Source: Demequina maris (GTDB taxonomy: Bacteria > Actinomycetota > Actinomycetes > Actinomycetales > Demequinaceae). Taken from it: a stretch of DNA of 64,000 nt. Below, in pieces: positions 1 through 64,000 of this stretch. The stretch spans positions 1 through 64,000 of the forward strand of contig NZ_BBLX01000010.1 of the NCBI RefSeq assembly GCF_000971155.1, given 5' to 3'. Both the position numbers and the translations under genes were made by a program. The notes below the pieces were generated by a model, which ran no database searches, was not told where the DNA came from, and saw only the letters and a program-made list of their open reading frames with translations. Every line of letters starts with the position of its first letter. Position 1 is the first letter of the stretch.

Positions 1-33
1 AGCTACGTCATCTGACGCACGCTCGGGATTGGC

Positions 34-1830
34 CTAGCAGCCTTCGCTAGCGGTCCGCTCGACTCGCGCGACACCGGGCTCCAAAGCGCCCGGTGTTTGT
101 ACGTACAGCGGCGGCAGCACACCGCTCTCGGTTGCCGTGATCTCGTAGCCCAGCGTGGCAGTCTCGCCCGGCTTCAACTCGATGCGGGCGGTGGCCATCG
201 AGCGTCCAGATTCGTTTTCAGGCCGCACCTTGGTCTTCTTCCCGTCGAGAGTGACCTTCGCAACCCCAGTGCCCCGGGCGGGATAGAAAACCACGTTCGC
301 GTGGAACTCGCCTTCGGGGACGTAGACGCCGCCGATGATCGCCTCGGGTAGCTCGCGGAGGGGCCGGTCTAGCGTGTGCGTGAATGCCACCTCGACCTCC
401 TGGCCCGCGATCGAGCCGTCCGGGCACATGAGGTCGGTGATCGTCGCCTCACTGTCGACGTAGTAGCCGATCTTGTCGCCCGAGCCGTCGTTGACGAATA
501 CACCGACCGCGTTCTCGCGTTCGAGGAAGCCACCCGAGATTTGCGTCGTCACCAGCATCGCCTGCTCGGACTCGTCCGCGGACCACACCATGAAGCGATG
601 CGCGTCGATGGCGCGCTCGACGCCGTCGAGCACCGCTGCCTCGCCTGAAACGATGGAGCCGAAGAGCACCGTGGCGGCGCGAGCGAAGTAGGCGTCCTGA
701 GCGTCGCCCTCGGGGAACTCGATGTAGGTCTCGTTGAGCATGACCTGCGCGAGGTTGTCGCCGCTGATCTCGAAGGGGCCTACCTGCACCGGGTCGGCGC
801 CCTCGAGCATCCAGCCCAGCGCGACCGGGTCGACGGAGACCACGCCATCAACATCATCGCCGCCACCCGCGGCCCAAAACCGCGTCATGAGCTCCGCCGA
901 GCGCGGGAACTCGGGCGTGAAGTTCACGTCCTGAGGGAAGATCTCCATCTGGTCGCCGAAGATGCGCTCCTCGTCCGCGGTCAACCCGCCAATACCATTC
1001 GGCGCTTTCAGGTCCTTGGCTGTGCGGTACTCGCCCATCTCGATGCGGCCGCTGTCTACCGTGAGCTCGATGATCGCGCTCGGAATACCACCCGTGGCGC
1101 GGGGCTCCGCGTTGTTCTGCACCATCACCAGGTAGGTGCGCTCACCCTCGCCGCCGAGCATCGTGGGCAGCAGCTCCGCCGCCACGTGCGCCGCGCCCAC
1201 GAGGCCCGCGAGCTCGTCCAGTTGCGACTGGAGGTCCAGGAACGGCTTCGCGACCTGATCGAGCGTGTTCGCGAGGCTCACGTCCGCGAGCGCCGACGCC
1301 TGAGTCTCAAGAACCGACGAAGCCTGCGCGAGCGGCGCGCGGTAGGGCTCGAGCACGTACGGGTCGATCCGGCCATCCTCGAAGCCGGGCACCGCGAGGG
1401 CGTCGAGGCTGTCCATCGACGCGAGCGGGGCGAGCGCCTCGGACGCCATCGCGTCCACGGCCCCGCCAGCGGCCATGAGCGGCCGCGCCTGGTCGGCTAC
1501 CCAGGGCGTGTGCGCCGCGAGCTGCCAGTGCCACCCCGAGGTCGCGTCCGCGAACTCCCGTGCGGACGCCTCGAGCCCGTCGACCTCGGCCGCAAGCGCC
1601 GGGGCGTCGCGGTCCGCGACGGCGTCCTTGGCGGCCTTCGCGTGGCTGGTGAGCGCATCGGCCGACCGCAGCATCGTGGAGGCGTCCTTGGCGAAGAGGA
1701 AGCCGACGACACCCACCGCCACGATTACCACGCCCACCCCGCCAACGACCCACGGCCAGACGCGGCGTCGCGGGCGCGCTCCGTGGCGCGCGCGACCGCC
1801 TTCGAGAGGCGCGGGGGTGGTCTCGCTCAT
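34..1830 (-). CDS. DUF4012 domain membrane protein
   Basis: 598 residues. A basic N-terminal tail (about 1-25) is followed by one membrane segment (about 26-47); the rest should lie outside the cell. The DUF4012 signature NNAEPRATGG is near residue 240. The family has no established reaction but is often found beside actinobacterial polysaccharide loci, as here. ATG start at 1830. A paralogue of similar length (587 residues) lies at 2597-4360 with matching blocks over its whole length, so the two are an old tandem duplication now separated by a small surface-protein gene. A role in polysaccharide export or attachment is inference from position only. Confidence 0.85.
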   Translation of the reverse strand: MSETTPAPLEGGRARHGARPRRRVWPWVVGGVGVVIVAVGVVGFLFAKDASTMLRSADALTSHAKAAKDAVADRDAPALAAEVDGLEASAREFADATSGWHWQLAAHTPWVADQARPLMAAGGAVDAMASEALAPLASMDSLDALAVPGFEDGRIDPYVLEPYRAPLAQASSVLETQASALADVSLANTLDQVAKPFLDLQSQLDELAGLVGAAHVAAELLPTMLGGEGERTYLVMVQNNAEPRATGGIPSAIIELTVDSGRIEMGEYRTAKDLKAPNGIGGLTADEERIFGDQMEIFPQDVNFTPEFPRSAELMTRFWAAGGGDDVDGVVSVDPVALGWMLEGADPVQVGPFEISGDNLAQVMLNETYIEFPEGDAQDAYFARAATVLFGSIVSGEAAVLDGVERAIDAHRFMVWSADESEQAMLVTTQISGGFLERENAVGVFVNDGSGDKIGYYVDSEATITDLMCPDGSIAGQEVEVAFTHTLDRPLRELPEAIIGGVYVPEGEFHANVVFYPARGTGVAKVTLDGKKTKVRPENESGRSMATARIELKPGETATLGYEITATESGVLPPLYVQTPGALEPGVARVERTASEGC

Positions 1831-1864
1831 GGATGTCCTTGCTTCGAGGGTGCGGCGCTCAGGT

Positions 1865-1880
1865 TACCCGCCTGCGGGTA
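1865..1880. other. short perfect hairpin
   Basis: TACCCGC and GCGGGTA form a 7-bp perfect stem around 2 nt, 35 nt upstream of the DUF4012 start codon at 1830. It could attenuate read-through or be an operator; no family can be assigned. Confidence 0.4.
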
Positions 1881-1885
1881 CGGCA

Positions 1886-1927
1886 ACGGCCCCGAGGTTC
1901 CGCCTCGCGGCGGTTCCCCGGGGCCGT
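1886..1927. terminator. candidate terminator of the LSGTG surface-protein gene
   Basis: Outer arms ACGGCCCCG and CGGGGCCGT (9 bp, perfect) enclose a second small GC hairpin. It sits 11 nt past the stop codon at 1938 in the direction of transcription. There is no U-tract, which is common in high-GC actinobacteria. Confidence 0.6.
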
Positions 1928-1937
1928 CCGAAGAGTC

Positions 1938-2450
1938 TTACGCGTTCTGCGCGGCGCGGCGGCGCGCGCCGATGAACACGCCCGCGGCGCCCGCGACGAG
2001 CAGCACGGCGGAGCCGGCGGCGAGGCCGGCGTTCTCGAAGCCGGTGCCCGAGAGCTCGGAGTCCGTGCCGGCGCCGGCGACGCTGGACGCGACCACCTGG
2101 ACGGTAGCGGTGTCGACGGCCTCGCCGTCGACGATCGCCGTGAGCCCGATAGTGCCTGCGGTGCCGGGCGCAGTGACGGAGTAGTCCGTGACGCTGTCCG
2201 TGATGGTCTTCGTGGCGGAGGTCACGGTGCCCGCGATCGCCGCATCCTCACCCGACGTGGTCGCCTGCAGCGCGGCGTCCGAGCCGTCGGGGCCCTCGAT
2301 AGTGCACTCGAAGGTCTCGTTGACCTCGACGGTGGTGGCGTCACACGTGAGCGTGCTCTCGTCCGAGGTGTAGTCGGTGGCGAAGGCCGCGGACGGGGCG
2401 AGAACCGCGGCGCCTGCCAGCGCGGTCACGGCAAGGGTACGTACGAACAT
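1938..2450 (-). CDS. small secreted surface protein with LSGTG-type C-terminal anchor
   Basis: 170 residues from the ATG at 2450, chosen because GGGAGG lies 7 nt upstream; a start six codons earlier has no such site. A signal peptide (about 1-24, ending PSAAFA) leads into an acidic, Thr-rich region with two cysteines. The C-terminus has a sorting-signal layout: LSGTG, a hydrophobic stretch of about 20 residues, then a basic tail GARRRAAQ. Classical sortase substrates carry LPXTG and class E substrates LAXTG, so Ser at position 2 is unusual. No sortase is encoded in this window. The gene lies between two DUF4012 paralogues, pointing to a cell-surface role; its exact function is unknown. Confidence 0.75.
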   Translation of the reverse strand: MFVRTLAVTALAGAAVLAPSAAFATDYTSDESTLTCDATTVEVNETFECTIEGPDGSDAALQATTSGEDAAIAGTVTSATKTITDSVTDYSVTAPGTAGTIGLTAIVDGEAVDTATVQVVASSVAGAGTDSELSGTGFENAGLAAGSAVLLVAGAAGVFIGARRRAAQNA

Positions 2451-2505
2451 GGTGGAGCCTCCCAGCACACGACGCCCTCAGCAGCGCCGTCAAATCAACC
2501 CATGC

Positions 2506-2511
2506 ATCATA
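2506..2511 (-). promoter_or_regulatory. candidate -10 box for the LSGTG gene
   Basis: On the minus strand the hexamer reads TATGAT and lies about 55 nt upstream of the ATG at 2450, in an AT-richer island that also holds the palindrome CAACTGTTG (2513-2521). I see no convincing -35 box. Confidence 0.4.
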
Positions 2512-2596
2512 ACAACTGTTGAGCAGGTGTTTCGGGTTCGGATGTGAACTCCGCGTTAAATCACGCGTGACTCTGGTCACACCGGTAACGCGATGC

Positions 2597-4360
2597 TCAG
2601 CATCCCTCGGCGGTGAGGAGCTCCAGCTGAGGCTGGTTCGGCCGCGGCCCGGGGGTCATGATCAGGCCCGGGATCCCCAGCCCGTCCTCGGTCGCCTTGA
2701 GCTCGTAGACCAGGTTCACCTGCTCCCCCGGCTTGAGCTCCACGCGCTTCTGCGACATCGCCCGGCCGTCGTGGACGTCCTGCACCACCTCGGTGTCCTC
2801 GCCGTCGCGCGTGGCGCCCACCAGCTGCATCCCGGCGGGCGGGTAGACCACCACGTTGACGTGGAACTCGCCGCGCGGCACGTACTGCGGGATGCCCGTG
2901 AGGTAGCGCGGCAGCTGCTTCACGTCGCCGTCGAAGCCGTGCCGCAGCTCCACCTCGACGGTCGCGGAGGCGATGTTCCCGTCCTCGCACATGTAGTCCG
3001 TCACGAACACGTCGGACCCGATGTAGTAGCCGATCTTGGAGCCCGATGCGTCGTTGAGGAACACGCCCAGCCGGTTGGTGTCCTCGAGGAACGCCCCGCC
3101 CACACCGGTGGATGCGAGCAGCGCCTCCTCGTCCTCGTCGTCGGACCAGATGAGGAACCGATGCGCGTCGATCGCCCGCTCGAGCCCCGACAGCGTCGCC
3201 GCCTGCCCCGAGACGATGTTGCCGAACAGCTGCTTCGCGGTCCGCGCGAAGAACTCGTCCTGCTGGTACGGGTCGTCGTAGAGGAAGTACGCCTGGTTGA
3301 GCATGACCTCGGCGAGGTCCTCTCCCGTGATCTCGAGCCCGTCCGCCATGAGCGCCGGCGAGCCCTCGAGCATCCATCCGAGCGCCACCGGGTCGATCGA
3401 CAGGATCCCCTCGGGCCGCTCCCCGTACTTCAGCTCCCAGAAGTCCGCGACGATCTCCGCGGTGCGCGGGAACTCCGGCGTGAGGTTCGCGTCCTGCGGG
3501 TACGTGCTCATCACGTCCCCGAAGATGCGCTCCTCGTCCTCGGTGATCACGGCGCGCCCCGCATCGTCCACCAGGTCGCGCGCGGCGGCGAAGCGTCCGA
3601 GCTCCATGCGGCCGTCGTCGACGGTGAGCTCGAAGAACGCGCCCGGCAGCCCGCCGGTGGCGCGCGGCTCCGCGTTGTTCTGCACCATCACGAGGTAGTG
3701 GCGCTCGCCCTCGCCGCCGAGCATCGTCGGCAGCAGCTCCGCTGTCGCGTGCGCGCCGTCGACGAGCCCGCCGAGCGTGCGCAGCTGGCTTTCCAGCCCG
3801 GAGACCAGGTCCGCGATGGGCGCCCAGCTCTCCGAGGTGTCGACGCCGGCGAGCGTGTCCGCCTCGCCGTGCAGCGTCTCCGAGGCGGTCGCGAGCGGTT
3901 CGCGGTACTCCTCGAGCACGTAGGGATCCACGCGGCCTCCCTCGAAGCTGGGGACCTCGAACGCGGCCAGGTCGTCCTGACCTGCCAGCGGCGCCAGCGC
4001 ATCGTCCGCCACCGCGCCCACCGCCTCCCCGGCGGTCACGAGCGGGATGGCCTGGTTCTTGAGCCACGGCAGGTGGGAGGCGATCCACCAGTGCGGGCCG
4101 CTCGTCGCCGCGGTGAAGGTGCGCGCCGCGTCCTCGACCTCGGCGACCTCGGTTCGCAGCGCCTCCGGGTCCGCGTCCTCGAGCGCCTGCTGCGCCGCCT
4201 CGGCGTGCTGGTCGACGGCGGTCGCCGCGGTCGCCAGCCGGTAGGCGTCCCACGTGAGGAACGCGAGGAAGGCGCCGGCGAGCATCATCAGGACGCCGAG
4301 CGTGATCCACGGCCACCGGCGCCGCCGTCGCGGCGGCGTGGGCGCGTCCTCGTCCCCCAT
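2597..4360 (-). CDS. DUF4012 domain membrane protein (paralogue)
   Basis: 587 residues, ATG at 4360. The layout matches the protein at 34-1830: a basic proline/arginine-rich N-terminus, one membrane helix (about 20-40) and a long extracellular region with NNAEPRATGG near residue 225. Many blocks are shared, including GWMLEG, AIDAHRF and the DYMCEDG region. The upstream gap of 243 nt separates it from the divergently transcribed flippase gene. Its place at the edge of an exopolysaccharide locus suggests surface-polymer biology; no enzyme activity is known for the family. Confidence 0.85.
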   Translation of the reverse strand: MGDEDAPTPPRRRRRWPWITLGVLMMLAGAFLAFLTWDAYRLATAATAVDQHAEAAQQALEDADPEALRTEVAEVEDAARTFTAATSGPHWWIASHLPWLKNQAIPLVTAGEAVGAVADDALAPLAGQDDLAAFEVPSFEGGRVDPYVLEEYREPLATASETLHGEADTLAGVDTSESWAPIADLVSGLESQLRTLGGLVDGAHATAELLPTMLGGEGERHYLVMVQNNAEPRATGGLPGAFFELTVDDGRMELGRFAAARDLVDDAGRAVITEDEERIFGDVMSTYPQDANLTPEFPRTAEIVADFWELKYGERPEGILSIDPVALGWMLEGSPALMADGLEITGEDLAEVMLNQAYFLYDDPYQQDEFFARTAKQLFGNIVSGQAATLSGLERAIDAHRFLIWSDDEDEEALLASTGVGGAFLEDTNRLGVFLNDASGSKIGYYIGSDVFVTDYMCEDGNIASATVEVELRHGFDGDVKQLPRYLTGIPQYVPRGEFHVNVVVYPPAGMQLVGATRDGEDTEVVQDVHDGRAMSQKRVELKPGEQVNLVYELKATEDGLGIPGLIMTPGPRPNQPQLELLTAEGC

Positions 4361-4603
4361 GCGTGCTCACCCCCAGCAGCGCCGGCCGGGCATCCCGGCC
4401 GAGATCTACGCGATCACGGACATTCTAGGCACGGCGGACGATGCGCGTCACTGGTGGGTTTGGCACCGTCCCCGCGGCCTACCTGCAGGGATGCCCCGTG
4501 ACCGGCGCGGCTTCCGCGGGTAGGCTCGGCTTGCGTCCGGTGAGCGTCCGGGCGACGCAGCGCGCCATGCGGAAGCTGCGGATCACCACGAGCGGGGGCG
4601 TCG
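4361..4603. other. divergent intergenic region
   Basis: This separates the DUF4012 gene (minus) from the flippase gene (plus) and must hold both promoters. It carries one copy of the repeated nonamer GGACGATGC at 4436-4444. I cannot pick out convincing promoter boxes. Confidence 0.5.
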
Positions 4604-5773
4604 GTGAAACGTCAGTTCGTCACCCTTCTGGGCGCACGCGGCGCCGCCGGCATCGCGCAGGCCGCGGTGCTCGTGCTGGTCGCCCGGTGGATGCAGGTTG
4701 CCGACTACGGCGCGCTCATGGCCTGGGCCGGCATCCTGCTGGTCGCGTGCGCGATCGCGGACGTGGGCATCGGCAACTACGTGCTCGTCGAGCAGCCCAA
4801 GGGACACGACACGCACGTGCGGCGCGCGCTGAAGGTCAACACGGCCACCTCGGTCGGCGGCGGCGTCCTCATGGCCGCCGTGGGGTGGTTCGTGGCACCC
4901 ACGGGGCTCGAGGCGGCCTTCGCGGTGCTCGCGATCGCGGCGTTCCTCGAGAAGAACACCGACACGCTCACCTACCTGGCCATCGCGAACAAGAACCAGG
5001 TGGTGCCCGCCGCGTCGATCCTCATCCGCCGGCTGGGCAACCTCGCGGTGACCCCCCTGCTGTACTTCCTCGGCGTCGACGCGGCGCTCGCCTACGCCAC
5101 CGGCTACGCGCTCACGTGCGCGATCGCGCAGGTCCACGTGCGGCTCACGGTGGCGCGCCCGTACCCGCCGGGCGAGGTCGAGGCGCCGTGGACGGTGCTG
5201 CGCTCGAGCCTGCGCTTCATGGTCGAGCTCGCGTCGGGCCAGGCGCGCATGCTCGACACGTTCATCGTCGCGACCGTCGCCGGACCGGCGGCGGCCGGTG
5301 CGTACGCGGCCGGCGTGCGCCTCGCGAACCCGTTCGCGCTCATCGCGGGCACGCTCGCGAACGTGCTGACACCGCACGTGTCGAGCGCGGACCACGAGAC
5401 GTCACGGCGCCTCGCTCGTCGCCTCGCCGTGGGAACCGCGGGGCTCGCGGTCGCGTCGGTGCCGGCGGCGCTGATCATCGCGCCGCTGGTGGCGAAGGTG
5501 CTGGGCGAGGGCTACGAGGCCTCTGAGGGCGTGTTCGCGTGGGCGCTGCCGGCCATCGTCTTCGTGGGCATGGCGACGGCCTTCGCGGGCTTCCTGCAGG
5601 CACGTGGCCACGCGACCTTCGTCGCGATCGCCGCCGCCACCAACGCGGTCGTGCTGCTGTCGCTTGTCGCCGTGGGCGCGGCGCTCGTGGGGGCCGCGGG
5701 AGCGGCCGCGGGCCTGTGCACCGCGGCGTTCCTCTACTGCTCGGTGCTGGCGGTGCGCGCACTGCGCGTGTAG
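4604..5773 (+). CDS. polysaccharide flippase (Wzx/MATE-like)
   Basis: 389 residues with many hydrophobic helices and few charged loops, typical of the oligosaccharide-flippase/polysaccharide biosynthesis protein family, which moves undecaprenyl-linked repeat units across the membrane. The N-terminal pattern (a short basic start, then helices around an ADYGALMAW segment) fits the family. Starts with GTG, with a G-rich site just upstream. At 389 residues it is somewhat shorter than the usual 400-500, so one helix pair may be missing. It converges with the autokinase gene, with only 10 nt between the stops. In a locus with an autokinase, polymerase, transferases and phosphatase, a Wzx role is a sound inference. 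Confidence 0.8.
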   Translation: MKRQFVTLLGARGAAGIAQAAVLVLVARWMQVADYGALMAWAGILLVACAIADVGIGNYVLVEQPKGHDTHVRRALKVNTATSVGGGVLMAAVGWFVAPTGLEAAFAVLAIAAFLEKNTDTLTYLAIANKNQVVPAASILIRRLGNLAVTPLLYFLGVDAALAYATGYALTCAIAQVHVRLTVARPYPPGEVEAPWTVLRSSLRFMVELASGQARMLDTFIVATVAGPAAAGAYAAGVRLANPFALIAGTLANVLTPHVSSADHETSRRLARRLAVGTAGLAVASVPAALIIAPLVAKVLGEGYEASEGVFAWALPAIVFVGMATAFAGFLQARGHATFVAIAAATNAVVLLSLVAVGAALVGAAGAAAGLCTAAFLYCSVLAVRALRV

Positions 5774-5783
5774 CCCGCCCCGG

Positions 5784-7889
5784 TCAGGACTGGCGTGCGG
5801 GCTCGGCGTCAGGGTCGAGCGCATCCTCGTCGGAGAGCTTCTCGTCCTCGGGGATGTCCTCGTCGGTGACGTGCACCTCGTCGTCGGGCTCGAGGTCCGG
5901 GACGGGCTCGTCGCCGATCTCGTCCTCGAGGACCGCGTCCGCGCGCGCGTCGAGGTCGAAGGAGCCCTGCTCCTCGGCCTCGGCGTCCACCTCGACATCC
6001 GTCTCGCCCTCGGCAGGCTCCTCGTCCTCCTCATCGGCGAGGTGCGGGATGTCCTCGTCCTCGAGGTCCTCGTCCTCGAGCTCGGCCACGGCGTCCTCGA
6101 AGTCCGCCGCGTCGCGCTCGACCGGCTCGTCGTCCTCGGCGCCGTCCTCGTCCTGGAGGTGCGGGATGTCGACGTCGGCCATCCCGGAGACCTCGGCCGC
6201 GTGCTGCTCGCCGGTCGTCTCGTGCGCCTCCGGCTCGTCCTCGGGCTCCTCGTGCTCCTCAGTCTTCGCGGTCTTCGCCGCGGACTTGGCGCGCGAGCGC
6301 GGCGCCGCCTTGGGCTTCGCGGGCTCGGGCTCCTCGACCTCGGCGGCCGGGGTCTCGTCGACCTCCGGGGCCTCGACCGCCTCGGCCTCCGGCTCGTCCT
6401 CGGCGGCCGCATCGTCCGCGACCGCATCGTCCGCGGGCACGGCAGGGCCGTCGACCTTCTCCTCGACCGCGTCCCCGTGGTCGTCCTCGTCCGAGGCGGC
6501 GTCCTCGTGCTTCTTGTGCTTGGCCGGCGCCGCGTACTCGCCGTACGAGTACGCGTAGCGGCTGCGGTACGCGCCCCGGCGCGGCACCGCGTCGAGGATC
6601 ACGCCGATCGCGTGGCCGTTGACCTTCTCGAGGTCCTCGACGGCCTTGGCGAGCTCGTCGACGGTGGTGCGGCCCGCGCGCGCCACGACCAGCGCGCCGT
6701 CGGTGCGCGCGGTGAGGATCGCGGCGTCCGTGACCGGCAGCAGCGGCGGCGAGTCGACCAGCACGATCGACTCCGGCGGGAACGAGTACAGCAGGTCGCG
6801 CATCGCGTCCGAGCCGAGCAGCTCCGAGGGGTTGGGCGGGATCGAGCCCGCCGCCAGCACCTCGAGGTGGCCGGTGGAGCCGTAGGGGTGGAGCGCGTCG
6901 GCGAGCTTCACACTGCCCACGAGCACGTCGGTGAGGCCCACCGCGTCGGGCAGGCCCAGGTTGGCCGCGATCGCGGGCCGGCGCAGGTCGGCGTCGACGA
7001 CGACCACGTCGCGGCCGCTCTCCGCGATCGCCTGCGCGAGCTTCGTGACGGTGGTCGACTTGCCGTCGCCCGGCGACGCGGACGTCACGACGATCACGCG
7101 CGGCGGGTGGTCCACGTCGACGAACTGGAGGTTCGTGCGCAGCTGGCGCACCGCCTCCTTCATCGCGAAGTCGCCCTCGGCGATCGCGACGCCCGCCTTG
7201 GCGATCGCGGGGTCGAACGGCAGCGCGCCCACGACCGCGATACCGAAGATGTCCTCGACGTCAGACTGGCTGCGGATGCGGCGGTCCTGCGTCGAGCGGA
7301 TGACCGCGAAGACGATGCCGGCCACCAGACCGAGCATCACGCCGAAGGCGATCGCGAGCTTCACGCGCGGCGAGCTGGGCGCCTCGGGCAGGGCGGCGGA
7401 ATCCAGGGGGAGGACGCCGAAGGCCGACACCGTGGTCCCGGCAGCGGCGGCCTGGGAGTCCTCGATCTCCGCGACCAGCGCGGTGAGCTCGTTGACCCAC
7501 GCGTTCGCGAGGTCGCGCGCCGCCTCGGGGGTGGGGCCCTGGGCATAGACGCGGATCACCGCGGTGTCCGAGGGGTTGGAGATGGTCACGAGGTCGAGCA
7601 GGTCCTCGGCGGTCGCGTCGATCCCTGCAGCCTCGCCGGCGCGGGCCGCGACCGTCTGCGACTTGGCGATGTCGACGTAGCTCTTGATGTTGGACTCGGC
7701 GTCGTTGCCCACGAGGGTCGACCGGTCGCCGGAGGAGCTGTCGGTGGTGATGACTGCCGACGCGTACGTCGTGTAGATGGTCTCCTGGAACGCGGTCCAC
7801 CCGAGCGCGACGGCGCCGCCGAGCACGGCGAAGACCGCGATCGCCAGCCAGCGCGCCCTGAAGACGCGCATGTAGTCAGTCAGCGTCAT
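5784..7889 (-). CDS. polysaccharide biosynthesis tyrosine autokinase (Wzc/CpsCD-like) with acidic tail
   Basis: 701 residues. N-terminal membrane helix (about 15-33), an extracellular chain-length region, and a second helix near 175-195 form the Wzz-like half. The BY-kinase half follows: Walker A SASPGDGKST (about 268-278), Walker A' VVVDADLRRP (about 295-305) and Walker B SIVLVDSPP (about 375). A tyrosine cluster (five Tyr within YRSRYAYSYGEY, about 441-452) is the expected autophosphorylation site. After it comes a tail of about 240 residues very rich in Asp and Glu, not usual for the family, with DIPHL twice. Such kinases control polymer length and export with a partner phosphatase, here probably the one at 9748-10290. 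The start overlaps the polymerase gene end by 14 nt. Confidence 0.9.
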   Translation of the reverse strand: MTLTDYMRVFRARWLAIAVFAVLGGAVALGWTAFQETIYTTYASAVITTDSSSGDRSTLVGNDAESNIKSYVDIAKSQTVAARAGEAAGIDATAEDLLDLVTISNPSDTAVIRVYAQGPTPEAARDLANAWVNELTALVAEIEDSQAAAAGTTVSAFGVLPLDSAALPEAPSSPRVKLAIAFGVMLGLVAGIVFAVIRSTQDRRIRSQSDVEDIFGIAVVGALPFDPAIAKAGVAIAEGDFAMKEAVRQLRTNLQFVDVDHPPRVIVVTSASPGDGKSTTVTKLAQAIAESGRDVVVVDADLRRPAIAANLGLPDAVGLTDVLVGSVKLADALHPYGSTGHLEVLAAGSIPPNPSELLGSDAMRDLLYSFPPESIVLVDSPPLLPVTDAAILTARTDGALVVARAGRTTVDELAKAVEDLEKVNGHAIGVILDAVPRRGAYRSRYAYSYGEYAAPAKHKKHEDAASDEDDHGDAVEEKVDGPAVPADDAVADDAAAEDEPEAEAVEAPEVDETPAAEVEEPEPAKPKAAPRSRAKSAAKTAKTEEHEEPEDEPEAHETTGEQHAAEVSGMADVDIPHLQDEDGAEDDEPVERDAADFEDAVAELEDEDLEDEDIPHLADEEDEEPAEGETDVEVDAEAEEQGSFDLDARADAVLEDEIGDEPVPDLEPDDEVHVTDEDIPEDEKLSDEDALDPDAEPARQS

Positions 7890-9507
7890 CGTTGCCCCCG
7901 TTTCGCGACGCCCTGCCGGTCAGTGTATTCCTCGCGTTTCCACGTGCAAGAGGCACTTTCGTCTTCACGGTGAGGACGCGGCCGTCGCGCAACGTGACGC
8001 GGCGGCGGGTGCGGCCCCGCGCATCGTCCCCTCCCTCGCGGACGATCGCGGTCACGAGGATGCACGCGGCCACCATCGCGGCGAGCCTGCTCATCGACTG
8101 CAGCAGCGGCCCGCGCATGAGGATGAAGCCGTAGCCCGCCAGCAGAGGCAGCAGCAGGGCGGGAAGCGTGGTGTGCCCGAAGCCGATCGGGCCGTCAAAA
8201 CGGAGCCGGTCCTCCATACGTCTCGAGCCGTATCCGAACGCGACGAAGGCCAGACCCATGCCAAGCCAGCCGAAGTCGATCCACACCTCCACCGGCAGGG
8301 GTGAGGACAGGTTGCTGATGTAGAGGTCGAAGTAGTCGCCCAGGAGCACGCCGGTGTCCTTGCCCTTGTCGGGCCACATCGATCTGGGCACCCAGAACAG
8401 CAGCGCGGAGCCCGTCTGATGCCCGAGGGCGAAGCCCTCCTTCTCGATGTAGTTGACGCCGTTGGCGGTCATCACCACCTGGTCGTAGTCCTTGGTCGCG
8501 ATCTTGTCCGCCACGGACTCGACCTCGACCGCGGTGCCCTCGCCGAGCGACGAGTACCGCGTCACGTCCGTGTACGGGAAGACCACGAGCGCGCCGAGGA
8601 TGCCGAAGATGATCACCCACGTGAAGCGCCGGCGTCCCATCCCGGGGAGGGCGTACGCGAGGCCCACCAGCACGGTGAGCGCCCAGTAGCGCGCGCTGAT
8701 GAGCGGGTTGTTGACCACGATGTTGAGCGCGAGCACCCAGCCGAGCCATAGGAAGTCGGTGGGGCGGCGGTCCTTGCGGACGCGGATGACGATGAGCCAG
8801 CCGATCAGCGCCACGAGCGAGGGCCCGGCCGATGCGGACGACAGCAGTCCCGACAGCACCTGGGAGGACTCGCTGCGCAGGCCCGAGGACTCGTAGGCCG
8901 CGGTGAGCGCGCTGCGGCTCTGGAAGAAGACCGCGGGGCCGCCGATGCCGCGCACGTAGACGATGGTCGCGAGCGTCGCGAAGATCGACAGCCCCACCAG
9001 ACGGGGCCGGGTGAGGACACGGCTGGCGCGGCGCGGGGCGTCGGCGGCGGCTTCGCTGACGCGGCCGAGGCGGTGGCCCACCTCGAACGCGATGGCGGCG
9101 ACCAGGAAGATCACCTCGGCGGCGGTCATGTAGCCGTGCTCGACGAGGAAGAAGCCGAAGCTCTGCGTGTTGAGCTGCGCGAGCGGCACCACGCCCACCG
9201 CGATGTAGAGGAACATCCAGAACGTGCCGGCGACGATCTTGGGCCGGTCCTCCGCGATGAGGAACGCGAGGCGGACCGCGGACAGTGCGACCATCGTGAG
9301 CGCGAGCGGGTACAGGCCCGGCTCGATCTCCGCCTGCTCGGGGGTCACCGGCAGCAGGAGCACCGGAATGCTGATGGCGAGGATCGCGAACGCGAGCGGG
9401 ATCGCGTTGAAGGCGGCCTCGCCGAGCCCACGGAGGCGGCGCAGCGCCTGACGGATCCTGGAGCTGCGGCGGGTGGCGGCGGCGTCGTGCACCGCGGGCG
9501 CGCTCAT
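7876..9507 (-). CDS. O-antigen polymerase-like membrane protein
   Basis: 543 residues from ATG 9507, preferred over GTG 9513 because GAGG sits 5 nt before the ATG and touches the GTG. A cytoplasmic basic N-terminus leads into about a dozen hydrophobic helices with a large hydrophilic loop in the second half (the region around VNYIEKEGFALGHQTG). This is the layout of Wzy-type repeat-unit polymerases, whose sequences are very diverse. The downstream end overlaps the autokinase start by 14 nt, so the two are translationally coupled. The final 40 residues are basic. Assignment rests on topology and context more than on a motif. Confidence 0.7.
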   Translation of the reverse strand: MSAPAVHDAAATRRSSRIRQALRRLRGLGEAAFNAIPLAFAILAISIPVLLLPVTPEQAEIEPGLYPLALTMVALSAVRLAFLIAEDRPKIVAGTFWMFLYIAVGVVPLAQLNTQSFGFFLVEHGYMTAAEVIFLVAAIAFEVGHRLGRVSEAAADAPRRASRVLTRPRLVGLSIFATLATIVYVRGIGGPAVFFQSRSALTAAYESSGLRSESSQVLSGLLSSASAGPSLVALIGWLIVIRVRKDRRPTDFLWLGWVLALNIVVNNPLISARYWALTVLVGLAYALPGMGRRRFTWVIIFGILGALVVFPYTDVTRYSSLGEGTAVEVESVADKIATKDYDQVVMTANGVNYIEKEGFALGHQTGSALLFWVPRSMWPDKGKDTGVLLGDYFDLYISNLSSPLPVEVWIDFGWLGMGLAFVAFGYGSRRMEDRLRFDGPIGFGHTTLPALLLPLLAGYGFILMRGPLLQSMSRLAAMVAACILVTAIVREGGDDARGRTRRRVTLRDGRVLTVKTKVPLARGNARNTLTGRASRNGGNDDAD

Positions 9508-9747
9508 GCGCACCTCGCGTCACGACAAGCGCCAGACCCCACGGCGGCCCCCCTCCGGCATGCCAGCGGCGTCCCCGCGACGCCGCTCCGCGCCGGGAGA
9601 CCCTCAACGGCCTCAGGTTAGACCCGGTACCCGCGCGCTGAACAGGGCCGTCGGTTTCGACGAGCCTCCCCGGGGAACGTCCTGGGGGACGATGCGGCGG
9701 TCCCGGTATCCTCAAGGCTCGACCCGGCATTCGAGGTGAGGAACGCG

Positions 9748-10290
9748 ATGACCGCCATCCTGACGGTGTGCACCGGCAACATCTGCCGCTCCCCCGCGGC
9801 CGAGCTGCTGCTCGACCGCGTGCTCGGCGACGTCGCCGCGGTGTCGAGCGCGGGGACGCACGCGCTCGTGGGCCGCGGCATCCCGGAGCCGATGATCGCG
9901 GAGCTCGCGGCGGACGACATCGACGGCGCGCTGCACCGGGGCCGGCTGCTCACCGAGGGCCTCATGCGCGACACCGACCTCGTCATCACCATGACGGCCG
10001 AGCACCGCCAGCTCGCCGTCCGCACCGGGCCGTTCGCGCTCAAGCGCACGTTCACGCTCGCCGAGCTGGCCGCGGCGGCCGGCACCGGCGCGGTACTCGA
10101 GGGCTCGACGCCCGAGGAGCGGCTCGCCGACATCCCGCGCGCGATCGCCGCGCATCGTCACGTGCTCGCCGGCTACGACCTCGACGACGTTCCCGACCCC
10201 TACAAGCGCAGCCAGGCGGTCTACCACGAGTCGTACGCGCTCATCCGGGGCGCGGTGCTCGAGCTCGCCGACTGGGTGCACGGGGACTGA
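9748..10290 (+). CDS. low-molecular-weight protein tyrosine phosphatase (Wzb-like)
   Basis: 180 residues from ATG 9748, which has GAGGTGAGG just upstream; an in-frame GTG at 9736 lies inside that site. The catalytic P-loop CTGNICRSP starts at Cys8, with the invariant Arg and Ser present. The family general-acid loop (usually DP near the C-terminus) is represented by DVPDPYKRS around residue 150. These enzymes remove phosphate from tyrosines of BY-kinases, so the natural partner is the Wzc-like kinase at 5784-7889. The gene is divergent from the kinase/polymerase pair across a 240-nt gap and ends in a strong hairpin. Confidence 0.9.
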   Translation: MTAILTVCTGNICRSPAAELLLDRVLGDVAAVSSAGTHALVGRGIPEPMIAELAADDIDGALHRGRLLTEGLMRDTDLVITMTAEHRQLAVRTGPFALKRTFTLAELAAAAGTGAVLEGSTPEERLADIPRAIAAHRHVLAGYDLDDVPDPYKRSQAVYHESYALIRGAVLELADWVHGD

Positions 10291-10321
10291 CGCCTCCCGG
10301 CGGTCGGGAGGCGCCGTCCCC
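10282..10321. terminator. bidirectional terminator hairpin
   Basis: Inner arms CGCCTCCC (10291-10298) and GGGAGGCG (10306-10313) are flanked by GGGGAC and GTCCCC. It lies between the convergent phosphatase and glycosyltransferase genes and overlaps the phosphatase stop codon. Confidence 0.75.
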
Positions 10322-10326
10322 GGCCG

Positions 10327-11442
10327 CTAGGCCGATGCCGTGCGCGGCTCCGCGACCATCTCCTCGATCTGCTTCGCGGCGTGCTCCCACGTCCACCTCT
10401 CCCGCGCGTAGTCGCGCAGCGCCACAGCGGCCGGTTCCGCATCGTCCCCCGCTGCCGCGGTGAGAGCCTCGGCGAGGACGTCGGGGTCCTGGGGGAAGGT
10501 GCTCGCGACGCCATCGTGCTCGGCCTCGAGCATCGCGACCACCCGGTCGCTCGCGACCACCGCCATGCCGGCGGAGGCGGCCTCGGCGACGGCGATGCCG
10601 AAGCTCTCGTCGTCGCTCGCGAGGATGAACACGCGCATGCGGCGCAGCAGGTCGCGCCTCTCCCGCTCCTCGACCGCGCCGAGGAAGTCGACGTGACCCG
10701 CGATCCCGAGGCGCTCGACCATCTCGCGGGGGTCGTACGGCAGGCTCTCCTCGATGGGACCCGCGACCACGAGGTCGTGGCCCTGCTCGGCGAGGCCGGA
10801 GCGGGCGTACGCCTCGATCGCGAGGTCGACGCGCTTCTTGCGTGCCACCCGGCTGAGGAAGAGCACGCCGGTGCGGTCCTTCCACGGGGTGCCGATCGCC
10901 TGGAGCGCGGGGTCCACGCCGAGCGCCATCGACGTGACGCGCTCGAAGCCCTTCTCGCGCAGGAAGCCGGCGTCGCGCTCGGAGTCCGCGACCACCCGGT
11001 GCGCACCCTTCATCTGTGGGCGGAGCAGGAGCGTGTCCCACGCTGCGTTGAGCGCGGGGTTGTTCGGCGAGTGGTGCGGGGTCCAGACGCCGTGGGGCGC
11101 GACCAGGTACGGCACGCCGGCACGCCGCGCCTCACGCATCGCGACGATGAGGAGGAGCCCGTAGACGCCATGGATGTGCACGACGTCGGCGCGCTGGACC
11201 TCATCGCGGATGACGCGGCGCATGCCGCGTCCGTAGCCGACGCGCCCCGGCCCTACGAGCGGCACGGCGACGACGCGGGCACCCTCGACCTCACGGTCGG
11301 CGTCCGTCTCGGCGCCCAGGTCGGTGGCGACCACCGTGACGGTGTGGCCGCGCTCGCGCTGGACGGGCACGAGCCCGCGCAGCAGCGACGTGGGCCCGCC
11401 AAGCCTCCGGCTGATCCCCGGGGCGACGTGCAGGATCCTCAT
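10327..11442 (-). CDS. GT4 family glycosyltransferase
   Basis: 371 residues with the GT-B fold pattern. The N-terminal acceptor half begins MRILHVAPGI and has a glycine-rich GGPTSLLRGL loop; the middle has VVADSERDAGFL; the C-terminal donor half has the family motif DDESFGIAVAEAASAGMAVVAS with the EX7E-type glutamates (about 280-290). GT4 enzymes retain the anomeric configuration and use nucleotide sugars. The sugar cannot be told from sequence. It is cytoplasmic or peripheral at the membrane, probably adding one residue to the polysaccharide repeat unit. Followed on the same strand (upstream in transcription) by a small LSVTG surface protein. Confidence 0.88.
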   Translation of the reverse strand: MRILHVAPGISRRLGGPTSLLRGLVPVQRERGHTVTVVATDLGAETDADREVEGARVVAVPLVGPGRVGYGRGMRRVIRDEVQRADVVHIHGVYGLLLIVAMREARRAGVPYLVAPHGVWTPHHSPNNPALNAAWDTLLLRPQMKGAHRVVADSERDAGFLREKGFERVTSMALGVDPALQAIGTPWKDRTGVLFLSRVARKKRVDLAIEAYARSGLAEQGHDLVVAGPIEESLPYDPREMVERLGIAGHVDFLGAVEERERRDLLRRMRVFILASDDESFGIAVAEAASAGMAVVASDRVVAMLEAEHDGVASTFPQDPDVLAEALTAAAGDDAEPAAVALRDYARERWTWEHAAKQIEEMVAEPRTASA

Positions 11443-11505
11443 TCTCGAACTCCCTCAGCTCGTCGAGGACGCGGCGGAGCGGAGCCCGACCGCGTTTGCG
11501 GTGGA

Positions 11506-11871
11506 CTAGTGCGAACGATCACCCGACGTCCGTCGGGAGGCGATGACCACGGTCGTGGCGCCCGCGATGAGGAGGAGCCCGGCGCCGCCGGCCATCAGCG
11601 CGCCGTCGAAGCCCGTGACCGAGAGCGTCTCGGTGGTGGTGCCGGTGGTCGTCTTGGCCGTGTACGTCTCGGTGAGCACGCCCGTGGTGGTCTTGGGCGT
11701 CTCGGTGGTGGTCGTCTTGTGGGTCGTCGGCGTCTTCGTGTCCGTCGGCGTGGACGTCTCGCTCGGCACGGGGCCGCCCTGCGGGCTCGGCGGGACGTAC
11801 GCGAAGGCGGCGGCCGGGATCAGTGTCAATCCCCCAGCCAGGACTGCTGCTGCAACAGTGCGACGGATCAT
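11506..11871 (-). CDS. small Thr/Pro-rich surface protein with LSVTG anchor
   Basis: 121 residues from the ATG at 11871 (GAGGGAG upstream); earlier in-frame codons would add a long non-secretory extension. Signal peptide (about 1-24, ending AAAFA), then only about 60 residues of Thr/Pro/Lys-rich stalk, then LSVTG, a hydrophobic helix and a basic tail ending RRTSGDRSH. It is a close paralogue of the protein at 14843-15214: the starts (RRTVAxAVLAGG) and stalk blocks (SETSTPTDTKTPTT) match. A mature part with no globular domain suggests a glycosylated spacer or an attachment point. Location between two glycosyltransferases of the polysaccharide locus is notable. Confidence 0.75.
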   Translation of the reverse strand: MIRRTVAAAVLAGGLTLIPAAAFAYVPPSPQGGPVPSETSTPTDTKTPTTHKTTTTETPKTTTGVLTETYTAKTTTGTTTETLSVTGFDGALMAGGAGLLLIAGATTVVIASRRTSGDRSH

Positions 11872-11917
11872 GTCGTCACGCTCCCTCATGCGGTGCAGGC
11901 CCCCTGTCTGCACGCCT

Positions 11918-11931
11918 TCGACACTAGCACC
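11918..11931 (-). promoter_or_regulatory. promoter element shared by the two LSVTG genes
   Basis: On the minus strand this reads GGTGCTAGTGTCGA, 47 nt upstream of the ATG at 11871. The same string with one change lies 55 nt upstream of the paralogue at 15269-15282. TAGTGT/TACTGT would be the -10 box, and an ACAAA stretch lies upstream of both. Confidence 0.55.
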
Positions 11932-12001
11932 GGGCGCCCCTTTTGTGGCGGTATTTCCGTGTTTGCGCGCGGTCGATTCTCGCGGGCCTCTCCGGTGCGG
12001 C

Positions 12002-13288
12002 TCACGCCGCGGGCGAGCCGAGCGGCGGGGCGGCGAGCGGAGCGCTCTCGGCGCCGGCCGCGAGCGCGAGCACGCCCTCGAAACGGTCGACGGCGGCGTC
12101 CCGCGACAGCTGCTCGCGACGGTAGCGCTGACCGCTCGCGCCCAGGGCGTCGGCGAGGGCGGGGTCGCCCGCGAGATCCTCGATCGCGGCGAGCAGAGCC
12201 GCGCCATCGCCCGACTCGGTGACCACGCCCGCACCCGATCTGCGGACCTCGTCGGCGCTCGCGCCCGTCGCATCCACCGAGGCCACCACGGGCCGCCCCG
12301 AGGTGAAGTACGAGGTGAGCTTGCTGGGGACCGACATCTCCGCGACGCCGGGCCGCTCGTTCACAAGCAGCACGTCCGCCGCGACGAGCGCGTCGCGGAA
12401 GGCGTCGTCGTCGAGCGTGCCGATGAACTCGATCGCAGGGTTGCTGCCGGCCGCCTCCATGAGACGGTCGCGGTCGGAGCCATTGCCGACCATGACGAAG
12501 CGGACCTTCGAGCGCGTGGCCTCGGCCCTCGCCGCCGCCTCGACCACGGTGTCGAGGCCCTGCTTCACGCCCATGTTCCCGGCGTGGACGGCGATCACCG
12601 CATCGTCCTCCCAGCCCATGCGGGCGCGGGCCTCCGCCCGGTCCGGGAGCGGGGCCTCCTCGAGGTGCGTCCAGTTGCGCACGATGTCGATCTTCGCGGG
12701 GTCGATGCCGTAGTCGCGCTCGATCGCCGCGGCGAAGCGCTCGTGGATCGCGACCACGCGCGTCGCGCGGCTCAGCACCCACCTCTCGACGGCACGGACG
12801 ACCTTCACCGAGGCGCCGTCGCCGCCGCCGGTCTCGGCGAGCCCGAGCCCGTAGAGGTCCTGGATCCACACGACCACGGGAGTGCGCCGGTCGAGCAGCG
12901 TCGCGCGCGCCATCACCACGGCGGTGGCGAACAGCGCGGGCGAGAGGAGGAGGCGCACCTCGGCGGGCTCCCATCGCGACAGCACGACGCGGAGGCCGAA
13001 GCTGCTCTCGGAGAGCAGGCGCATCAGCGAGGTCGGCCTGCGGGGCACGAAGTGGCGGCGGCGGGTGAGCCGCACCCCCGCATCGTCCTCCCGGGAGGTC
13101 CAGGCGCCATAGCCCTCGTAGATGCGCCAGCCCGGGTAGAACGGCTGCGGCGCGGCGACGTCGACGGAGCGTCCGCGCGCGGCGAGCGCGCGCGCGAGCG
13201 ACGTCGCGTACGGCGCGTTGCCGTTCGGCTCCGGTGCGTAGTGGGCGCTGACGACCGACACGTCCACGCCCGTGGTCCCCTCGCGCAT
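12002..13288 (-). CDS. GT4 family glycosyltransferase (WcaI-like)
   Basis: 428 residues; ATG at 13288. N-terminal half opens with VVSAHYAPEPNGNAPYATSL, the pattern of WcaI/WbuB-type GT4 enzymes that act on surface polysaccharides; the mid region has VVWIQDLYGLGL and RVVAIHERFA; the donor half begins IAVHAGNMGVKQGLDTVVEA and carries the VNERPGVAEMSVPSKL loop where GT4 enzymes have EX7E. The family transfers sugars with retention. Sugar specificity is unknown. The stop lies 130 nt beyond the LSVTG gene start; the gene is on the same strand as the initiating transferase upstream (25 nt gap), so the two are probably one transcript. Confidence 0.87.
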   Translation of the reverse strand: MREGTTGVDVSVVSAHYAPEPNGNAPYATSLARALAARGRSVDVAAPQPFYPGWRIYEGYGAWTSREDDAGVRLTRRRHFVPRRPTSLMRLLSESSFGLRVVLSRWEPAEVRLLLSPALFATAVVMARATLLDRRTPVVVWIQDLYGLGLAETGGGDGASVKVVRAVERWVLSRATRVVAIHERFAAAIERDYGIDPAKIDIVRNWTHLEEAPLPDRAEARARMGWEDDAVIAVHAGNMGVKQGLDTVVEAAARAEATRSKVRFVMVGNGSDRDRLMEAAGSNPAIEFIGTLDDDAFRDALVAADVLLVNERPGVAEMSVPSKLTSYFTSGRPVVASVDATGASADEVRRSGAGVVTESGDGAALLAAIEDLAGDPALADALGASGQRYRREQLSRDAAVDRFEGVLALAAGAESAPLAAPPLGSPAA

Positions 13289-13313
13289 GCGCCCCCCTCA
13301 GCGGCTTCGCGGA

Positions 13314-14786
13314 TCAGTATGCGCCGGACTTGCCCACCACAGCCCAGAACGTGCGGAGGATGATGACGACGTCGCCGCCGAGCGACCAGTTCTCCGCGTA
13401 GTACGCGTCGAGCTCCATCGAGGCCTCGGGCGACAGCGACGAGCGGCCGCTCACCTGCCACAGGCCGGTCATGCCGGGCTTGACCAGCAGGCGGCGCTGC
13501 TCGAGGTCGCCGTACTGCTCGACCTCGGCGGCGATCTGCGGGCGCGGCCCGACGAGCGACATGTCGCCCTTGACGACGTTGATGAGCTGCGGGAGCTCGT
13601 CGATCGAGTAGCGCCGCATGAAGGCGCCGAACCGCGTGACACGGGGGTCGTTCTTCGGCTTGTAGAACATGCCCACGTTGTCGCCGACGACCTCCTGGAG
13701 GCGCTTCTCCGCACCCACCTCCATCGAGCGGAACTTCAGCATCGCGAACGGCTCGCCGTCCTTGCCGATGCGCTCCTGCCGGAAGAAGACGGGGCCCTTG
13801 CTCGTGAGCTTGACCAGGGCCGCGACGATGAGCATCGGGATGGCCGCGAGCGCGAGCAGCAGCCCGGCGCCGATGCGGTCGACCGCGTCCTTGAGCGAGT
13901 AGCGCGCGCCGGTGAAGGCGGCGGAGTCGACGAAGAGGAGCGGGACGTCCTCGTGGCGCGACATGAGCACGCGCGGGCCGGCGATGTCAGCGATGCCAGG
14001 CGCGACGATGAGCGTGACGCCGGTGCCCTCGAGCGCCCAGCCGAGGCGGCGCGCCTCCGCCATGGAGACCGAGTCGTTGGCGGAGAGGATCAGGGCGCCC
14101 GCATCGTGCTGCGCGACCAGGTCGGCCGCGTCCTCGATGGCGCCGAGCACGGGCACGTCCTTGAGGTCCTCCTCGAGGCCGGCGCTGCTCGGGTCCGCCA
14201 GGCACACGCCGACCACCGAGTACGCGGACTCGTGGTTGCGCTGCAGGCGGCGGACCAGCTGCTCCGTGGTGCGGCGCGGCCCGGCGACGATCACGGCCGT
14301 GCGGCACAGGCCCGCATCGCGCTGCTTGTTGAGCCACGAGCGCCACACGCGCCGGTAGCCGAGCAGCACGAGCGTGCCGAGCGGCAGCGCGAAAAGCAGG
14401 TAGCCGCGGCTGAAGCCCCACTGGGTGAAGAAGCCGACGATCGCGACGATCGCGACCGTGCGCATGCCCGCCGAGACCACCCGCTGGTACTCCTGCGGGC
14501 CGGCGCCGAGGATGCGCGAGTCACGCGAGTGCAGCCACCCGAGCTCGAACATCCACAGCGCCGAGACGGACACTGTGATCCACCAGTAGTCGACGCCGGC
14601 CGGCCCGAAGTGAGAGGCCAGGGGCTCCCACGCGAACCTCACGCCGTGCGCAAGGATCATCGTCATCGCGATGACGAAGGCGTCGGTGACGACGAGCTTG
14701 CGCTGGAGGCTCTTGGCCCATTCCTTCGATGCGGCCGCGCGAGGCGGTGCCCCTGCGGAAGTCGATGCGTGCACTGCGAGCGCCAT
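13314..14786 (-). CDS. initiating sugar-phosphate transferase (polyprenyl glycosylphosphotransferase)
   Basis: 490 residues. The N-terminal half has four or five membrane helices and a CoA-binding-like cytoplasmic region; the C-terminal 200 residues form the bacterial sugar-transferase domain with its hallmarks: a membrane re-entrant helix near 305-325, GPVFFRQERIGKDGEPF, LKFRSM, SIDELPQLINVVKGDMSLVG followed by PRP, and KPGMTGLWQVSGRS. Enzymes of this type (WbaP, CpsE) attach the first sugar phosphate to undecaprenyl phosphate and so start repeat-unit synthesis at the inner face of the membrane. The ATG at 14786 has a GGGGGA site 5 nt upstream. Confidence 0.92.
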   Translation of the reverse strand: MALAVHASTSAGAPPRAAASKEWAKSLQRKLVVTDAFVIAMTMILAHGVRFAWEPLASHFGPAGVDYWWITVSVSALWMFELGWLHSRDSRILGAGPQEYQRVVSAGMRTVAIVAIVGFFTQWGFSRGYLLFALPLGTLVLLGYRRVWRSWLNKQRDAGLCRTAVIVAGPRRTTEQLVRRLQRNHESAYSVVGVCLADPSSAGLEEDLKDVPVLGAIEDAADLVAQHDAGALILSANDSVSMAEARRLGWALEGTGVTLIVAPGIADIAGPRVLMSRHEDVPLLFVDSAAFTGARYSLKDAVDRIGAGLLLALAAIPMLIVAALVKLTSKGPVFFRQERIGKDGEPFAMLKFRSMEVGAEKRLQEVVGDNVGMFYKPKNDPRVTRFGAFMRRYSIDELPQLINVVKGDMSLVGPRPQIAAEVEQYGDLEQRRLLVKPGMTGLWQVSGRSSLSPEASMELDAYYAENWSLGGDVVIILRTFWAVVGKSGAY

Positions 14787-14842
14787 GGAGATCCCCCAAT
14801 CGTCCTCTGCGCTGGGCCGCGTCGGCCCCGTTCACCGGAGCG

Positions 14843-15214
14843 TTACGAGGCGTCCTTCGACGGAGTGCGCCGCGCGGCGACCATGACCGTGGCAGCGCCG
14901 GCGATGAGCAGCGCACCGGCTCCGATCGCCATCGACGTGCCTCCGAAGCCCGTGACGGAGAGCGTCTCGGTGGTGGTCGTCGGCGTGCCGGTGGTGGTGG
15001 CCGTGTAGGTCTCCGTGTAGACGCCGGTGGTCTTGGGCGTCTCCTTCGTGGTCGTCTTCTGCGTCGTCGGAGTCTTGGTGTCCGTCGGCGTGGACGTCTC
15101 GCTCGGCACTGTGCCGCCCTGCGGGCTCGGCGCGATGTACGCGAACGCGGTGGCAGGCATGAATGCGATGCCCCCAGCAAGAACTGCAACTGCAACGGTG
15201 CGACGGATGTTCAC
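14843..15214 (-). CDS. small Thr/Pro-rich surface protein with LSVTG anchor (paralogue)
   Basis: 123 residues, GTG start with GGGGGA 6 nt upstream. Signal peptide ending TAFA, a short Thr/Pro/Lys stalk with SETSTPTDTKTPTT, the LSVTG motif, a hydrophobic helix and a basic tail (ARRTPSKDAS). It closely matches the protein at 11506-11871. The pair brackets the second glycosyltransferase and the initiating transferase. Function unknown; a sortase-anchored spacer at the site of polymer attachment is a guess from position. Confidence 0.75.
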   Translation of the reverse strand: MNIRRTVAVAVLAGGIAFMPATAFAYIAPSPQGGTVPSETSTPTDTKTPTTQKTTTKETPKTTGVYTETYTATTTGTPTTTTETLSVTGFGGTSMAIGAGALLIAGAATVMVAARRTPSKDAS

Positions 15215-15268
15215 GTCACTTCCCCCTCATGCCCCTCAAACAAGCGCGGCCCCCCGGCTGGCTCGTTC

Positions 15269-15282
15269 TCGACAGTAGCACC
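15269..15282 (-). promoter_or_regulatory. promoter element shared by the two LSVTG genes
   Basis: Minus-strand reading GGTGCTACTGTCGA, 55 nt upstream of the start at 15214. It differs by one base from the element upstream of the paralogue (11918-11931), so the two genes are probably co-regulated. Confidence 0.55.
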
Positions 15283-15486
15283 GCATGTCCGGTTTGTCCG
15301 CTGTTTTTCCGTTCGCGCCTTTTGGGGTGCAGGAATCGTGCGGATCGAGGGGTTTTTGTGGGGCTTGAGGGTGCCGGGGGCCGGGGCGCCGGGCGCTGGG
15401 CGGCGGGCGCTGGGCGGCGGGTGCTGGGAGTCAGCTGCCGAGTGCCGTCCGCGGGGAGCCACCCGCCGGGAGCCATCCGCCGGATT

Positions 15487-15500
15487 GATCATCCGGTGCG
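15487..15500 (+). repeat. 14-nt repeat GATCATCCGGTGCG, copy 1
   Basis: The same 14 bases recur at 16605-16618, so direct copies flank the DUF559-like gene. Here the repeat is also part of a small inverted repeat and lies 31 nt past that gene's stop. Confidence 0.6.
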
Positions 15501-15530
15501 GATCCGCGGCCACTTTCTCGCATTGCCCGA

Positions 15531-16484
15531 TCACGGGGAAGCGCGAGGCCGCTCGAGACGCGCCGCGATGGTGTCCGCGAGCATCCGACGGCACCACTCG
15601 GGCCTGTCACGCAGATCCTTGAAGGAGAAGCGCACCGGCAGCCATCCGATCGCGGCGAACTCGGTGTTGCGCTCGCGATCCCGCGCGACCGCCCTGGGCC
15701 CGGTGTGGTCGGCATCGCCGTCACACTCGAGGTCGACCTTGGCGGCGCGGTGGATGGCGTCGGGGATGCGGCGCCGCCCGTTGACCACCATAGGGACCTG
15801 CCATTCGAGCTCCGCGAACTCCGGTCCCGTGAACACCTCGCGACGGGCCATCACCTCGGTCGGGGAGGTGGCGCCCGTGAGGAAGTCGCCCATGATCGCG
15901 TCAAACGTGCGGCGGTCGGGCAGACGCGCGCGGCGCGACGCCGCGTTGACGAGCCGCCGCGGCCCGGCGATCTTGAGCCAGAGCGCCCGGTACAGGATGT
16001 CCTTGCGCCGGTCCGACGACGCGCATGCCCACGCGTCGAGCAGGGCGTCCTCTGCCAGCAGGCACCGCGACCCGAGCGCCGAAGAGATCGCGGACGGCCT
16101 CGGCAGCCTCGGCAGGTGGATCCAGGCGGGAGGGCGCGTGCTCCATCCGGGCGGGACCACGGCGCGGACCCGCTCCGGCGCCGGGAACGCGCGGTTGCGG
16201 AGATGAAGGGCCGACTCCCCGGCGATGAGAGCGGCCTTCTTCGACCACACCATCACCGCCTCGCACCGGACGTCGTGCGCCTCGGCCTGATCGGCCGCGA
16301 CGTACACCCCCGGAAGCAGGGCGACGAGCCCGCCGCGAGCAACGGCCTCCTCCAGCCCCACGCGCCCGATCGCGCTCAGGACCGTCGCCCGCGTGAACGC
16401 GCGAGGGTAGAGGACGGGCTCGGCTTCGCGCAGCCGGTCGAGGAACGCGACGACCCTGCTCTCCACCTTCCTCGACCGCCCCAT
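15531..16484 (-). CDS. AbiEi-like winged-helix plus DUF559-type nuclease-fold protein
   Basis: 317 residues, ATG at 16484. The N-terminal part (about 25-65) resembles the AbiEi-type antitoxin wing: a helix pair, then RGGLVALLPGVYV. The C-terminal part (about 225-305) has the DUF559 pattern related to very-short-patch-repair endonucleases: a conserved acidic DLECDGDADH, then RERNTEFAAIGWLPVRFSFKDL in outline. Such proteins are common in actinobacteria and mostly uncharacterised. No toxin gene is adjacent. Direct copies of a 14-nt repeat flank the gene, which may mean transfer or may simply be terminator sequence. Nuclease activity is inference. Confidence 0.6.
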   Translation of the reverse strand: MGRSRKVESRVVAFLDRLREAEPVLYPRAFTRATVLSAIGRVGLEEAVARGGLVALLPGVYVAADQAEAHDVRCEAVMVWSKKAALIAGESALHLRNRAFPAPERVRAVVPPGWSTRPPAWIHLPRLPRPSAISSALGSRCLLAEDALLDAWACASSDRRKDILYRALWLKIAGPRRLVNAASRRARLPDRRTFDAIMGDFLTGATSPTEVMARREVFTGPEFAELEWQVPMVVNGRRRIPDAIHRAAKVDLECDGDADHTGPRAVARDRERNTEFAAIGWLPVRFSFKDLRDRPEWCRRMLADTIAARLERPRASP

Positions 16485-16601
16485 GCAGGCATGGTGACTG
16501 CGGCCCTGGTGGCGCGGGGCAGGTTTCCGGGATCTGTGGAGATCGACGGCGTGGAGGCAGGCACGCCCTCATCGGCGCTCGCGGCCGGCACCCGTCGTCC
16601 G

Positions 16602-16653
16602 CGCGATCATCCGGTGCGCGTTACCGGCACAAGATGCGCACCCGATGATCGCG
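16602..16653. terminator. long hairpin containing repeat copies 2 and 3
   Basis: Arms at 16602-16619 and 16636-16653 pair over 18 bp with one mismatch around a 16-nt loop. Each arm contains the GATCATCCGGTGCG-type sequence, once inverted with one change. It lies 11 nt past the CAP lipoprotein stop at 16664 and could terminate that transcript. Confidence 0.55.
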
Positions 16654-16663
16654 GCGCGCCGGG

Positions 16664-17176
16664 CTAGGACGAGGCGCTCGGGGTGGGCGTAGTCTCCGGC
16701 GCCGGGCCCTCGAATAGCTGCGAGCACGCCCGCATGCCGGAGTCGCCGCCATCGGGCAGCGGATCCGCCTCCACGCATGCGACCGCGCCGATCGTGAACT
16801 GCGCGTCAAGGATGTTCGCCCGGTGACCCGCCGACCCCATCCAGAGCTCCACCACATCCGCCGCCGGGAGGTCCGTGCGCGAGAGGTTCTCCCCCGCCAT
16901 CGCACCCTCGTGGCAGGTGGAGACCAGGGTGTCGTGCTCGAGGTCCGGATCGTCGACGAACGGCTCCGCACGCGTGGCAGCCTTCTCGGCGAGGCAGTCG
17001 CTCCACTGCACCGGGTCGAGCCCGTTCTCCACCCGCTGCTCGTTCGCGAGGTCGAACATCTCGCGCGCGAGTTCGTCCGGCGGGGGCGCCGTGGAGGAGC
17101 AGCCCGCGAGGGACCATGCGGCGAGGACGGCCGAGCCCCAGGCAAGGGCGAGGCGGCGAACCGGGCGTCCCCGCAT
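16664..17176 (-). CDS. CAP (SCP/PR-1) domain lipoprotein
   Basis: 170 residues from ATG 17176; a GTG at 17185 is also possible and better placed for the GAGG upstream. A lipoprotein signal peptide ends in the lipobox SLAGC. The CAP domain follows (about 40-150): EMFDLANEQRVENGLDPVQW, then AGENL and a WMGSAGHRANILD block, with two Cys in likely disulfide positions. Bacterial CAP-domain proteins are extracellular and of mostly unknown function. The start is 2 nt past the stop of the YdcF-like gene upstream, so the two are translationally coupled. The ATG lies inside GACGATGCG, the core of the window-wide repeat. Confidence 0.82.
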   Translation of the reverse strand: MRGRPVRRLALAWGSAVLAAWSLAGCSSTAPPPDELAREMFDLANEQRVENGLDPVQWSDCLAEKAATRAEPFVDDPDLEHDTLVSTCHEGAMAGENLSRTDLPAADVVELWMGSAGHRANILDAQFTIGAVACVEADPLPDGGDSGMRACSQLFEGPAPETTPTPSASS

Positions 17177-17178
17177 CG

Positions 17179-17736
17179 TCAACACCCGTCCTCGAGCCAC
17201 ACCTTCACGAAGGCCGCGCTCTGATACGCGTAGTGATAGCCCCAGTACCAGGGGTCCAGGTGCTCGCCCGAGGAGACGTAGGCGATGTCGCCGTCCCAGC
17301 ATCGCTCCATGATGACCCGCGTGCGCGTGAGGTGCGGCGTCGTGGTGATGACCGCGACCGACTCCCACCCGTTCTCGTCGATGAGCTCGCGCATCCAGCG
17401 GGCCTCGCCGCGGGTGGTGAAGGGGTCGGGCTGCGAGCAGTAGACCGTGAAGTCCTGGGGCTCCTCGCAGATCTGGACCGCCTCGGGGCGCTTGGCGCGC
17501 TCGCCCGCGTCGTAGGCGGCCTCGGCGAGCGAGACCACCATGGTGTCGGTGAGGCCGTCGTCGATCATCGACTCCGCGAGCTCCATACGCGGGTCCGTGG
17601 GCGGGCCGATGACGTAGACGGCGTCGACCTCGCGGGGCTCGTCGCGCGCCGGGAACACGTACAGCGGGAGGCCGACGAGCGCGACCAGCACCGCCGCCGC
17701 GCCGAGCGCCACCACCACCGCCACCAGCCGTCTCAC
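17179..17736 (-). CDS. YdcF/SanA-like DUF218 membrane-anchored protein
   Basis: 185 residues. One N-terminal membrane helix (about 4-27), then a DUF218 region: VDAVYVIGPPTD at its start, WESVAVITTTPHLTRTRVIMERCWDG late, with Cys residues near the end (LEDGC). The family (YdcF, SanA) is implicated in envelope or lipid-carrier biology and binds nucleotides or sugar compounds in some members; no firm reaction can be given. The neighbour at 17778 is a clear paralogue, sharing the late block almost unchanged. Probably co-transcribed with the CAP lipoprotein. Confidence 0.7.
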   Translation of the reverse strand: MRRLVAVVVALGAAAVLVALVGLPLYVFPARDEPREVDAVYVIGPPTDPRMELAESMIDDGLTDTMVVSLAEAAYDAGERAKRPEAVQICEEPQDFTVYCSQPDPFTTRGEARWMRELIDENGWESVAVITTTPHLTRTRVIMERCWDGDIAYVSSGEHLDPWYWGYHYAYQSAAFVKVWLEDGC

Positions 17737-17777
17737 CCGGCGAACCCTACCGGGCGTAGGTTTCGCCCCGGTGACGC

Positions 17778-18326
17778 TCAGCAGCCGGTCCGGAACGCCA
17801 CCTTGAGGAACCCGGCCGTCTGATAGAAGGCCTGCTGGAGCATGTAGCTGGCCGGGATGTGCTCCTGCGAGTCGAGGTACCGGAGGTCGCCGTCCCAGCA
17901 GCGCTCCATGATCACGCGCGTGCGGGAGAGATGAGGAGTGAAGGTGATCACGCCGACGGACTCCCAGCCGTTCTCCGTCGCGAGGTCGCGGATCCAGGCG
18001 GCCTCGCCGGCGGTCGTGAACGGGTCGGGCTCGCCGCAGATGACGGTGTACGGCTGCGGCTCGGTGCAGACGGTGTCGGCCATGGGCGTGTACTCGCGCT
18101 CGACGTCGCCGGGGTGGATCGAGACGACCAGGGTGTCGGTGTCACCCTCCGCGATCATCTGCTGCGCGAGGGCGATGCGCCCGTCGGTCGGTGGCCCGAT
18201 CACGAACACCGCGTCGACCGGCCCGGGCTCGTCATGGGCGGGGTAGACGTACAGCAGGAGGCTCGCCACCACGAACACCGTGATCGGGATCAGCATTGCG
18301 ATCACGATCTTCATCCCCCGGCCCAT
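17778..18326 (-). CDS. YdcF/SanA-like DUF218 membrane-anchored protein (paralogue)
   Basis: 182 residues from ATG 18326, or 178 from ATG 18314; neither has a strong ribosome site. One membrane helix (about 8-28), then PVDAVFVIGPPTDGRIALAQ and the late block WESVGVITFTPHLSRTRVIM shared with the downstream paralogue. It also ends in Cys (FRTGC). Same strand as 17179-17736 with a gap of about 40 nt, so a tandem duplication in one transcript. A far longer reading frame runs through this start but joins it to unrelated sequence. Confidence 0.68.
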   Translation of the reverse strand: MGRGMKIVIAMLIPITVFVVASLLLYVYPAHDEPGPVDAVFVIGPPTDGRIALAQQMIAEGDTDTLVVSIHPGDVEREYTPMADTVCTEPQPYTVICGEPDPFTTAGEAAWIRDLATENGWESVGVITFTPHLSRTRVIMERCWDGDLRYLDSQEHIPASYMLQQAFYQTAGFLKVAFRTGC

Positions 18327-18421
18327 GCGGCGACAGTAGCCCGCGGCGCGCGCGGGCGGAATGGGCGGTTCTGAAGCGCCGTACGCGGGGACGATGCGGC
18401 GGCCGGGTCGGCCGCGAGCGC

Positions 18422-19540
18422 TCAGCCCCAGGGCTCGTCGCCGACGACCGCGTCCTGGCCCGTCCGCGCCGAGTCGATGATCGCCAGCGACAGCGCGTGG
18501 TCCCACAGCCCCTGCGCGAGCGGGTACGGCTCCGGCCCCTCTCCGCGGGCCCACATCCCCATGTCGAGGAGGATCTGCGCGACCGCGAGGTCGTCCTCCG
18601 ACATGCGGCTGTCGTGCCAGGCGTTCCGATAGACCACCTCGCCGTCGAACGACGAGTGCCATAGCGCGTTGCCCTCGAGGTTGAGGTCCAGCCCGGTGCG
18701 CCGATGCTCGATGCGGGACCCGACCGGCCCCTCGGGCGTCATGCGGAGCACCGAGTCGTCGGCGATCTCGCCGTGCGAGCCGCGGATCACGATGCGGCGG
18801 TGCAGCGTCGGGTTCCACCACTGGTTGTCGACGAAGTCGTAAAGCCCGTGGCGGCCGTCGCCGAAGTCGAGCGTCGCGATCGTGGTCGTGCGCGGCTGGG
18901 GCTCGTCGGAGCCGACCCAGCCATCGGGCGTGAGCGGATCCACCATCGGCGCGGTGAACGTCCGCCCGGTGACCCGCGCACCGGTGACGCCGGCGGGCGA
19001 GCCCGACCCGAGCATCGTCCGGATGAGCGAGACCGCGTGATAGAGGTGCGTCGACGACAGCTCGACCGCGTGCGGCGCCCCGATCACGCCGCGGCGGATC
19101 ACCTCGATGCGCGCGGCGTGGCCGGGCATGCGCGTGTACTGCTCGGCGACCTGGACCAGCCCGGTGTCCCCCACGGACGCCCACAGCGACCGCAGCCCGG
19201 GCAGGTCGGGCGCGGGCGGGGTCTCCGCGAGCACCGGCACGCCGGCCTCCACGACGTCGCGGATCACGCCGGGGCTCGCGTCCCACGGCACGGCCGCGAC
19301 CACGAAGTCGGGGCGCAGGCTCAGCGCCTGGTCGAGCCCGCCGACAGGCAGGTGGTCGTGCAGGCGCGCCGCGAACGGGGCGGCCGCCGCTCTTGCCTCG
19401 ACCAGCGCATCGTGCGCCCGCGCGGGGGTGCGCCCGACGATCGCGACCGGCTCGAGCAGCTCGGGCGCCATCGCCGCGAGGCGCAGCATGAAGCGTGTCC
19501 GCCAGCCCGTGCCGACGATCGCGAAGCGCACCGGGGTCAT
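18422..19540 (-). CDS. Gfo/Idh/MocA family oxidoreductase
   Basis: 372 residues. Begins with a Rossmann motif, VRFAIVGTGWRTRFML, and has the family's central region in which the usual EKP is altered (VLAETPPAPD). NAD(P)-dependent enzymes of this family oxidise or reduce sugars, inositols and related compounds; the change at EKP leaves activity uncertain. C-terminal half contains VELSSTHLYHAVSLIRTML and a long beta-sheet region as in the family. The ATG overlaps the stop of the FAD/Fe-S dehydrogenase by 4 nt (ATGA), so the two are coupled and may act on the same substrate. Confidence 0.8.
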   Translation of the reverse strand: MTPVRFAIVGTGWRTRFMLRLAAMAPELLEPVAIVGRTPARAHDALVEARAAAAPFAARLHDHLPVGGLDQALSLRPDFVVAAVPWDASPGVIRDVVEAGVPVLAETPPAPDLPGLRSLWASVGDTGLVQVAEQYTRMPGHAARIEVIRRGVIGAPHAVELSSTHLYHAVSLIRTMLGSGSPAGVTGARVTGRTFTAPMVDPLTPDGWVGSDEPQPRTTTIATLDFGDGRHGLYDFVDNQWWNPTLHRRIVIRGSHGEIADDSVLRMTPEGPVGSRIEHRRTGLDLNLEGNALWHSSFDGEVVYRNAWHDSRMSEDDLAVAQILLDMGMWARGEGPEPYPLAQGLWDHALSLAIIDSARTGQDAVVGDEPWG

Positions 19541-22401
19541 GACAGGCGCTCCACGAGCAGCTGCGCGAGGTGGCGGCCCTGGACGTCGGCGAGGTCGTCG
19601 GCCTGGGTGCGGCAGCTGACGCCGTCGGCGAGGTAGACGCTCCCGGGGGGCGCGGACCGCAGCGCGGGCAGCAGCGAGTTCTCCGCGACCTTCACGGACG
19701 TCTCGTAGTGCCCCTTCTCGGTGCCCCAGTTGCCGGCGAGGCCGCAGCAGCCCGCGGTCTCGGTCACGGTGGCGCCGGCGCGCGCGAGCAGCTCGCGGTC
19801 CGCGGTGTAGCCCATCACCGAGTACTGGTGGCAGTGCGGCTGCACCACCGCGGTGACGTCGTCGAGCGACGGGACGCGCCAGCCGTCGCGCGGCTTGACG
19901 GGCGCGCGACCGGTGAGCACCTCGGCCAGCGTGTAGGTGGACGATGCGACGGCACCCGCGCGCGGGTCGTCCGGCAGGAGCTCGGTGAGGTCGCCGCGGA
20001 GGACGCCCATGCACGACGGCTCGACGCCGACGATCGGCACGCCGTTGACCGCCCACGGGCCGAGCACGGACAGCAGGTGCGACAGGTGCTTCTTGGCGCC
20101 GTCGAGCTGGCCGGTCGAGATCCACGTGACGCCGCAGCACGCGTCGCCCGCGACCACGACCACGTCGATGCCGGCGTCCTCGAGGACCTGGACGATCGCC
20201 GTGGGGATCTCGGGGTCGAGGCCGTCGGTGAACGAGTCGGCCCACAGCACCACGAGGTTGTCGAGGCGGGTCGCGCGGGTCGGGTCGGCGCGGCGCGCGC
20301 GGGCCACCTCGGACCGCCGGAACGGCACCTTGAACTCGGGCAGGCGACGCCGCTTGTCCATGCCGGCGATCGGCACGACGAGGCGCTGCACCCACGCCGG
20401 CCGCATCACGGCGGAGATCAGCCGCGGCGCGAGGCCGACGATCTTGAGCCAGCGCGGGAGCCACCCGATCGAGTAGTGCGTCATGGGCCGCACCTTGTTC
20501 TTGTAGGTGCGGTGCAGCACCTCGGACTTGTAGGCCGCCATGTCGACGCCGGACGGGCAGTCCGAGGAGCAGGCCTTGCAGGACAGGCACAGGTCGAGGC
20601 TCTCGAGCACCTCCGGCGAGGTCAGCCCGCCGATCAGCGTGCCGTTGAGGGCATCCTGCAGCACGCGGGCGCGGCCGCGGGTGACGTCCTTCTCGTCGCC
20701 GGTGGCCTGGTAGCTCGGGCACATGAAGCCCGAACCGGCGCCGATCGAGTCCGCGCGGCACTTGCCCACGCCCGTGCAGCGGTGGACGGCCTCGGCGAGG
20801 TCGCCGTGGTCGTGCTCGAGCGCGAGACCGAGGGCCGGGGTGCGCGGCGCGGCGGGGCGGCGCAGGTGGGCGTCGAGCGGGTCGGGGTCGACGATGACGC
20901 CGGGGTTGAGGAGGTTCTCGGGGTCGAAGAGGTGCTTGACGCCCTGGAACAGCGCCACGGCCTCCTCCGAGTACATGGTGGACAGCAGCTCCGAGCGGGC
21001 GCGGCCGTCGCCGTGCTCCCCGCTCAGCGAGCCGCCGTGCGACGCGACGAGGGCGGCGGCGTCCTCCATGAAGGCGCGCAGCGAGCGGCCGTCCTCCTGC
21101 ATCGGGATGCCGAGCCGCACGTGGATGCAGCCGTCGCCGAAGTGGCCGAACGGCTGACCGACCACGCCGTGGCGGTCCATGAGCGCGTCGAAGTCGCGCA
21201 GGTACGCGCCCAGCCTCTCGGGCGGGACGGCGGCGTCCTCCCAACCCGGCCAGGCCTCCTGGTTGTCGGGGGTGCGGCCGGACAGGCCGGCGCCGTCCGC
21301 GCGGATGGCCCACAGCCGGGCGGCCTCCTTGGGGTCCGCGACCTCGCGCCACGCATCGGTGCCGGAGTCCGCCGCGAGCGCGGCAAGGGTGGCGCGGGCC
21401 TCCTCCTCGGTGTCGCCGCCGACCTCCACGAACAGCCAGCCCGCGCCGTGCGGCAGGTCCGGCACGGGCCCGGTGGCGCCGGCCACGCGGGCGACGAGGC
21501 GGGCGTCGAGGCCCTCCACCGCCTGGGGACGATGCGCGAGCATGGGGACCACCGCATCGGCCGCCGCGGGCATGTCGGCATAGCCGAACGCGGCGGTGAG
21601 GCGGACGGCCGGGACGTCGACGAGCCTGACGGTCGCCTCGAGGATGGTCGCGAGGGTGCCCTCGGAGCCGACGAGGAAGGTGGCGAGGTCGGCGCCGAGC
21701 TCGGGCAGCAGGTGCTCGAGCGAGTAGCCGCTGACCTGGCGCGAGAAGCGGCCGAACTCGGTGCGGATGAGAGCGAGGTTCGCCTGGACGAGCTCGTCGA
21801 GGCCGGGGATCGCGTCGAGCCCGCGCGGTCCGGCGGTGAAGCGGCGGCCGAGGCCGTCGACGGCGTCGAGCGCGATGACGTTGTCGGCGGTGCGGCCGAA
21901 GGCGACGGCGTGCGGGCCGCACGCGTTGTTGCCGATCATGCCGCCGAGCGTCGCGCGCGTGGAGGTCGAGGGGTCGGGGCCGAAGCGCAGGCGCGCGCCG
22001 GCGACGGCGGCCTGCAGGTCGCTCAGGACCACGCCGGGCTGGACGCGCGCGGTCTTGGCGTCGAGGTCGACGTCGAGGATGCGGGTCATGTGGCGGCTGG
22101 TGTCGAGCACGAGGCCCGGGCCGATCGCGTTGCCGGCGACCGAGGTGCCTCCCCCGCGCATCGTCACCGGGACGCGGGCCTCGCGCGCGACGGCGAGGGC
22201 CGCGAGCAGGTCGTCGGCGTCGCGCGGGTACGCGACCACGGCGGGCGGGATGCGGTAGTTCGAGGCGTCGGTGGAGTACTCGGCGCGGCGGCGGGCCGAG
22301 GCGTCGACCTCGCCATCGATGGCGCGCTCGAGCGCGGCCGCGAGGTCCGCGGCGTCGGCCGGGGCGGGGGTCTGGGGCGCCGTCGTCGTCACGTCGGCCA
22401 T
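19537..22401 (-). CDS. FAD-linked dehydrogenase fused to Fe-S oxidoreductase (D-2-hydroxyacid type)
   Basis: 954 residues from ATG 22401. The N-terminal half is a FAD_binding_4 (GlcD/Dld-like) domain with VTMRGGGTSVAGNAIGPG (about 75-95) and TLGGMIGNNACGPHA, followed by the FAD-oxidase C domain. A 4Fe-4S module near 545-625 has CTGVGKC and CLSCKACSSDCPSGVDM. The C-terminal GlpC/CCG-type region has GDACCGVTW, EPSCMGVL and ETAGCCGLAGNWG. This fusion oxidises D-lactate, D-2-hydroxyglutarate or similar acids and passes electrons to the respiratory chain at the membrane. The exact substrate is not set by sequence. A coupled Gfo/Idh gene follows. Confidence 0.88.
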   Translation of the reverse strand: MADVTTTAPQTPAPADAADLAAALERAIDGEVDASARRRAEYSTDASNYRIPPAVVAYPRDADDLLAALAVAREARVPVTMRGGGTSVAGNAIGPGLVLDTSRHMTRILDVDLDAKTARVQPGVVLSDLQAAVAGARLRFGPDPSTSTRATLGGMIGNNACGPHAVAFGRTADNVIALDAVDGLGRRFTAGPRGLDAIPGLDELVQANLALIRTEFGRFSRQVSGYSLEHLLPELGADLATFLVGSEGTLATILEATVRLVDVPAVRLTAAFGYADMPAAADAVVPMLAHRPQAVEGLDARLVARVAGATGPVPDLPHGAGWLFVEVGGDTEEEARATLAALAADSGTDAWREVADPKEAARLWAIRADGAGLSGRTPDNQEAWPGWEDAAVPPERLGAYLRDFDALMDRHGVVGQPFGHFGDGCIHVRLGIPMQEDGRSLRAFMEDAAALVASHGGSLSGEHGDGRARSELLSTMYSEEAVALFQGVKHLFDPENLLNPGVIVDPDPLDAHLRRPAAPRTPALGLALEHDHGDLAEAVHRCTGVGKCRADSIGAGSGFMCPSYQATGDEKDVTRGRARVLQDALNGTLIGGLTSPEVLESLDLCLSCKACSSDCPSGVDMAAYKSEVLHRTYKNKVRPMTHYSIGWLPRWLKIVGLAPRLISAVMRPAWVQRLVVPIAGMDKRRRLPEFKVPFRRSEVARARRADPTRATRLDNLVVLWADSFTDGLDPEIPTAIVQVLEDAGIDVVVVAGDACCGVTWISTGQLDGAKKHLSHLLSVLGPWAVNGVPIVGVEPSCMGVLRGDLTELLPDDPRAGAVASSTYTLAEVLTGRAPVKPRDGWRVPSLDDVTAVVQPHCHQYSVMGYTADRELLARAGATVTETAGCCGLAGNWGTEKGHYETSVKVAENSLLPALRSAPPGSVYLADGVSCRTQADDLADVQGRHLAQLLVERLS

Positions 22402-22540
22402 TCTTCCACCCGCGGTCCCGTCTCCTGCCAGGGACGTCGGGCCCAGCGCGGAAGGCGAGAGCACAACTCTCACGAACCGCAATTCTGTTGCATACCTGGC
22501 AAATAGGACGCACGATGGGAGCAAGCCCGAGGGAGGCCCC

Positions 22541-23158
22541 ATGCAGCCGCTGCGCGCACTCGCCTTCGCGACCGTCCTCGCCACCGCCACCGCGGGGGGC
22601 GCGGGGGTCGCCGCCTCCGTCGTGACCACGATCGCGATCGGAGCGACGACGCCGAACGTCAACGTCAACGTGTCGTGCGGCTCGCAGATGAACCTCGACA
22701 TCACCTACAACGAGGCGCCCGAGATCGTGGACGTCAACTGGGTGTTCACCGTGACGACCTCGGAGGGCGACGTCTTCGTGCTCGAGGACATGGACTCCGA
22801 CCTCATGGGCTTCCACCCCGTCATCGACGCCGCCGACCTGCCGGACGTGAACTACACGTTCACCGTCGACGCGCAGTACGGCGACGAGGTGTTCCTCGGG
22901 GTGTTCTCGGGCTCGGTGATCTGCACGACGGAGACCCCCACGCCGTCGCCGTCGGAGACCGACACCACGGAGCCGACGACCGAGCCGACCTCCACGACGG
23001 AGCCCACCTCGACCACCGAGCCGACAAGCACCACGTCGCCCACCACCACGTCCGAGCCCACCGAGACGGCCACGGACGGCACGGACACCGACACGGGCGT
23101 GCTCGGCGACAGCACCGGCGCCTCGCCGGTCCCGGGCGACGCCGACTACACCGGATAA
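22541..23158 (+). CDS. secreted Thr/Ser/Glu-rich protein ending in YTG
   Basis: 205 residues from ATG 22541, with GAGGGAGG 4 nt upstream. Signal peptide about 1-25, a small domain (about 30-125) with two Cys (VSCGSQM and VICTTE) that reads like a beta-sandwich, then a long low-complexity stalk of TEPTS/TTEP repeats. The protein stops directly at GDADYTG with no membrane helix and no anchor. Divergent from the FAD/Fe-S gene across 139 nt. No family recognised. The same kind of ending is seen in two more secreted proteins at 23372 and 25382. Confidence 0.7.
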   Translation: MQPLRALAFATVLATATAGGAGVAASVVTTIAIGATTPNVNVNVSCGSQMNLDITYNEAPEIVDVNWVFTVTTSEGDVFVLEDMDSDLMGFHPVIDAADLPDVNYTFTVDAQYGDEVFLGVFSGSVICTTETPTPSPSETDTTEPTTEPTSTTEPTSTTEPTSTTSPTTTSEPTETATDGTDTDTGVLGDSTGASPVPGDADYTG

Positions 23159-23371
23159 CTGGGGCGTCGACCGCGCCCACGGCCACAGGCGCACGCACCG
23201 CCGCGAGTCCCACCAGCCCCATCCGTCACACCCGTATCAGCATGCCGCACCCGCCACGGCGAGAATCAGGCCCGCGCGCCGTGCCGAAACCCCGGCGAGA
23301 CGATCGAAGCAGCTGGGGGTAGCGGTGCCATTGCTGAGGGCCCCCACGTCCCCCCGGCGCAGGAGGGCGTC

Positions 23372-23911
23372 ATGCGCACCCGCACACTCCTCGCCTCGAC
23401 CGGGCTGCTCGCGCTGGGCATCGTCGCCGGCGCGTCCGCCGCCATCGCGGGCGAGGACAACCCGAGGAACGACCCGCACGTGGAGACCCAGAAGGTCCTG
23501 ATCTGCCACGCGACCGCGTCGGAGACGAACCCCTTCACCGTGAACGAGGTGTCGTGGAACGCCGTCGACAACGGCTACAACATCGACTTCAACGGCCACG
23601 GCGACCACGAGGGCGACATCATCCCGGCGTTCGCCGACTTCCCGGGCCTCAACTGGACCGAGCTCGGCCAGGCGATCTGGGAGAACGGCTGCGAGATCCC
23701 CACCACGGAGCCCGAGCCCCAGGAGACCACCGTCCCCGAGGAGACCGAGACCCCGGAGCCCGAGGAGACGACCACCCCGGAGCCGGAGGAGACCACGGAG
23801 ACCGAGGTCGAGGTCGAGTCCGCGACCACCACGACCGAGACCCAGGAGGAGACGGCCCCCGAGGCCGAGTCCGCCACCGCGGTCCTCTCTGACGCCGGCT
23901 TCACCGGCTGA
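23372..23911 (+). CDS. secreted CHAT-motif protein ending in FTG
   Basis: 179 residues with a signal peptide (about 1-26). The first domain (about 35-110) has the pattern KVLICHATASETNPFTVNEV, then GHGDHEGDIIPAF and a single late Cys, a block seen in many secreted bacterial proteins of unknown function. The His/Asp spacing could bind a metal ion (inference). A Glu/Thr/Pro-rich stalk (about 115-170) ends at SDAGFTG with the stop directly after. Separate promoter region upstream (23159-23371). Probably related in role to the neighbours ending in YTG. Confidence 0.7.
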   Translation: MRTRTLLASTGLLALGIVAGASAAIAGEDNPRNDPHVETQKVLICHATASETNPFTVNEVSWNAVDNGYNIDFNGHGDHEGDIIPAFADFPGLNWTELGQAIWENGCEIPTTEPEPQETTVPEETETPEPEETTTPEPEETTETEVEVESATTTTETQEETAPEAESATAVLSDAGFTG

Positions 23912-23927
23912 TCCGCGGCTGGAGGCG

Positions 23928-23958
23928 GGGCCGGGTGGGCGCGATGCACGCCCGGCCC
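23928..23958. terminator. terminator hairpin between convergent genes
   Basis: GGGCCGGG (23928-23935) pairs with CCCGGCCC (23951-23958) and further G/C pairs are possible inside. It lies between the FTG protein gene and the arsenate reductase gene. Confidence 0.6.
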
Positions 23959-23974
23959 TCGCATCGTCCCCGCG

Positions 23975-24385
23975 TCAGGCCGGGACGACCGACGGGCCGG
24001 GCTCGAGCCCGATGCTCTCCATGAGCGCGCGCACGCGCCGGTCGATCTCGTCGCGCTGGTCCTCGGACGGACCGGGCTCGATGGCCCAGTCCTCGTAGCG
24101 CTTGCCGGGGATGTACGGGCAGGCGTCGCCGCAGCCCATGGTGACGATGACGTCGGCCTCCTGGAGCTGCAAGTCGGTCCAGTGCTTGGGGTGCTCGTGG
24201 GTGATGTCGATGCCCACGGCGGCCATCGCGGCGACCGCGCCCGAGCTGAGCGCCTCGCCCGGCTGCGAGCCGCCAGACCACGAGGTCGCGCGGTCGCCGG
24301 CGTAGTGGGCGAACAGGCCGAGGGCCATCTGGGACTTGCCCCCGTTCTTCACGCAGAGGAACAGGACGGCGGGCTTGTCGGACAT
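23975..24385 (-). CDS. arsC: arsenate reductase, LMW-phosphatase fold (mycothiol-type ArsC)
   Basis: 136 residues. P-loop CVKNGGKSQMA with the catalytic Cys at residue 11; the usual CX5R arginine is Lys17, a form I believe is common in actinobacterial ArsC proteins. Later parts match the family: GVDITHEHPKHWTD, ADVIVTMGCGDACPYIPGKRYEDW. Actinobacterial enzymes of this group form an arsenate-mycothiol adduct that a mycoredoxin then reduces. Cytoplasmic. It lies about 10 nt downstream of the ArsR-type regulator, so both are one operon under the palindrome at 25060-25081. No arsenite pump gene is adjacent. Confidence 0.82.
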   Translation of the reverse strand: MSDKPAVLFLCVKNGGKSQMALGLFAHYAGDRATSWSGGSQPGEALSSGAVAAMAAVGIDITHEHPKHWTDLQLQEADVIVTMGCGDACPYIPGKRYEDWAIEPGPSEDQRDEIDRRVRALMESIGLEPGPSVVPA

Positions 24386-24395
24386 GGGTTTCCTT

Positions 24396-25049
24396 TCAGG
24401 TGGACGATGCGAGGCTCGCCGCGAGGCGGCGGACCCGGGGTTCGAGCGCGTCGAAGGCCGCGGCGAAGGCAAGCGTGGTGCCCTCGGCGGCCGGGTCGGG
24501 GACGGACCAGTGGAGGTCGCCGCCGCAGTCCTCATACGCGAGGTCGCAGACGGCGACGACGAGGTCGCCCTCCTGCCGGACCTCGGCGAGGTCCGCGGGC
24601 GCGAGGGCGACGGGCGCGAGGCCGCGCCGGTCGAGCTCGTCGAGGGCGAGCGGGTGGATGCGCGGCGCGGGATCCGTCCCGGCCGACGCCACGGGGACGA
24701 TGCGCGCCGCCGCCAGCATCGCGGCCGCCATCTGGGAGCGGGCGGAGTTGGCGGTGCACGTGAAGACCACGCGGGCGGGGCGCGGCGACCCCTGCGTGGC
24801 GAGCGCGGCCTCGACCAGCGGCGACCACGCGAGCGCGAGGTACGAGCGGCGCCCGTCGGCGTCGGAGCGGCGGCGCAGGATGACGCCCGCCTCCTCGAGC
24901 ACCCGGAGGTGGTGGGCGAGCAGGCTCGAGGCCATGCCGGTGCGCACGCCGAGCTCGCCGGGGGCCAGGTCACCGTCCGCGAGCGCGTCGACGAGCGCGA
25001 GACGATGCGCGTCGGCGAGGGCCGCGAGGACGGCGAGGCGGTCGGTCAC
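24396..25049 (-). CDS. ArsR-type regulator fused to a LMW-phosphatase domain
   Basis: 217 residues from GTG 25049. An earlier start would place the operator palindrome inside the gene, so the GTG is preferred. The N-terminal winged helix (about 5-85) has ALADAHRLALVDALADGDL and the recognition-helix region ASSLLAHHLRVLEEAGV. The C-terminal domain (about 95-217) is a phosphatase/ArsC-like fold with P-loop CTANSARSQMAAA and VCDLAYEDCGG. Metal-sensing cysteines typical of ArsR are not obvious in the wing. The fusion could sense and reduce arsenate in one chain, or the second domain may only bind the oxyanion; both are inference. Followed by arsC. Confidence 0.82.
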   Translation of the reverse strand: MTDRLAVLAALADAHRLALVDALADGDLAPGELGVRTGMASSLLAHHLRVLEEAGVILRRRSDADGRRSYLALAWSPLVEAALATQGSPRPARVVFTCTANSARSQMAAAMLAAARIVPVASAGTDPAPRIHPLALDELDRRGLAPVALAPADLAEVRQEGDLVVAVCDLAYEDCGGDLHWSVPDPAAEGTTLAFAAAFDALEPRVRRLAASLASST

Positions 25050-25381
25050 GGGATCAGAGTATCTCAACCTGCGTTGAGATATCGCCGATGCGGGCCGAAG
25101 GTCCCGAGACGGCGCATCGTCCCTGCTCACGGGGCCCGTGCGAACGGCGACACGCGGGGCTGCGGTGCGCGCGCATCGTCACGTCCGGGGCCACACTTGA
25201 GCCGATAACGGCCTCACTTCTGTCACATCCTTCACGTCCGTATATCTAAGCCCCATGGGTATATGTGGACTTCGCCACACCTTTGACGCTCCCTCACCCC
25301 CGCCGGACGATTGGGCCAACCGGGAGGACAGGGCGCTGCTGAGGGCGTCGGATCACCCTCCCGGAGCGGAGGGAAAAGATC
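25050..25381. other. gene-free divergent region
   Basis: 332 nt between the ArsR-type gene and the 797-residue secreted protein. Contains the ArsR operator (25060-25081), two copies of the repeat core GCATCGTC (about 25114 and 25173), and an AT-richer patch with TATATCT (about 25241) that may be the promoter of the secreted protein. Confidence 0.6.
25060..25081. promoter_or_regulatory. ArsR-type operator palindrome
   Basis: TATCTCAAC and GTTGAGATA form perfect 9-nt arms around CTGC. It lies 11 nt upstream of the GTG start of the ArsR-type gene. ArsR/SmtB proteins bind just such imperfect 12-2-12-like TCAA/TTGA repeats, so autoregulation is likely. Confidence 0.75.
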
Positions 25382-27775
25382 ATGCTGAGGAAGACCCTCG
25401 TGGTCGCGGCCATCGCCGCGCTCACGTTGATGACCAGCTCGCCAGCGCTGGCGACGACAGGCGACACGCAGCCCGGGAACGACGGCGTCCACAAGGTGTG
25501 GGTGTGCAAGTACTCGGGCACGCCCTACGTCGACGAGGTGCTGAAGCCGGGCAAGAACCCGATCGCGGTGGACGGCAGCGCGACCGTCGGCACGTACTTC
25601 AAGGACGGCCAGGGCCAGTCCTACGTGCTCGACGACGTGACCGACGAGAACACCGCGCAGGGCGAGTCTTACAAGGGCACGCTGACGTGCCCCGAGGGCC
25701 GCTCGTTCGACTACGACTGGGAGTACGCGGCGCCCACGTGCACCGCCCTCACCGTCGACTACCCGGCGGCGCTGCCCGCCGGCCAGGCCAACGACGTCAA
25801 CGTGCGGCTCAAGAACCTCGCCACCGGCGAGGAGAAGACGCTCAACTTCCACAACGGCGGCGGCACCTGGTCCGGCACGCAGGTGTTCGACTTCACGTCG
25901 CACCACGCGTGGCCCGGCTGGGGCTACTACGCGGTGACGTGGGTCCAGGTGGCCGGCTCGAACTACCACTGGTCCGGCTCCGTGACGTGCGGTGAGCCCG
26001 AGAAGCCGGTCAAGCCCGAGACCAAGGTCGAGACCACCGAGTGGGAGGTGTCGGACTACCTGTGCGAGTCCGAGACCGTCACGCTCACGCGCAGCGTCAC
26101 GACCACCACGTACTCGTGGGACGAGGGCTCGTGGAGCTGGAAGGCCTCCGCGTCCACCGAGACCGAGACCGACTCCCGCGCGATGACCGAGCAGGAGAAG
26201 GCCGCGCAGTGCGAGGAGCCGCCGGTCGACGTCTGCCTCAACATCGAGGGCGTCCAGACCGAGGTGCCCGAGGGCTACACGACCGACGGCAAGGGCAGCT
26301 GCTGCGAGTGCACTCCCCCGCCGGTGGTCGACAAGTGCCTCAACATCGACGGCGACCAGGCGACCGTGCCCGAGGGCATGACGCGTGACGGGGACGGCGA
26401 CTGCTGGACCCCGAAGCCGGAGACCAAGGTGGAGTACACGGAGTGGTCGGTCTCCGACTACATGTGCACCAGCGAGAAGGTCACCGAGACCCGCACGAAG
26501 TCGACCACGACCTACACGTGGGACACCGCGACCGGCGCCTGGGTGGGCTCGACCTCCGAGACCACCGAGACCCAGAAGCGGGCGATGACCGAGGACGAGG
26601 CCGCGGAGCTGTGCCCGCCGGACGAGCCGCACAAGGTGTTCGTCTGCAAGTACGTGCAGACCCCGGACGGCTACGAGATCGCGCAGACCGGCCAGAACCC
26701 GATCTCCGTGGACACCCACGCGATTCCGGGCTGGGACGACTCGCTGCCGATCGAGGACAACCCCAAGTGGTTCGCCGACGCGCAGGGCCCGTCGATGGTG
26801 ATCGCCTGGGACGAGGAGCAGGGTGACGGGCAGAACAACGAGCCCACCATCGACGACTGCCTCATGCCCCCCGTGGTCCAGGTCTCCGACTGGAGCGGCG
26901 AGCCGATGTGCGGCATGGACTCCTACACCGAGTGGGCCACCGAGACCACGACCGGCTACCTGCTGGTCAAGGACGGCGCGGGCTACTCGTGGGAGCCGTA
27001 CACCACCTACAAGACCCTGTACCGGACGGTGAAGGTCGAGGAGGTCGTGCCCTGCGAGGACGCCACCGCGGAGATCACGGTGATCCCCGCATCGTGCGAC
27101 GCGCCCGGCGCGGTCGACGAGGTGACCACCATGTACGCGACGCTCGAGGGCTCGCTCGACGAGACCGTGGGCGACCACCTCGCGACGTTCACGGCGGACG
27201 AGGGCCACGCCTTCGCCGGCGGTGACACCGAGCTGGTGGTGTCGTACGCGATCGCGGCTCAGCTCACCGAGGGCTGCGCGACCGACTCCCCGACCCCGCC
27301 GTCCATCGACGGGACCATCGTGGGCGAGATCTGCACCGCCGACGCGCCGTACCTCGGGTACGACATCACGCTGACGGACCCTGACGGCGTCTCCACGGAC
27401 GACGGCACGGCGACGATCACCTTCGTCCACCCGACCAACGCGGCGAAGAACTGGACCACGACGGTGGAGATCGGCACCGGCAAGGTCCTCTGGCCCGGGG
27501 CGAGCGTCGACAAGAACGGCGTCGCGAACAACTGGCCCGGATACAAGTACGACGCCGCCAAGGACGAGTGGGTGTCCGTCGGCAACAAGAACTACGGCTG
27601 GACCCGCGCGGAGGACACCGAGGTCATCATCTCGGTCAACCCGAGCAAGTCCTTCGAGGTCTCCTACCCGCCGGCCACCCCGGTCTGCAACTCGGAGCCT
27701 GCCGTCGAGATCCTGAGCGTCCTCGACGCTCCGGCTGCCACCCCGGTGACGGGCGTGGCCACGTACACCGGCTGA
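25382..27775 (+). CDS. large modular secreted protein ending in YTG
   Basis: 797 residues; signal peptide about 1-25. It is built from repeated modules. A VCKY module (KVWVCKYSGTP at about 37, KVFVCKYVQTP at about 417) carries KNPIAV or QNPISV and a later QG(Q/P)S box. A TEWxVSDYxC module occurs at about 219 and 352 with Tyr/Thr-rich strands. A CLNI...VPEG...C module occurs twice between them. Many paired Cys suggest disulfides. No membrane helix or LPXTG follows; it stops at TGVATYTG. No enzyme motif is visible. A surface or matrix protein is likely. Strong hairpins follow the stop. Confidence 0.75.
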   Translation: MLRKTLVVAAIAALTLMTSSPALATTGDTQPGNDGVHKVWVCKYSGTPYVDEVLKPGKNPIAVDGSATVGTYFKDGQGQSYVLDDVTDENTAQGESYKGTLTCPEGRSFDYDWEYAAPTCTALTVDYPAALPAGQANDVNVRLKNLATGEEKTLNFHNGGGTWSGTQVFDFTSHHAWPGWGYYAVTWVQVAGSNYHWSGSVTCGEPEKPVKPETKVETTEWEVSDYLCESETVTLTRSVTTTTYSWDEGSWSWKASASTETETDSRAMTEQEKAAQCEEPPVDVCLNIEGVQTEVPEGYTTDGKGSCCECTPPPVVDKCLNIDGDQATVPEGMTRDGDGDCWTPKPETKVEYTEWSVSDYMCTSEKVTETRTKSTTTYTWDTATGAWVGSTSETTETQKRAMTEDEAAELCPPDEPHKVFVCKYVQTPDGYEIAQTGQNPISVDTHAIPGWDDSLPIEDNPKWFADAQGPSMVIAWDEEQGDGQNNEPTIDDCLMPPVVQVSDWSGEPMCGMDSYTEWATETTTGYLLVKDGAGYSWEPYTTYKTLYRTVKVEEVVPCEDATAEITVIPASCDAPGAVDEVTTMYATLEGSLDETVGDHLATFTADEGHAFAGGDTELVVSYAIAAQLTEGCATDSPTPPSIDGTIVGEICTADAPYLGYDITLTDPDGVSTDDGTATITFVHPTNAAKNWTTTVEIGTGKVLWPGASVDKNGVANNWPGYKYDAAKDEWVSVGNKNYGWTRAEDTEVIISVNPSKSFEVSYPPATPVCNSEPAVEILSVLDAPAATPVTGVATYTG

Positions 27776-27788
27776 TCCCCGGTGTACG

Positions 27789-27853
27789 GGCCCGGCGCGG
27801 TGCGGCCTACCTCAGCGGGCCGCACGCGCCGGGCCACTCCCCTCGGGGAGTGG
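27789..27853. terminator. double terminator hairpin
   Basis: First stem: arms 27789-27807 and 27818-27835, one bulge. Second stem: CCACTCCCC (27834-27842) with GGGGAGTGG (27845-27853), perfect. They follow the stop of the 797-residue secreted protein by 14 nt. Confidence 0.75.
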
Positions 27854-27957
27854 AACAGAGGGGGGATGCTGAGGGGGCGGGGCGCTGAGGCCCGCTCAGG
27901 GCGGGCGCTCAGACCCGCCAACCGTGGGGCCCTCTGAGGGGCGGGACCCACGACGTC

Positions 27958-27999
27958 GATCCCGGCGTCCGGTGAATCATCTCACCGGAGGTCGGGATC
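27958..27999. terminator. terminator hairpin of the L,D-transpeptidase gene
   Basis: Arms 27958-27975 and 27982-27999 pair over 18 bp with two mismatches around ATCATC. It lies 36 nt past the transpeptidase stop, between convergent genes. Confidence 0.7.
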
Positions 28000-28035
28000 G
28001 ATGCTGTTCGGGGTGGGTGGGCGTTGTGCGCGCCG

Positions 28036-28821
28036 CTACGCCTCGTCGATGTAGACGGGCGTCCCGAGCGGGATGCCGATCGCCTCGACCATCTCGGTGA
28101 TCATGCCGTTCGGCACGCGGATGCAGCCGTGCGACACCGAGCGGCCGAACGAGTCCGGGTCGTTCGTGCCGTGCAGGCCGATCACCGCGTCGCCGCCGGC
28201 GAACTCGTCGAGCACCGGCGAGTAGCCCGACAGCCCGTACGCGTACGGCCCGTAGATCCCGTCGGGGTCCGGCGGCTGCAGCAGCTCGCGCACGTAGTAG
28301 ACGCCGCCGGGCGTGGGCAGCTCGTCGGTGCCGAGCCCGATCTCCGTGGTCAGCACCGCGGTCTCGCCGTCCCACACGGTGAGCTCGTAGGCCGCCATGT
28401 CGATCTCGATGCTCATGTGCGTCGCGGCGAGCGACACGTCGTCTGCCGCCACCCAGCCGGTCGAGCCGTTCGGCCGGATCGGCAGGTACACCTCGAGCCA
28501 CGAGCCCTGGATCTGCTTCACCAGGAACGTCAGCGGCGTCGCGTCCGGCACCGTGAGCACGTCGGACGCCCTGATGACGGTCTTCTCCGCACCGTCGGGC
28601 TTCTTCAGCACGGTGATCTTCGTGCCGCGCGCGGTCGCGATGTACGACAGCGTCGTGTCCTCCGACGCGGTCGCGGACGGCGACGGCGAGGCGGTCTCCG
28701 TCGGCTGCGCCGCCACCACGGCGGACGATGCGCTGGGCGAGGGCGACGGCTCGGTCGCGGGCGTGCAGGCGGCGAGCGCGAGCGCGCCCACCACGGTGAG
28801 CAGCGCGACGATGCGGCGCAT
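28036..28821 (-). CDS. L,D-transpeptidase (YkuD) lipoprotein
   Basis: 261 residues. The lipobox LAAC (Cys19) follows a short signal; a Ser/Pro/Thr-rich linker leads to an SH3-like or wall-binding region (about 55-125) and the YkuD domain (about 135-258). The catalytic motif is present: HGTNDPDSFGRSVSHGCIRVPN, with His and Cys in SHGCIR. Enzymes of this type make 3-3 cross-links in peptidoglycan or attach proteins to it outside the membrane. GGGAGG lies 4 nt before the ATG. The first codons contain the repeat core GACGATGCGGCG in complement. Confidence 0.9.
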   Translation of the reverse strand: MRRIVALLTVVGALALAACTPATEPSPSPSASSAVVAAQPTETASPSPSATASEDTTLSYIATARGTKITVLKKPDGAEKTVIRASDVLTVPDATPLTFLVKQIQGSWLEVYLPIRPNGSTGWVAADDVSLAATHMSIEIDMAAYELTVWDGETAVLTTEIGLGTDELPTPGGVYYVRELLQPPDPDGIYGPYAYGLSGYSPVLDEFAGGDAVIGLHGTNDPDSFGRSVSHGCIRVPNGMITEMVEAIGIPLGTPVYIDEA

Positions 28822-28973
28822 CGGACCTCCCTCAGACCCCTCGGCTGCTCAACCCTACGACGCGCATCGTGCCCGCGGAAGCACCGCGTCCCCGACATGC
28901 GCCGAGGGCCGCCCCGTGGGAACGGGCCGCCCCGTGGGAACGGGACGGCCCTCGGACCTGGGCGGTTGGCGCG

Positions 28974-30305
28974 TCAGGCGGTGACGAGCACGGGCTCGCG
29001 CTGCTCGTCCGCGCCGCCGTCGGAGAGCTCGCCGGAGGACGCGTCGCGGTCCTTGTCGGAGCGCATGAGGAAGCTCGCGATCACCGTGACCGCGACGATC
29101 ACGACGGACATCACGAGGTACGCGTTGGCGAAGCCGATGGACTCGTAGGCCTGGCCGAACGGCAGCGAGAACGCCGCGACTCCCAGCGACTTGGCCACGC
29201 CGAAGCCGAGCATGTACGCGGTCGCGGAGATCCTGACGTCGAACATCCTGGTGATGTACTTCATGACGGACACCAGCATCAGCGGCATCTCGATCGCGGC
29301 GAGCAGGCGCCACGCGATGAGCGCCTCGGTGGTGGTGACCAGCGCCGAGCCGAGCACGCGCACCACGAGGATCGCGGCGAACAGCTGCAGGCCGCGCTTC
29401 GCGCCGATCTTGTTGACGAACCAGGGCGCGACCAGCATGACCGCGGCCTCGAGGAAGATCTGGATGGTGACGACCTGCGAGAACAGGGTCACCGGGTCGC
29501 CGTGGTTGACGTGCTGCGCGAAGTAGATGGAGAACTGCTGGTCGAAGACGTCGTAGAGCGCGGCCGTGCCGAACATCAGCACGACGAAGCCGACGAAGCT
29601 GCGGTCCGTGAACAGGCGCTTGATCGTGTCCTTGCTGACCTTGGTGGTCGACGACTCGCCCGCGGCGGCGCTCTGCTTGGCCTGGTCCGGGACCTTGGCG
29701 ACGAAGAGCAGCGCGCCCAGCACGATCGCGCAGAACGACGCGGCCCACCAGATGCTGTCGGGGTTGACGTTCGCCCACATCCAGCCGGCGACCAGGGTGA
29801 TGGTTCCACCGGCGATCGAGCCGAAGAGGCGCGCGTGGCCGTACTCGAACTCGTTGGCGCGTGACGCGCGCTCGTTGAAGGCCTCGACCACGGACACGCC
29901 GGCGAGCAGCACGAGCGCCATGAACATGCCGCCCACGACCGCGGCGCCCACCATGCTCCACTCCATCAGCGGCGGGAACACGAAGGCGAAGAACGGGCCG
30001 ACCATCGCGCCGCACAGCACCACGAAGGCGAACAGGTTCTTCTTGAGACCCAGGCGGTCCTGGAGGTAGCCGTACAGCGGCTGGAGGCACAGCGCGGTGA
30101 TCGCCATCACCGTGTTGATGAGGCCGATGTTGCCCTCGCCCATGCCCTTCTCCGACAGCCACAGGCCGTGGAAGGAGAAGAAGATCTGCCAGATGGCGAA
30201 GTAGAAGAAGTACAGGCCGCCGTAGTTCCAGAAGACCCCGCGCTTGAGGGAGGCCAGGATGGACCCGCCGCCGGTGGCAGGCGTGCTTGCAGTAGGTGCG
30301 CTCAT
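28974..30305 (-). CDS. LacY-family oligosaccharide:proton symporter
   Basis: 443 residues from ATG 30305 (AGGGA 6 nt upstream). Twelve predicted helices. The N-terminus NYGGLYFFYFAIWQIFFSF resembles the start of LacY, RafB and CscB. The block VEAFNERASRANEFEYGHAR keeps the equivalents of LacY Glu126 and Arg144, the sugar-binding pair. It should import a disaccharide or short oligosaccharide with protons across the cytoplasmic membrane. It stands about 260 nt from a GH43 gene on the same strand, so the sugar may be an arabinose- or galactose-containing oligomer, though the family is best known for lactose, raffinose and sucrose. Confidence 0.88.
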   Translation of the reverse strand: MSAPTASTPATGGGSILASLKRGVFWNYGGLYFFYFAIWQIFFSFHGLWLSEKGMGEGNIGLINTVMAITALCLQPLYGYLQDRLGLKKNLFAFVVLCGAMVGPFFAFVFPPLMEWSMVGAAVVGGMFMALVLLAGVSVVEAFNERASRANEFEYGHARLFGSIAGGTITLVAGWMWANVNPDSIWWAASFCAIVLGALLFVAKVPDQAKQSAAAGESSTTKVSKDTIKRLFTDRSFVGFVVLMFGTAALYDVFDQQFSIYFAQHVNHGDPVTLFSQVVTIQIFLEAAVMLVAPWFVNKIGAKRGLQLFAAILVVRVLGSALVTTTEALIAWRLLAAIEMPLMLVSVMKYITRMFDVRISATAYMLGFGVAKSLGVAAFSLPFGQAYESIGFANAYLVMSVVIVAVTVIASFLMRSDKDRDASSGELSDGGADEQREPVLVTA

Positions 30306-30564
30306 GGCACATCCCTTCGGGGAATCTCGTGGAGGTAGGCCGCCGTGGCCTGGACGGTATGCGGCGCGCGGGTGGAGGTCCACGGGCGCAGGCACGCTGT
30401 CACCGCTAACAGAAGGTCACTCTACGTCACCTGGTGTTGAAAACATCGTAATTGGTGGCAGGAGGCAACAATGGGACGTACCGCCTATGCAGGCGCTTAC
30501 ATGCTGGGATTTCGCTGAGACTCTCCGCCGACCGATGCGCGGGAGGCCTCTTTGCCCGGGGTTC

Positions 30565-31581
30565 TCAGCGCATCGTCCCGTCGGGGGGCAGGACCTCCAC
30601 GCCGGTCGGGGCGGGACGGCTCAGCGGCACCGGCTTGCCCCAGACCGGGCGGCCGGCCTCGTCGAAGGGAAGGACCTGCGCGCAGGCCTGGCGGTTGGGC
30701 TCCCACAGCGGGTCGCCGACCAGCTCCGTGTAGGTGCGAGCGTGGTAGACGAGGACGGTCTCGCCCTCAGGGGACTCGGTGAACGAGTTGTGGCCCGGGC
30801 CGTAGATGCCGTTCTCGGGGGCGGAGGTGAAGACGGGGTCCGGGCCCTTGGTCCAGCTCGCGGGCGAGAGGAGGTCCGCGCCCGCGTCCGCGGTGAGCAG
30901 CCCCATCGCGTACTCGATGCCCGTGCCCGACGCCGAGTAGGTGAGGTACAGCCTGCCGTCCTTCTGCAGCACGCTCGGGCCCTCGTTGACCCAGAAGGTG
31001 ACGATCTCCCAGTCGTACTCGGGCTGCGTGAGCATCACCGGCGGCGACGCGAGCGTCCAGGGGTTCTCCATGCGCGCGATGTAGAGGTTCGAGTGCCCCT
31101 TGACGTCGAAGTCCTGCTGCGCCCACACGAGGTACTGGTCGCCGTCCTGCACGAAGCTCGTGGCGTCGAGCGCGAACGTCTCCCAGCCGGTGTCGACCTG
31201 GCCCTTCTCGGTCCAGGTGCCGGTGAGCGGGTCGTCATCGGTGCACTCGAGGCAGAAGATGCGGTGGTTGAAGGTGTCGTCCGCGTGCGGGACGTCGAAG
31301 GTGACGTCGGGGTTGGGCGCGGCCGCGTAGTAGAGGTACCACGCGTCGTTCACGCGGTGGATCTCGGGCGCCCAGATGAGGTGGGACTGCGGTCCGGACT
31401 CGTGCTTGGTCCAGATGGTGACCTCGGGCGCGGCCTGCAGGTCCTCGAGGCGCTCGGCCCTGCGGAGGACGATGCGGTCGTAGAGCGGGTACGAGCCGGT
31501 GAAGTAGTACTGGCCGTCGTGACGCAGGACGCACGGGTCCGCGCGCTGGAGGACGATCGGGTTCGGGATGGTCTCGGGCAC
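30565..31581 (-). CDS. GH43 family alpha-L-arabinofuranosidase-like enzyme
   Basis: 338 residues, GTG start with GGAG upstream. It starts NPIVLQRADPCVLRHDGQYYFTGSYP: the Asp in ADP is the GH43 general base. DATSF supplies the pKa-modulating Asp and FWVNEGPSVL the catalytic acid Glu. The five-bladed propeller pattern runs to the end; there is no signal peptide, so it acts inside the cell on imported oligomers. The sequence resembles exo-1,5-alpha-L-arabinofuranosidases of the Araf43A type. A tandem near-duplicate lies at 32844-33875. Confidence 0.85.
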   Translation of the reverse strand: MPETIPNPIVLQRADPCVLRHDGQYYFTGSYPLYDRIVLRRAERLEDLQAAPEVTIWTKHESGPQSHLIWAPEIHRVNDAWYLYYAAAPNPDVTFDVPHADDTFNHRIFCLECTDDDPLTGTWTEKGQVDTGWETFALDATSFVQDGDQYLVWAQQDFDVKGHSNLYIARMENPWTLASPPVMLTQPEYDWEIVTFWVNEGPSVLQKDGRLYLTYSASGTGIEYAMGLLTADAGADLLSPASWTKGPDPVFTSAPENGIYGPGHNSFTESPEGETVLVYHARTYTELVGDPLWEPNRQACAQVLPFDEAGRPVWGKPVPLSRPAPTGVEVLPPDGTMR

Positions 31582-31688
31582 GGCCGCTCCTCGCGTGGTC
31601 AGACGTCTCCTCGCACCCTATTCGGGCAGGATGCGGGGCGCGACACGAGCCCCCCCGCCACCGCACCACCCCCCCCCCCGCCACACGC

Positions 31689-31705
31689 CGGGACACTCAG
31701 TACTC
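31689..31705 (+). repeat. 17-nt repeat, copy 1
   Basis: Reads CGGGACACTCAGTACTC. The next copy starts exactly 41 nt later at 31730. Confidence 0.75.
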
Positions 31706-31729
31706 CATTCTTGGCCCCGCCGCGCCCCA

Positions 31730-31746
31730 CGGGACACTGAGTACTC
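31730..31746 (+). repeat. 17-nt repeat, copy 2
   Basis: CGGGACACTGAGTACTC, one base different from copy 1. Confidence 0.75.
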
Positions 31747-31810
31747 ATCACGCCCGGCGGGGCGGGCAGATGGCATTCCTCCACCCGTGGAGCGCGACGC
31801 GCGCGAGAAC

Positions 31811-31827
31811 GAGTACTGGGTGTCCCG
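31811..31827 (-). repeat. 17-nt repeat, copy 3 (inverted)
   Basis: Plus strand reads GAGTACTGGGTGTCCCG, the complement of copies 1 and 2 with one change. Confidence 0.75.
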
Positions 31828-31851
31828 CAGCGCGCGGAGCGACGCGGGAAG

Positions 31852-31868
31852 GAGTAGTGGGTGTCCCG
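31852..31868 (-). repeat. 17-nt repeat, copy 4 (inverted)
   Basis: Plus strand reads GAGTAGTGGGTGTCCCG, 41 nt after copy 3, with one further change. Confidence 0.7.
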
Positions 31869-31931
31869 GCCGGGCATGGGGTTGGAGCGGGACCTGTGTC
31901 TCACCTGGATCCCACACGACCCGGGATACGA

Positions 31932-31945
31932 TCCGGTGCACCGGA
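31932..31945. promoter_or_regulatory. GntR operator candidate
   Basis: TCCGGTGCACCGGA is a perfect 14-nt palindrome ending 25 nt before the GntR ATG. TACGAT (31927-31932) touches it and could be the -10 box, so bound regulator would block its own promoter. Confidence 0.6.
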
Positions 31946-31970
31946 CGTCCACCAGTGCAAGGAGGCATCG

Positions 31971-32621
31971 ATGGCCCCGGAGAGCAAGGCCGACCACGCG
32001 TACCGCGTCCTCACCGAGCGCCTCGCGGACGGCGTCTACCTGCCCGGACACCGGCTTGTGATCGACCGCCTGGTGCGCGAGCACGACATCAGCTCGATCC
32101 CGTGGCGCGAGGCGCTGCGTCGCCTCGAGGCCGAGGGCTGGGTCGACATCATCCCCAACGCCGGCGCGGTGGTGCGGTCCTTCGACACCGAGGAGCAGCT
32201 CGGCACGATGCGCATCCTGGGCCGGCTCGAGCCGCTCGCGATCGCGCTGTCGGCGCCGCGCATGACGCGGGACGAGATCGCCGCGGCGCGCGAGCTCGAG
32301 GAGCAGGCGCAGGCCGCGCTCGCCGACTTCGACGCGGCCCGCTTCGCCACGCTCGACCGCGCCTTCCACGCGCTCATGCGCGCCCACTGCCCCGACGCCC
32401 GCCTCGCCGCGATGGTCGACGCCGAGAGCCTCCGTCTCGCGATGATGGACCGCGTGCTGCCCGCGCACGCTCCGGGCCGCATCGCCGCCACGCCCGAGGA
32501 GCACGAGGGGCTGCTGCGGCTCATCGAGTCCGGCGCGGACGCGGCCGCGATCGAGGACGCCGCGCGTCTGCACCGCCTGCGCACCGTCGCCGCGATCGAG
32601 GCGGCCGCTCGCGAGGGCTGA
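31971..32621 (+). CDS. GntR family regulator, FadR/FCD subfamily
   Basis: 216 residues, ATG with GGAGG 5 nt upstream. The N-terminal winged helix (about 5-70) has AYRVLTERLADGVYLPGHRL and the HTH segment ISSIPWREALRRLEAEGWVDI. The C-terminal all-helical FCD ligand domain (about 80-210) binds small organic acids or sugars in this subfamily. Placed between two GH43 genes, it probably controls one or both together with the symporter. A perfect palindrome just upstream is the likely operator. Confidence 0.85.
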   Translation: MAPESKADHAYRVLTERLADGVYLPGHRLVIDRLVREHDISSIPWREALRRLEAEGWVDIIPNAGAVVRSFDTEEQLGTMRILGRLEPLAIALSAPRMTRDEIAAARELEEQAQAALADFDAARFATLDRAFHALMRAHCPDARLAAMVDAESLRLAMMDRVLPAHAPGRIAATPEEHEGLLRLIESGADAAAIEDAARLHRLRTVAAIEAAAREG

Positions 32622-32656
32622 GCCCGCGCATCGTCCCGCCGCCCCCCTCCCCCTTT

Positions 32657-32740
32657 CCGCAAGTCACACACCTGGCGACCGGTGGGTCCGCGTTCGTGCG
32701 GGGGCGCCCGCACACCCGGCGTCAGATGTGTGACTTGCGG
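32657..32740. terminator. long inverted repeat between convergent genes
   Basis: Arms 32657-32677 and 32720-32740 pair over 21 bp with two mismatches; further pairing continues inward with gaps. It lies between the GntR gene and the second GH43 gene. The arms start CCGCAAGTCACACA. It is longer than a usual terminator. Two copies of GCATCGTCC lie nearby (about 32627 and 32791). Confidence 0.6.
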
Positions 32741-32843
32741 TGGGGGCGTGGGCGAGCGCCGCGCGCCCAGACACGACTCCGCCCGGGCCGCATCGTCCCT
32801 GAGGACGGTCGGACCCAGGCGGTCGCGTCTCGAGGAGGGAGAC

Positions 32844-33875
32844 TCAGGCCGGCGCCACCTGCGGCATGCCCTCGGGGGGCAGCACGTCGAGCGCCGTCGG
32901 CACGGGGCGGGTCATCGGCTGCGGGGCGCCCCACACCGGGTTGCCGTCCGCGTCGAAAGGCAGCACCTGGGCGCAGGCCTGACGGTTGGGCTCGTACAGC
33001 GGGTCGCCCTCGATCTTCGTGTAGGTGCGGGCGTGGTAGACCAGCACCGTCTCACCCTCGGGGGACTCGGTGAACGAGTTGTGGCCGGGACCGTAGATGC
33101 CGTTCTCCGGCGCCGAGGTGAAGACAGGCTCGGGGCTCTTGGTCCACGAGGCGGGGTCGAGCACGTCGGCGTCGGCGTCCGCGATCAGCACGCCCATCGC
33201 GTACTCGGGGCCCGTGCCGGACGCCGAGTAGGACAGGTAGAGCTTGCCGTTCTTCTGCAGCACCGAGGGGCCCTCGTTCACCCAGAACCGCTCGATCTCC
33301 CAGTCCAGCTCGGGCTTGGTGAGCATGACCGCGGGCGTCGCGAGCGTCCAGGGGTTCTCCATGCGCGCGATGTAGAGGTTCGAGTTGCCGCGGATCTCGT
33401 AGTCCTGCTGCGCCCACACGAGGTACTGCACGCCGTCCTTCACGAAGCTGGTGGCGTCGAGGGCGAAGGACTCCCAGCCGGTGTCGACCTGGCCGCGCTC
33501 GACCCACTCGCCCGTCATGGGGTCCTCGTCGGTGCACTCGAGCACGAAGACGCGGTGGCAGAACGTCTCGGCGGTGTCCGGCACGTCCGCGTGCGGGTGG
33601 CCGATCGCGGCCGCCGCGTAGTAGATGTACCAGGCGCCGTTCACGCGGTGGATCTCGGGGGCCCAGATGAGGTTCGACTGCGGGCCCTCGTGGTGCTTGG
33701 TCCAGATCGTCACCTCGGGGGCGGCCTGCAGGTCCTCGAGGCGCTCGGCGCGCCGCAGGACGATGCGGTCGTACAGCGGGTACGAGCCGGTGAAGTAGTA
33801 CTGGCCGTCGTGACGCAGGACGCACGGGTCCGCGCGCTGGAGCACGATCGGGTTCGGGATGATGTCCGTGGGCAC
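32844..33875 (-). CDS. GH43 family alpha-L-arabinofuranosidase-like enzyme (paralogue)
   Basis: 343 residues from GTG 33875, which has GGAGG 7 nt upstream; an ATG 12 codons earlier lacks one. Same catalytic triad as 30565-31581: ADPCVLRHDG, DATSFVKDG and FWVNEGPSVL. Long stretches are identical between the two even at DNA level, for example the first 35 codons after the start, so this is a recent duplication or the pair is kept alike by conversion. No signal peptide. A near-perfect CAACGTTG palindrome lies upstream of this copy only, so its control may differ. Confidence 0.85.
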   Translation of the reverse strand: MPTDIIPNPIVLQRADPCVLRHDGQYYFTGSYPLYDRIVLRRAERLEDLQAAPEVTIWTKHHEGPQSNLIWAPEIHRVNGAWYIYYAAAAIGHPHADVPDTAETFCHRVFVLECTDEDPMTGEWVERGQVDTGWESFALDATSFVKDGVQYLVWAQQDYEIRGNSNLYIARMENPWTLATPAVMLTKPELDWEIERFWVNEGPSVLQKNGKLYLSYSASGTGPEYAMGVLIADADADVLDPASWTKSPEPVFTSAPENGIYGPGHNSFTESPEGETVLVYHARTYTKIEGDPLYEPNRQACAQVLPFDADGNPVWGAPQPMTRPVPTALDVLPPEGMPQVAPA

Positions 33876-33921
33876 GGCGTGGCCTCCTCGTCGTTGAGTC
33901 ATGGACTTCATGAACTGCTTT

Positions 33922-33937
33922 GCAACGTTGTAAAGGA
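33922..33937. promoter_or_regulatory. LacI-type operator candidate upstream of GH43
   Basis: TTTGCAACGTTGTAAA, a 16-nt palindrome with one mismatched pair and a central CG, the form typical of LacI-family operators. It lies about 45 nt upstream of the second GH43 start. Confidence 0.55.
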
Positions 33938-34043
33938 GTGTACGGCACGCTGCGCCACTGTCGGGAACGCGTGGGCCCGCTCGCGGCTCAATCCGGCGCC
34001 GATGCCCCTCGCGCCCCTAGCATGAGGCCGAAAGGGGGTGCCC

Positions 34044-35705
34044 ATGGACGGCGCGTCTCACGAGGCGATCCCGACGGTCCGCGAGCAGATCACGGACATG
34101 GTGCGGGCGATGGCGAACGCGGCCTCGCTGCGCGGCGTCGCGCTGGTGGTCGCCGGCGCCATCGTGCTCGCGCTCCCCGCCGCGACCACGTGGATCGCGC
34201 AGGTCGTCGCGATCGGCGGGCTCGGCCTCCTGGGCCTCATGGACCTCTTCTACGCGATCACGGGACGCCGCTGGATCGGACGCCGTATCAACAGGGTCGT
34301 CGCCGCGCTGCGCGGCCTCATGACCACGGCCATCGCCGCCCTCCTCGCCTGGATCGCGTACCTGGACCCGTCGGGCGGGGCGCTGAGCCTCGCGGGCGTG
34401 GTCGCCGCGGTCGGCGTCTACGTGGCGTTCCGCGGCCTCATCGGCGTGATCGACGTGCTGGTGCGTCCGAACCGCCGCGAGCGGCTCGTCAGGCTCGCCG
34501 TCTCCGGCCTCGCGCTCGCCGGCGGCATCCTCGCGGCGCAGGTGCCCGAGTCGATCTCCCGCACCGTGCTGGTGTCCTCTGCGACCGCCGCGATCATCGT
34601 CGGCTTCATCCTCATCGCGTGGGGCATCCGCCGCGCGGAGAGCGGCGTCGGCCTCGACCCGGCACACGCCTCGATCGGGCAGGTGCTGTGGGACTGGATC
34701 CGCGGCTCCGACATCGGCGACGAGGCCCGCTCCGAGCAGGTCGAGGCGCTCTACTTCGAGAACCCGGGCCGGCTCAACAAGCTCGGCACGTGGTGGGTGA
34801 TGCTCGCGCTGTCCGTCGCGATCGCGACCTTCGCGGTGCTCGCGGACTCGACCGCGGTGGTCATCGGCGCGATGCTCGTCGCGCCGCTGATGACGCCGAT
34901 CGTCGGCCTCGCGGGCGCGCTCGTCAACGGCTGGGCGCGGCGCGCGTTCCACTCCGCGGGGCTCGTGGGCGGCGGCGTCGCGGCCGCGATCGCGATCTCC
35001 TACGGCCTCGCGTCCTGGTCCCCGGTGGCGATCACCTTCAGCACCAACTCGCAGATCGTGTCGCGCGTCACGCCGAGCACGGTCGACATGCTCATCGCGC
35101 TGGCGGCGGGCGCCGCGGGCGCCTACGCGACCGTGAACAAGCGCGTCGCGTCCGGCATCGCGGGCGTCGCGATCGCCGTCGCGCTCGTGCCGCCGCTCGC
35201 GGTGGTGGGCGTGAGCCTCAGCGGCGAGCGGTGGGCCGATGCGGCGGGCGCGCTGCTGCTCTTCCTCACCAACTTCGTGGCGATCGTCCTCGCCGCGTGC
35301 GTGGTCTTCATCGCGACCGGCTTCGCCCAGCCGCGGGTGCTGCGGCGCAACCCGCGCCAGCTGCTGCTCACGCTCTCGCCCTTCGTCATCCTCGCGGCGA
35401 TCGTGCTGCTGCCCCTCATGCTGACCGCCGAGGGCCAGCTCAACACCACCTCGCTCGACCGCGGCGCGGAGAAGGCGGTCGAGGAGTGGCTCGGCGACGA
35501 CAGCGACTTCGCGATCCGCGACGTCTCCGTGTCCGGCGGGACGGTGTCGGTGACCGTCGAGGGGCCCGGTGACACGCCCGCGCCCGAGGACCTCCAGCAG
35601 AGGCTGCTCGACGCCTTCAACTCGCCCGTCGCGGTCGAGCTCGTCGTGGTGCCGGTCGAGGTGACGCGCCTGCCGACCGCGACGCCGTCGCCGTCGTTCG
35701 GGTAG
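34044..35705 (+). CDS. DUF389 membrane protein with HdeD-like N-terminal region
   Basis: 553 residues from ATG 34044, preceded by AAGGGGG. The first 200 residues hold about six helices in pairs, like HdeD/DUF308 proteins. The DUF389 region (about 235-440) has the family pattern DSTAVVIGAMLVAPLMTPIVG with further helices. A soluble C-terminal domain (about 475-555) follows. DUF389 proteins are widespread integral membrane proteins with no assigned reaction. The gene stands alone on its strand between the GH43 and AMIN-like genes. Confidence 0.8.
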   Translation: MDGASHEAIPTVREQITDMVRAMANAASLRGVALVVAGAIVLALPAATTWIAQVVAIGGLGLLGLMDLFYAITGRRWIGRRINRVVAALRGLMTTAIAALLAWIAYLDPSGGALSLAGVVAAVGVYVAFRGLIGVIDVLVRPNRRERLVRLAVSGLALAGGILAAQVPESISRTVLVSSATAAIIVGFILIAWGIRRAESGVGLDPAHASIGQVLWDWIRGSDIGDEARSEQVEALYFENPGRLNKLGTWWVMLALSVAIATFAVLADSTAVVIGAMLVAPLMTPIVGLAGALVNGWARRAFHSAGLVGGGVAAAIAISYGLASWSPVAITFSTNSQIVSRVTPSTVDMLIALAAGAAGAYATVNKRVASGIAGVAIAVALVPPLAVVGVSLSGERWADAAGALLLFLTNFVAIVLAACVVFIATGFAQPRVLRRNPRQLLLTLSPFVILAAIVLLPLMLTAEGQLNTTSLDRGAEKAVEEWLGDDSDFAIRDVSVSGGTVSVTVEGPGDTPAPEDLQQRLLDAFNSPVAVELVVVPVEVTRLPTATPSPSFG

Positions 35706-35749
35706 TCCCCCTTCGCACCCGGCGGGCGTACCGTGAGGTGGTGAGGACG

Positions 35750-36403
35750 ATGCGGCGGTGGCCGGCGTTGGCGGTCCTGGCGGTGGCCGTCCTCGCGGGG
35801 TGCACGGCGAGCCCCGAGCCCGAGGTGTCGCCGAGCGCGACGGCCTCCGCCAGCGCCTCTGCTTCGGCTTCGCCCGCCGCGTCCCCGGACGACTCGGCGT
35901 CGCCCTCCGCGACCGCGACCGCCGCCGACGGCTGCCCGGCCTTCGACACCACGGGCGCGAGCGCATCGTCCGACGACTGGTCCGGCGACCTCAGCGCCGA
36001 CCTGTGGGGAGTGACGATGCGGGTGGGCACCCACGAGTGCTACGACCGCTGGGTGATGGAGTTCAAGGGCAAGGGCGCGATGCCCGGGTGGTCGGTCACG
36101 CCGCATGCCGCGAGCGTGTTCACGGTCGACGGCTCGGGCGACGATCTCTCCCCCGCGCTCACCGGGAACGCCTCGCTCGAGGTGAGCTTCGGCGCCTGGT
36201 ACGACGGCACCGTGCTCGAGAAGGCGCCCTACGAGGGCCCCAAGACCGTCATGACCGGCGGGTTCGTCGCGATCCAGGAGGCACGGATCGTGGGCGCGTT
36301 CGAGGGCATCACCCAGGTGGGCATCGGGCTCGACTCGCTGCGGCCGTACCGGGTGATGTGGCTCGAGGGCCCGCCGCGGCTGGTGGTGGACGTCGCGAAG
36401 TAG
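35750..36403 (+). CDS. AMIN-like domain lipoprotein
   Basis: 217 residues from ATG 35750; GTG codons at 35738 and 35741 are alternatives. Lipobox VLAGC, then an Ala/Ser/Pro linker (about 25-60) and a domain of about 140 residues. It contains VTMRVGTHECYDRWVMEFKG early and ends with the GPPRLVVDV strand that marks AMIN-like domains. These domains bind cell-wall polymers in other proteins. No catalytic domain is attached. The start codon is inside the repeat GGACGATGC. Confidence 0.72.
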   Translation: MRRWPALAVLAVAVLAGCTASPEPEVSPSATASASASASASPAASPDDSASPSATATAADGCPAFDTTGASASSDDWSGDLSADLWGVTMRVGTHECYDRWVMEFKGKGAMPGWSVTPHAASVFTVDGSGDDLSPALTGNASLEVSFGAWYDGTVLEKAPYEGPKTVMTGGFVAIQEARIVGAFEGITQVGIGLDSLRPYRVMWLEGPPRLVVDVAK

Positions 36404-36407
36404 CGGC

Positions 36408-36528
36408 CCCCGCGGGCGCCTCTCCACACATCGGTCGGGATGTGAACGTCCACACGTGCAACTTCGGACGCAAACCGGGAGTGGAGCGGCCCAAGTTGCA
36501 GAATCTGTGTGGAGAGGCGCCCGCGGGG
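36408..36528. repeat. perfect 23-nt inverted repeat with inner repeat
   Basis: Outer arms 36408-36430 and 36506-36528 match over all 23 bases. Inside the 75-nt loop, TGCAACTT (36457-36464) and AAGTTGCA (36493-36500) form a second perfect pair. It fills the gap between the AMIN-like gene and the convergent GH42 gene, partly as a terminator, but is longer than needed for that. Confidence 0.8.
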
Positions 36529-36535
36529 CGGCGGC

Positions 36536-38494
36536 TCAGACCACCCGCACCTCGCCCGCCTCCAGGTTCGCCGATCCGCCGTCCCACTCGACCTCGGCCG
36601 CCGTGGCGCCGTGGTTGATGAGGAACAGCCGGTCCCCGCGGCGCACCGCCTCGAGCTCGGGCGATGCGGACCGCGCCACCGGGGTCACGCCCGAGTCCGC
36701 GAGCAGCCGCGCGACGATGGCGTCGGCGAGCTCGTCGGAAGGCTGGGTCGCGACGTACCAGGCCGCACCCGCGCCGTCGGCGCCCGCGCGGCGCGTGATG
36801 GCGGGACCGCCTGCGGCGAGCCCCTCGGTGAAGGTCGCGAGCACGTCGGCGGAATCGGCGTGGACCACCTCGGACCAGCCCTCGATGCCGCCCGCGAGCT
36901 CGCCCTCGAGGCGGGACACGGGCACGGTCGCGGGGGCGTCGAAGAACTGGTCGGGCTGCGCGTAGGGCGCGAACTCCTCGACGCGGACGCCGAGCAGCTC
37001 CTGCCAGGACCCCAGGTAGCCGCCGGGCAGCACACCCAGCCCGGGGTCGAGGATCGCGGACTGGTACGTCACCAGCACGGTCGCGCCGCGCTCCGACGCC
37101 GCCGCGACCCGCGCCTGCACCTCGGGGGTCACCACCTGCATCGTCGGGACGATGACGAGGTCGTAGCCGTCGAGCGACGAGTCCTTCGACGCGAAGTCGA
37201 CGGTGACGCCCGCGCGGTAGAGCGCCCCGTGCCACGCGAGCACCGCGCGGATGTAGGACACGCGGGCGGGGGTGTCGGTCTGCTCGACCGCCCACCACGA
37301 GTCCCAGTCGAACATCACGGCCACACGGGACGGCACGCGGTCGCCGATGACGGAGGTGAGGCCCGCGAGCTCCTCGCCCAGTGCGCAGACGTCCCGGTAG
37401 ATCCGGGTGTCCTCGCCGGCGTGGGGCACCATCGCGGAGTGGAACTTCTCGGAGCCCCGCACCGACTGGCGCCACTGGAACTGCATGATGCCGTCCGCGC
37501 CACGAGCGATGGACTGGAGCGACAGGCGGCGGAACATGCCCTCCGCCTTGGGCGCGTTGCGGGGACGCCAGTTCACCGCGGAGGTCGCCTGCTCCATGAG
37601 GATCCACGGCTTGCCGCCGGCGAGCGAGCGCATGAGGTCGCGCACGGCCGCGGCGAACGGGATCGCACGCGGGTCCGCGGGGTCGGGGTAGGCGTCGTCG
37701 GTGACGAAGTCGACGTGCTCGGCCCAGCGCCAGTAGTCGGCGGGCTTGAAGAAGCCCATGAAGTTGGTGGTGATGGGCTTGTCCGAGCGCGCCCGGATGA
37801 TGTCGCACTCCATGCGGTGGAGCGCAAGGAGGGCGTCGGAGCTGAAGCGGTCGAAGTCGAGCTGCTGCGTCGGGTTGATCGACGCGGGCGCCGCGCGGGG
37901 CGGCATGACCTCGTCGAACGACGCGTAGTGCTGCGACCAGAAGGCGGTGCCCCACGCATCGTTCAGCGCCTCGATGTCGCCGTAGCGCTCCTCGAGCCAC
38001 ACGCGGAAGGCGGCCGCGGACTCGTCGGAGTAGCAGCGCGGCACGTGGCAGCCGTACTCGTTGTTGACGTGCCACGCGATGACGGCGGGGTGGTCGGCGT
38101 AGCGCTCGACGATGCGCGTCGCGAGCCGGGCGGCGTAGGTCCGGTAGGTCGCGGAGCTGGGGCTGTAGTGCTGGCGCGAGCCGACGCCGAGCACGGTGCC
38201 GTCGGCCATCACCGGGAGCATGTCGGGGTGCGCGCGCGTGAGCCACGGCGGCGGCGCCGCGGTCGCGGTCGCGAGGTCCACGGCGATGCCGCCGGCGTGA
38301 AGCCGGTCGATCACGTCGTCGAGCCAGGCGAAGTCGAACTCGCCGTCCGCGGGCTCGAGCTTGGCCCAAGAGAAGACCGCGACCGTCGCGACGGTGACGC
38401 CGGCGCGGCGCATGAGGCGCACATCGTCGTCCCACACGTCGGGGGTCCACTGCTCGGGGTTGTAGTCGCCGCCGTACCAGAGGCTGCTGAACAT
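36536..38494 (-). CDS. GH42 beta-galactosidase
   Basis: 652 residues from ATG 38494 (AGGAG 8 nt upstream). Begins WYGGDYNPEQWTPDVWDDDV, the GH42 signature. Acid/base Glu in AWHVNNEYG (about 145) and nucleophile Glu in PWILMEQATSAVNW (about 300). The trimerisation domain (about 385-590) and C-terminal small beta domain complete the usual three-part layout. No signal peptide, so it hydrolyses imported beta-galactosides in the cytoplasm. It is the last gene of the operon with the ABC importer (82 nt from the permease). Confidence 0.92.
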   Translation of the reverse strand: MFSSLWYGGDYNPEQWTPDVWDDDVRLMRRAGVTVATVAVFSWAKLEPADGEFDFAWLDDVIDRLHAGGIAVDLATATAAPPPWLTRAHPDMLPVMADGTVLGVGSRQHYSPSSATYRTYAARLATRIVERYADHPAVIAWHVNNEYGCHVPRCYSDESAAAFRVWLEERYGDIEALNDAWGTAFWSQHYASFDEVMPPRAAPASINPTQQLDFDRFSSDALLALHRMECDIIRARSDKPITTNFMGFFKPADYWRWAEHVDFVTDDAYPDPADPRAIPFAAAVRDLMRSLAGGKPWILMEQATSAVNWRPRNAPKAEGMFRRLSLQSIARGADGIMQFQWRQSVRGSEKFHSAMVPHAGEDTRIYRDVCALGEELAGLTSVIGDRVPSRVAVMFDWDSWWAVEQTDTPARVSYIRAVLAWHGALYRAGVTVDFASKDSSLDGYDLVIVPTMQVVTPEVQARVAAASERGATVLVTYQSAILDPGLGVLPGGYLGSWQELLGVRVEEFAPYAQPDQFFDAPATVPVSRLEGELAGGIEGWSEVVHADSADVLATFTEGLAAGGPAITRRAGADGAGAAWYVATQPSDELADAIVARLLADSGVTPVARSASPELEAVRRGDRLFLINHGATAAEVEWDGGSANLEAGEVRVV

Positions 38495-38576
38495 CGGTGG
38501 TGCTCCTTGGTCGAGTGGTGCGGTGAGAGGACCCGGCCGCCGGGGCGGGAGGCGGTGCCCCGGCGACCGGTCTCCC

Positions 38577-39500
38577 TCAGCCCTTGACGCTTCCGGCCGA
38601 GAGTCCACTCTGCCAGTAGCGCTGGAGGAACAGGAACGCGACGATCAGCGGGACGATGCTGATGAACGAGCCGGTGATCACGGTCGAGAACAGCACCTCG
38701 CCGCCGCCGCCGGACGTGCCCGCGGACTGCATCTGCGCAAGGCCCACCGTGAGCGGGTAGAGGTCCGAGCTGTTGAGCATGATTAGCGGCAGGAAGTAGT
38801 TGTTCCACGTCGCCACCAGCGCGAACAGCAGCACCGTGATGAAGCCGGGCACCATCAGGCGGAAGGCCACCTGGACGAAGGTCCGCAGCTCCCCCGCCCC
38901 GTCCACGCGGGCCGCCTCGAGCAGCGAGTCCGGGACCGCGTCGGCGGCGTAGACCCGCATGAGGAACACGCCGAACGGGCTCACGAGCGACGGGACGATG
39001 ATCGCCCACACGGTGTTGGTGAGCCCCGCGGAGCTGAACAGCAGGTACGTGGGGAGCGCGAGCGCGGTGAGCGGGATCATGATCGCGCCGAGAACGATGC
39101 TGAACATCGCGTTCGAGCCGAAGAAGCGGTACTTCGCGAAGCCGTAGCCGGCCATGGTCGCGAGGAACGATGCGCCGACCGCGCTGACGCCCGCGTACAG
39201 GAGCGTGTTGAGCGCCCAGCGGCCGAAGATGCCGTCCTTGTAGCCGAACACGGACTGGATGTTGTCCCACAGCGCGAAGCTGTCGCCGAACCAGAACCCG
39301 AAGGTCGAGAACAGGTCGCCGGTGTTCTTGGTGCTGGCGATCGCGAGCCACACGAGCGGCAGCAGGAAGTACAGCGCGAGCGCCCACACGATGATCGACA
39401 GCGGGGTGCTGCGGTCGCGGCCGCGACGGTGGCGCGAGGGGCGGGGCTTGTGGAGGCCGGCGGCGGAGGCCGTGCCGCCGGATGACATCGTGGCGGTCAT
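38577..39500 (-). CDS. sugar ABC transporter permease (MalG-type)
   Basis: 307 residues. Six helices and the cytoplasmic EAA loop SLLEAARVDGAGELRTFVQVAFRLMVPG. The basic N-terminus is typical of CUT1 permeases. It pairs with the MalF-type permease upstream; the two genes overlap by 4 nt (ATGA). No ATPase gene is present, so a shared MsiK-type ATPase elsewhere probably powers the importer. Confidence 0.92.
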   Translation of the reverse strand: MTATMSSGGTASAAGLHKPRPSRHRRGRDRSTPLSIIVWALALYFLLPLVWLAIASTKNTGDLFSTFGFWFGDSFALWDNIQSVFGYKDGIFGRWALNTLLYAGVSAVGASFLATMAGYGFAKYRFFGSNAMFSIVLGAIMIPLTALALPTYLLFSSAGLTNTVWAIIVPSLVSPFGVFLMRVYAADAVPDSLLEAARVDGAGELRTFVQVAFRLMVPGFITVLLFALVATWNNYFLPLIMLNSSDLYPLTVGLAQMQSAGTSGGGGEVLFSTVITGSFISIVPLIVAFLFLQRYWQSGLSAGSVKG

Positions 39501-40450
39501 CGCCGCACCTTCCTCTCGGCGCGCTGCGAGCCGAGCTGCACCACGTACGACATCACCGCGATGACGAGGCCGAGCAGGAACGCGATGGCCGCGGCGTAGT
39601 TGACGTCCTGGTTCACGAACGCGACGTTGTAGGCGTAGAAGTTCGGCGTGAAGCCGTTGGTGATGACCACCGGCGCGATGGCGTCGAGCAGCGCCGGCTC
39701 GTTGAAGAGCTGGAACGTGCCGATCACCGAGAAGATGACGGTGAGCATGATCGCGGGCTTGATCGCCGGGATCTTGATGCTGAGCGCGATGCGGATGCGG
39801 CTGGCGCCGTCGATCGCCGCGGCCTCGTAGAGCTCGGTGGGGATCGCGCGGAGCGCGGCGTACATGATGATCATGTTGTAGCCCACGTACTCCCACGTGA
39901 CGATGTTCATCATCGACCCGAGGATGCTCGACTCGCCCAGGAGGTCGGGCGGCTGCAGGCCCACCGCCTCGAAGGCCTGGGTGATGGGGCCGAAGTCGGG
40001 GCCGTAGAGGTAGCCCCACATGAGCGTCGCGACGACGCCGGGGACCGCGTACGGCATGAAGGCGAGCAGGCGCGCGCTGCGGGCGGCGCGGGTGCGGCCG
40101 CTGTCGATCGCGAGCGCGAGGAACAGCGCGACGCCCAGCATGATCGGCACCTGGATGACGAGGAAGAGCGCCATGCGCCCGACGCCGCCGAGGAAGGCCG
40201 GGTCGGTGAGCGCCTCGGCGAAGTTCTTGAGCCCCACGAATGACGTGCCGCCGATGAGCTTGCTCTCGAAGAGGCTGAGGTACGCGGCGTAGCCGAGCGG
40301 CACAAGGATCATCGCGATGAACAGCACCATGAACGGCACGACGAAGAGGAAGCCTGCGAGGGGGTGCCCGCGATGGCCGCGGCGCGCCGCGCGACCGGGC
40401 GACCTGCGCGTCGCCGGCGGATCGGCGGAGCTGACGGTGGTGACGGCCAT
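39497..40450 (-). CDS. sugar ABC transporter permease (MalF-type)
   Basis: 317 residues with six helices and the EAA loop ELYEAAAIDGASRIRIALSIKIP. Its first 30 residues are basic and cytoplasmic. Works as a heterodimer with the MalG-type partner. Separated by 72 nt from the binding-protein gene upstream on the same strand. Confidence 0.92.
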   Translation of the reverse strand: MAVTTVSSADPPATRRSPGRAARRGHRGHPLAGFLFVVPFMVLFIAMILVPLGYAAYLSLFESKLIGGTSFVGLKNFAEALTDPAFLGGVGRMALFLVIQVPIMLGVALFLALAIDSGRTRAARSARLLAFMPYAVPGVVATLMWGYLYGPDFGPITQAFEAVGLQPPDLLGESSILGSMMNIVTWEYVGYNMIIMYAALRAIPTELYEAAAIDGASRIRIALSIKIPAIKPAIMLTVIFSVIGTFQLFNEPALLDAIAPVVITNGFTPNFYAYNVAFVNQDVNYAAAIAFLLGLVIAVMSYVVQLGSQRAERKVRR

Positions 40451-40522
40451 GGGAGGCCCTCCTTCACTGCGTTGTGAGGGTGGTGGCGGGGGCGCCGATG
40501 CGCGGCGCCCCCGCCCTTGCTG

Positions 40523-41884
40523 CTACTCGATCGTGAAGCCCTGCTCGGTCGCGTAGTCGACGATCTCCTGCTGCCAGTCGTCGAGCGCGGCGACCGCGTC
40601 GCCCTTCTTCTCCCACGCGACGCCCACGGTCTCGTTGTACGCCGAGAGGACGAACTCGTTGAACGGGAGCCACTCGAAGGTCGGGTCGACCGTGGCGGAG
40701 ATGTCCGCGAACTCGGCGTTCACCTCCTGGCCGCCGAAGAACTCGACGGGCTGGTCGGCGTACTCCGGGTCCTCGAGGAGCGACTTGAGCGCCGGGTAGA
40801 GGAACTGCTCGGTCGCGAACATCGTCGTCGGCTCGGGCTCGTGGTTGATCCAGCGCGCGAGCTCGTAGGCCGCGATCGGGTTCTCCGTCGTGGAGAGCAC
40901 CGCGTTGGACGAGCCGCCCCAGTTGCCGGACACCGGGTTCGCGGCGTCCCACTGCGGCAGCGGCGCCGCGCGCCACTTGCCGGCGGTGCCCTCGGCCGTG
41001 CCCTGGAGGAAGATCGGGCCCCAGGCGGGGACGAGCCAGCCGGCGTAGTGGCCGTTGGCGATGTTCTGGAACCAGTTGTCGGTCCAGCCCGCGTCGGTGG
41101 ACACGAGGTCCGCCTGGACGAGGTCCTGCCAGTACTGGACGACCTCCTTGACCTCGGGCGAGTTCACGTTGATCGACACGGTCTCCGCGCCGTCGTAGCC
41201 GAACGGGTCGAGGCCCGCCTGCCACAGCAGCGCGATCAGCTGGACGGGCTCGTTCGCCGCGAGGTTCGAGATGTACGAGCCGGTCTTCTCCTTCACCTGC
41301 TTCGCGGCCTCGGCGTACTCGTCGTACGTCTCGGGCGCGCCGTCGAGGCCGGCCTCCTGGAGGATGTCATCCCGGTAGAGGTTGCCCATGGGGCCGGTGT
41401 CCTGCGGGATCGCCCACACGCCCGCATCGTTCGCCACCTGGTTCCAGACCCAGTCGACGTAGTCGCCGCCCAGGTCGCGGGCGCCGTACTCCGACAGGTC
41501 GAGCAGCGAGCCGGTGAGGTTGAAGGTCGGGATGTACATGTACTCGATCTGGGCGACGTCGGGTGCGCCCTCGCCGGACTCGAGCGCCGAGCGCAGCTTC
41601 TGGTAGTGCTCGAGGCCCTGGCCCACGTTCTCGACGGTGACGTCGATCGCGGGGTACTCCTCCTCGAAGAGCGCGATCTCGTTCTCGATGTCGGGGACCC
41701 ACGTCCAGAACGTCAGCTTGGTCGGGGTGGTCATGGCCTCGTCGAAGGCGTCCGAGGCGATGGGCTCGGCGCTCGCGCCGTCGCCGCCGCCATCGCCGTC
41801 GCCGGAGCTGCAGCCGGTGGCGATCAGGGAGAAGGCGGCGGCAGTTCCTGCCAGCGCCATTGCTGTCCTACGTGCCTTGTTCAT
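40523..41884 (-). CDS. sugar-binding lipoprotein of ABC importer
   Basis: 453 residues. Lipobox IATGC at about residue 25, then a Gly/Asp linker and a family-1 extracellular solute-binding domain. LTFWTWVPDIENEIALFEEEYP opens the domain, and aromatic residues such as NWGGSS follow late, as in oligosaccharide binders. It captures sugar outside the membrane and feeds the MalF/MalG-type permease pair. Only 15 nt from the GH42 gene upstream, so one operon. Oligo-beta-galactosides are the probable cargo given the two GH42 enzymes. Confidence 0.9.
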   Translation of the reverse strand: MNKARRTAMALAGTAAAFSLIATGCSSGDGDGGGDGASAEPIASDAFDEAMTTPTKLTFWTWVPDIENEIALFEEEYPAIDVTVENVGQGLEHYQKLRSALESGEGAPDVAQIEYMYIPTFNLTGSLLDLSEYGARDLGGDYVDWVWNQVANDAGVWAIPQDTGPMGNLYRDDILQEAGLDGAPETYDEYAEAAKQVKEKTGSYISNLAANEPVQLIALLWQAGLDPFGYDGAETVSINVNSPEVKEVVQYWQDLVQADLVSTDAGWTDNWFQNIANGHYAGWLVPAWGPIFLQGTAEGTAGKWRAAPLPQWDAANPVSGNWGGSSNAVLSTTENPIAAYELARWINHEPEPTTMFATEQFLYPALKSLLEDPEYADQPVEFFGGQEVNAEFADISATVDPTFEWLPFNEFVLSAYNETVGVAWEKKGDAVAALDDWQQEIVDYATEQGFTIE

Positions 41885-41899
41885 TCCTGTTCCTTCTCT

Positions 41900-44029
41900 C
41901 TACTGTCCCGGGGTCGGGGACTCGGGGTGATCCGACTCGCCGACAAGGACCACCGTGGTCCACGCGGCAAGCTCGAGGCGATCGTCGGCGGCGTGCGCCG
42001 CGCCGTCGATCGGGTCCGCGACGGGCCGCTCCAGCGCGACGGTCGCGGGGGTCCAGCTCCAGTTGAAGACGAACCACACGTGGCGGCCGTCGGGCAGGGT
42101 GCCGGACGATGCGGTGACGGCCGCCGGCGGGTCGACCAGGAGGCCGTCGGCCGCGGTGCCGCGGGCGTGGGCCAGGACGGCGGCGGCCAGCTCGCGCGTG
42201 GGGACGCAGCCGACCGTGGTGACGCGGCCGTCGCCCGCCGTGGCGGTGGTGACCGCGGCGAAGTCGCGGAAGCGTGGGTGGTCGTAGGTGGCGAGCACCT
42301 CGGCGTCGTCGGGGAGGAGCCCGTCGACCCACAGCTCGGCGCCCGCGCCCTCGGGGAGCTCGAGCCCGGTCCCCACCGCGGGGACGGGCGCGTCGAGGTT
42401 CGAGAACTCCTCGTAGCGCACGCCCGCGGCGTCGACGAGCCCCGGGGGCGCGACCTGGTGGCGGGCGCGCGACTCGGTGTCGGCGTACGCCGTGCGCGGC
42501 CCGAGCAAGAGGTGGCCGCCGGCGCGGGCGTAGTCGTCGAGGAGCGCGATGTCGGCGTCGGAGGAGATGTAGAGGCCGGCGGCGACGAGCACCGAGTAGC
42601 GGCGGGCGAGCTCGGCGGCCCCGAGGTCGTGCGCCTGGGCGAGGTGGAGGATGCGGACCTGGGCGCGCGCGTCGAACGCGCCGTTGTAGAAGGCGTCGAC
42701 GATGCGCTCGTAGGGATCGCCGGCGTCGCCGGCGGGCATCCGGAAGGGCGGCTGGAACTGGAGCGCGTGCTTGCTGGGGATCGACCACAGCACCGCGACG
42801 TCCGCATCGGGCTCGTAGCCGTCGAGCAGGTCGCCCAGACCCTCGAGCCGCGCGCCGATGCCCGCGATCTCGCGGTAGACGCGGCCCGGCTCGAGGCTGT
42901 GCGGCAGCACGCCGCCCCAGTAGGTCTCGGCCCCGTACGGCAGGGTGTTCCACTGCCAGTACTCGATGAGCTCCGCGCCGCGCGAGATGAGGGCGAAGGC
43001 CGCCTGGGCGAGCTGGCCCGGGTACGGGGGGTAGTTGGTCGCGGAGTCGCCGATCGCCTGCGCATTGGTCTCGGTCACCAGGTAGCGGGCCTGCTTCGAC
43101 GAGAACATGCGGTCGCCCTGACGGAAGAGCGTGGGCACGCTGCTGGTGGTCCAGTAGTCGGTGGTCGGACGGCGGTCGTCGATCGCGAGGCGGTCCTGCA
43201 TGCCGTAGTAGGGGTTGCCCGCCGTGACGGTGAGCGACTCTGCGGTCTTGTGGTCGTCGAGCGCGGCGCGCGGGTACTGGAAGCACGTCGTGACGAACTG
43301 GCTCGCGTCGCGGTACTCCTCGACGAGCGCGGACTGCCACGCGATGAACTCGGCGGTGAGGTCCGCCTGAAACGTGCGCCACGCGAGGTCGTACTGCGGG
43401 AACGAGTTGCCGTCCGGCCGCCACAGCTCGGACCAGTCCTGGAGCCGGTGCGACCAGTAGGTGAGGCCCCACTCGCGGTTGAGCGTCTCGACGTCGCCGT
43501 AGGTGGCGGCCAGACGGTCGACGAAGCGTGCGAACACGTGGTCGTTGTGGAAGATCTCGATGCCGGGCTCGTTGTCGACCTGGAAGCCGACCACCGCGGG
43601 GTGGCTCGCGTAGCGGTCGAGGATCGCGCGGATCAGCCGCTCGGCGCGGGTGACGAACTCGGGGTGGGTGAAGTCCATCTCCTGGCGGGCGCCCCACGGG
43701 ATCGGCTCGCCCGTCGCGCGGTCCGCAGCGATCTCGGGGTGCGCCACCTGCAGCCACGGCGGCACCGCGTAGGTGGGCGTCCCGAGGATGACGCGGATGC
43801 CGCGCTCGTGCGCGGCGTCGAGGGTGGGCGCGAGCCACTCGAGGTCGTACTCGCCCTCGCGCGGCTCCCACGTCGACCAGACGGACTCCCCCACGCGGAT
43901 GACGGTGATGCCGGCCTCGACCATGAGGTCCAGGTCCGTCTCGAGACGGTCGTGACGCTGGTACTCGGGGTAGTACGCGACCCCGAGGTCGATGCGCCCG
44001 GTGGCAGCGGCGGTGCTGCTGTGCTTCAT
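41900..44029 (-). CDS. GH42 beta-galactosidase (second, first gene of operon)
   Basis: 709 residues from ATG 44029 (GGAG 7 nt upstream). Starts IDLGVAYYPEYQRHDRLETD. Acid/base Glu in GFQVDNEPGIE (about 160) and nucleophile Glu in YLVTETNAQAIG (about 325). The layout matches GH42 but the sequence is only distantly similar to the enzyme at 36536, so the two should differ in linkage or chain length. No signal peptide. Divergent from the LacI-type regulator; candidate operators lie between. Confidence 0.9.
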   Translation of the reverse strand: MKHSSTAAATGRIDLGVAYYPEYQRHDRLETDLDLMVEAGITVIRVGESVWSTWEPREGEYDLEWLAPTLDAAHERGIRVILGTPTYAVPPWLQVAHPEIAADRATGEPIPWGARQEMDFTHPEFVTRAERLIRAILDRYASHPAVVGFQVDNEPGIEIFHNDHVFARFVDRLAATYGDVETLNREWGLTYWSHRLQDWSELWRPDGNSFPQYDLAWRTFQADLTAEFIAWQSALVEEYRDASQFVTTCFQYPRAALDDHKTAESLTVTAGNPYYGMQDRLAIDDRRPTTDYWTTSSVPTLFRQGDRMFSSKQARYLVTETNAQAIGDSATNYPPYPGQLAQAAFALISRGAELIEYWQWNTLPYGAETYWGGVLPHSLEPGRVYREIAGIGARLEGLGDLLDGYEPDADVAVLWSIPSKHALQFQPPFRMPAGDAGDPYERIVDAFYNGAFDARAQVRILHLAQAHDLGAAELARRYSVLVAAGLYISSDADIALLDDYARAGGHLLLGPRTAYADTESRARHQVAPPGLVDAAGVRYEEFSNLDAPVPAVGTGLELPEGAGAELWVDGLLPDDAEVLATYDHPRFRDFAAVTTATAGDGRVTTVGCVPTRELAAAVLAHARGTAADGLLVDPPAAVTASSGTLPDGRHVWFVFNWSWTPATVALERPVADPIDGAAHAADDRLELAAWTTVVLVGESDHPESPTPGQ

Positions 44030-44074
44030 AGATCCACTCCGTTGTTGATCCGACTTCGCGCCCTGTTTGCGGTT

Positions 44075-44088
44075 TGTTACCGGCCACA
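44075..44088. promoter_or_regulatory. second LacI operator candidate (imperfect)
   Basis: TGTTACCGGCCACA keeps the left half and centre of the palindrome at 44105-44120, with 5 of 7 pairs intact. It is 46 nt upstream of the GH42 start. Confidence 0.4.
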
Positions 44089-44104
44089 TCAGCGCATGCT
44101 GGCG

Positions 44105-44120
44105 ATGTTACCGGTAATAT
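44105..44120. promoter_or_regulatory. LacI operator candidate
   Basis: ATGTTACCGGTAATAT: core TTACCGGTAA is perfect with a central CG, and one pair in the 16 nt is mismatched. It lies between the divergent GH42 operon and the LacI-family gene and could control both. Confidence 0.6.
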
Positions 44121-44210
44121 CTCGAAGTGCAAGCCCGAGATTCATCACGGTTTCGTGATGTTCTGGCGGTACGGTTCAGCCATACGGCGTGCGATGGAGG
44201 GTGGACGAGC

Positions 44211-45296
44211 ATGACCGAGCAGGCCATCCCGGCGACGGAGCAGGGACGCCCCGACGCGGGGTCCGGTGCCGACCGCAAGGCGCGCCACGGCGCGGCCGCC
44301 GCGGGCAAGCCGGCCACGATCTACGACGTCGCGCACGCGGCGGGCGTGTCGCATCAGACCGTGAGCCGCTACCTCAAGGGCTTCGAGGGCATCCGACCGG
44401 AGACGCGGGCGAAGGTCGAGCGCGCGCTCGCCGAGCTCGACTACCGCCCCAACCTCACGGCCCGGTCGCTCACCACCGGACGGTCCCGGCGCATCGGCGC
44501 CCTCACGCACGACATCGACAAGTACGGACCCAGCAAGATCCTCGGCGCGGCGTCCGCGGCGGCGCGCGACGCCGGCTACGTGCTCGACGTGGTGACGCTC
44601 GACACCACCGACACCGCGTCGATCCGCGAGGCGCTGGCCATCATCGCGGAGCACGACGTCGAGGGCATCCTCGCGCTGTCGTCCACCGACGAGATGACGC
44701 ACGCCTTCGAGGGCATCGACTTCCGTGTGCCCGCGCTGATCGCGGCCGAGCCCGACGAGCCCTCGCGGGTGCAGTCCCAGCTCGCGACCGTCGGCATGCC
44801 CGCGCTGGTCGCGCACCTCGCGCAGCTCGGGCACCGCCGGCTGATCTTCCTGGCCGGACCCCACCACTGGTCCGCGGCCCGCAACCGTACCCGTGCCCTG
44901 CAGGTCGCCGCGGAGACGCAGGGCCTCGAGGTCGCGGCGATCCTCGAGGGCGACTGGTCCGCGCGCTCGGGCCACGAGCTGATCCGCGACCTGCCGGAGG
45001 TCGACGCCACGGCCATCGTGTCGGCCAACGACCAGATGGCGCTCGGCGCGGTCCTCGCGCTGTCCGAGCGCGGCCTCGACGTGCCCGGCGACGTCAGCGT
45101 GACGGGGATCGACGACCTGCCCGACGCCGCGTTCTACACGCCGCCGCTCACGACACTACGGATGGACCTCTCCGGGCGCGGACGTGCGGCCTTCGCCGAG
45201 CTCCTCAGCCGGATCGACGGGTCCGAGGCGCACGAGCCCGAGCCGGTGCAGTCGGAGCTGATCGTGCGGAGCTCGACCGGCCCGGCGCCGCGCTGA
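44211..45296 (+). CDS. LacI family transcriptional regulator
   Basis: 361 residues from ATG 44211. The DNA-binding part begins after a poorly conserved stretch of about 35 residues: ATIYDVAHAAGVSHQTVSRYLKG (HTH), then the hinge helix YRPNLTARSLTTGRS. The periplasmic-binding-like effector domain follows, ending with DLPDAAFYTPPLTTLRMDLSGRG, the typical LacI close. The extended N-terminus is unusual. It should repress the GH42/ABC operon until a galactoside-type inducer binds. Confidence 0.9.
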   Translation: MTEQAIPATEQGRPDAGSGADRKARHGAAAAGKPATIYDVAHAAGVSHQTVSRYLKGFEGIRPETRAKVERALAELDYRPNLTARSLTTGRSRRIGALTHDIDKYGPSKILGAASAAARDAGYVLDVVTLDTTDTASIREALAIIAEHDVEGILALSSTDEMTHAFEGIDFRVPALIAAEPDEPSRVQSQLATVGMPALVAHLAQLGHRRLIFLAGPHHWSAARNRTRALQVAAETQGLEVAAILEGDWSARSGHELIRDLPEVDATAIVSANDQMALGAVLALSERGLDVPGDVSVTGIDDLPDAAFYTPPLTTLRMDLSGRGRAAFAELLSRIDGSEAHEPEPVQSELIVRSSTGPAPR

Positions 45297-45358
45297 GCGT
45301 CGCTGGCTTCCCCGCAGGGGTCGCAGACCTCGCAGAAGCGTCGCTGAGCTCCCCGCAG
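45297..45358. repeat. direct repeat pair, 41-nt spacing
   Basis: GCGTCGCTG, four variable bases, CCCCGCAG: copies at 45297-45317 and 45338-45358. They fill the gap between the LacI gene and the convergent UbiB-like gene. No clear hairpin terminator is present. Confidence 0.65.
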
Positions 45359-45384
45359 CGCGGTGGGGGTGGATGATCCCCTGG

Positions 45385-47064
45385 TCAGCGGGGGTTGCGG
45401 CGGCCGAAGATCACGTGGCCCAGCGGGATGATCGACCCGATCATGAGGAACCATCCCTGACCCGGGTCGTCGGCGTGCAGCCGCGCCCCGCCGACGAGCA
45501 GCGCGCAGAAGATCAGCGCGGACACCAGGCGCCGGACCGTGAGCTCGAGCTTGGAGAACGTCTCCTCGAGGCGCGGCGTGGTGACCGCGAGGTTGCCGGT
45601 CTCGACTTTGTGCAGGACCGCGTCGAGGCGCTTGGGCATGTGCCGGATCACACCGACGGCCTCGACCGCCTCGCGCCCGACCTCGCGGGCCATGCTGCTG
45701 GTCTCGTCGCGCAGCAGCCGCTGCGCGTAGGGCTCGACCGAGTCCCAGATGTTGTACGCGGGATCGAGCGAGCTGCACAGGCCCGACGTCAGCGACACGG
45801 CGCGGATGATGAGCAGGAAGTTCTCGGGCAGCTGGAACGGCAGCGTGAGCATGACGTCGGAGAACTCGAGCGCGAAGTCGCGGAACTCGCGCGGGTCCAC
45901 GCGTCGCAGGTCGGCGAAGCCCATCCCGCCGAAGCGGGAGAACACCTGGGTCATCACCCGTTCGAGCTCGACAGTGTCCGCCGAGGGCAGCAGCACCCCC
46001 GCATCGTGCATCGCGCGGACCATGCCCTTGCCGTCGCGCGAGGCCGCGGCGATCACGACCGCGCGCAGCGCGTGACGCAACCGGTCGGGCACCTCGCCCA
46101 TCATCCCGAAGTCGACGAACGTGAGCCTCCACTCGGGCCCCTCCTCCCCCGCGGCGCGGGGCGTGACGAAGAGGTTCCCGGGGTGCGGGTCGGCGTGGAA
46201 GAAGCTGTGGCGGAAGAGCTGGTCGAGCATGACGTCGGCGAAGACGTTCGCGACCTCGGCCGGCGAGATGCCGGCGGCGCGGATGCCCTCGACGTCGGTG
46301 ATCTTGATCGCCGTGACGTCCTCGAGGGTGAGCACCCGGCGCGTGGTGCGCTCCCACACGACGGCGGGCACGCGGACGCGGTCGTCGTCGGCGAAGCTCT
46401 CCGCGAAGCGCTCGGCGTTCGCGGCCTCGTGGAGGTAATCGACCTCCTCGAGGCTGGTCTGCGCGAACTCCTCCACGAGCGCGGGCAGGTCCACGCGCTG
46501 GTGGATGATCCGGATGCGCATGAGCCACATCGCGATGCGCCGCAGCGCGGACAGGTCGACCTCGACGATGTGGCCGATCCCGGGGCGCTGGATCTTCACG
46601 ACGACGTCGGTGAAGCCCACCGCGTCCTTGTCGGTGGCGGCGAGGGTGGCACGATGCGCCTGCCCGATCGATGCCGAGGCGACGGGGGTCTCGTCGAACG
46701 ACGCGTAGACGTGGCGCAGCGGGACCCCGAGCTCCTCCTCCGCGAGGGCATGGATCTCATCGAAGGGAACGGCGGGGACCTCGTCCTGGAGGTCCTCGAG
46801 CTCCTTGGTGATCTCCGGCGGGAGCACGTCGAGGCGCGTCGAGAGGAACTGGCCGAGCTTGATCATCAGGCCGCCGAGGTCCACCGCGAGGACGCGGAAG
46901 CGGCGCGCGAGGCGCTGCATGCGCGCCTCGCGGGTGCGCTCGGCGATGCCGGACATGCCGAAGCGCGGGAGGAACAGCTCGTACCACCACGTGACGATGA
47001 GATGCCGCGCGGCGAAGCGCAGGATGCGGCGGTAGCGGGCGCGGCCGCGGGTGGCGTCGGGCAT
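45385..47064 (-). CDS. ABC1/UbiB (AarF) family atypical kinase-like protein
   Basis: 559 residues. The KxGQ motif of the family is MIKLGQFLSTR (about 65-75). The Ala-rich loop replacing the P-loop is VASASIGQAHRA (about 127-138). VVVKIQRPG holds the lysine and FFHADPHPGN the metal-binding loop (about 288-297). Two C-terminal membrane helices (about 510-550). UbiB/COQ8 proteins are ATPases that support quinone synthesis in membranes; actinobacteria make menaquinone, so the target here is unclear. Lies about 40 nt downstream of the PadR gene. Confidence 0.87.
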   Translation of the reverse strand: MPDATRGRARYRRILRFAARHLIVTWWYELFLPRFGMSGIAERTREARMQRLARRFRVLAVDLGGLMIKLGQFLSTRLDVLPPEITKELEDLQDEVPAVPFDEIHALAEEELGVPLRHVYASFDETPVASASIGQAHRATLAATDKDAVGFTDVVVKIQRPGIGHIVEVDLSALRRIAMWLMRIRIIHQRVDLPALVEEFAQTSLEEVDYLHEAANAERFAESFADDDRVRVPAVVWERTTRRVLTLEDVTAIKITDVEGIRAAGISPAEVANVFADVMLDQLFRHSFFHADPHPGNLFVTPRAAGEEGPEWRLTFVDFGMMGEVPDRLRHALRAVVIAAASRDGKGMVRAMHDAGVLLPSADTVELERVMTQVFSRFGGMGFADLRRVDPREFRDFALEFSDVMLTLPFQLPENFLLIIRAVSLTSGLCSSLDPAYNIWDSVEPYAQRLLRDETSSMAREVGREAVEAVGVIRHMPKRLDAVLHKVETGNLAVTTPRLEETFSKLELTVRRLVSALIFCALLVGGARLHADDPGQGWFLMIGSIIPLGHVIFGRRNPR

Positions 47065-47102
47065 CGGTTCTCCTCGATCCCCGACGGCCCGACGGCGTCT
47101 CG

Positions 47103-47666
47103 TCAGCCCTGCGCGAGGATCGAGTAAATCCTACGTCGTGCCTCGTCCAGGACCTCGACGACCTTCTCCTGCTCCTCCTTCGTGCCGGTGCGGGCGGCCT
47201 GCGCGGCGGCCTGCGCGAGCTCGAAGCCGGACTTGGACAGCGGGCCCAGCTTGGAGCTGTCCCATAGGGGCTGCGTGTCCCACGGCGCGTCCTTCGCGGC
47301 CGCGGCGGCCTCGTCGCGGCCCGCCTCGGTGAGCGTGTAGATCTTGCGGTCCTGCTGGGTCTCGGCGGCGACCAGCCCCTCGTCCGCGAGCAGCTGCAAC
47401 GTCGGGTAGACGGAGCCCGCGCTGGGCTTCCACCTGCCGCCCGTGCGCTCCTCGATCTCGCGGATGATCTGGTAGCCGTGCATGTCGCCCTCGTGGAGCA
47501 GCGCGAGGATCGCGGCGCGGACGTCGCCGCGGCCCATGCGGGTCCCCACGCGCTTGTCGAAGCTCTGCTTGATCTGGTCCATCGCGTCCCACATGGCGTC
47601 CATCGCCTCCTGGGGACGGCCGGAGCCGAAGCTCCCGCGACCGCTCGTACCGTGCGTGCCGGTCAT
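47103..47666 (-). CDS. PadR family transcriptional regulator
   Basis: 187 residues from ATG 47666 (GGAGG 5 nt upstream). A Gly/Ser-rich N-terminal part of about 45 residues precedes the winged helix: RAAILALLHEGDMHGYQIIREIEERTGG, then KPSAGSVYPTLQLLADEGLV. The helical C-terminal tail for dimerisation is short. PadR proteins repress neighbouring genes and often themselves; an operator candidate with CGATA repeats lies upstream. The UbiB-like gene downstream is the likely co-transcribed partner. Confidence 0.87.
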   Translation of the reverse strand: MTGTHGTSGRGSFGSGRPQEAMDAMWDAMDQIKQSFDKRVGTRMGRGDVRAAILALLHEGDMHGYQIIREIEERTGGRWKPSAGSVYPTLQLLADEGLVAAETQQDRKIYTLTEAGRDEAAAAAKDAPWDTQPLWDSSKLGPLSKSGFELAQAAAQAARTGTKEEQEKVVEVLDEARRRIYSILAQG

Positions 47667-47967
47667 GGTGACCTCCTTGGCGTCGTGCCCACCGAACGAT
47701 AGTGAGCGATACATCGTTCAGTGTCGCTCGCGACGGGACGATGCGCAAGGGCGTTCGCAAGATCGGCGTGCCGGGCGCGCGGGCCGCGACGGACGTAACC
47801 TGGGAGATAACTGTCCTGCGCATCATGCGCCCGTCCCGTCCGGGCTCGCGCGACGGCATCCAGGCCGCCACCCCGCCCGGCGCCACGACCGGTCCCCGGC
47901 CACCCGCGCATCGTCCCCGCGTCGTCGGAGCAGTGCGCCACCCGCACCCGTCCCCACCGGGAGCATC
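47667..47967. other. gene-free divergent region
   Basis: 301 nt between the PadR gene and the endolysin-like gene. It contains the PadR operator candidate (47694-47719) and two oppositely oriented copies of GGACGATGC (about 47735 and 47906). No other structure seen. Confidence 0.6.
47694..47719. promoter_or_regulatory. PadR operator candidate
   Basis: GAACGAT (47694-47700) and ATCGTTC (47713-47719) form an inverted repeat, and CGATA occurs twice between 47697 and 47711 at 10-nt spacing. About 28 nt upstream of the PadR start. Confidence 0.5.
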
Positions 47968-48774
47968 ATGGGCATCGAGCGCTCCGACGACCTCGACGTG
48001 ACCCTCGAGTCGAGGTCGCTCGCGGCCTTCACGCGGGCCGTGGCGTCGGGCTGCCCGCTGGACGTGAACTCGTCGTGGCGCGACCCGGCGATCCAGGAGC
48101 GGCTGTTCCAGGACAGCTACACCTCCGACTTCGGCGCCTCGGCGCAGTTCGACCGGCGGGTCTGGAAGGGCGTGTCCTACTGGCGACGCCGTGCCAAGGC
48201 GTCGAACGGCGGGCCCACCGTGTCGGTCGCGATCCCGGGGACGTCACTGCACGAGGACGGTCTCGCGCTCGACCTGGGCGAGCGGGCCCGCACGTGGATG
48301 GCGGGCCACCCGGGCTTCGGATGGGTCAACCCGGGCTGGGCCAGGGCCGCCGCCACCCTCGAGCCGTGGCACTACGAGTACACCGCCGACATCGACGAGC
48401 ACGAGGAGGACGACATGCCTCTCACCAAGGACGACATCGCGCAGCTGCGCGCCCTCATCCGCGAGGAGGTGCCGGGCGCGGTCTGGAGCACCGAGTACGA
48501 GCTCACCGACTTCGAGAAGGGCGTCCTCGACCTCGACTGGAAGACCGTCTCCGCCAGCTATCTGCAGCGCCGGGGCGGGATCGCGTCGGTGCGGGCCGCG
48601 TCGCTCGCCTTCCAGGCCAATCAGGCGGCGCAGCGCAGCGCGGCGGTGGCGAAGGCCTCGAAGGCGGTGGTCGACAAGCTCAAGGCCGACGGCGTCGACG
48701 TGGACACGTCGGCGATCGAGAAGGTGATCGCCAAGGCGCTCGACGAGATCGACGTCACCGTGAAGATCAAGTAG
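47968..48774 (+). CDS. M15 (VanY-like) peptidoglycan peptidase, endolysin-type
   Basis: 268 residues, ATG with GGGAG 5 nt upstream. The zinc peptidase part (about 30-145) has SSWRDPAIQERLF, TSLHEDGLALDLGERAR (the H...D pair) and LEPWHYEY (final His), the three M15 elements. After a short DEHEED linker comes a second part (about 155-268). It starts PLTKDDIAQLRALIREEV and looks like tail regions of actinophage endolysins. There is no signal peptide, which also fits a phage endolysin released by a holin. No other phage gene is near, so it is an isolated phage remnant or a recruited autolysin. Confidence 0.8.
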   Translation: MGIERSDDLDVTLESRSLAAFTRAVASGCPLDVNSSWRDPAIQERLFQDSYTSDFGASAQFDRRVWKGVSYWRRRAKASNGGPTVSVAIPGTSLHEDGLALDLGERARTWMAGHPGFGWVNPGWARAAATLEPWHYEYTADIDEHEEDDMPLTKDDIAQLRALIREEVPGAVWSTEYELTDFEKGVLDLDWKTVSASYLQRRGGIASVRAASLAFQANQAAQRSAAVAKASKAVVDKLKADGVDVDTSAIEKVIAKALDEIDVTVKIK

Positions 48775-48802
48775 GCGGCCGGCGCGAAGGCCGGAGAGAG
48801 CA

Positions 48803-48834
48803 GAAGCGGCCCCTCCCGGAGGAGGGGCCGCTTC
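48803..48834. terminator. bidirectional terminator hairpin
   Basis: Perfect 14-bp stem (48803-48816 with 48821-48834) and a CGGA loop, between the convergent endolysin-like and small secreted protein genes. Confidence 0.85.
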
Positions 48835-48863
48835 CGCGTGCTAGGGGCGACTGCTCGAAAGCG

Positions 48864-49346
48864 TCAGGCCACCTTGCACTTGAGGACGGTGTTCGTCAGC
48901 GTCGCGGTGCCCGTGTAGCGAGCGGGCTTCGCCTTGGTGGCCGTGAACGTGATGGTCTGGCCCGGCTTGACCCACACCTGCTTGTAGGGGCCGACCTTGG
49001 CGAAGGCGGCGGTCTTGTTGACGCCGTCGACGGTCCACTTGACCGAGGCCTTCTTGACGCGCTTGGTCTCGATGTCCTTGAACTTGATCGCCACGCAGCC
49101 CTTGGGCACGGTGATCGAGAAGGTCAGCGTCTTGCCGGCGCCCACGGCGCTCTTGGCGATGTGCTGCGGCTTGGGGGTGGTCGCGACGTAGGAGCGCGCG
49201 AAGTTCGACACCACGACGCCGGGGGCCTTGTCGATCCCGATGAACTTGCGGCCCTGCGCGTCGGCCGACGCGGCCGGCGAGAGCGCGACGGTCATGAGGA
49301 CGGCGGCGCCCAGAGCGGCGACCTTCATACCCAGCTTGGACTTCAC
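48864..49346 (-). CDS. small secreted protein of unknown function
   Basis: 160 residues from GTG 49346 (GGGGGA 5 nt upstream); earlier codons would place 46 non-secretory residues before the signal. Signal peptide about 1-30 ending SPAASA. The mature part is Lys/Thr/Val-rich, alternating beta pattern, with only two Cys (KGCVAIKF and the penultimate block KCKVA), which may form a disulfide. Very basic. No family recognised. The gene ends in the hairpin at 48803. Confidence 0.7.
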   Translation of the reverse strand: MKSKLGMKVAALGAAVLMTVALSPAASADAQGRKFIGIDKAPGVVVSNFARSYVATTPKPQHIAKSAVGAGKTLTFSITVPKGCVAIKFKDIETKRVKKASVKWTVDGVNKTAAFAKVGPYKQVWVKPGQTITFTATKAKPARYTGTATLTNTVLKCKVA

Positions 49347-49444
49347 GGATTTCCCCCTCGAAGAAGTTCGCGCGGGCCGACGCGGCGCGCGCTGCAGGGA
49401 AAGGATGCCACGGATGGGTGGCACCGGACGACCAAATTCGTGCG

Positions 49445-49468
49445 ATCTTGCACACATGTGCACGAGAT
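49445..49468. promoter_or_regulatory. imperfect palindrome upstream of secreted protein gene
   Basis: ATCTTGCACA and TGTGCACGAGAT face each other with a bulge, centred on CACATGTG, about 100 nt upstream of the start at 49346. Possible operator; no regulator known. Confidence 0.4.
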
Positions 49469-49553
49469 TTAACACGCTCGCCATATTGGGGCCCGATCCC
49501 CGCCCGGATTGCGAGGTTTGATGCCGCGTGCCAGCGTCGATGCTCGGGCCGGG

Positions 49554-51044
49554 TCAGGGATGCACGGACGACGCGACGAGCACCGCAGTGGCGATCACGA
49601 CGCCCACGAAGAGCGCCGACTCCCACCGGACGGCGGTCCGCAGATGGTGCTCGTCGGGCGCGTCGGCCTCGGGCGCATCGTCCCGCGGTTCGTCGGCGTG
49701 CGCAGCGAGCCGCGGGACGATGCGGAAGTGCGTGTAGGCGCCGAACGCCGCGACTACCGCGACCAGCCCCACCTTGATGAGCAGGACGATGCCCCACGTC
49801 GAGGTCCAGAGGTCGGACAGCTCTTCGAGGATCTCCCACGCGAGCACGACGCCCGCGATGCCGACCACCACGAACGATGCGGCGGCGACCACCCCGAAGC
49901 GCGAGGCCATCGCGCCGGCGTCGAGCGCGCGAGCCTCCCGGGCCCGGCGACGCAGGACCGCGGCGAGGGCGACGACGCAGCCGACCCACACCGCCGCGGC
50001 GACGAGGTGGGCGATGTCCGCGGTGAGCACGAGCCACCGCGGCTCGGCGGTGTTGCTGTGCCCGCCGAGCACGTGGCCGGCGCCGGCGATCAGCATGCCG
50101 GCGATCGCGAGCCACGAGCCCGCGACCGTGCGTCGCACGCCGAGCAGCATGAGCAGGCCGCCGGCCGCCTGGAGGCCGAGCACCCAGGCGAAGGTGCCGG
50201 CGACGGCGTCCTGGAGGGCGTCGGTCTGTAGCCCGTCGGCGAACGATCCGCCCGCGATAAGGGCCGAGCGCCCGACGAGCCTCAGCGCGAGCCCTCCGAG
50301 AAGCAGCGCGCCGCACCAGCGCACGCCGGCGATCAGGCGGGGGACGTCGTCCGCGTCGCGTCCGCGCATCGCGAAGCCGGCGAACGCGAGCGCGCCGCCC
50401 GCGACGAGCAGCGACCACAGCGCGATGGCCGCGCCTCCCCGGGCGACGATGCGCGCGGCCAGGTCGCTCCCGTCGCCTCCGGCCGCCTCCGGGTCCATCG
50501 CCATCGTGGCCGAGGGCGAGGGAGAGGGCGACGGCTGCGCGGTGATCGACGTCGGCTCGCTCGCCGAGGGGCTCGGGTTCGCGGACGCGGTGGCGGTCGC
50601 GGTCGCGGTCGGCTCGGGGGCGGCGCCTTCGACGTCGAAGCCGAACTCGCCGTCAAGCGGGTGCCCGTCCTCCGCCGCGACGGTCCACGCGACGGTGTAG
50701 CCGCCATCGGTGAGCGGTTCCGCCGGGGTGGCGACGATCACGATGCCGTCGTCGGCCTGCTCGACCGCCGCCTCGACCGGACCGTCGGGCCCGGTGATCT
50801 CGACGGCGTCGCCGAGGGGCGTCACGGGCAGGGTGAAGGTGAGGACGACCTCCTCGACGGCCTGCTCGACGGTGGTCCCGTCGGCGGGGTCGGAGTGGTC
50901 AAGGTCCGTGTGCGCCCACGCGGACCCGCCGTTCACCAGGGCGAATACGAGAGCGAGCGCGAGTACGAGCGCCCATCGGACGGCGAGGGCGGGCGCCATC
51001 GCGGACGATCGGCTGGGGGCGGGGACTCTCCGGCGGTCGAACAT
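49554..51044 (-). CDS. CopC-CopD fusion, copper resistance/uptake protein
   Basis: 496 residues from ATG 51044. Signal segment about 15-40, then the CopC domain (about 42-135): AHTDLDHSDPADG with the N-terminal His expected as copper ligand, and AEDGHPLDGEFGF late. A Ser/Pro/Thr/Ala linker leads to CopD (about 190-496) with eight helices and conserved His within GHVLGGH, TADIAHLVAAAVWVG and FGAYTHFRIVPRL. CopC binds copper outside the membrane and CopD is thought to move it inward. The weak ribosome site leaves the start open; MAPALAVRW 15 codons later is an alternative. Confidence 0.87.
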   Translation of the reverse strand: MFDRRRVPAPSRSSAMAPALAVRWALVLALALVFALVNGGSAWAHTDLDHSDPADGTTVEQAVEEVVLTFTLPVTPLGDAVEITGPDGPVEAAVEQADDGIVIVATPAEPLTDGGYTVAWTVAAEDGHPLDGEFGFDVEGAAPEPTATATATASANPSPSASEPTSITAQPSPSPSPSATMAMDPEAAGGDGSDLAARIVARGGAAIALWSLLVAGGALAFAGFAMRGRDADDVPRLIAGVRWCGALLLGGLALRLVGRSALIAGGSFADGLQTDALQDAVAGTFAWVLGLQAAGGLLMLLGVRRTVAGSWLAIAGMLIAGAGHVLGGHSNTAEPRWLVLTADIAHLVAAAVWVGCVVALAAVLRRRAREARALDAGAMASRFGVVAAASFVVVGIAGVVLAWEILEELSDLWTSTWGIVLLIKVGLVAVVAAFGAYTHFRIVPRLAAHADEPRDDAPEADAPDEHHLRTAVRWESALFVGVVIATAVLVASSVHP

Positions 51045-51175
51045 TGCCGACCACCATAGGCAGGTCTCATGCGATCGCGCGAGGGTGCCTTGCCGCGCCG
51101 CGGTGTTCACCGGGCGCGAGTCGCGCGTCGGGCATGCGCACTCGTTGATCGCCGGGGCGCATCACGGAGGTGCGG

Positions 51176-51235
51176 CGACACGGATCGGCACCATAGGAGC
51201 GGATGCAGCTCGAGAAGCGACACGATTCGGCACCA
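51176..51235. repeat. direct repeat pair, 42-nt spacing
   Basis: CGACACGGATCGGCACCA (51176-51193) and CGACACGATTCGGCACCA (51218-51235). They lie in the 240-nt gap between the CopC-CopD start and the aldo/keto reductase stop, which otherwise holds no gene. Confidence 0.65.
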
Positions 51236-51284
51236 CCGTGGGCCGGGAAGGCCGGGATGGGCAGGTGGCGCGGCGGCGCGGACG

Positions 51285-52259
51285 CTAGGCGGCGGCGTCG
51301 AAGGACTCGGCGTCGACCTCGGCGGACTGCGCCGGGTTGTAGCGCGAGCCCGACACGGTCGCGGTGTCGATGAGCGCGCCCGCGCGTGCGAGCAGCGCAG
51401 AGTCGACCGCGAGCGACTCCGCAGCCTGGTTCTCGCGCAGGTGGTCGAGGCTCGTGGTGCCGGGGATCGCGACCACGTGGGGGCCGCGCGAGAGCACCCA
51501 CGCGAGCGCGAGCTGCGCCGGCGTGCAGCCCGCCTCGGCCGCGAGCGCGCGCCACTCCGGAAGCAGCGCGGCGTTCGCCGGCCAGTGGTCGGGCTGGAAG
51601 CGCGGCATGGCCCGGCGGATGTCCTTGGGGGCGAGAGCGTCCGGGTCGGTGACGCCGTCGGCGAGGAAGCCGCGCGCCACCGGGGAGAACGCGACGAGCG
51701 CGACGCCCGCCCCACGCGTCGCCTCGAGCATGCCGAGCTCGGGGTTGCGGCTCCACAGCGAGTACTCGTTCTGGACGGCCGCGATGGGCGCGGCCTCGAG
51801 CGCCTCGCGCAGGCGCGCGACCGACACCTCGGACAGCCCGATCGCGCCGATCTTGCCCGCCGCGACCGCCTCCGCGAGCGCGCCGACGCTCTCGGCGATC
51901 GGCACGGACTTGTCCCACCGGTGCAGGTAGTAGAGGTCGATGTGCTCGACGCCGAGCCGGGACAGCGACGCGTCGACCTGGGCGCGCAGGGTCGCGGGCC
52001 GGCCGTCGATCGTCTTGACCCCGTCGACCATCGCCATGCCGCCCTTGCTGGCGAGCACCGCATCGTCCCGCCGTCCCCTGAGGGCGCGACCGACCAGCTC
52101 CTCGTTGCGGCCGCCGCCGTAGAGCGTCGCGGTGTCCAGCAGCCGCACCCCGTCGTCGAGCGCGGCACGGAGCATCCGCTCCCCGTCCTCGGGCGACGGC
52201 GCGACGCCGTAGGCGTGGCTGAGCTCCATGCTGCCGAGGCCCATCCGGGGAAGGATCAC
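51285..52259 (-). CDS. aldo/keto reductase, coupled to ligC
   Basis: 324 residues from GTG 52259, which overlaps the ligC stop by 4 nt (GTGA), with GGAGGAG upstream. AKR features: GVRLLDTATLYGGGRNEELVGRAL (catalytic Asp and Tyr), ASKGGM (Lys), then LYYLHRWDKSVP (His), SEVSVARLREAL and IPGTTSLDHLREN for NADP binding. It should reduce an aldehyde or ketone with NADPH in the cytoplasm. It is not part of the textbook protocatechuate 4,5-pathway, but strict coupling says it acts with it, perhaps on the aldehyde made by LigAB or on an aromatic aldehyde that feeds the pathway (inference). Confidence 0.87.
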   Translation of the reverse strand: MILPRMGLGSMELSHAYGVAPSPEDGERMLRAALDDGVRLLDTATLYGGGRNEELVGRALRGRRDDAVLASKGGMAMVDGVKTIDGRPATLRAQVDASLSRLGVEHIDLYYLHRWDKSVPIAESVGALAEAVAAGKIGAIGLSEVSVARLREALEAAPIAAVQNEYSLWSRNPELGMLEATRGAGVALVAFSPVARGFLADGVTDPDALAPKDIRRAMPRFQPDHWPANAALLPEWRALAAEAGCTPAQLALAWVLSRGPHVVAIPGTTSLDHLRENQAAESLAVDSALLARAGALIDTATVSGSRYNPAQSAEVDAESFDAAA

Positions 52260-53212
52260 GCGAGCTGCTCCTCCAGCTGGCCGAGCACCCGGTAGCAGTC
52301 GATCACCTGGCGCAGGGAGGAGTTGGGCTCGCGGCCCTCGCGGATCGCCGCCACGAACTCCCGGTCCTGCAGCTCGATGCCGTTCATGCTCACCGCGACC
52401 TGCGACACGTCGATGGGCTCCTCGCGGCCGTCGACCAGGTCGTCGTACCGCGCGATGTAGGTGCCGGTGGCGCCGATGTAGCGGAAGAACGTGCCGAACG
52501 GCCCGTCGTTGTTGAACGACAGCGAGAGCGTGCAGATGGCCCCGGACTCGGACTTGAGCTGGATGGACATGTCCATGGCGATGCCGAGTTCGGGGTGGAT
52601 GGGCCCCTGGATCGCGTTCGCCTGCACGATGCGCCCCGCCTGGTAGGCGAACAGGTCGACGGTGTGCGCGGCGTGGTGCCACAGGAGGTGGTCGGTCCAC
52701 GAGCGCGGCTCGCCCTTGGCGTTGGTGTTGGTCCGGCGGAAGAAGTACGTCTGCACGTCCATCTGCTGGATGCCGAACTCCCCCGCGGCGATCCGCTGGT
52801 GGACCCACTGGTGCGACGGGTTGAAGCGCCGCGTGTGGCCCACCATCGCGACGCGGTCGGAGGCCTCGGCCGCCGCGAGCGCGGCCTCGGCGTCGGCGAG
52901 CGAGTCGGCGAGCGGGATCTCGACCTGCACGTGCTTGCCGGCCGCGAGCGCCGCCTGCGTCTGGGCGGCGTGGAGCCCGGTCGGGGTCGCGAGGATCACC
53001 GCGTCGACGTCGTCGCGCTCGAGCACCTCCTCGTAGCTGAGGAGCGCCGTGGGCACGCCGTACTTCTCGGCCACGGCCTGCGTCGGCTCGGGCCGCGTGC
53101 CGCTGACGACGGTCACCTCGGCGTCCTCGATGTGGGCGAGGCCGTCGAGGTGCTTCATCCCGAAGGCGCCGGCGGCGCCCACCACGGCGACGCGGATCTT
53201 GTCACCGGTCAT
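52256..53212 (-). CDS. ligC: 4-carboxy-2-hydroxymuconate-6-semialdehyde dehydrogenase
   Basis: 318 residues. Rossmann start VAVVGAAGAFGMKHLDGL. Signature blocks of LigC run along the chain: HVQVEIPLADS, VGHTRRFNPSHQ, QQMDVQTYFFRR, NAKGEPRSWTDHLLWHHAAH and SFNNDGPFGTFFRY. The match to Sphingobium LigC as I know it is strong over the full length. It oxidises the hemiacetal form of the ring-cleavage product with NADP to 2-pyrone-4,6-dicarboxylate. It overlaps the LigAB gene (4 nt) and the aldo/keto reductase gene (4 nt), one coupled operon. Confidence 0.95.
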   Translation of the reverse strand: MTGDKIRVAVVGAAGAFGMKHLDGLAHIEDAEVTVVSGTRPEPTQAVAEKYGVPTALLSYEEVLERDDVDAVILATPTGLHAAQTQAALAAGKHVQVEIPLADSLADAEAALAAAEASDRVAMVGHTRRFNPSHQWVHQRIAAGEFGIQQMDVQTYFFRRTNTNAKGEPRSWTDHLLWHHAAHTVDLFAYQAGRIVQANAIQGPIHPELGIAMDMSIQLKSESGAICTLSLSFNNDGPFGTFFRYIGATGTYIARYDDLVDGREEPIDVSQVAVSMNGIELQDREFVAAIREGREPNSSLRQVIDCYRVLGQLEEQLA

Positions 53213-54552
53213 GCATGGACCTCCTGCGGCAGCGCCTCGGCGGCGGGTGCCGGCTGGGCGACGGGGTTGCTGAGCACCAGGTGGCCCACCGCGGTGTTCG
53301 AGGCGGGCACGTGGTAGAAGCGGTGGTCGACGCTGGGAGCGCCGCCCTCGAACTGATCATCCATGGCGCCGCGGGCGATGAGCCAGTCGACGAGCTCGAT
53401 GCCCTCGGATCCGGCCTCGTCGACGTACTCCATGTGCGGCCACTCGGTCAGGCCGAGCGGGTCCGCGATGAGGTGGTCGAGGAAGGCGTTGTCCCACTCC
53501 TCGTTGATGAGGCCGGCGCGGGGGCCCTGCAGCTGGTGGCTCATGCCGCCGGTGCCCCAGATCTGCACGTTGAGCGGCTCGCCGTCCCACTTGTCGAGCG
53601 CGCGGCGGATCGCCTTGCCGAGCTCGTAGCAGCGGCGGCCCGAGGGCACGGGGTACTGCACCACGTTGACCGGCAGCGGGATGATCTTGCACGGCCACTC
53701 GTCGACGTCGCCGAAGACGAGCGACAGCGGCACGGTGAGGCCGTGGTCGACCACCATCTCATTGACGAGCGTGAGGTCGAAGTCGTCCTGGATCACGGAC
53801 TGCGCGATGTGGGCGGCGAGCTCCGGGTGGCCGTAGACGTCCGGCACCGGGCGGGGCCCGTAGCCCTCGTCCGCGACCGGGTAGTGCGCGCCCGTGCCGA
53901 GCACGAACGTGGGGATGATGGTGGAGTCGAAGGCCGTGGCGTGGTCGTTGTAGATCAGGATGATGACGTCCGGCGTGTTCTCCTTCATCCACTTCCGGGT
54001 CCACTCGTAGCCGGCGAAGAGCTTCTTCCAGTAGGGCTCCTCGGTCTTGCCGAGGTCCATGGCCGCGCCGATCGCGGGCACGTGCGACGTGAACAGCGCC
54101 GAGGTGTATTTCGCCGGGGCGTCCTCGCGCATCGTGGTGGCCTTCTCGTTCGACGGCGGGGTCCAGCCGTCGAGGTCCTTGAGGCGCACGCCCTCGGGGC
54201 GGCGACCGCCGCCGACCATCATGTCGCGGTACGCGGCCTCGCTCATGCCGGTCATCGAGCCGGCCATCTGCTGGAAGCTGAGCCCGTGGGTCGCGCCGAT
54301 CTTCGCGAGGAAGTAGATGTTGCCGCCCTCGGCCATCATCGCGTTGAGGTCCATGTCCAGGACGGCCTGGCGCTGCGCGGGGCGCAACGGCCACTCGTCG
54401 AGATAGGCCTCGCGGTCGGCGAGGTAGCGCTCGCGGTTCTCGGGCTTCATCAGCGACATCGAGAACTGGTTGAGGTGGAACCCCTTCCGCGCCTGCTCGG
54501 CGTCGAAGATGATCGTGCCGGGGATGTCCTTGTAGGGCTTGTCGAGTGACAT
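53209..54552 (-). CDS. protocatechuate 4,5-dioxygenase, fused alpha and beta subunits
   Basis: 447 residues from ATG 54552, 1 nt past the ligI stop. The N-terminal part (about 1-115) is the LigA subunit: GTIIFDAEQARKGFHLNQFS. The rest (about 135-430) is LigB, an extradiol type II dioxygenase: metal ligands in TSHVPAIG and YNDHATAF, Glu in LTLVNEM and the catalytic His in VVDHGLTVPLS. In Sphingobium these are two proteins; a fused form is known as PcmA in Arthrobacter keyseri. It opens protocatechuate between C4 and C5 using Fe(II) and O2. Confidence 0.95.
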   Translation of the reverse strand: MSLDKPYKDIPGTIIFDAEQARKGFHLNQFSMSLMKPENRERYLADREAYLDEWPLRPAQRQAVLDMDLNAMMAEGGNIYFLAKIGATHGLSFQQMAGSMTGMSEAAYRDMMVGGGRRPEGVRLKDLDGWTPPSNEKATTMREDAPAKYTSALFTSHVPAIGAAMDLGKTEEPYWKKLFAGYEWTRKWMKENTPDVIILIYNDHATAFDSTIIPTFVLGTGAHYPVADEGYGPRPVPDVYGHPELAAHIAQSVIQDDFDLTLVNEMVVDHGLTVPLSLVFGDVDEWPCKIIPLPVNVVQYPVPSGRRCYELGKAIRRALDKWDGEPLNVQIWGTGGMSHQLQGPRAGLINEEWDNAFLDHLIADPLGLTEWPHMEYVDEAGSEGIELVDWLIARGAMDDQFEGGAPSVDHRFYHVPASNTAVGHLVLSNPVAQPAPAAEALPQEVHA

Positions 54553-54553
54553 G

Positions 54554-55528
54554 TCATGCTCCTTCCGGCCAGTACAGGCGCTGGGGGTTGTCGACGAGCA
54601 GCTTCCGCTGCAGCTCGGCCGTCGTGGCGATCTGCGGGATGTAGTCGACCAGCAGCCCGTCGTCGGGCATGTGGTCCTTGAGGTTGGGGTGGGGCCAGTC
54701 GGTGCCCCACAGCACGCGGTCGGGGAACTCCTCGACCACGCGTCGGGCGAACGGCACCACATCGGTGAAGGCGTGCCGCTCGCCGTCGAGCGCGCGCGGG
54801 CCGGTGACGCTGAGCCGCTCGGGGCACGACACCTTGGTCCACACATTCGGGTTCTCGCGCATGAAGCGCAGGAAGAGGGCGAACTCCGGCCCGTCGGGGT
54901 CCTTGGCGACGTCGGGGCGACCCATGTGGTCGACGACGACGTCGGTGGGGATGCCGGAGAAGAAGTCGTAGAGGTCGGGCAGGTCCTCGGCCTCGAAGTA
55001 GATGACGACATGCCAGCCGAGGGGCGCGATCTTGGCGACGATCTCGTCGAGCGAGTCGGTCGGGACGCGGTCGACGAGCCGCTTGACGAAGTTGAAGCGC
55101 ACCCCGCGCACTCCGGCCTCGTGGAGCTCGGCGAGCTGCTCGTCGGTGACGTCGCGGCGGACGGTGGCGACGCCGCGGGCCCGGCCCTCGCTGCGCTGCA
55201 GCGCGTCGACGAGCGCGCGGTTGTCGGCGCCGTGGCACGTGGCCTGCACGATGACGTTGCGCTCGAAGCCCAGGTGGTCGCGCAGTGCGAACAGCTGCGC
55301 CGCGGAGGCGTCGCACGGCGTGTACTTGCGCTCGGGCGCGAAGGGGAACTGCCCGCCGGGGCCGAATACGTGGCAGTGCGCGTCGACCGCACCCTCGGGC
55401 AGGCGGAAGGCCGGCGTCGCGGGCCCGTCGTACCAGTCGAGCCAGCCGGGCGTCTTCTCGAAGCCGCCGGTCGTCTCGCCGTGCCGCGCCGGGGCGGTCG
55501 TGTCGTGGCCGGGGATGTCCTTGATCAC
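54554..55528 (-). CDS. ligI: 2-pyrone-4,6-dicarboxylate lactonase
   Basis: 324 residues from GTG 55528 (AGGA 8 nt upstream). Amidohydrolase fold: VDAHCHVFGP (HxH motif), VIVQATCHGADNRAL, RGVRFNFVKRL, TDVVVDHMGRPD and the final Asp in LWGTDWPHPN. Sphingobium LigI has the same landmarks and about 295 residues; the extra N-terminal 30 residues here are new. It hydrolyses the pyrone to 4-oxalomesaconate in the cytoplasm. First gene of the operon ligI-ligAB-ligC-AKR, divergent from the LysR gene. Confidence 0.93.
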   Translation of the reverse strand: MIKDIPGHDTTAPARHGETTGGFEKTPGWLDWYDGPATPAFRLPEGAVDAHCHVFGPGGQFPFAPERKYTPCDASAAQLFALRDHLGFERNVIVQATCHGADNRALVDALQRSEGRARGVATVRRDVTDEQLAELHEAGVRGVRFNFVKRLVDRVPTDSLDEIVAKIAPLGWHVVIYFEAEDLPDLYDFFSGIPTDVVVDHMGRPDVAKDPDGPEFALFLRFMRENPNVWTKVSCPERLSVTGPRALDGERHAFTDVVPFARRVVEEFPDRVLWGTDWPHPNLKDHMPDDGLLVDYIPQIATTAELQRKLLVDNPQRLYWPEGA

Positions 55529-55630
55529 GTGTGGCGTCCTTGTCACTCGCGGGTCTGTTTTCAGACTAGGCGCGCGCGGCACTATGGTCGAATAGATTCT
55601 GCAGCAACGCCCCATAGAGAGATTCGATGC
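55529..55630. promoter_or_regulatory. divergent LysR control region
   Basis: 102 nt between ligI and the LysR gene. CTATGG (55582-55587) and CCATAG (55612-55617) form an inverted pair, and ATAGATTCTGCAG lies between. LysR proteins bind such T-N11-A type dyads between divergent genes. Confidence 0.5.
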
Positions 55631-56548
55631 ATGACCGAGGCCGATCTCAACCAGCTCCGCACCTTCGTGGTGCTCTACGAGGCGCGCAGCCTGACCGGTG
55701 CCGCGGACCGGCTCCACGTGACGCAGCCGACGGTCAGCTACACGCTCGCGCGGCTGCGCAGGCGCTTCGGCGACGACCTGTTCCGCCGCGAGGGGCACGT
55801 GATGGTGCCCACCCCGCGCGCGACGCAGCTGTTCGGCCCGCTGCACGAGGCGCTCGCGCAGATCGACGCGACCGTGACCGACAGCGCCGTCTTCGAGCCC
55901 GAGGGCTTCGACGGCGAGCTCACCCTGGGGCTCACGTCGATCGGCGAGCAGACCTTCCTGCCGCCGATCATGGCGGCGCTGCAGCGGCACGGGGCGGCCC
56001 CGCACCTCGTGGCGAAGCGGCTCGACGCGGGCGTGGCCGAGGAGGAGCTCGTCCGCGGCGCCATCGACGTCGCACTCACCGTCTCCGTGATGGACACCGC
56101 GCGCCTGTGGCGCACGCCGGTGCGCGGCGTCGAGTACGTCGCGCTGACGTCACGGAAGCACCCGCTGCCGCCCACAGGGCCGGGGATGTTCGAGGGCCGG
56201 CGGTTCATCCGCGTGTCGACGCGCGGCGGCCACGTCTTCCCCCAGCAGGCCCTCGTCGAGCACGGCCTCGTGCCGCAGGTCGCGCTCACCGTCGAGGAGC
56301 ACTCGACCGTGCCCGCGGTGCTGGTCTCCACCGACCTGGTCGCGCTCCTGCCGCGCCACGTCGCCGACGTCTTCTGCGGCTGGTTCCCGTCGCTCCAGAC
56401 GGCGGACCTGCCGTGGCCGGGCACGAGCTCGCCGGTCGCGCTCTACACCCGCCGCGAGATGAACCTCTCACCGGCTCAGCGGTGGTTCCGGCGCCTCGTC
56501 CTCCACGCGGTCAGCAGCGGGGAGTTCACCGACGACGCTCAGCGCTGA
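55631..56548 (+). CDS. LysR family regulator of the protocatechuate operon
   Basis: 305 residues from ATG 55631. HTH (about 5-65): LNQLRTFVVLYEARSLTGAADRLHVTQPTVSYTLARLRRRFG. The effector domain (about 95-300) has two lobes ending VALYTRREMNLSPAQRWFR. Such regulators usually need a pathway intermediate for activation. Divergent from ligI, so it most likely controls ligI-ligAB-ligC-AKR. Its end overlaps the convergent nucleotidyltransferase-like gene by 10 nt. Confidence 0.88.
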   Translation: MTEADLNQLRTFVVLYEARSLTGAADRLHVTQPTVSYTLARLRRRFGDDLFRREGHVMVPTPRATQLFGPLHEALAQIDATVTDSAVFEPEGFDGELTLGLTSIGEQTFLPPIMAALQRHGAAPHLVAKRLDAGVAEEELVRGAIDVALTVSVMDTARLWRTPVRGVEYVALTSRKHPLPPTGPGMFEGRRFIRVSTRGGHVFPQQALVEHGLVPQVALTVEEHSTVPAVLVSTDLVALLPRHVADVFCGWFPSLQTADLPWPGTSSPVALYTRREMNLSPAQRWFRRLVLHAVSSGEFTDDAQR

Positions 56549-57189
56549 GGGCGGTTCCAGCTCTTCCGCGCGGGGAACATCGGGCTGCGCACGGGGATGG
56601 TCCACGACGAGTGCGGGTGGACGGTGAGGAGCGCCCGCTCCCACCAGGCGCGCGCCTCCGCCGACAGGTGCGGCAGCACCGCGTCCTTGTCGGCATCGTC
56701 CTCCGGCCGGGGGCTGAAGCACTTCCACACCAGCTGGACCTCGGGCGCGCCGGTCGGGATGCCGTCGATATCGAGCACCGCGCGGTCCCACGGCAGCTGC
56801 AGGCGTGCGTCCCGGCGGTACACCCACACCCGCGGCGCGCCGTCCTCGACGTTCACGCGCAGCACCCAGGCCGCCGCATCGTCATCCCAGATGAGCACGG
56901 GCTGCAGGTCGGCGTCCTCCGCGGCGTCGGCGATCGGCATCACCCCGTCGCCGTCCGCGACCCACGCGCTGCACGTCGGCGGCAGCGCGTCGAGCAGCGC
57001 GCCCAGGTCGGCAGCGGTCGTGCTGACGTCGATGTTCTCGCGCTCACGTATCGGGGAGCCGAGCCAGCGGTCGAGGGCCGCCCCGCCCGACAGCCACCAC
57101 CGGGCTCCGCTCGACCCGAGGAGCCCCGCCACGGACTCGGCGGTGAGGGGGGCCCACGGGGAGGCGGAAGAGGGGGTCGCCGGCGACAT
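56539..57189 (-). CDS. nucleotidyltransferase-like protein (ANT(2'')-related)
   Basis: 216 residues. WWLSGGAALDRWLGSPIRERENIDVST matches the start of the aminoglycoside 2''-nucleotidyltransferase-like fold, where GG and the late DxD bind metal and nucleotide. Here the second acidic motif is ENIDVS, so the metal site may be altered. The rest (FVLRVNVEDGAPR-like strands, LPWDRAVLDIDGIP, PEVQLVWKCF) fits the family. Many members are not resistance enzymes. No neighbour explains the substrate. Confidence 0.6.
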   Translation of the reverse strand: MSPATPSSASPWAPLTAESVAGLLGSSGARWWLSGGAALDRWLGSPIRERENIDVSTTAADLGALLDALPPTCSAWVADGDGVMPIADAAEDADLQPVLIWDDDAAAWVLRVNVEDGAPRVWVYRRDARLQLPWDRAVLDIDGIPTGAPEVQLVWKCFSPRPEDDADKDAVLPHLSAEARAWWERALLTVHPHSSWTIPVRSPMFPARKSWNRPQR

Positions 57190-57229
57190 GGTCCGAGGCT
57201 ACTCCCGCACGCTGTGGCATCCTGCCGCC

Positions 57230-57982
57230 GTGGCGAACTCCCCCTCCGGCGACTCGGTGACCGAGCGCCTCGTGCGGGTCCTCGAGACGTTCACGCCCAC
57301 GCGCACCGTGCAGACCGCGGCCGAGATCGGCCGGCGCGCCGGGCTGCCGTCGTCCACCGCGCACCGCGTGGTGGGCGAGCTCGTGGACGCGGGGCTGCTC
57401 GACCGCGACGGTGAGGGCCGCATCCGCGTGGGCGTGCGCTTGTGGGAGCTGGCCACGCGCTCGTCGCTGCCGCTCCGCGTCCGCCAGGCGGCGCTGCCCG
57501 CGATGGAGCGGGTGCAGGCGCGCGTGGGCGAGCACACGCAGCTCGCGATCCTCGAGCAGGACGAGGCGCTGTTCCTCGAGCGGCTCAGCAGCCCGGACGC
57601 CGGCGCGAACATCACCCGGGTCGCAGGGCGGCTGCCGCTCCACGCATCGTCCTCCGGCCTGGTGCTGCTCGCCTTCGCGGACCCCGCGCTGCAGGAGCGG
57701 GTGCTCGCACGGCCGCTGCGGCGGCTGACCGCATCGACGCCCACCGACCCGGTCGCGGTGCGCCGCAAGCTCGCGGAGGTGCGCCGGCTCGGGCACGCGA
57801 TCGCGCCGGGCTTCATCGAGGAGGTCTCGACGGGCGTCGCCGTGCCCGTGCGCGACGCCAACGGGCGAGCGGCGGCGGCGCTGTCGGTGGTGCTGCCGCG
57901 CGATGCGGCTCCCGGACCCGCGCTCGAGGAGCTGCATCGCGCCGCCCGGGACGTCGAGCGGGCGCTCGCGCAGCACGGCTGA
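57230..57982 (+). CDS. IclR family regulator (PobR-like position)
   Basis: 250 residues from GTG 57230; an ATG at 57188 is possible but would add a poorly conserved stretch. HTH (about 10-70): VLETFTPTRTVQTAAEIGRRAGLPSSTAHRVVGELVDAGLL. The IclR effector domain follows (about 85-245): ARVGEHTQLAILEQDEALFLERL, HASSSGLVLLAFADP, GFIEEVSTGVAVPVRDANG. Regulators of this family commonly control aromatic-acid degradation. It is followed in 90 nt by pobA on the same strand, with a perfect inverted repeat between. Confidence 0.87.
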   Translation: MANSPSGDSVTERLVRVLETFTPTRTVQTAAEIGRRAGLPSSTAHRVVGELVDAGLLDRDGEGRIRVGVRLWELATRSSLPLRVRQAALPAMERVQARVGEHTQLAILEQDEALFLERLSSPDAGANITRVAGRLPLHASSSGLVLLAFADPALQERVLARPLRRLTASTPTDPVAVRRKLAEVRRLGHAIAPGFIEEVSTGVAVPVRDANGRAAAALSVVLPRDAAPGPALEELHRAARDVERALAQHG

Positions 57983-57990
57983 CGCAAGTA

Positions 57991-58011
57991 GATTCCCATT
58001 CATCGGGAATC
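57991..58011. promoter_or_regulatory. inverted repeat upstream of pobA, IclR operator candidate
   Basis: GATTCCC (57991-57997) and GGGAATC (58005-58011), perfect arms 7 nt apart, about 60 nt before the pobA ATG. Confidence 0.6.
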
Positions 58012-58071
58012 AGGGGCCGCGGGGCGGTCGCCCGCCGCACAATGGCGACGCATCTTGTCAAAGGAGACATC

Positions 58072-59244
58072 ATGACCACGACCGTGCGCACCCAGGTCGC
58101 CATCGTCGGCGCGGGCCCCGCGGGCCTCGTCCTCTCGCACCTGCTCGCCTCGTCCGGGATCGACTCGGTCATCCTCGACCAGCGCTCGCGCGCGGACATC
58201 GAGCAGACCATCCGTGCCGGCATCCTCGAGCAGGGCACCGTCGACCTGCTCGCCACGATCCCCGGCTCGCGCGTGCACACCGTCGGGCAGCGTCACGACG
58301 GGATCGAGCTGCGCTTCGAGGGCGAGGGGCACCGCATCGACTTCCCGGGGCTCGCCGGCCGCTCGGTGTGGCTCTACCCGCAGCACGAGGCGCTCAAGGA
58401 CCTGCTCGCCGCGCGCCTGGCCGCCGGCCAGGACCTCCGTTTCGGGGTGACCGCGACCGCGGTCGAGGGCGCCGACGGCGTCCGCCCGCGCATCGTCGCC
58501 GTGGACGATGCGGGGGAAGGGCTGGAGATCGAGGCGGACTTCGTCGTGGGCGCGGACGGGTCGCACTCCGTGGTCCGCAAGGCGATCAGCGGGTCGCACG
58601 GCGGGTTCTTCCGGGAGTACCCGTTCGCGTGGTTCGGCATCCTGTGCGAGGCGGCCCCGAGCGCCCACGAGCTCATCTACTCGAACTCCCCGGACGGCTT
58701 CGCGCTCATCAGCCAGCGCTCCGCGACGGTGCAGCGCATGTACTTCCAATGCGACCCGACCGCCGACGCGGGCGCGATGAGCGAGGCCGAGATCTGGGAC
58801 ACCCTGCAGCAGCGCGTGCCCGGCACCACGCTCGTCGAGGGGCCGATCTTCCAGCGCGACGTGCTGCGCTTCCGCTCCTTCGTCGCGCGGGACCTGCGCC
58901 ACGGCCGGGTCGCGATCGTCGGCGACGCGGCCCACACGGTGCCGCCGACCGGAGCGAAGGGCATGAACCTCGCCGTCGCTGACGTGATCCTGCTCGCGCG
59001 GGCGCTCGAGGCGCTGCTGCTCCGGTCGGACGAGGCGCCCATCGACGGGTGGGCCGACGCTGCGCGCGACCGCATCTGGAAGGCGCAGCACTTCTCGTGG
59101 TGGATGACGAGCATGCTGCACGTCGCGCCCGACGCCTCCGACTTCGACCGGCTGCGCCAGCTGGGCGAGCTGCGGTCGGTGGTCGAGTCCGAGGCGGGGC
59201 GGACCTACCTCGCCGAGGGCTACACGGGGTGGCCGCTCGCCTGA
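58072..59244 (+). CDS. pobA: 4-hydroxybenzoate 3-monooxygenase
   Basis: 390 residues, the usual length. FAD motif VAIVGAGPAGLVLSHLL, then the RAGILEQGTVDLL block specific to PobA. VVGADGSHSVVR is the middle motif, and RVAIVGDAAHTVPPTGAKGMNLAVADV the second FAD motif. AGGAG lies 5 nt before the ATG. It hydroxylates 4-hydroxybenzoate with NAD(P)H and O2 to protocatechuate, the substrate of the fused LigAB enzyme encoded 3.5 kb away. Confidence 0.95.
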   Translation: MTTTVRTQVAIVGAGPAGLVLSHLLASSGIDSVILDQRSRADIEQTIRAGILEQGTVDLLATIPGSRVHTVGQRHDGIELRFEGEGHRIDFPGLAGRSVWLYPQHEALKDLLAARLAAGQDLRFGVTATAVEGADGVRPRIVAVDDAGEGLEIEADFVVGADGSHSVVRKAISGSHGGFFREYPFAWFGILCEAAPSAHELIYSNSPDGFALISQRSATVQRMYFQCDPTADAGAMSEAEIWDTLQQRVPGTTLVEGPIFQRDVLRFRSFVARDLRHGRVAIVGDAAHTVPPTGAKGMNLAVADVILLARALEALLLRSDEAPIDGWADAARDRIWKAQHFSWWMTSMLHVAPDASDFDRLRQLGELRSVVESEAGRTYLAEGYTGWPLA

Positions 59245-59300
59245 CGCGAGGGCCAGGCGCCCCGGGGCGCCGCATCGTGACGGCGCATGACCGGTATCGC

Positions 59301-59343
59301 GGACCGCTGTTTCCGCCCGGACCGCTCCCTTCATAGATTGACA
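59301..59343 (+). promoter_or_regulatory. promoter region of the second aromatic set
   Basis: GGACCGCT occurs twice (59301-59308, 59319-59326) upstream of TTGACA (59338-59343), a good -35 box. About 110 nt before the monooxygenase start. No clear -10. Confidence 0.4.
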
Positions 59344-59454
59344 GCGATCCGCAACGTCGCCGCATCGCACCCCGGGAGGCCCCGTGACACCCCTCGCTCT
59401 CATGGCAGCCGGAGGACCGCCGTCAGCGCTCCGGGGGCGACGGGAGCGCCTGGG

Positions 59455-60588
59455 ATGACGGCGATCGAGTCCGCGGTCGTCGCCGGCGGCGGCATCTCGG
59501 GCCTCGCCCTGTCCTGCCTGCTCGCGGCGGAGGGCGTCAAGGTCGACCTGCTCGAGGCGTACCGCACCTCGGCCCCCGTCGGCTCGGGCATCAGCCTGCA
59601 GGGCAACGCGCTGCGGATGCTGGACCGGGTGGGCGTGTGGGAGGAGGTGCAGCGCCACGCCTCGGTGTTCGATGCCCTGGTCCTGCGCGCGCCGGACGAC
59701 GCGGGAACGGAGCTCTTCCGCGTCGACACGCACCGCTCGGGCGGACCCGAGTACCCGGCCGCCGCGGGGATGTACCGGCCGGACCTCGCACGCGTCCTCC
59801 GTGCCCGCGCGGACGAGCTCGGGGTCGCCGTGCACGAGGGCACCCGCGTCGTGGGGATCTCGCAGGATGACGACCATGCCCGCGTCACCGCGTCCAGCGG
59901 GCTCACGAGGGAGGCCGAACTCGTGGTCGGCGCCGACGGCCTGCACTCGACGGTGCGGTCGCTGCTCAAGATCCGCACCCGGCCGGAGATGCTCGACTTC
60001 GGCGTGTGGCGGGCCTTCGTGCCGCTGGCCCGGGGCGTGACCTGCACCGAGCTCATCTACGGCGGAGCGGCGTACTACTCGGGCTACTCCCCCACCGGAC
60101 CCGACACCATGTACGTCTACATCGTCGACGACTACCGCGACCGCTCGCATCTCAGCCCCGACGAGATGCTCGAGGAGATGCGCGCGCTCGCATCGCAGTA
60201 CCACGGCCCGTGGGACGAGATCGTGACGACCCTGACGAGCGCGTCCTCGCTGAACTACACGCGCATGAGCGCGCTCTTCCTGCCCGGGGACTGGCACCGC
60301 GGACGCGTCGCGCTGATCGGCGACGCCGCGCACAGCTGCCCGCCGACGCTCGCGCAGGGCGCGGCCCAGGGCCTCGAGGACGCCGTCGTCCTCGCCGACC
60401 TCCTTGCGAGCCGGGACCGCCTCGACGAGGACCTCTGGGACGAGTTCTACGCGCGCCGCGTGCCGCGGGCGCAGGCCGTCGTGGAGAGCTCGCTGCAGAT
60501 CGCCGAATGGCGGCGCGAGGCGGACAAGAACCGCGAGTCCGCCGAGCTCATGACCCACGTCAGCAAGCTGCTCGCGCAGCCCCTCTAG
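59455..60588 (+). CDS. FAD-dependent aromatic-ring monooxygenase
   Basis: 377 residues from ATG 59455. VVAGGGISGLALSCLLAAEG (FAD motif 1), GSGISLQGNALRML, VVGADGLHSTVRSLL (middle motif) and RVALIGDAAHSCPPTLAQGAAQGLEDAVVLADLL (FAD motif 2) place it with salicylate hydroxylase-like group A monooxygenases. It should hydroxylate an aromatic acid, perhaps with decarboxylation. The substrate is unknown. Short gap (79 nt) to the cyclase-family gene downstream. Confidence 0.87.
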   Translation: MTAIESAVVAGGGISGLALSCLLAAEGVKVDLLEAYRTSAPVGSGISLQGNALRMLDRVGVWEEVQRHASVFDALVLRAPDDAGTELFRVDTHRSGGPEYPAAAGMYRPDLARVLRARADELGVAVHEGTRVVGISQDDDHARVTASSGLTREAELVVGADGLHSTVRSLLKIRTRPEMLDFGVWRAFVPLARGVTCTELIYGGAAYYSGYSPTGPDTMYVYIVDDYRDRSHLSPDEMLEEMRALASQYHGPWDEIVTTLTSASSLNYTRMSALFLPGDWHRGRVALIGDAAHSCPPTLAQGAAQGLEDAVVLADLLASRDRLDEDLWDEFYARRVPRAQAVVESSLQIAEWRREADKNRESAELMTHVSKLLAQPL

Positions 60589-60667
60589 CCATGCCCCGGT
60601 CGTCCAGCCCGGCCGAGGGGGCCGGGCACGATGCGGCCCCACCCGACGATGCGCTCGAGGAGACCCC

Positions 60668-61666
60668 ATGACCGCGCCCAGCGAGAACCCCGCCGACCTC
60701 GATCGCGCCGACCCCGAGGGCGAGATCGGCACGCGCGCCCTCGCCTACCGCAACTGGGGCCGCTGGGGCGCCGACGACGTGCTCGGCACGCTCAACCACA
60801 TCGACGGTCCGGCGCGCGTCGCCGCCGCCGCGCTGGTGCGGACCGGGCGCGTCATCTCGCTCGCGCAGCGGTTCGACACCGACGGGCCGCAGAAGGGCTG
60901 GCGGCGGCGCACCAACCCGGTGCACACGATGACCGACACCGGAACCGATGCGGAGCGTGGGGCGCAGGGGTTCCCGCACGGCATCGGCGGGGCGGACGAC
61001 GTCATCTCGATGCCGCTGCAGTGCTCGACACAGTGGGACGGCCTGGGTCACATCTTCGACCACGGCGTGGCGTGGAACGGGCGCCGGGCCGGCGACGTCG
61101 TCACGAGCGAAGGCGACCGTGTCACGGGGATCGAGCACGCCTCCGACGTCATCGTCGCGCGCGGTGTCCTGCTCGACGTGGGCCGCGCGCTCCGCCCGGA
61201 CAGCGGCGAGCTCGAGGACGGCTACGCGATCACCGTCGCGGACCTCGAGCGGACGATCGCGGCCCAAGGCGGCTCGAGCATCGTCCGGCGTGGCGACATC
61301 GTCGTGGTGCGCACCGGGCAGTTCAGCCGCACGCGTCGCGAGGGCTGGGGCGACTACGCCGGCGGGCCGGCACCGGGACTCTCGCTCACGACCGCCGGAT
61401 GGCTCCACCGCACCCGGATCGCCGCGATCGCGACCGACACCTGGGGTTTCGAGGTCCGTCCCAACGAGTTCGACGCGCCCTCGTTCCAGCCGCTCCACCA
61501 GGTCGTCATCCCCAACATGGGGCTGACGATCGGCGAGATGTGGAACCTCGACGAGCTCGCCGACGCCTGCGCGGCGGACGCGCGCTACGAGTTCCTCCTG
61601 TCCGCCGCCCCCTTGCCGATCACGGGGGCGGTGGGTTCGCCCATCAATCCGGTGGCGATCCTCTGA
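60668..61666 (+). CDS. cyclase family (kynurenine-formamidase fold) hydrolase
   Basis: 332 residues. GTLNHIDGPARV starts the domain; the metal-binding motif reads CSTQWDGLGHIFDHG, a variant of HGTHxDxxxH seen in many cyclase-family (PF04199) proteins. Late blocks: GDIVVVRTGQ, TAGWLHRTRIAAIATDTWGFEVRP and LHQVVIPNMGLTIGEMWNLDEL. The reaction is unknown; known members hydrolyse amides or lactones. It follows the monooxygenase on the same strand and ends in a terminator. Confidence 0.83.
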   Translation: MTAPSENPADLDRADPEGEIGTRALAYRNWGRWGADDVLGTLNHIDGPARVAAAALVRTGRVISLAQRFDTDGPQKGWRRRTNPVHTMTDTGTDAERGAQGFPHGIGGADDVISMPLQCSTQWDGLGHIFDHGVAWNGRRAGDVVTSEGDRVTGIEHASDVIVARGVLLDVGRALRPDSGELEDGYAITVADLERTIAAQGGSSIVRRGDIVVVRTGQFSRTRREGWGDYAGGPAPGLSLTTAGWLHRTRIAAIATDTWGFEVRPNEFDAPSFQPLHQVVIPNMGLTIGEMWNLDELADACAADARYEFLLSAAPLPITGAVGSPINPVAIL

Positions 61667-61690
61667 CCGGCTGCTCTGCCCGCGGACACG

Positions 61691-61725
61691 ACGAAGGCGG
61701 GGACCGGAGGGATCCCCGCCTTCGT
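61691..61725. terminator. bidirectional terminator hairpin
   Basis: Perfect 13-bp stem (61691-61703 with 61713-61725), 9-nt loop, between the convergent cyclase-family and AhpD-like genes. Confidence 0.85.
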
Positions 61726-61736
61726 GAAGGTGGTGC

Positions 61737-62081
61737 TTAGGCCGGGACGCCGGCGAAGGCCTCGACGGCCTTGCGGGCCTCGTTGCCGTAGACCGCCGAG
61801 GGGCCGCCGCCCATGAGGATCGCGACGCCGATGGTCTCGTAGACCTGCTCGGGCGTGGCGCCGGAGGCGAGGGCGTCCTTGACGTGGCAGGTGATGCAGC
61901 CGCCGCAGCGCACCGAGATCGCGATCGCGAGCGCCAGGAGCTCCTTGGTCGACTTGGGCAGCGCACCGTCGGCGAGGGCCGCGTGGTGGAGCGAGAAGAA
62001 GCTCTTGATGGTGCCGGGGATGTGCTCGCCGAGGGCGCCGATGCCGCACATCACGTCGTCGTAGTGCTCCTGGTGGTTCAT
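61737..62081 (-). CDS. carboxymuconolactone decarboxylase/AhpD-like protein
   Basis: 114 residues from ATG 62081; earlier codons read through unrelated sequence. TKELLALAIAISVRCGGCITCHVKDALASGAT holds the family core with CxxC followed by His, as in AhpD-type redox proteins. Members act as peroxidase partners or as decarboxylases in aromatic pathways; with CxxC a redox role is likelier. Stands 114 nt downstream of the FAH gene on the same strand. Confidence 0.83.
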   Translation of the reverse strand: MNHQEHYDDVMCGIGALGEHIPGTIKSFFSLHHAALADGALPKSTKELLALAIAISVRCGGCITCHVKDALASGATPEQVYETIGVAILMGGGPSAVYGNEARKAVEAFAGVPA

Positions 62082-62195
62082 CGTGGACCCATCCTTTCGG
62101 GGTATCGGAGCCGGCGGTCTCGCCGGCGTCGGGGTACGTGTCCACGGTAAGCAACAGATGTCAAGGAGTCTCGGGACCATCGTCCCCGCGTGCCC

Positions 62196-63185
62196 TCAGC
62201 GGGCGCGCAGGCGGGCGGCGCGACGCCGAGCGGACGGGATCGGAGGCTGGGTCGCGCGGGGCTCACCGACGACGTTGACCGTCTCGCCGATGCCGTCGAC
62301 GGCGATCCGCACGGTGTCGCCCGGCCTCAAGGCAGGAGGGTCGATCTCGCCGGTGCGGCCCCACGCCTCCGCGAGGCAGCCCTGGCCCGCGGTCCCCGAG
62401 GCGAGCACGTCGCCCGGCGCGACGCGCGAGTCGCGCGACGCGTACGCGATGAGCTCCGGGAACGTCCAGGCCATCCGCGACAGGTTGTCGCTGCCGAAGG
62501 CCACGCCGTTGACCTCGACCGCCACGTCGACGTCGAGGAAGCCGTCGTCCGTGAGGCGGCCGGAGAACTCGTCCGCCGTCACGATCCAGGGCCCCAGCGT
62601 GGTGCCGAAGTCCTTGCCCTTGCACGGTCCGAGGTTGACCTTCATCTCGCGCGCCTGGAGATCGCGCGCGCTCCAGTCGTTGAAGATCGTGTAGCCGAAG
62701 ATCTGGTCCGCCGCACGCTCGACGCTCATGTGCCGGCCGTCGCACTCCCGGGTCGCCCCGATCACCACCGCGACCTCGAGCTCGAAGTCCAGCCGCGACG
62801 TCCGCGGGGGCACGATCGGCTCGGTCGGGCCGATCAGGGTGTGCGGGTTGGTGAAGTAGAAGGTGGGGGCCTCGTACCACTCGTCGGAGACCGTCGCGTC
62901 GGGCGACGCCCCCTTGACCATGCCCTCGACGTGCTCCTCGAAGGTCACGAAGTCGCGGACGCTCCGTGGGACGAGCGGCGGCACGAGCCGCACGGTGTCG
63001 AGCGGCCTCCACTCCGAGCGGTCGGCCTCCTCGAGCACCTCGCGTCCGAACGCGAGCGTCGTCGGCAGGCCGGCCTGGATGAGGACGTCGACGGGCCTGC
63101 CCTCGGGCAGGGGCACGGCGTGGCCGTCGTGGATGAAGCCCGCCTCGATCGTGCCGTCGCGCCGCTGCCATCGTGCGATCCTCAT
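62196..63185 (-). CDS. fumarylacetoacetate hydrolase (FAH) family enzyme
   Basis: 329 residues. The FAH domain (about 75-300) carries the metal ligands in DFELEVAVVIG and the later FNDWSARDLQAREM, with GKDFGTTLGPWIVTADE and GDVLASGTAGQGCLAEA. Family members break C-C bonds in diketo acids or decarboxylate and hydrate them at the end of ring-degradation paths. Coupled to the amidohydrolase upstream by a 4-nt overlap. The basic C-terminal tail (SARRRAARLRAR) is unusual. Confidence 0.88.
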   Translation of the reverse strand: MRIARWQRRDGTIEAGFIHDGHAVPLPEGRPVDVLIQAGLPTTLAFGREVLEEADRSEWRPLDTVRLVPPLVPRSVRDFVTFEEHVEGMVKGASPDATVSDEWYEAPTFYFTNPHTLIGPTEPIVPPRTSRLDFELEVAVVIGATRECDGRHMSVERAADQIFGYTIFNDWSARDLQAREMKVNLGPCKGKDFGTTLGPWIVTADEFSGRLTDDGFLDVDVAVEVNGVAFGSDNLSRMAWTFPELIAYASRDSRVAPGDVLASGTAGQGCLAEAWGRTGEIDPPALRPGDTVRIAVDGIGETVNVVGEPRATQPPIPSARRRAARLRAR

Positions 63186-64000
63186 GACCTTCCCTCCCCG
63201 TGCTCCGGGACGAGCTCGGGCGCGCGCAGCAGGACCCCTGCGTTCGCGACCACGCTCGCGGCGATCGTCTCGACCTCGGCCGTCGATCCCGAGTCCCACC
63301 CGCGGTAGTTCGTGCCGAACACCAGGCGGTCCGGGTTCGCGACCGCGCGCAGCAGCGCCAACGACTCCTCCGAGTTCACGTGCGTGTCGAACCACAGCCG
63401 CGAGAACTGCGCATCGAACTCCTCGACCGTGATCGGCGAGCGGGGCAGCGCCGCGAACGCCCGCAGCCGGCCGTGCTGGAACGCGAAGCTCCCGCCGCCG
63501 TGGCTGACGTACACGTCCAGACGCGGGTGACGGAGCAGCACCCTGCCGAAGAGCAGCGACGCGACCGCGAGGGTCTCCTCGTGCGGGTACCCGAGGGTCA
63601 CGTGCCAGTCGAAGCGGTCGAGGCGGGGATCTCCCGGCGGCCCGTCGACGCCGGGCACCGTCGAGTGGACGAACAGCGGCACGTCGAGGTCGACGCAGGC
63701 CTGGTAGAGGTCGTCCAGGTCGGGGTGGTCCAGCGACGCCCGGGCGTCGGTGCCGATGTAGGCGCCCACGAGCCCCAGCTCGCGCACCGCGAACTCGAGC
63801 TCGCGGATGGCGGCGGCGACGTCCACGGTCGGCACCGCGGCGAAGCCCTTGAGCCGGTCCGGCTGCTGGGCGCACCAGTCCGCCATGAGGGTGTTCGCGG
63901 AGCGGAGGAACGGCTGTGCGACCTCGGTCGGGGTGTGCGTGAGCAGCCACAGCGGCGACAGCGACAGCACCTGGACGTCGATCCCGTCCTCGTCGAGCGA
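63182..64000 (-). CDS. ACMSD-like amidohydrolase, cut by the window edge
   Basis: At least 272 residues; the frame stays open to base 64000, so the N-terminus with the HxH motif is missing. Visible: RLKGFAAVPTVDVAAAIRELE, VPLFVHSTVPG, YVSHGGGSFAFQHGR (metal His) and RLVFGTNYRGWD with Asn where the family usually has Asp. The layout matches amidohydrolase-2 proteins such as ACMSD, gamma-resorcylate decarboxylase and LigJ. Which reaction is unclear. Overlaps the FAH gene by 4 nt. Confidence 0.8.
   Translation of the reverse strand, partial: SLDEDGIDVQVLSLSPLWLLTHTPTEVAQPFLRSANTLMADWCAQQPDRLKGFAAVPTVDVAAAIRELEFAVRELGLVGAYIGTDARASLDHPDLDDLYQACVDLDVPLFVHSTVPGVDGPPGDPRLDRFDWHVTLGYPHEETLAVASLLFGRVLLRHPRLDVYVSHGGGSFAFQHGRLRAFAALPRSPITVEEFDAQFSRLWFDTHVNSEESLALLRAVANPDRLVFGTNYRGWDSGSTAEVETIAASVVANAGVLLRAPELVPEHGEGRS

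Follow-up and report, generated by a model that had tools for sequence, protein, structure and literature searches.

Dispersed twin-word repeats in Demequina genomes and a candidate nuclease partner

The gap between a GH43 glycosidase gene and a GntR/FCD regulator gene of Demequina maris contains four similar 17-nt words. What are these words, and do they belong to the neighboring genes or to something that is found elsewhere? The window analyzed here is the whole stretch of 64,000 nt, C13:1-64000 of the D. maris genome (G000). A preliminary description of it had reported two direct and two inverted copies of the word, with 41 nt per pair, in a gap with a poly-C tract. This layout is confirmed at 31689-31868 (Table 1). 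The start-to-start distance is 41 nt inside each pair, and 64 nt separate the left pair from the right pair. The set is located in the gap at 31582-31970, between the divergent GH43 and GntR/FCD genes, with the poly-C run near 31669-31679. The GntR gene is flanked by two similar GH43 genes, so a DNA query with one retrieves the other in many species.

Table 1. Features of the window, with positions counted from its first nucleotide.
Feature	Position	Strand	Details
Word 1 of the left family-1 unit, CGGGACACTCAGTACTC	31689..31705	+	word search of window and genome
Word 2 of the left family-1 unit, CGGGACACTGAGTACTC, 1 mismatch to CGGGACACTCAGTACTC	31730..31746	+	41 nt after word 1
Inverted word of the right family-1 unit (second in its reading direction), 1 mismatch	31811..31827	-	
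Inverted word of the right family-1 unit (first in its reading direction), 2 mismatches	31852..31868	-	41 nt away
Whole left family-1 unit	31685..31749	+	nhmmer 58.3 bits; profile built partly from this unit
Whole right family-1 unit	31808..31875	-	nhmmer 50.2 bits; profile built partly from this unit
GH43 glycosidase gene, left neighbor, pointing away from the set	30565..31581	-	Pfam PF04616
GntR/FCD regulator gene, right neighbor, pointing away from the set	31971..32621	+	Pfam PF00392, PF07729
Second, similar GH43 gene	32844..33911	-	
Family-2 unit (GGGGAACTSAGCGACG-like words, 41 nt)	45294..45364	-	nhmmer 61.1 bits
Family-3 unit (GATCCGTGTCGC-like words, 42 nt)	51162..51234	-	nhmmer 56.0 bits
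DUF559/MTES_1575-type nuclease gene	15549..16406	-	outside the repeat-flanked clade

The word is dispersed in the D. maris genome. A search that allowed at most two mismatches gave 12 matches, and the reversed pattern gave none. Together with weaker copies, these matches make up a second four-copy set at C22:328753-328897, with the same inward plan (> > < <) as in the window, and further pairs at C19:200853, C14:84467, C17:115406, and C22:4871. Across the genus, a pair pattern that permitted a spacing of 38-44 nt matched in 10 of 44 Demequina genomes, with 57 pairs in all, and its controls matched nothing. These two comparisons, 12 against 0 and 57 against 0, show that the 17-mers are not chance repeats. 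The preliminary description had named uniqueness of the 17-mer to this gap as evidence against its reading, and the 17-mer is not unique. Of the pairs, 43 have a spacing of 41 nt, 13 of 42 nt, and one of 40 nt. The earlier idea of a small mobile element or a binding array, and the remark that four helical turns fit this distance, hold up well, with all 57 pairs at 40-42 nt.

Among 84,980 species, represented by one genome each, a somewhat stricter pair pattern matched 37 stretches, and all 37 are from this genus. A looser core pattern, applied to 396 genomes of the order, matched 11 Demequina genomes and, once, a genome of another genus; its control matched once, elsewhere. One lone pair from outside Demequina but within the order (L229, G401), which has the word GGGACACTGAG and a spacing of 42 nt, may be chance. 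A weight matrix applied to 49 six-kb contexts gave 74 units, with 60 at 41 nt, 13 at 42 nt, and one at 40 nt, a distribution that is partly by construction because 40-43 nt was permitted at the definition of a unit.

Family-1 words have the form GGGACRCTNAGNMCTC and are spelled differently by species. The spelling TCCTC is found in D. soli, where the pair has the word GGGACGCTCAGTCCTC, and in D. lignilytica. Most sites of D. maris and D. rhizosphaerae have TACTC, D. sediminis has both TACTC and GGACTC, and G017 has GGACCG. The spelling GCACTCC, with a 42-nt spacing, is found in G042 and in a second subfamily of D. soli, and G014 has other spellings. The spellings are not pure, as the D. maris sites L132, L134, and L136 deviate. 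The spacers of ~25 nt are nearly free. Their mean identity is 0.35-0.44 within a genome, 0.32 between genomes, and 0.28 when shuffled, and it ranges from 0.09 to 1.0 at orthologous sites. The words and the four-turn distance are thus kept, and the rest drifts. Triple words at 41+41 nt, forming short arrays of the same pitch, are seen at L160 and L173.

Gene contexts, assigned with our own gene caller, place most family-1 units at gene ends. A co-oriented stop codon is next upstream in 51 of the 74 units, at a distance of 8-60 nt in 42 of them. Another 17 units are next to the start of a divergent gene, and six are inside predicted genes. Inward sets are common in family 1. Counting all families, 21 of 39 D. 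maris sets lie between convergent genes, 13 between tandem genes, and five between divergent genes; convergent gaps make up only 17.3 of the 160 kb of intergenic DNA. The site in the window is among the few between divergent genes.

Many positions are old. Fourteen site groups, comprising 35 of the 49 loci, are common to at least two species, and in one group of six species the unit directly precedes the same start codon in five. The presence of a unit at one place also differs between near species. The preliminary description asked whether the set is missing in relatives. In D. rhizosphaerae (G019), the GntR gene is kept at 87% DNA identity, with 32 unaligned nt in place of the 249 nt that carry the set in the window; other sites are common to several species. 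The homologous GH43/GntR gap of D. silvatica (L108, G023) holds a set that also faces inward and whose first word, GGGACRCTCACCRTGCTTTT, is different; its words share at most the start GGGACRCTCA with those of the window. No signal of target-site duplication was observed in 21 inward family-1 sets (mean 1.29 versus a null of 1.45, p 0.65). As many positions are old and common to several species, recent movement is not directly visible.

One family-1 unit lies within a repair gene. VLSVP appears twice in the linker of the Ada-AlkA fusion protein of D. maris (L133, C19:200466-201941), owing to an in-frame repeat unit inside the gene. An AlkA match was present in 38 of 44 genomes, and 17 of 30 loci were aligned. 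In-frame traces of both words are seen in eight of the 17 aligned species and are decayed in a ninth. The words are absent from the linker in G010, G018 (D. phytophila), and G023 and in the outgroups, one of which has another long loop. The linker segment is 162 nt in D. maris and 123 nt in G010.

The spacing itself was used as a search term, as the preliminary description had proposed. A de novo scan covered 1.63 Mb, about 55% of the D. maris genome, and counted 16-nt self-matches of at least 13 positions after a shift d. Noncoding direct repeats are in excess at 41 and 42 nt, where 24 and 17 self-matches were counted, respectively. Over the remaining shifts between 24 and 71, the mean is 5.5 and the maximum 12; two masked N stretches are part of every count. 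Four more families are behind this peak, making five in all. Family 2 has the words GGGGAACTSAGCGACG at 41 nt (14 profile matches), family 3 has GATCCGTGTCGC at 42 nt (9), family 4 has CACCNTCAGCGGTAC at 42 nt (15), and family 5 has GGTAGNTGGTGGTCG at 41 nt (11). Family 1, with CGGGACACTCAGTACTC-like words, has nine profile matches in the scanned sequence. In the total of 58, one AlkA site is counted as two halves, one family-3 match is partial, and families 2 and 5 coincide at one place. Families 1, 2, and 5 have some letters in common and may be kin. Families also combine: the mosaic set <4 >3 >4 occurs at C20:255910-256133, C21:320442-320664, and C22:360488-360703, one of them in reverse.

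Families 2 to 5 are rare outside of D. maris. Loci from other genomes, amounting to 1.18 Mb with some overlap, gave two matches to family 2, one weak match to family 5, and none to families 3 and 4. Other species appear to have words of their own. The GH43/GntR loci of other species, which were not selected for repeats, contain nine matches at shift 41, most of them with new words and about two of them chance-like. If multiples of 3 are set aside, the remaining shifts give zero to four. The AlkA and DUF559 loci of other species have no shift-41 excess. In viral contigs, no family-1 pair and no family-4 word match was found, and 21 stretches have single family-2 word matches.

Folding differs between the families. 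The mean z is -0.93 for family 1 (74 units, 11 below -2), 0.34 for family 2 (14 units), -0.41 for family 3 (8 units), -0.90 for family 4 (15 units, four below -2), and -0.07 for family 5 (11 units). Families 1 and 4 lean to folding, and families 2 and 5 fold no better than shuffles. Within family 1, the word of D. soli folds and that of the window barely does. An RNA element was considered and dropped: the Rfam scan of the window gave no match at the gathering cut-off and two sub-threshold matches only, and folding is weak and not common to all families.

A gene is found between the units at a few loci. In D. maris, the segment C19:40195-41272 contains one gene, at 40223-41143, between family-4 units. 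Its product has a DUF559 domain, a large family that is of unknown function according to Pfam. A homologue in D. soli (L153:1988-2932), 40% identical to the D. maris gene, lies between family-1 units. L233, the homologue in G017, is bordered by unit pairs at both ends. For L405, the homologue in G035, a family-2-like unit was seen 5' of the gene and none 3' of it. Three of these four genes were met through their units, and only L405 was found independently, by domain search. The four flanked nucleases form one clade, with support of 100/99 in a tree of 29 DUF559 rows. For this tree, 23 of 30 DUF559 loci gave rows, seven being without a match at E 1e-4, and the rows of D. soli, G017, D. maris, and the window completed it to 29 rows, 28 of them different. 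Among the 24 other genes of the tree, seven have isolated 12/16 matches with a spacing of 40-43 nt no farther than 400 nt away, one or two per gene. These matches, including those near the paralogue in the window, were judged to be chance-like.

The scanned D. maris sequence contains 1,470 genes. With a limit of 200 nt, 71 of them have a unit next to at least one end, and two have units next to both. In just one of the 1,470, the nuclease gene at C19:40223-41143, the units at the two ends are of the same family, a count that uses the longer tblastn open frame; the start given by the gene caller puts the right unit 226 nt away, outside the limit. Within the 55% of the genome that was scanned, no nuclease gene is bordered by units of families 1, 2, 3, or 5. 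DUF559 at large was dropped as a partner, since matches occur in 44 of 44 Demequina genomes (2-8 per genome), the 30 generic DUF559 loci have no 41/42 excess, and the association is seen in one clade only.

The flanked proteins resemble PD-(D/E)XK nucleases. Residues E239, D241, H246, and D255 (numbered on the first sequence) are invariant in five of five aligned proteins and form the E-x-D-G, H, D pattern. DUF559 scores above the Pfam cut-off in two of the four flanked proteins and below it in two, and AbiEi models match the N-terminal part of two of three tested proteins. The predicted structure had a mean pLDDT of 39 and was too poor to use. A search of solved structures gave no relative at an E-value below 0.46, and the phage and plasmid collections contained no relatives.

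Gene-bearing and gene-less forms are oriented alike. The two simplest gene-bearing loci measure 1,085 bp in D. soli, by word positions, and 1,078 bp in D. maris, by profile positions. All two-unit family-1 sets without a gene are inward, and four of five gene-less family-4 sets are outward; both gene-bearing loci have the orientation of most gene-less sets of their families. This is as expected if the gene-less sets are deletion derivatives.

Taken together, the set in the window is tentatively read as one copy of a dispersed, mostly extragenic twin-word element of Demequina, with a nuclease of the flanked clade, bordered by a unit family that is present at many sites of its genome, as its likely partner and the two-unit sets as its gene-less derivatives. 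We hold this reading with confidence slightly short of even. The repeats, their spacing and placement, the families, and the association with the gene are observed, and binding, cutting, and movement belong to the interpretation. The unit is composed of two direct words of ~16 nt, 41-42 nt or four helical turns apart, a distance at which one protein complex could contact both from one face of the DNA. The AbiEi-like part of the nuclease, or a dimer, may read both words on that face. The nuclease would then open the DNA beside the unit, and repair would place copies of the unit elsewhere, with or without the gene. Gene ends may be the least harmful landing sites. Gene-less derivatives would spread by copying and be kept between species, as REPs do relative to their RAYT. 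Several families of the same build and different words coexist in a genome, with species-specific spellings. A bolder proposal is that these are a new class of minimal mobile element, with twin-word ends four turns apart, an AbiEi-like/PD-(D/E)XK nuclease as sole gene, word and nuclease changing together, and private families with gene-less swarms. We consider this possible but somewhat doubtful.

A fixed, immobile chromosomal site with a cellular function at gene ends is a rather unlikely alternative. Such a site could be a transcription end, a roadblock, or a domain border, bound by a protein that co-evolves with the word, and the nuclease gene would be a mere neighbor. The co-oriented stop codons, the excess of sets in convergent gaps, and the positions common to several species, at which spacers drift and words stay, all fit. 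However, near species differ in the presence of a unit at the same place, six of 74 units are inside predicted genes (AlkA), and some, including those of the window, are between divergent genes. The nuclease association would also be a coincidence.

Homing or addiction is improbable to a greater degree. Here, the nuclease would cut at or near sites that lack or bear the twin word, and the repeats would be targets or protected sites instead of element ends. The invariant residues of the five aligned proteins and the AbiEi-like N-terminal part in two of three are consistent with it, but the outer units of gene-less sets mostly face as in the gene-bearing ones, as those of deletion derivatives would.

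A genuine REP/REPIN family, mobilized by a RAYT (Y1) transposase, is very improbable. Passages of PMC3733652 and PMC3116915 describe REPs near stop codons, between convergent genes, as inverted doublets, and, for some copies, inside repair genes, all of which match the units described here, and families 1 and 4 lean to folding. However, Y1_Tnp (PF01797) was found in 0 of 44 Demequina genomes, with a control that was positive in 5 of 14. This largely refutes the RAYT explanation unless a very diverged Y1 protein was missed, and families 2 and 5, with no folding beyond shuffles, do not fit it either.

Control of the divergent GH43/GntR promoters by GntR or another local regulator that binds the four words deserves marginally less credence still. 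The set does lie between divergent genes, and its words are phased by four turns. The role of the adjoining GntR, proposed in the preliminary description, is nevertheless unsupported, because units lie beside unrelated genes, mostly at 3' ends, and the nearest relative, G019, keeps the GntR gene without the set. The GntR binding array was therefore dropped, and the earlier interpretation as a whole is partly supported. Plain tandem duplication or meaningless chance repeats, for which the triples at L160 and L173 might be cited, can be dismissed given the exact 41/42 peak and the common positions and spellings.

If the preferred reading of a twin-word element with a nuclease partner is true, part of the DUF559 family gains a role, and the 41-42 nt DNA ruler provides a handle for biochemistry. 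Other genomes may hide similar families, which ordinary repeat finders miss because just two short words are kept per unit. Among the titles and abstract openings searched, no account of such repeats in Demequina and no tie between DUF559 and repeats was found.

Several known repeat systems invite comparison. MITEs with complex ends are one of these. The gene-less sets are MITE-like in being short and in having inverted units at their ends, and a form of ~1.08 kb that bears the gene faces the same way. This form, a putative autonomous element, has units on both sides of the gene in three genomes and on one side in one. Unlike MITEs, no target-site duplication was found in the 21 family-1 sets, inner length varies, single units are common, and positions are long-lived. 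MIRU are repeats of mycobacteria. As with MIRU, the units are intergenic and gene-oriented, and some abut start codons, but they keep just the words of ~16 nt, and the spacers vary. BIMEs of E. coli, named in the abstract of PMC2817692, are mosaics. The mixing of families in sets like <4 >3 >4, which recurs at three places, resembles them, whereas the Demequina sets are made of twin direct words and not of REP palindromes, and protein binding is putative.

The closest likeness is to REP/REPIN systems with RAYT (REPtrons). Like these, the Demequina repeats are dispersed, mostly extragenic, near 3' ends and stop codons, in convergent gaps, and in inverted doublets; the set in the window, between divergent genes, is an exception. 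Both systems have several families per genome, one type of gene flanked by repeats, and some copies in DNA-repair genes. They differ in that the Demequina unit is a direct pair at 41-42 nt, with no hairpin common to all families, and that the genomes are without a detected Y1/HUH transposase. The gene bordered by repeats is instead a DUF559 nuclease, so REP-like habits are seen here without RAYT. Given the lack of Y1 and the mixed palindrome result, the element is not placed within REP/RAYT. By analogy, it appears to work like that system, as a variant of it and possibly as a new kind if the nuclease moves it.
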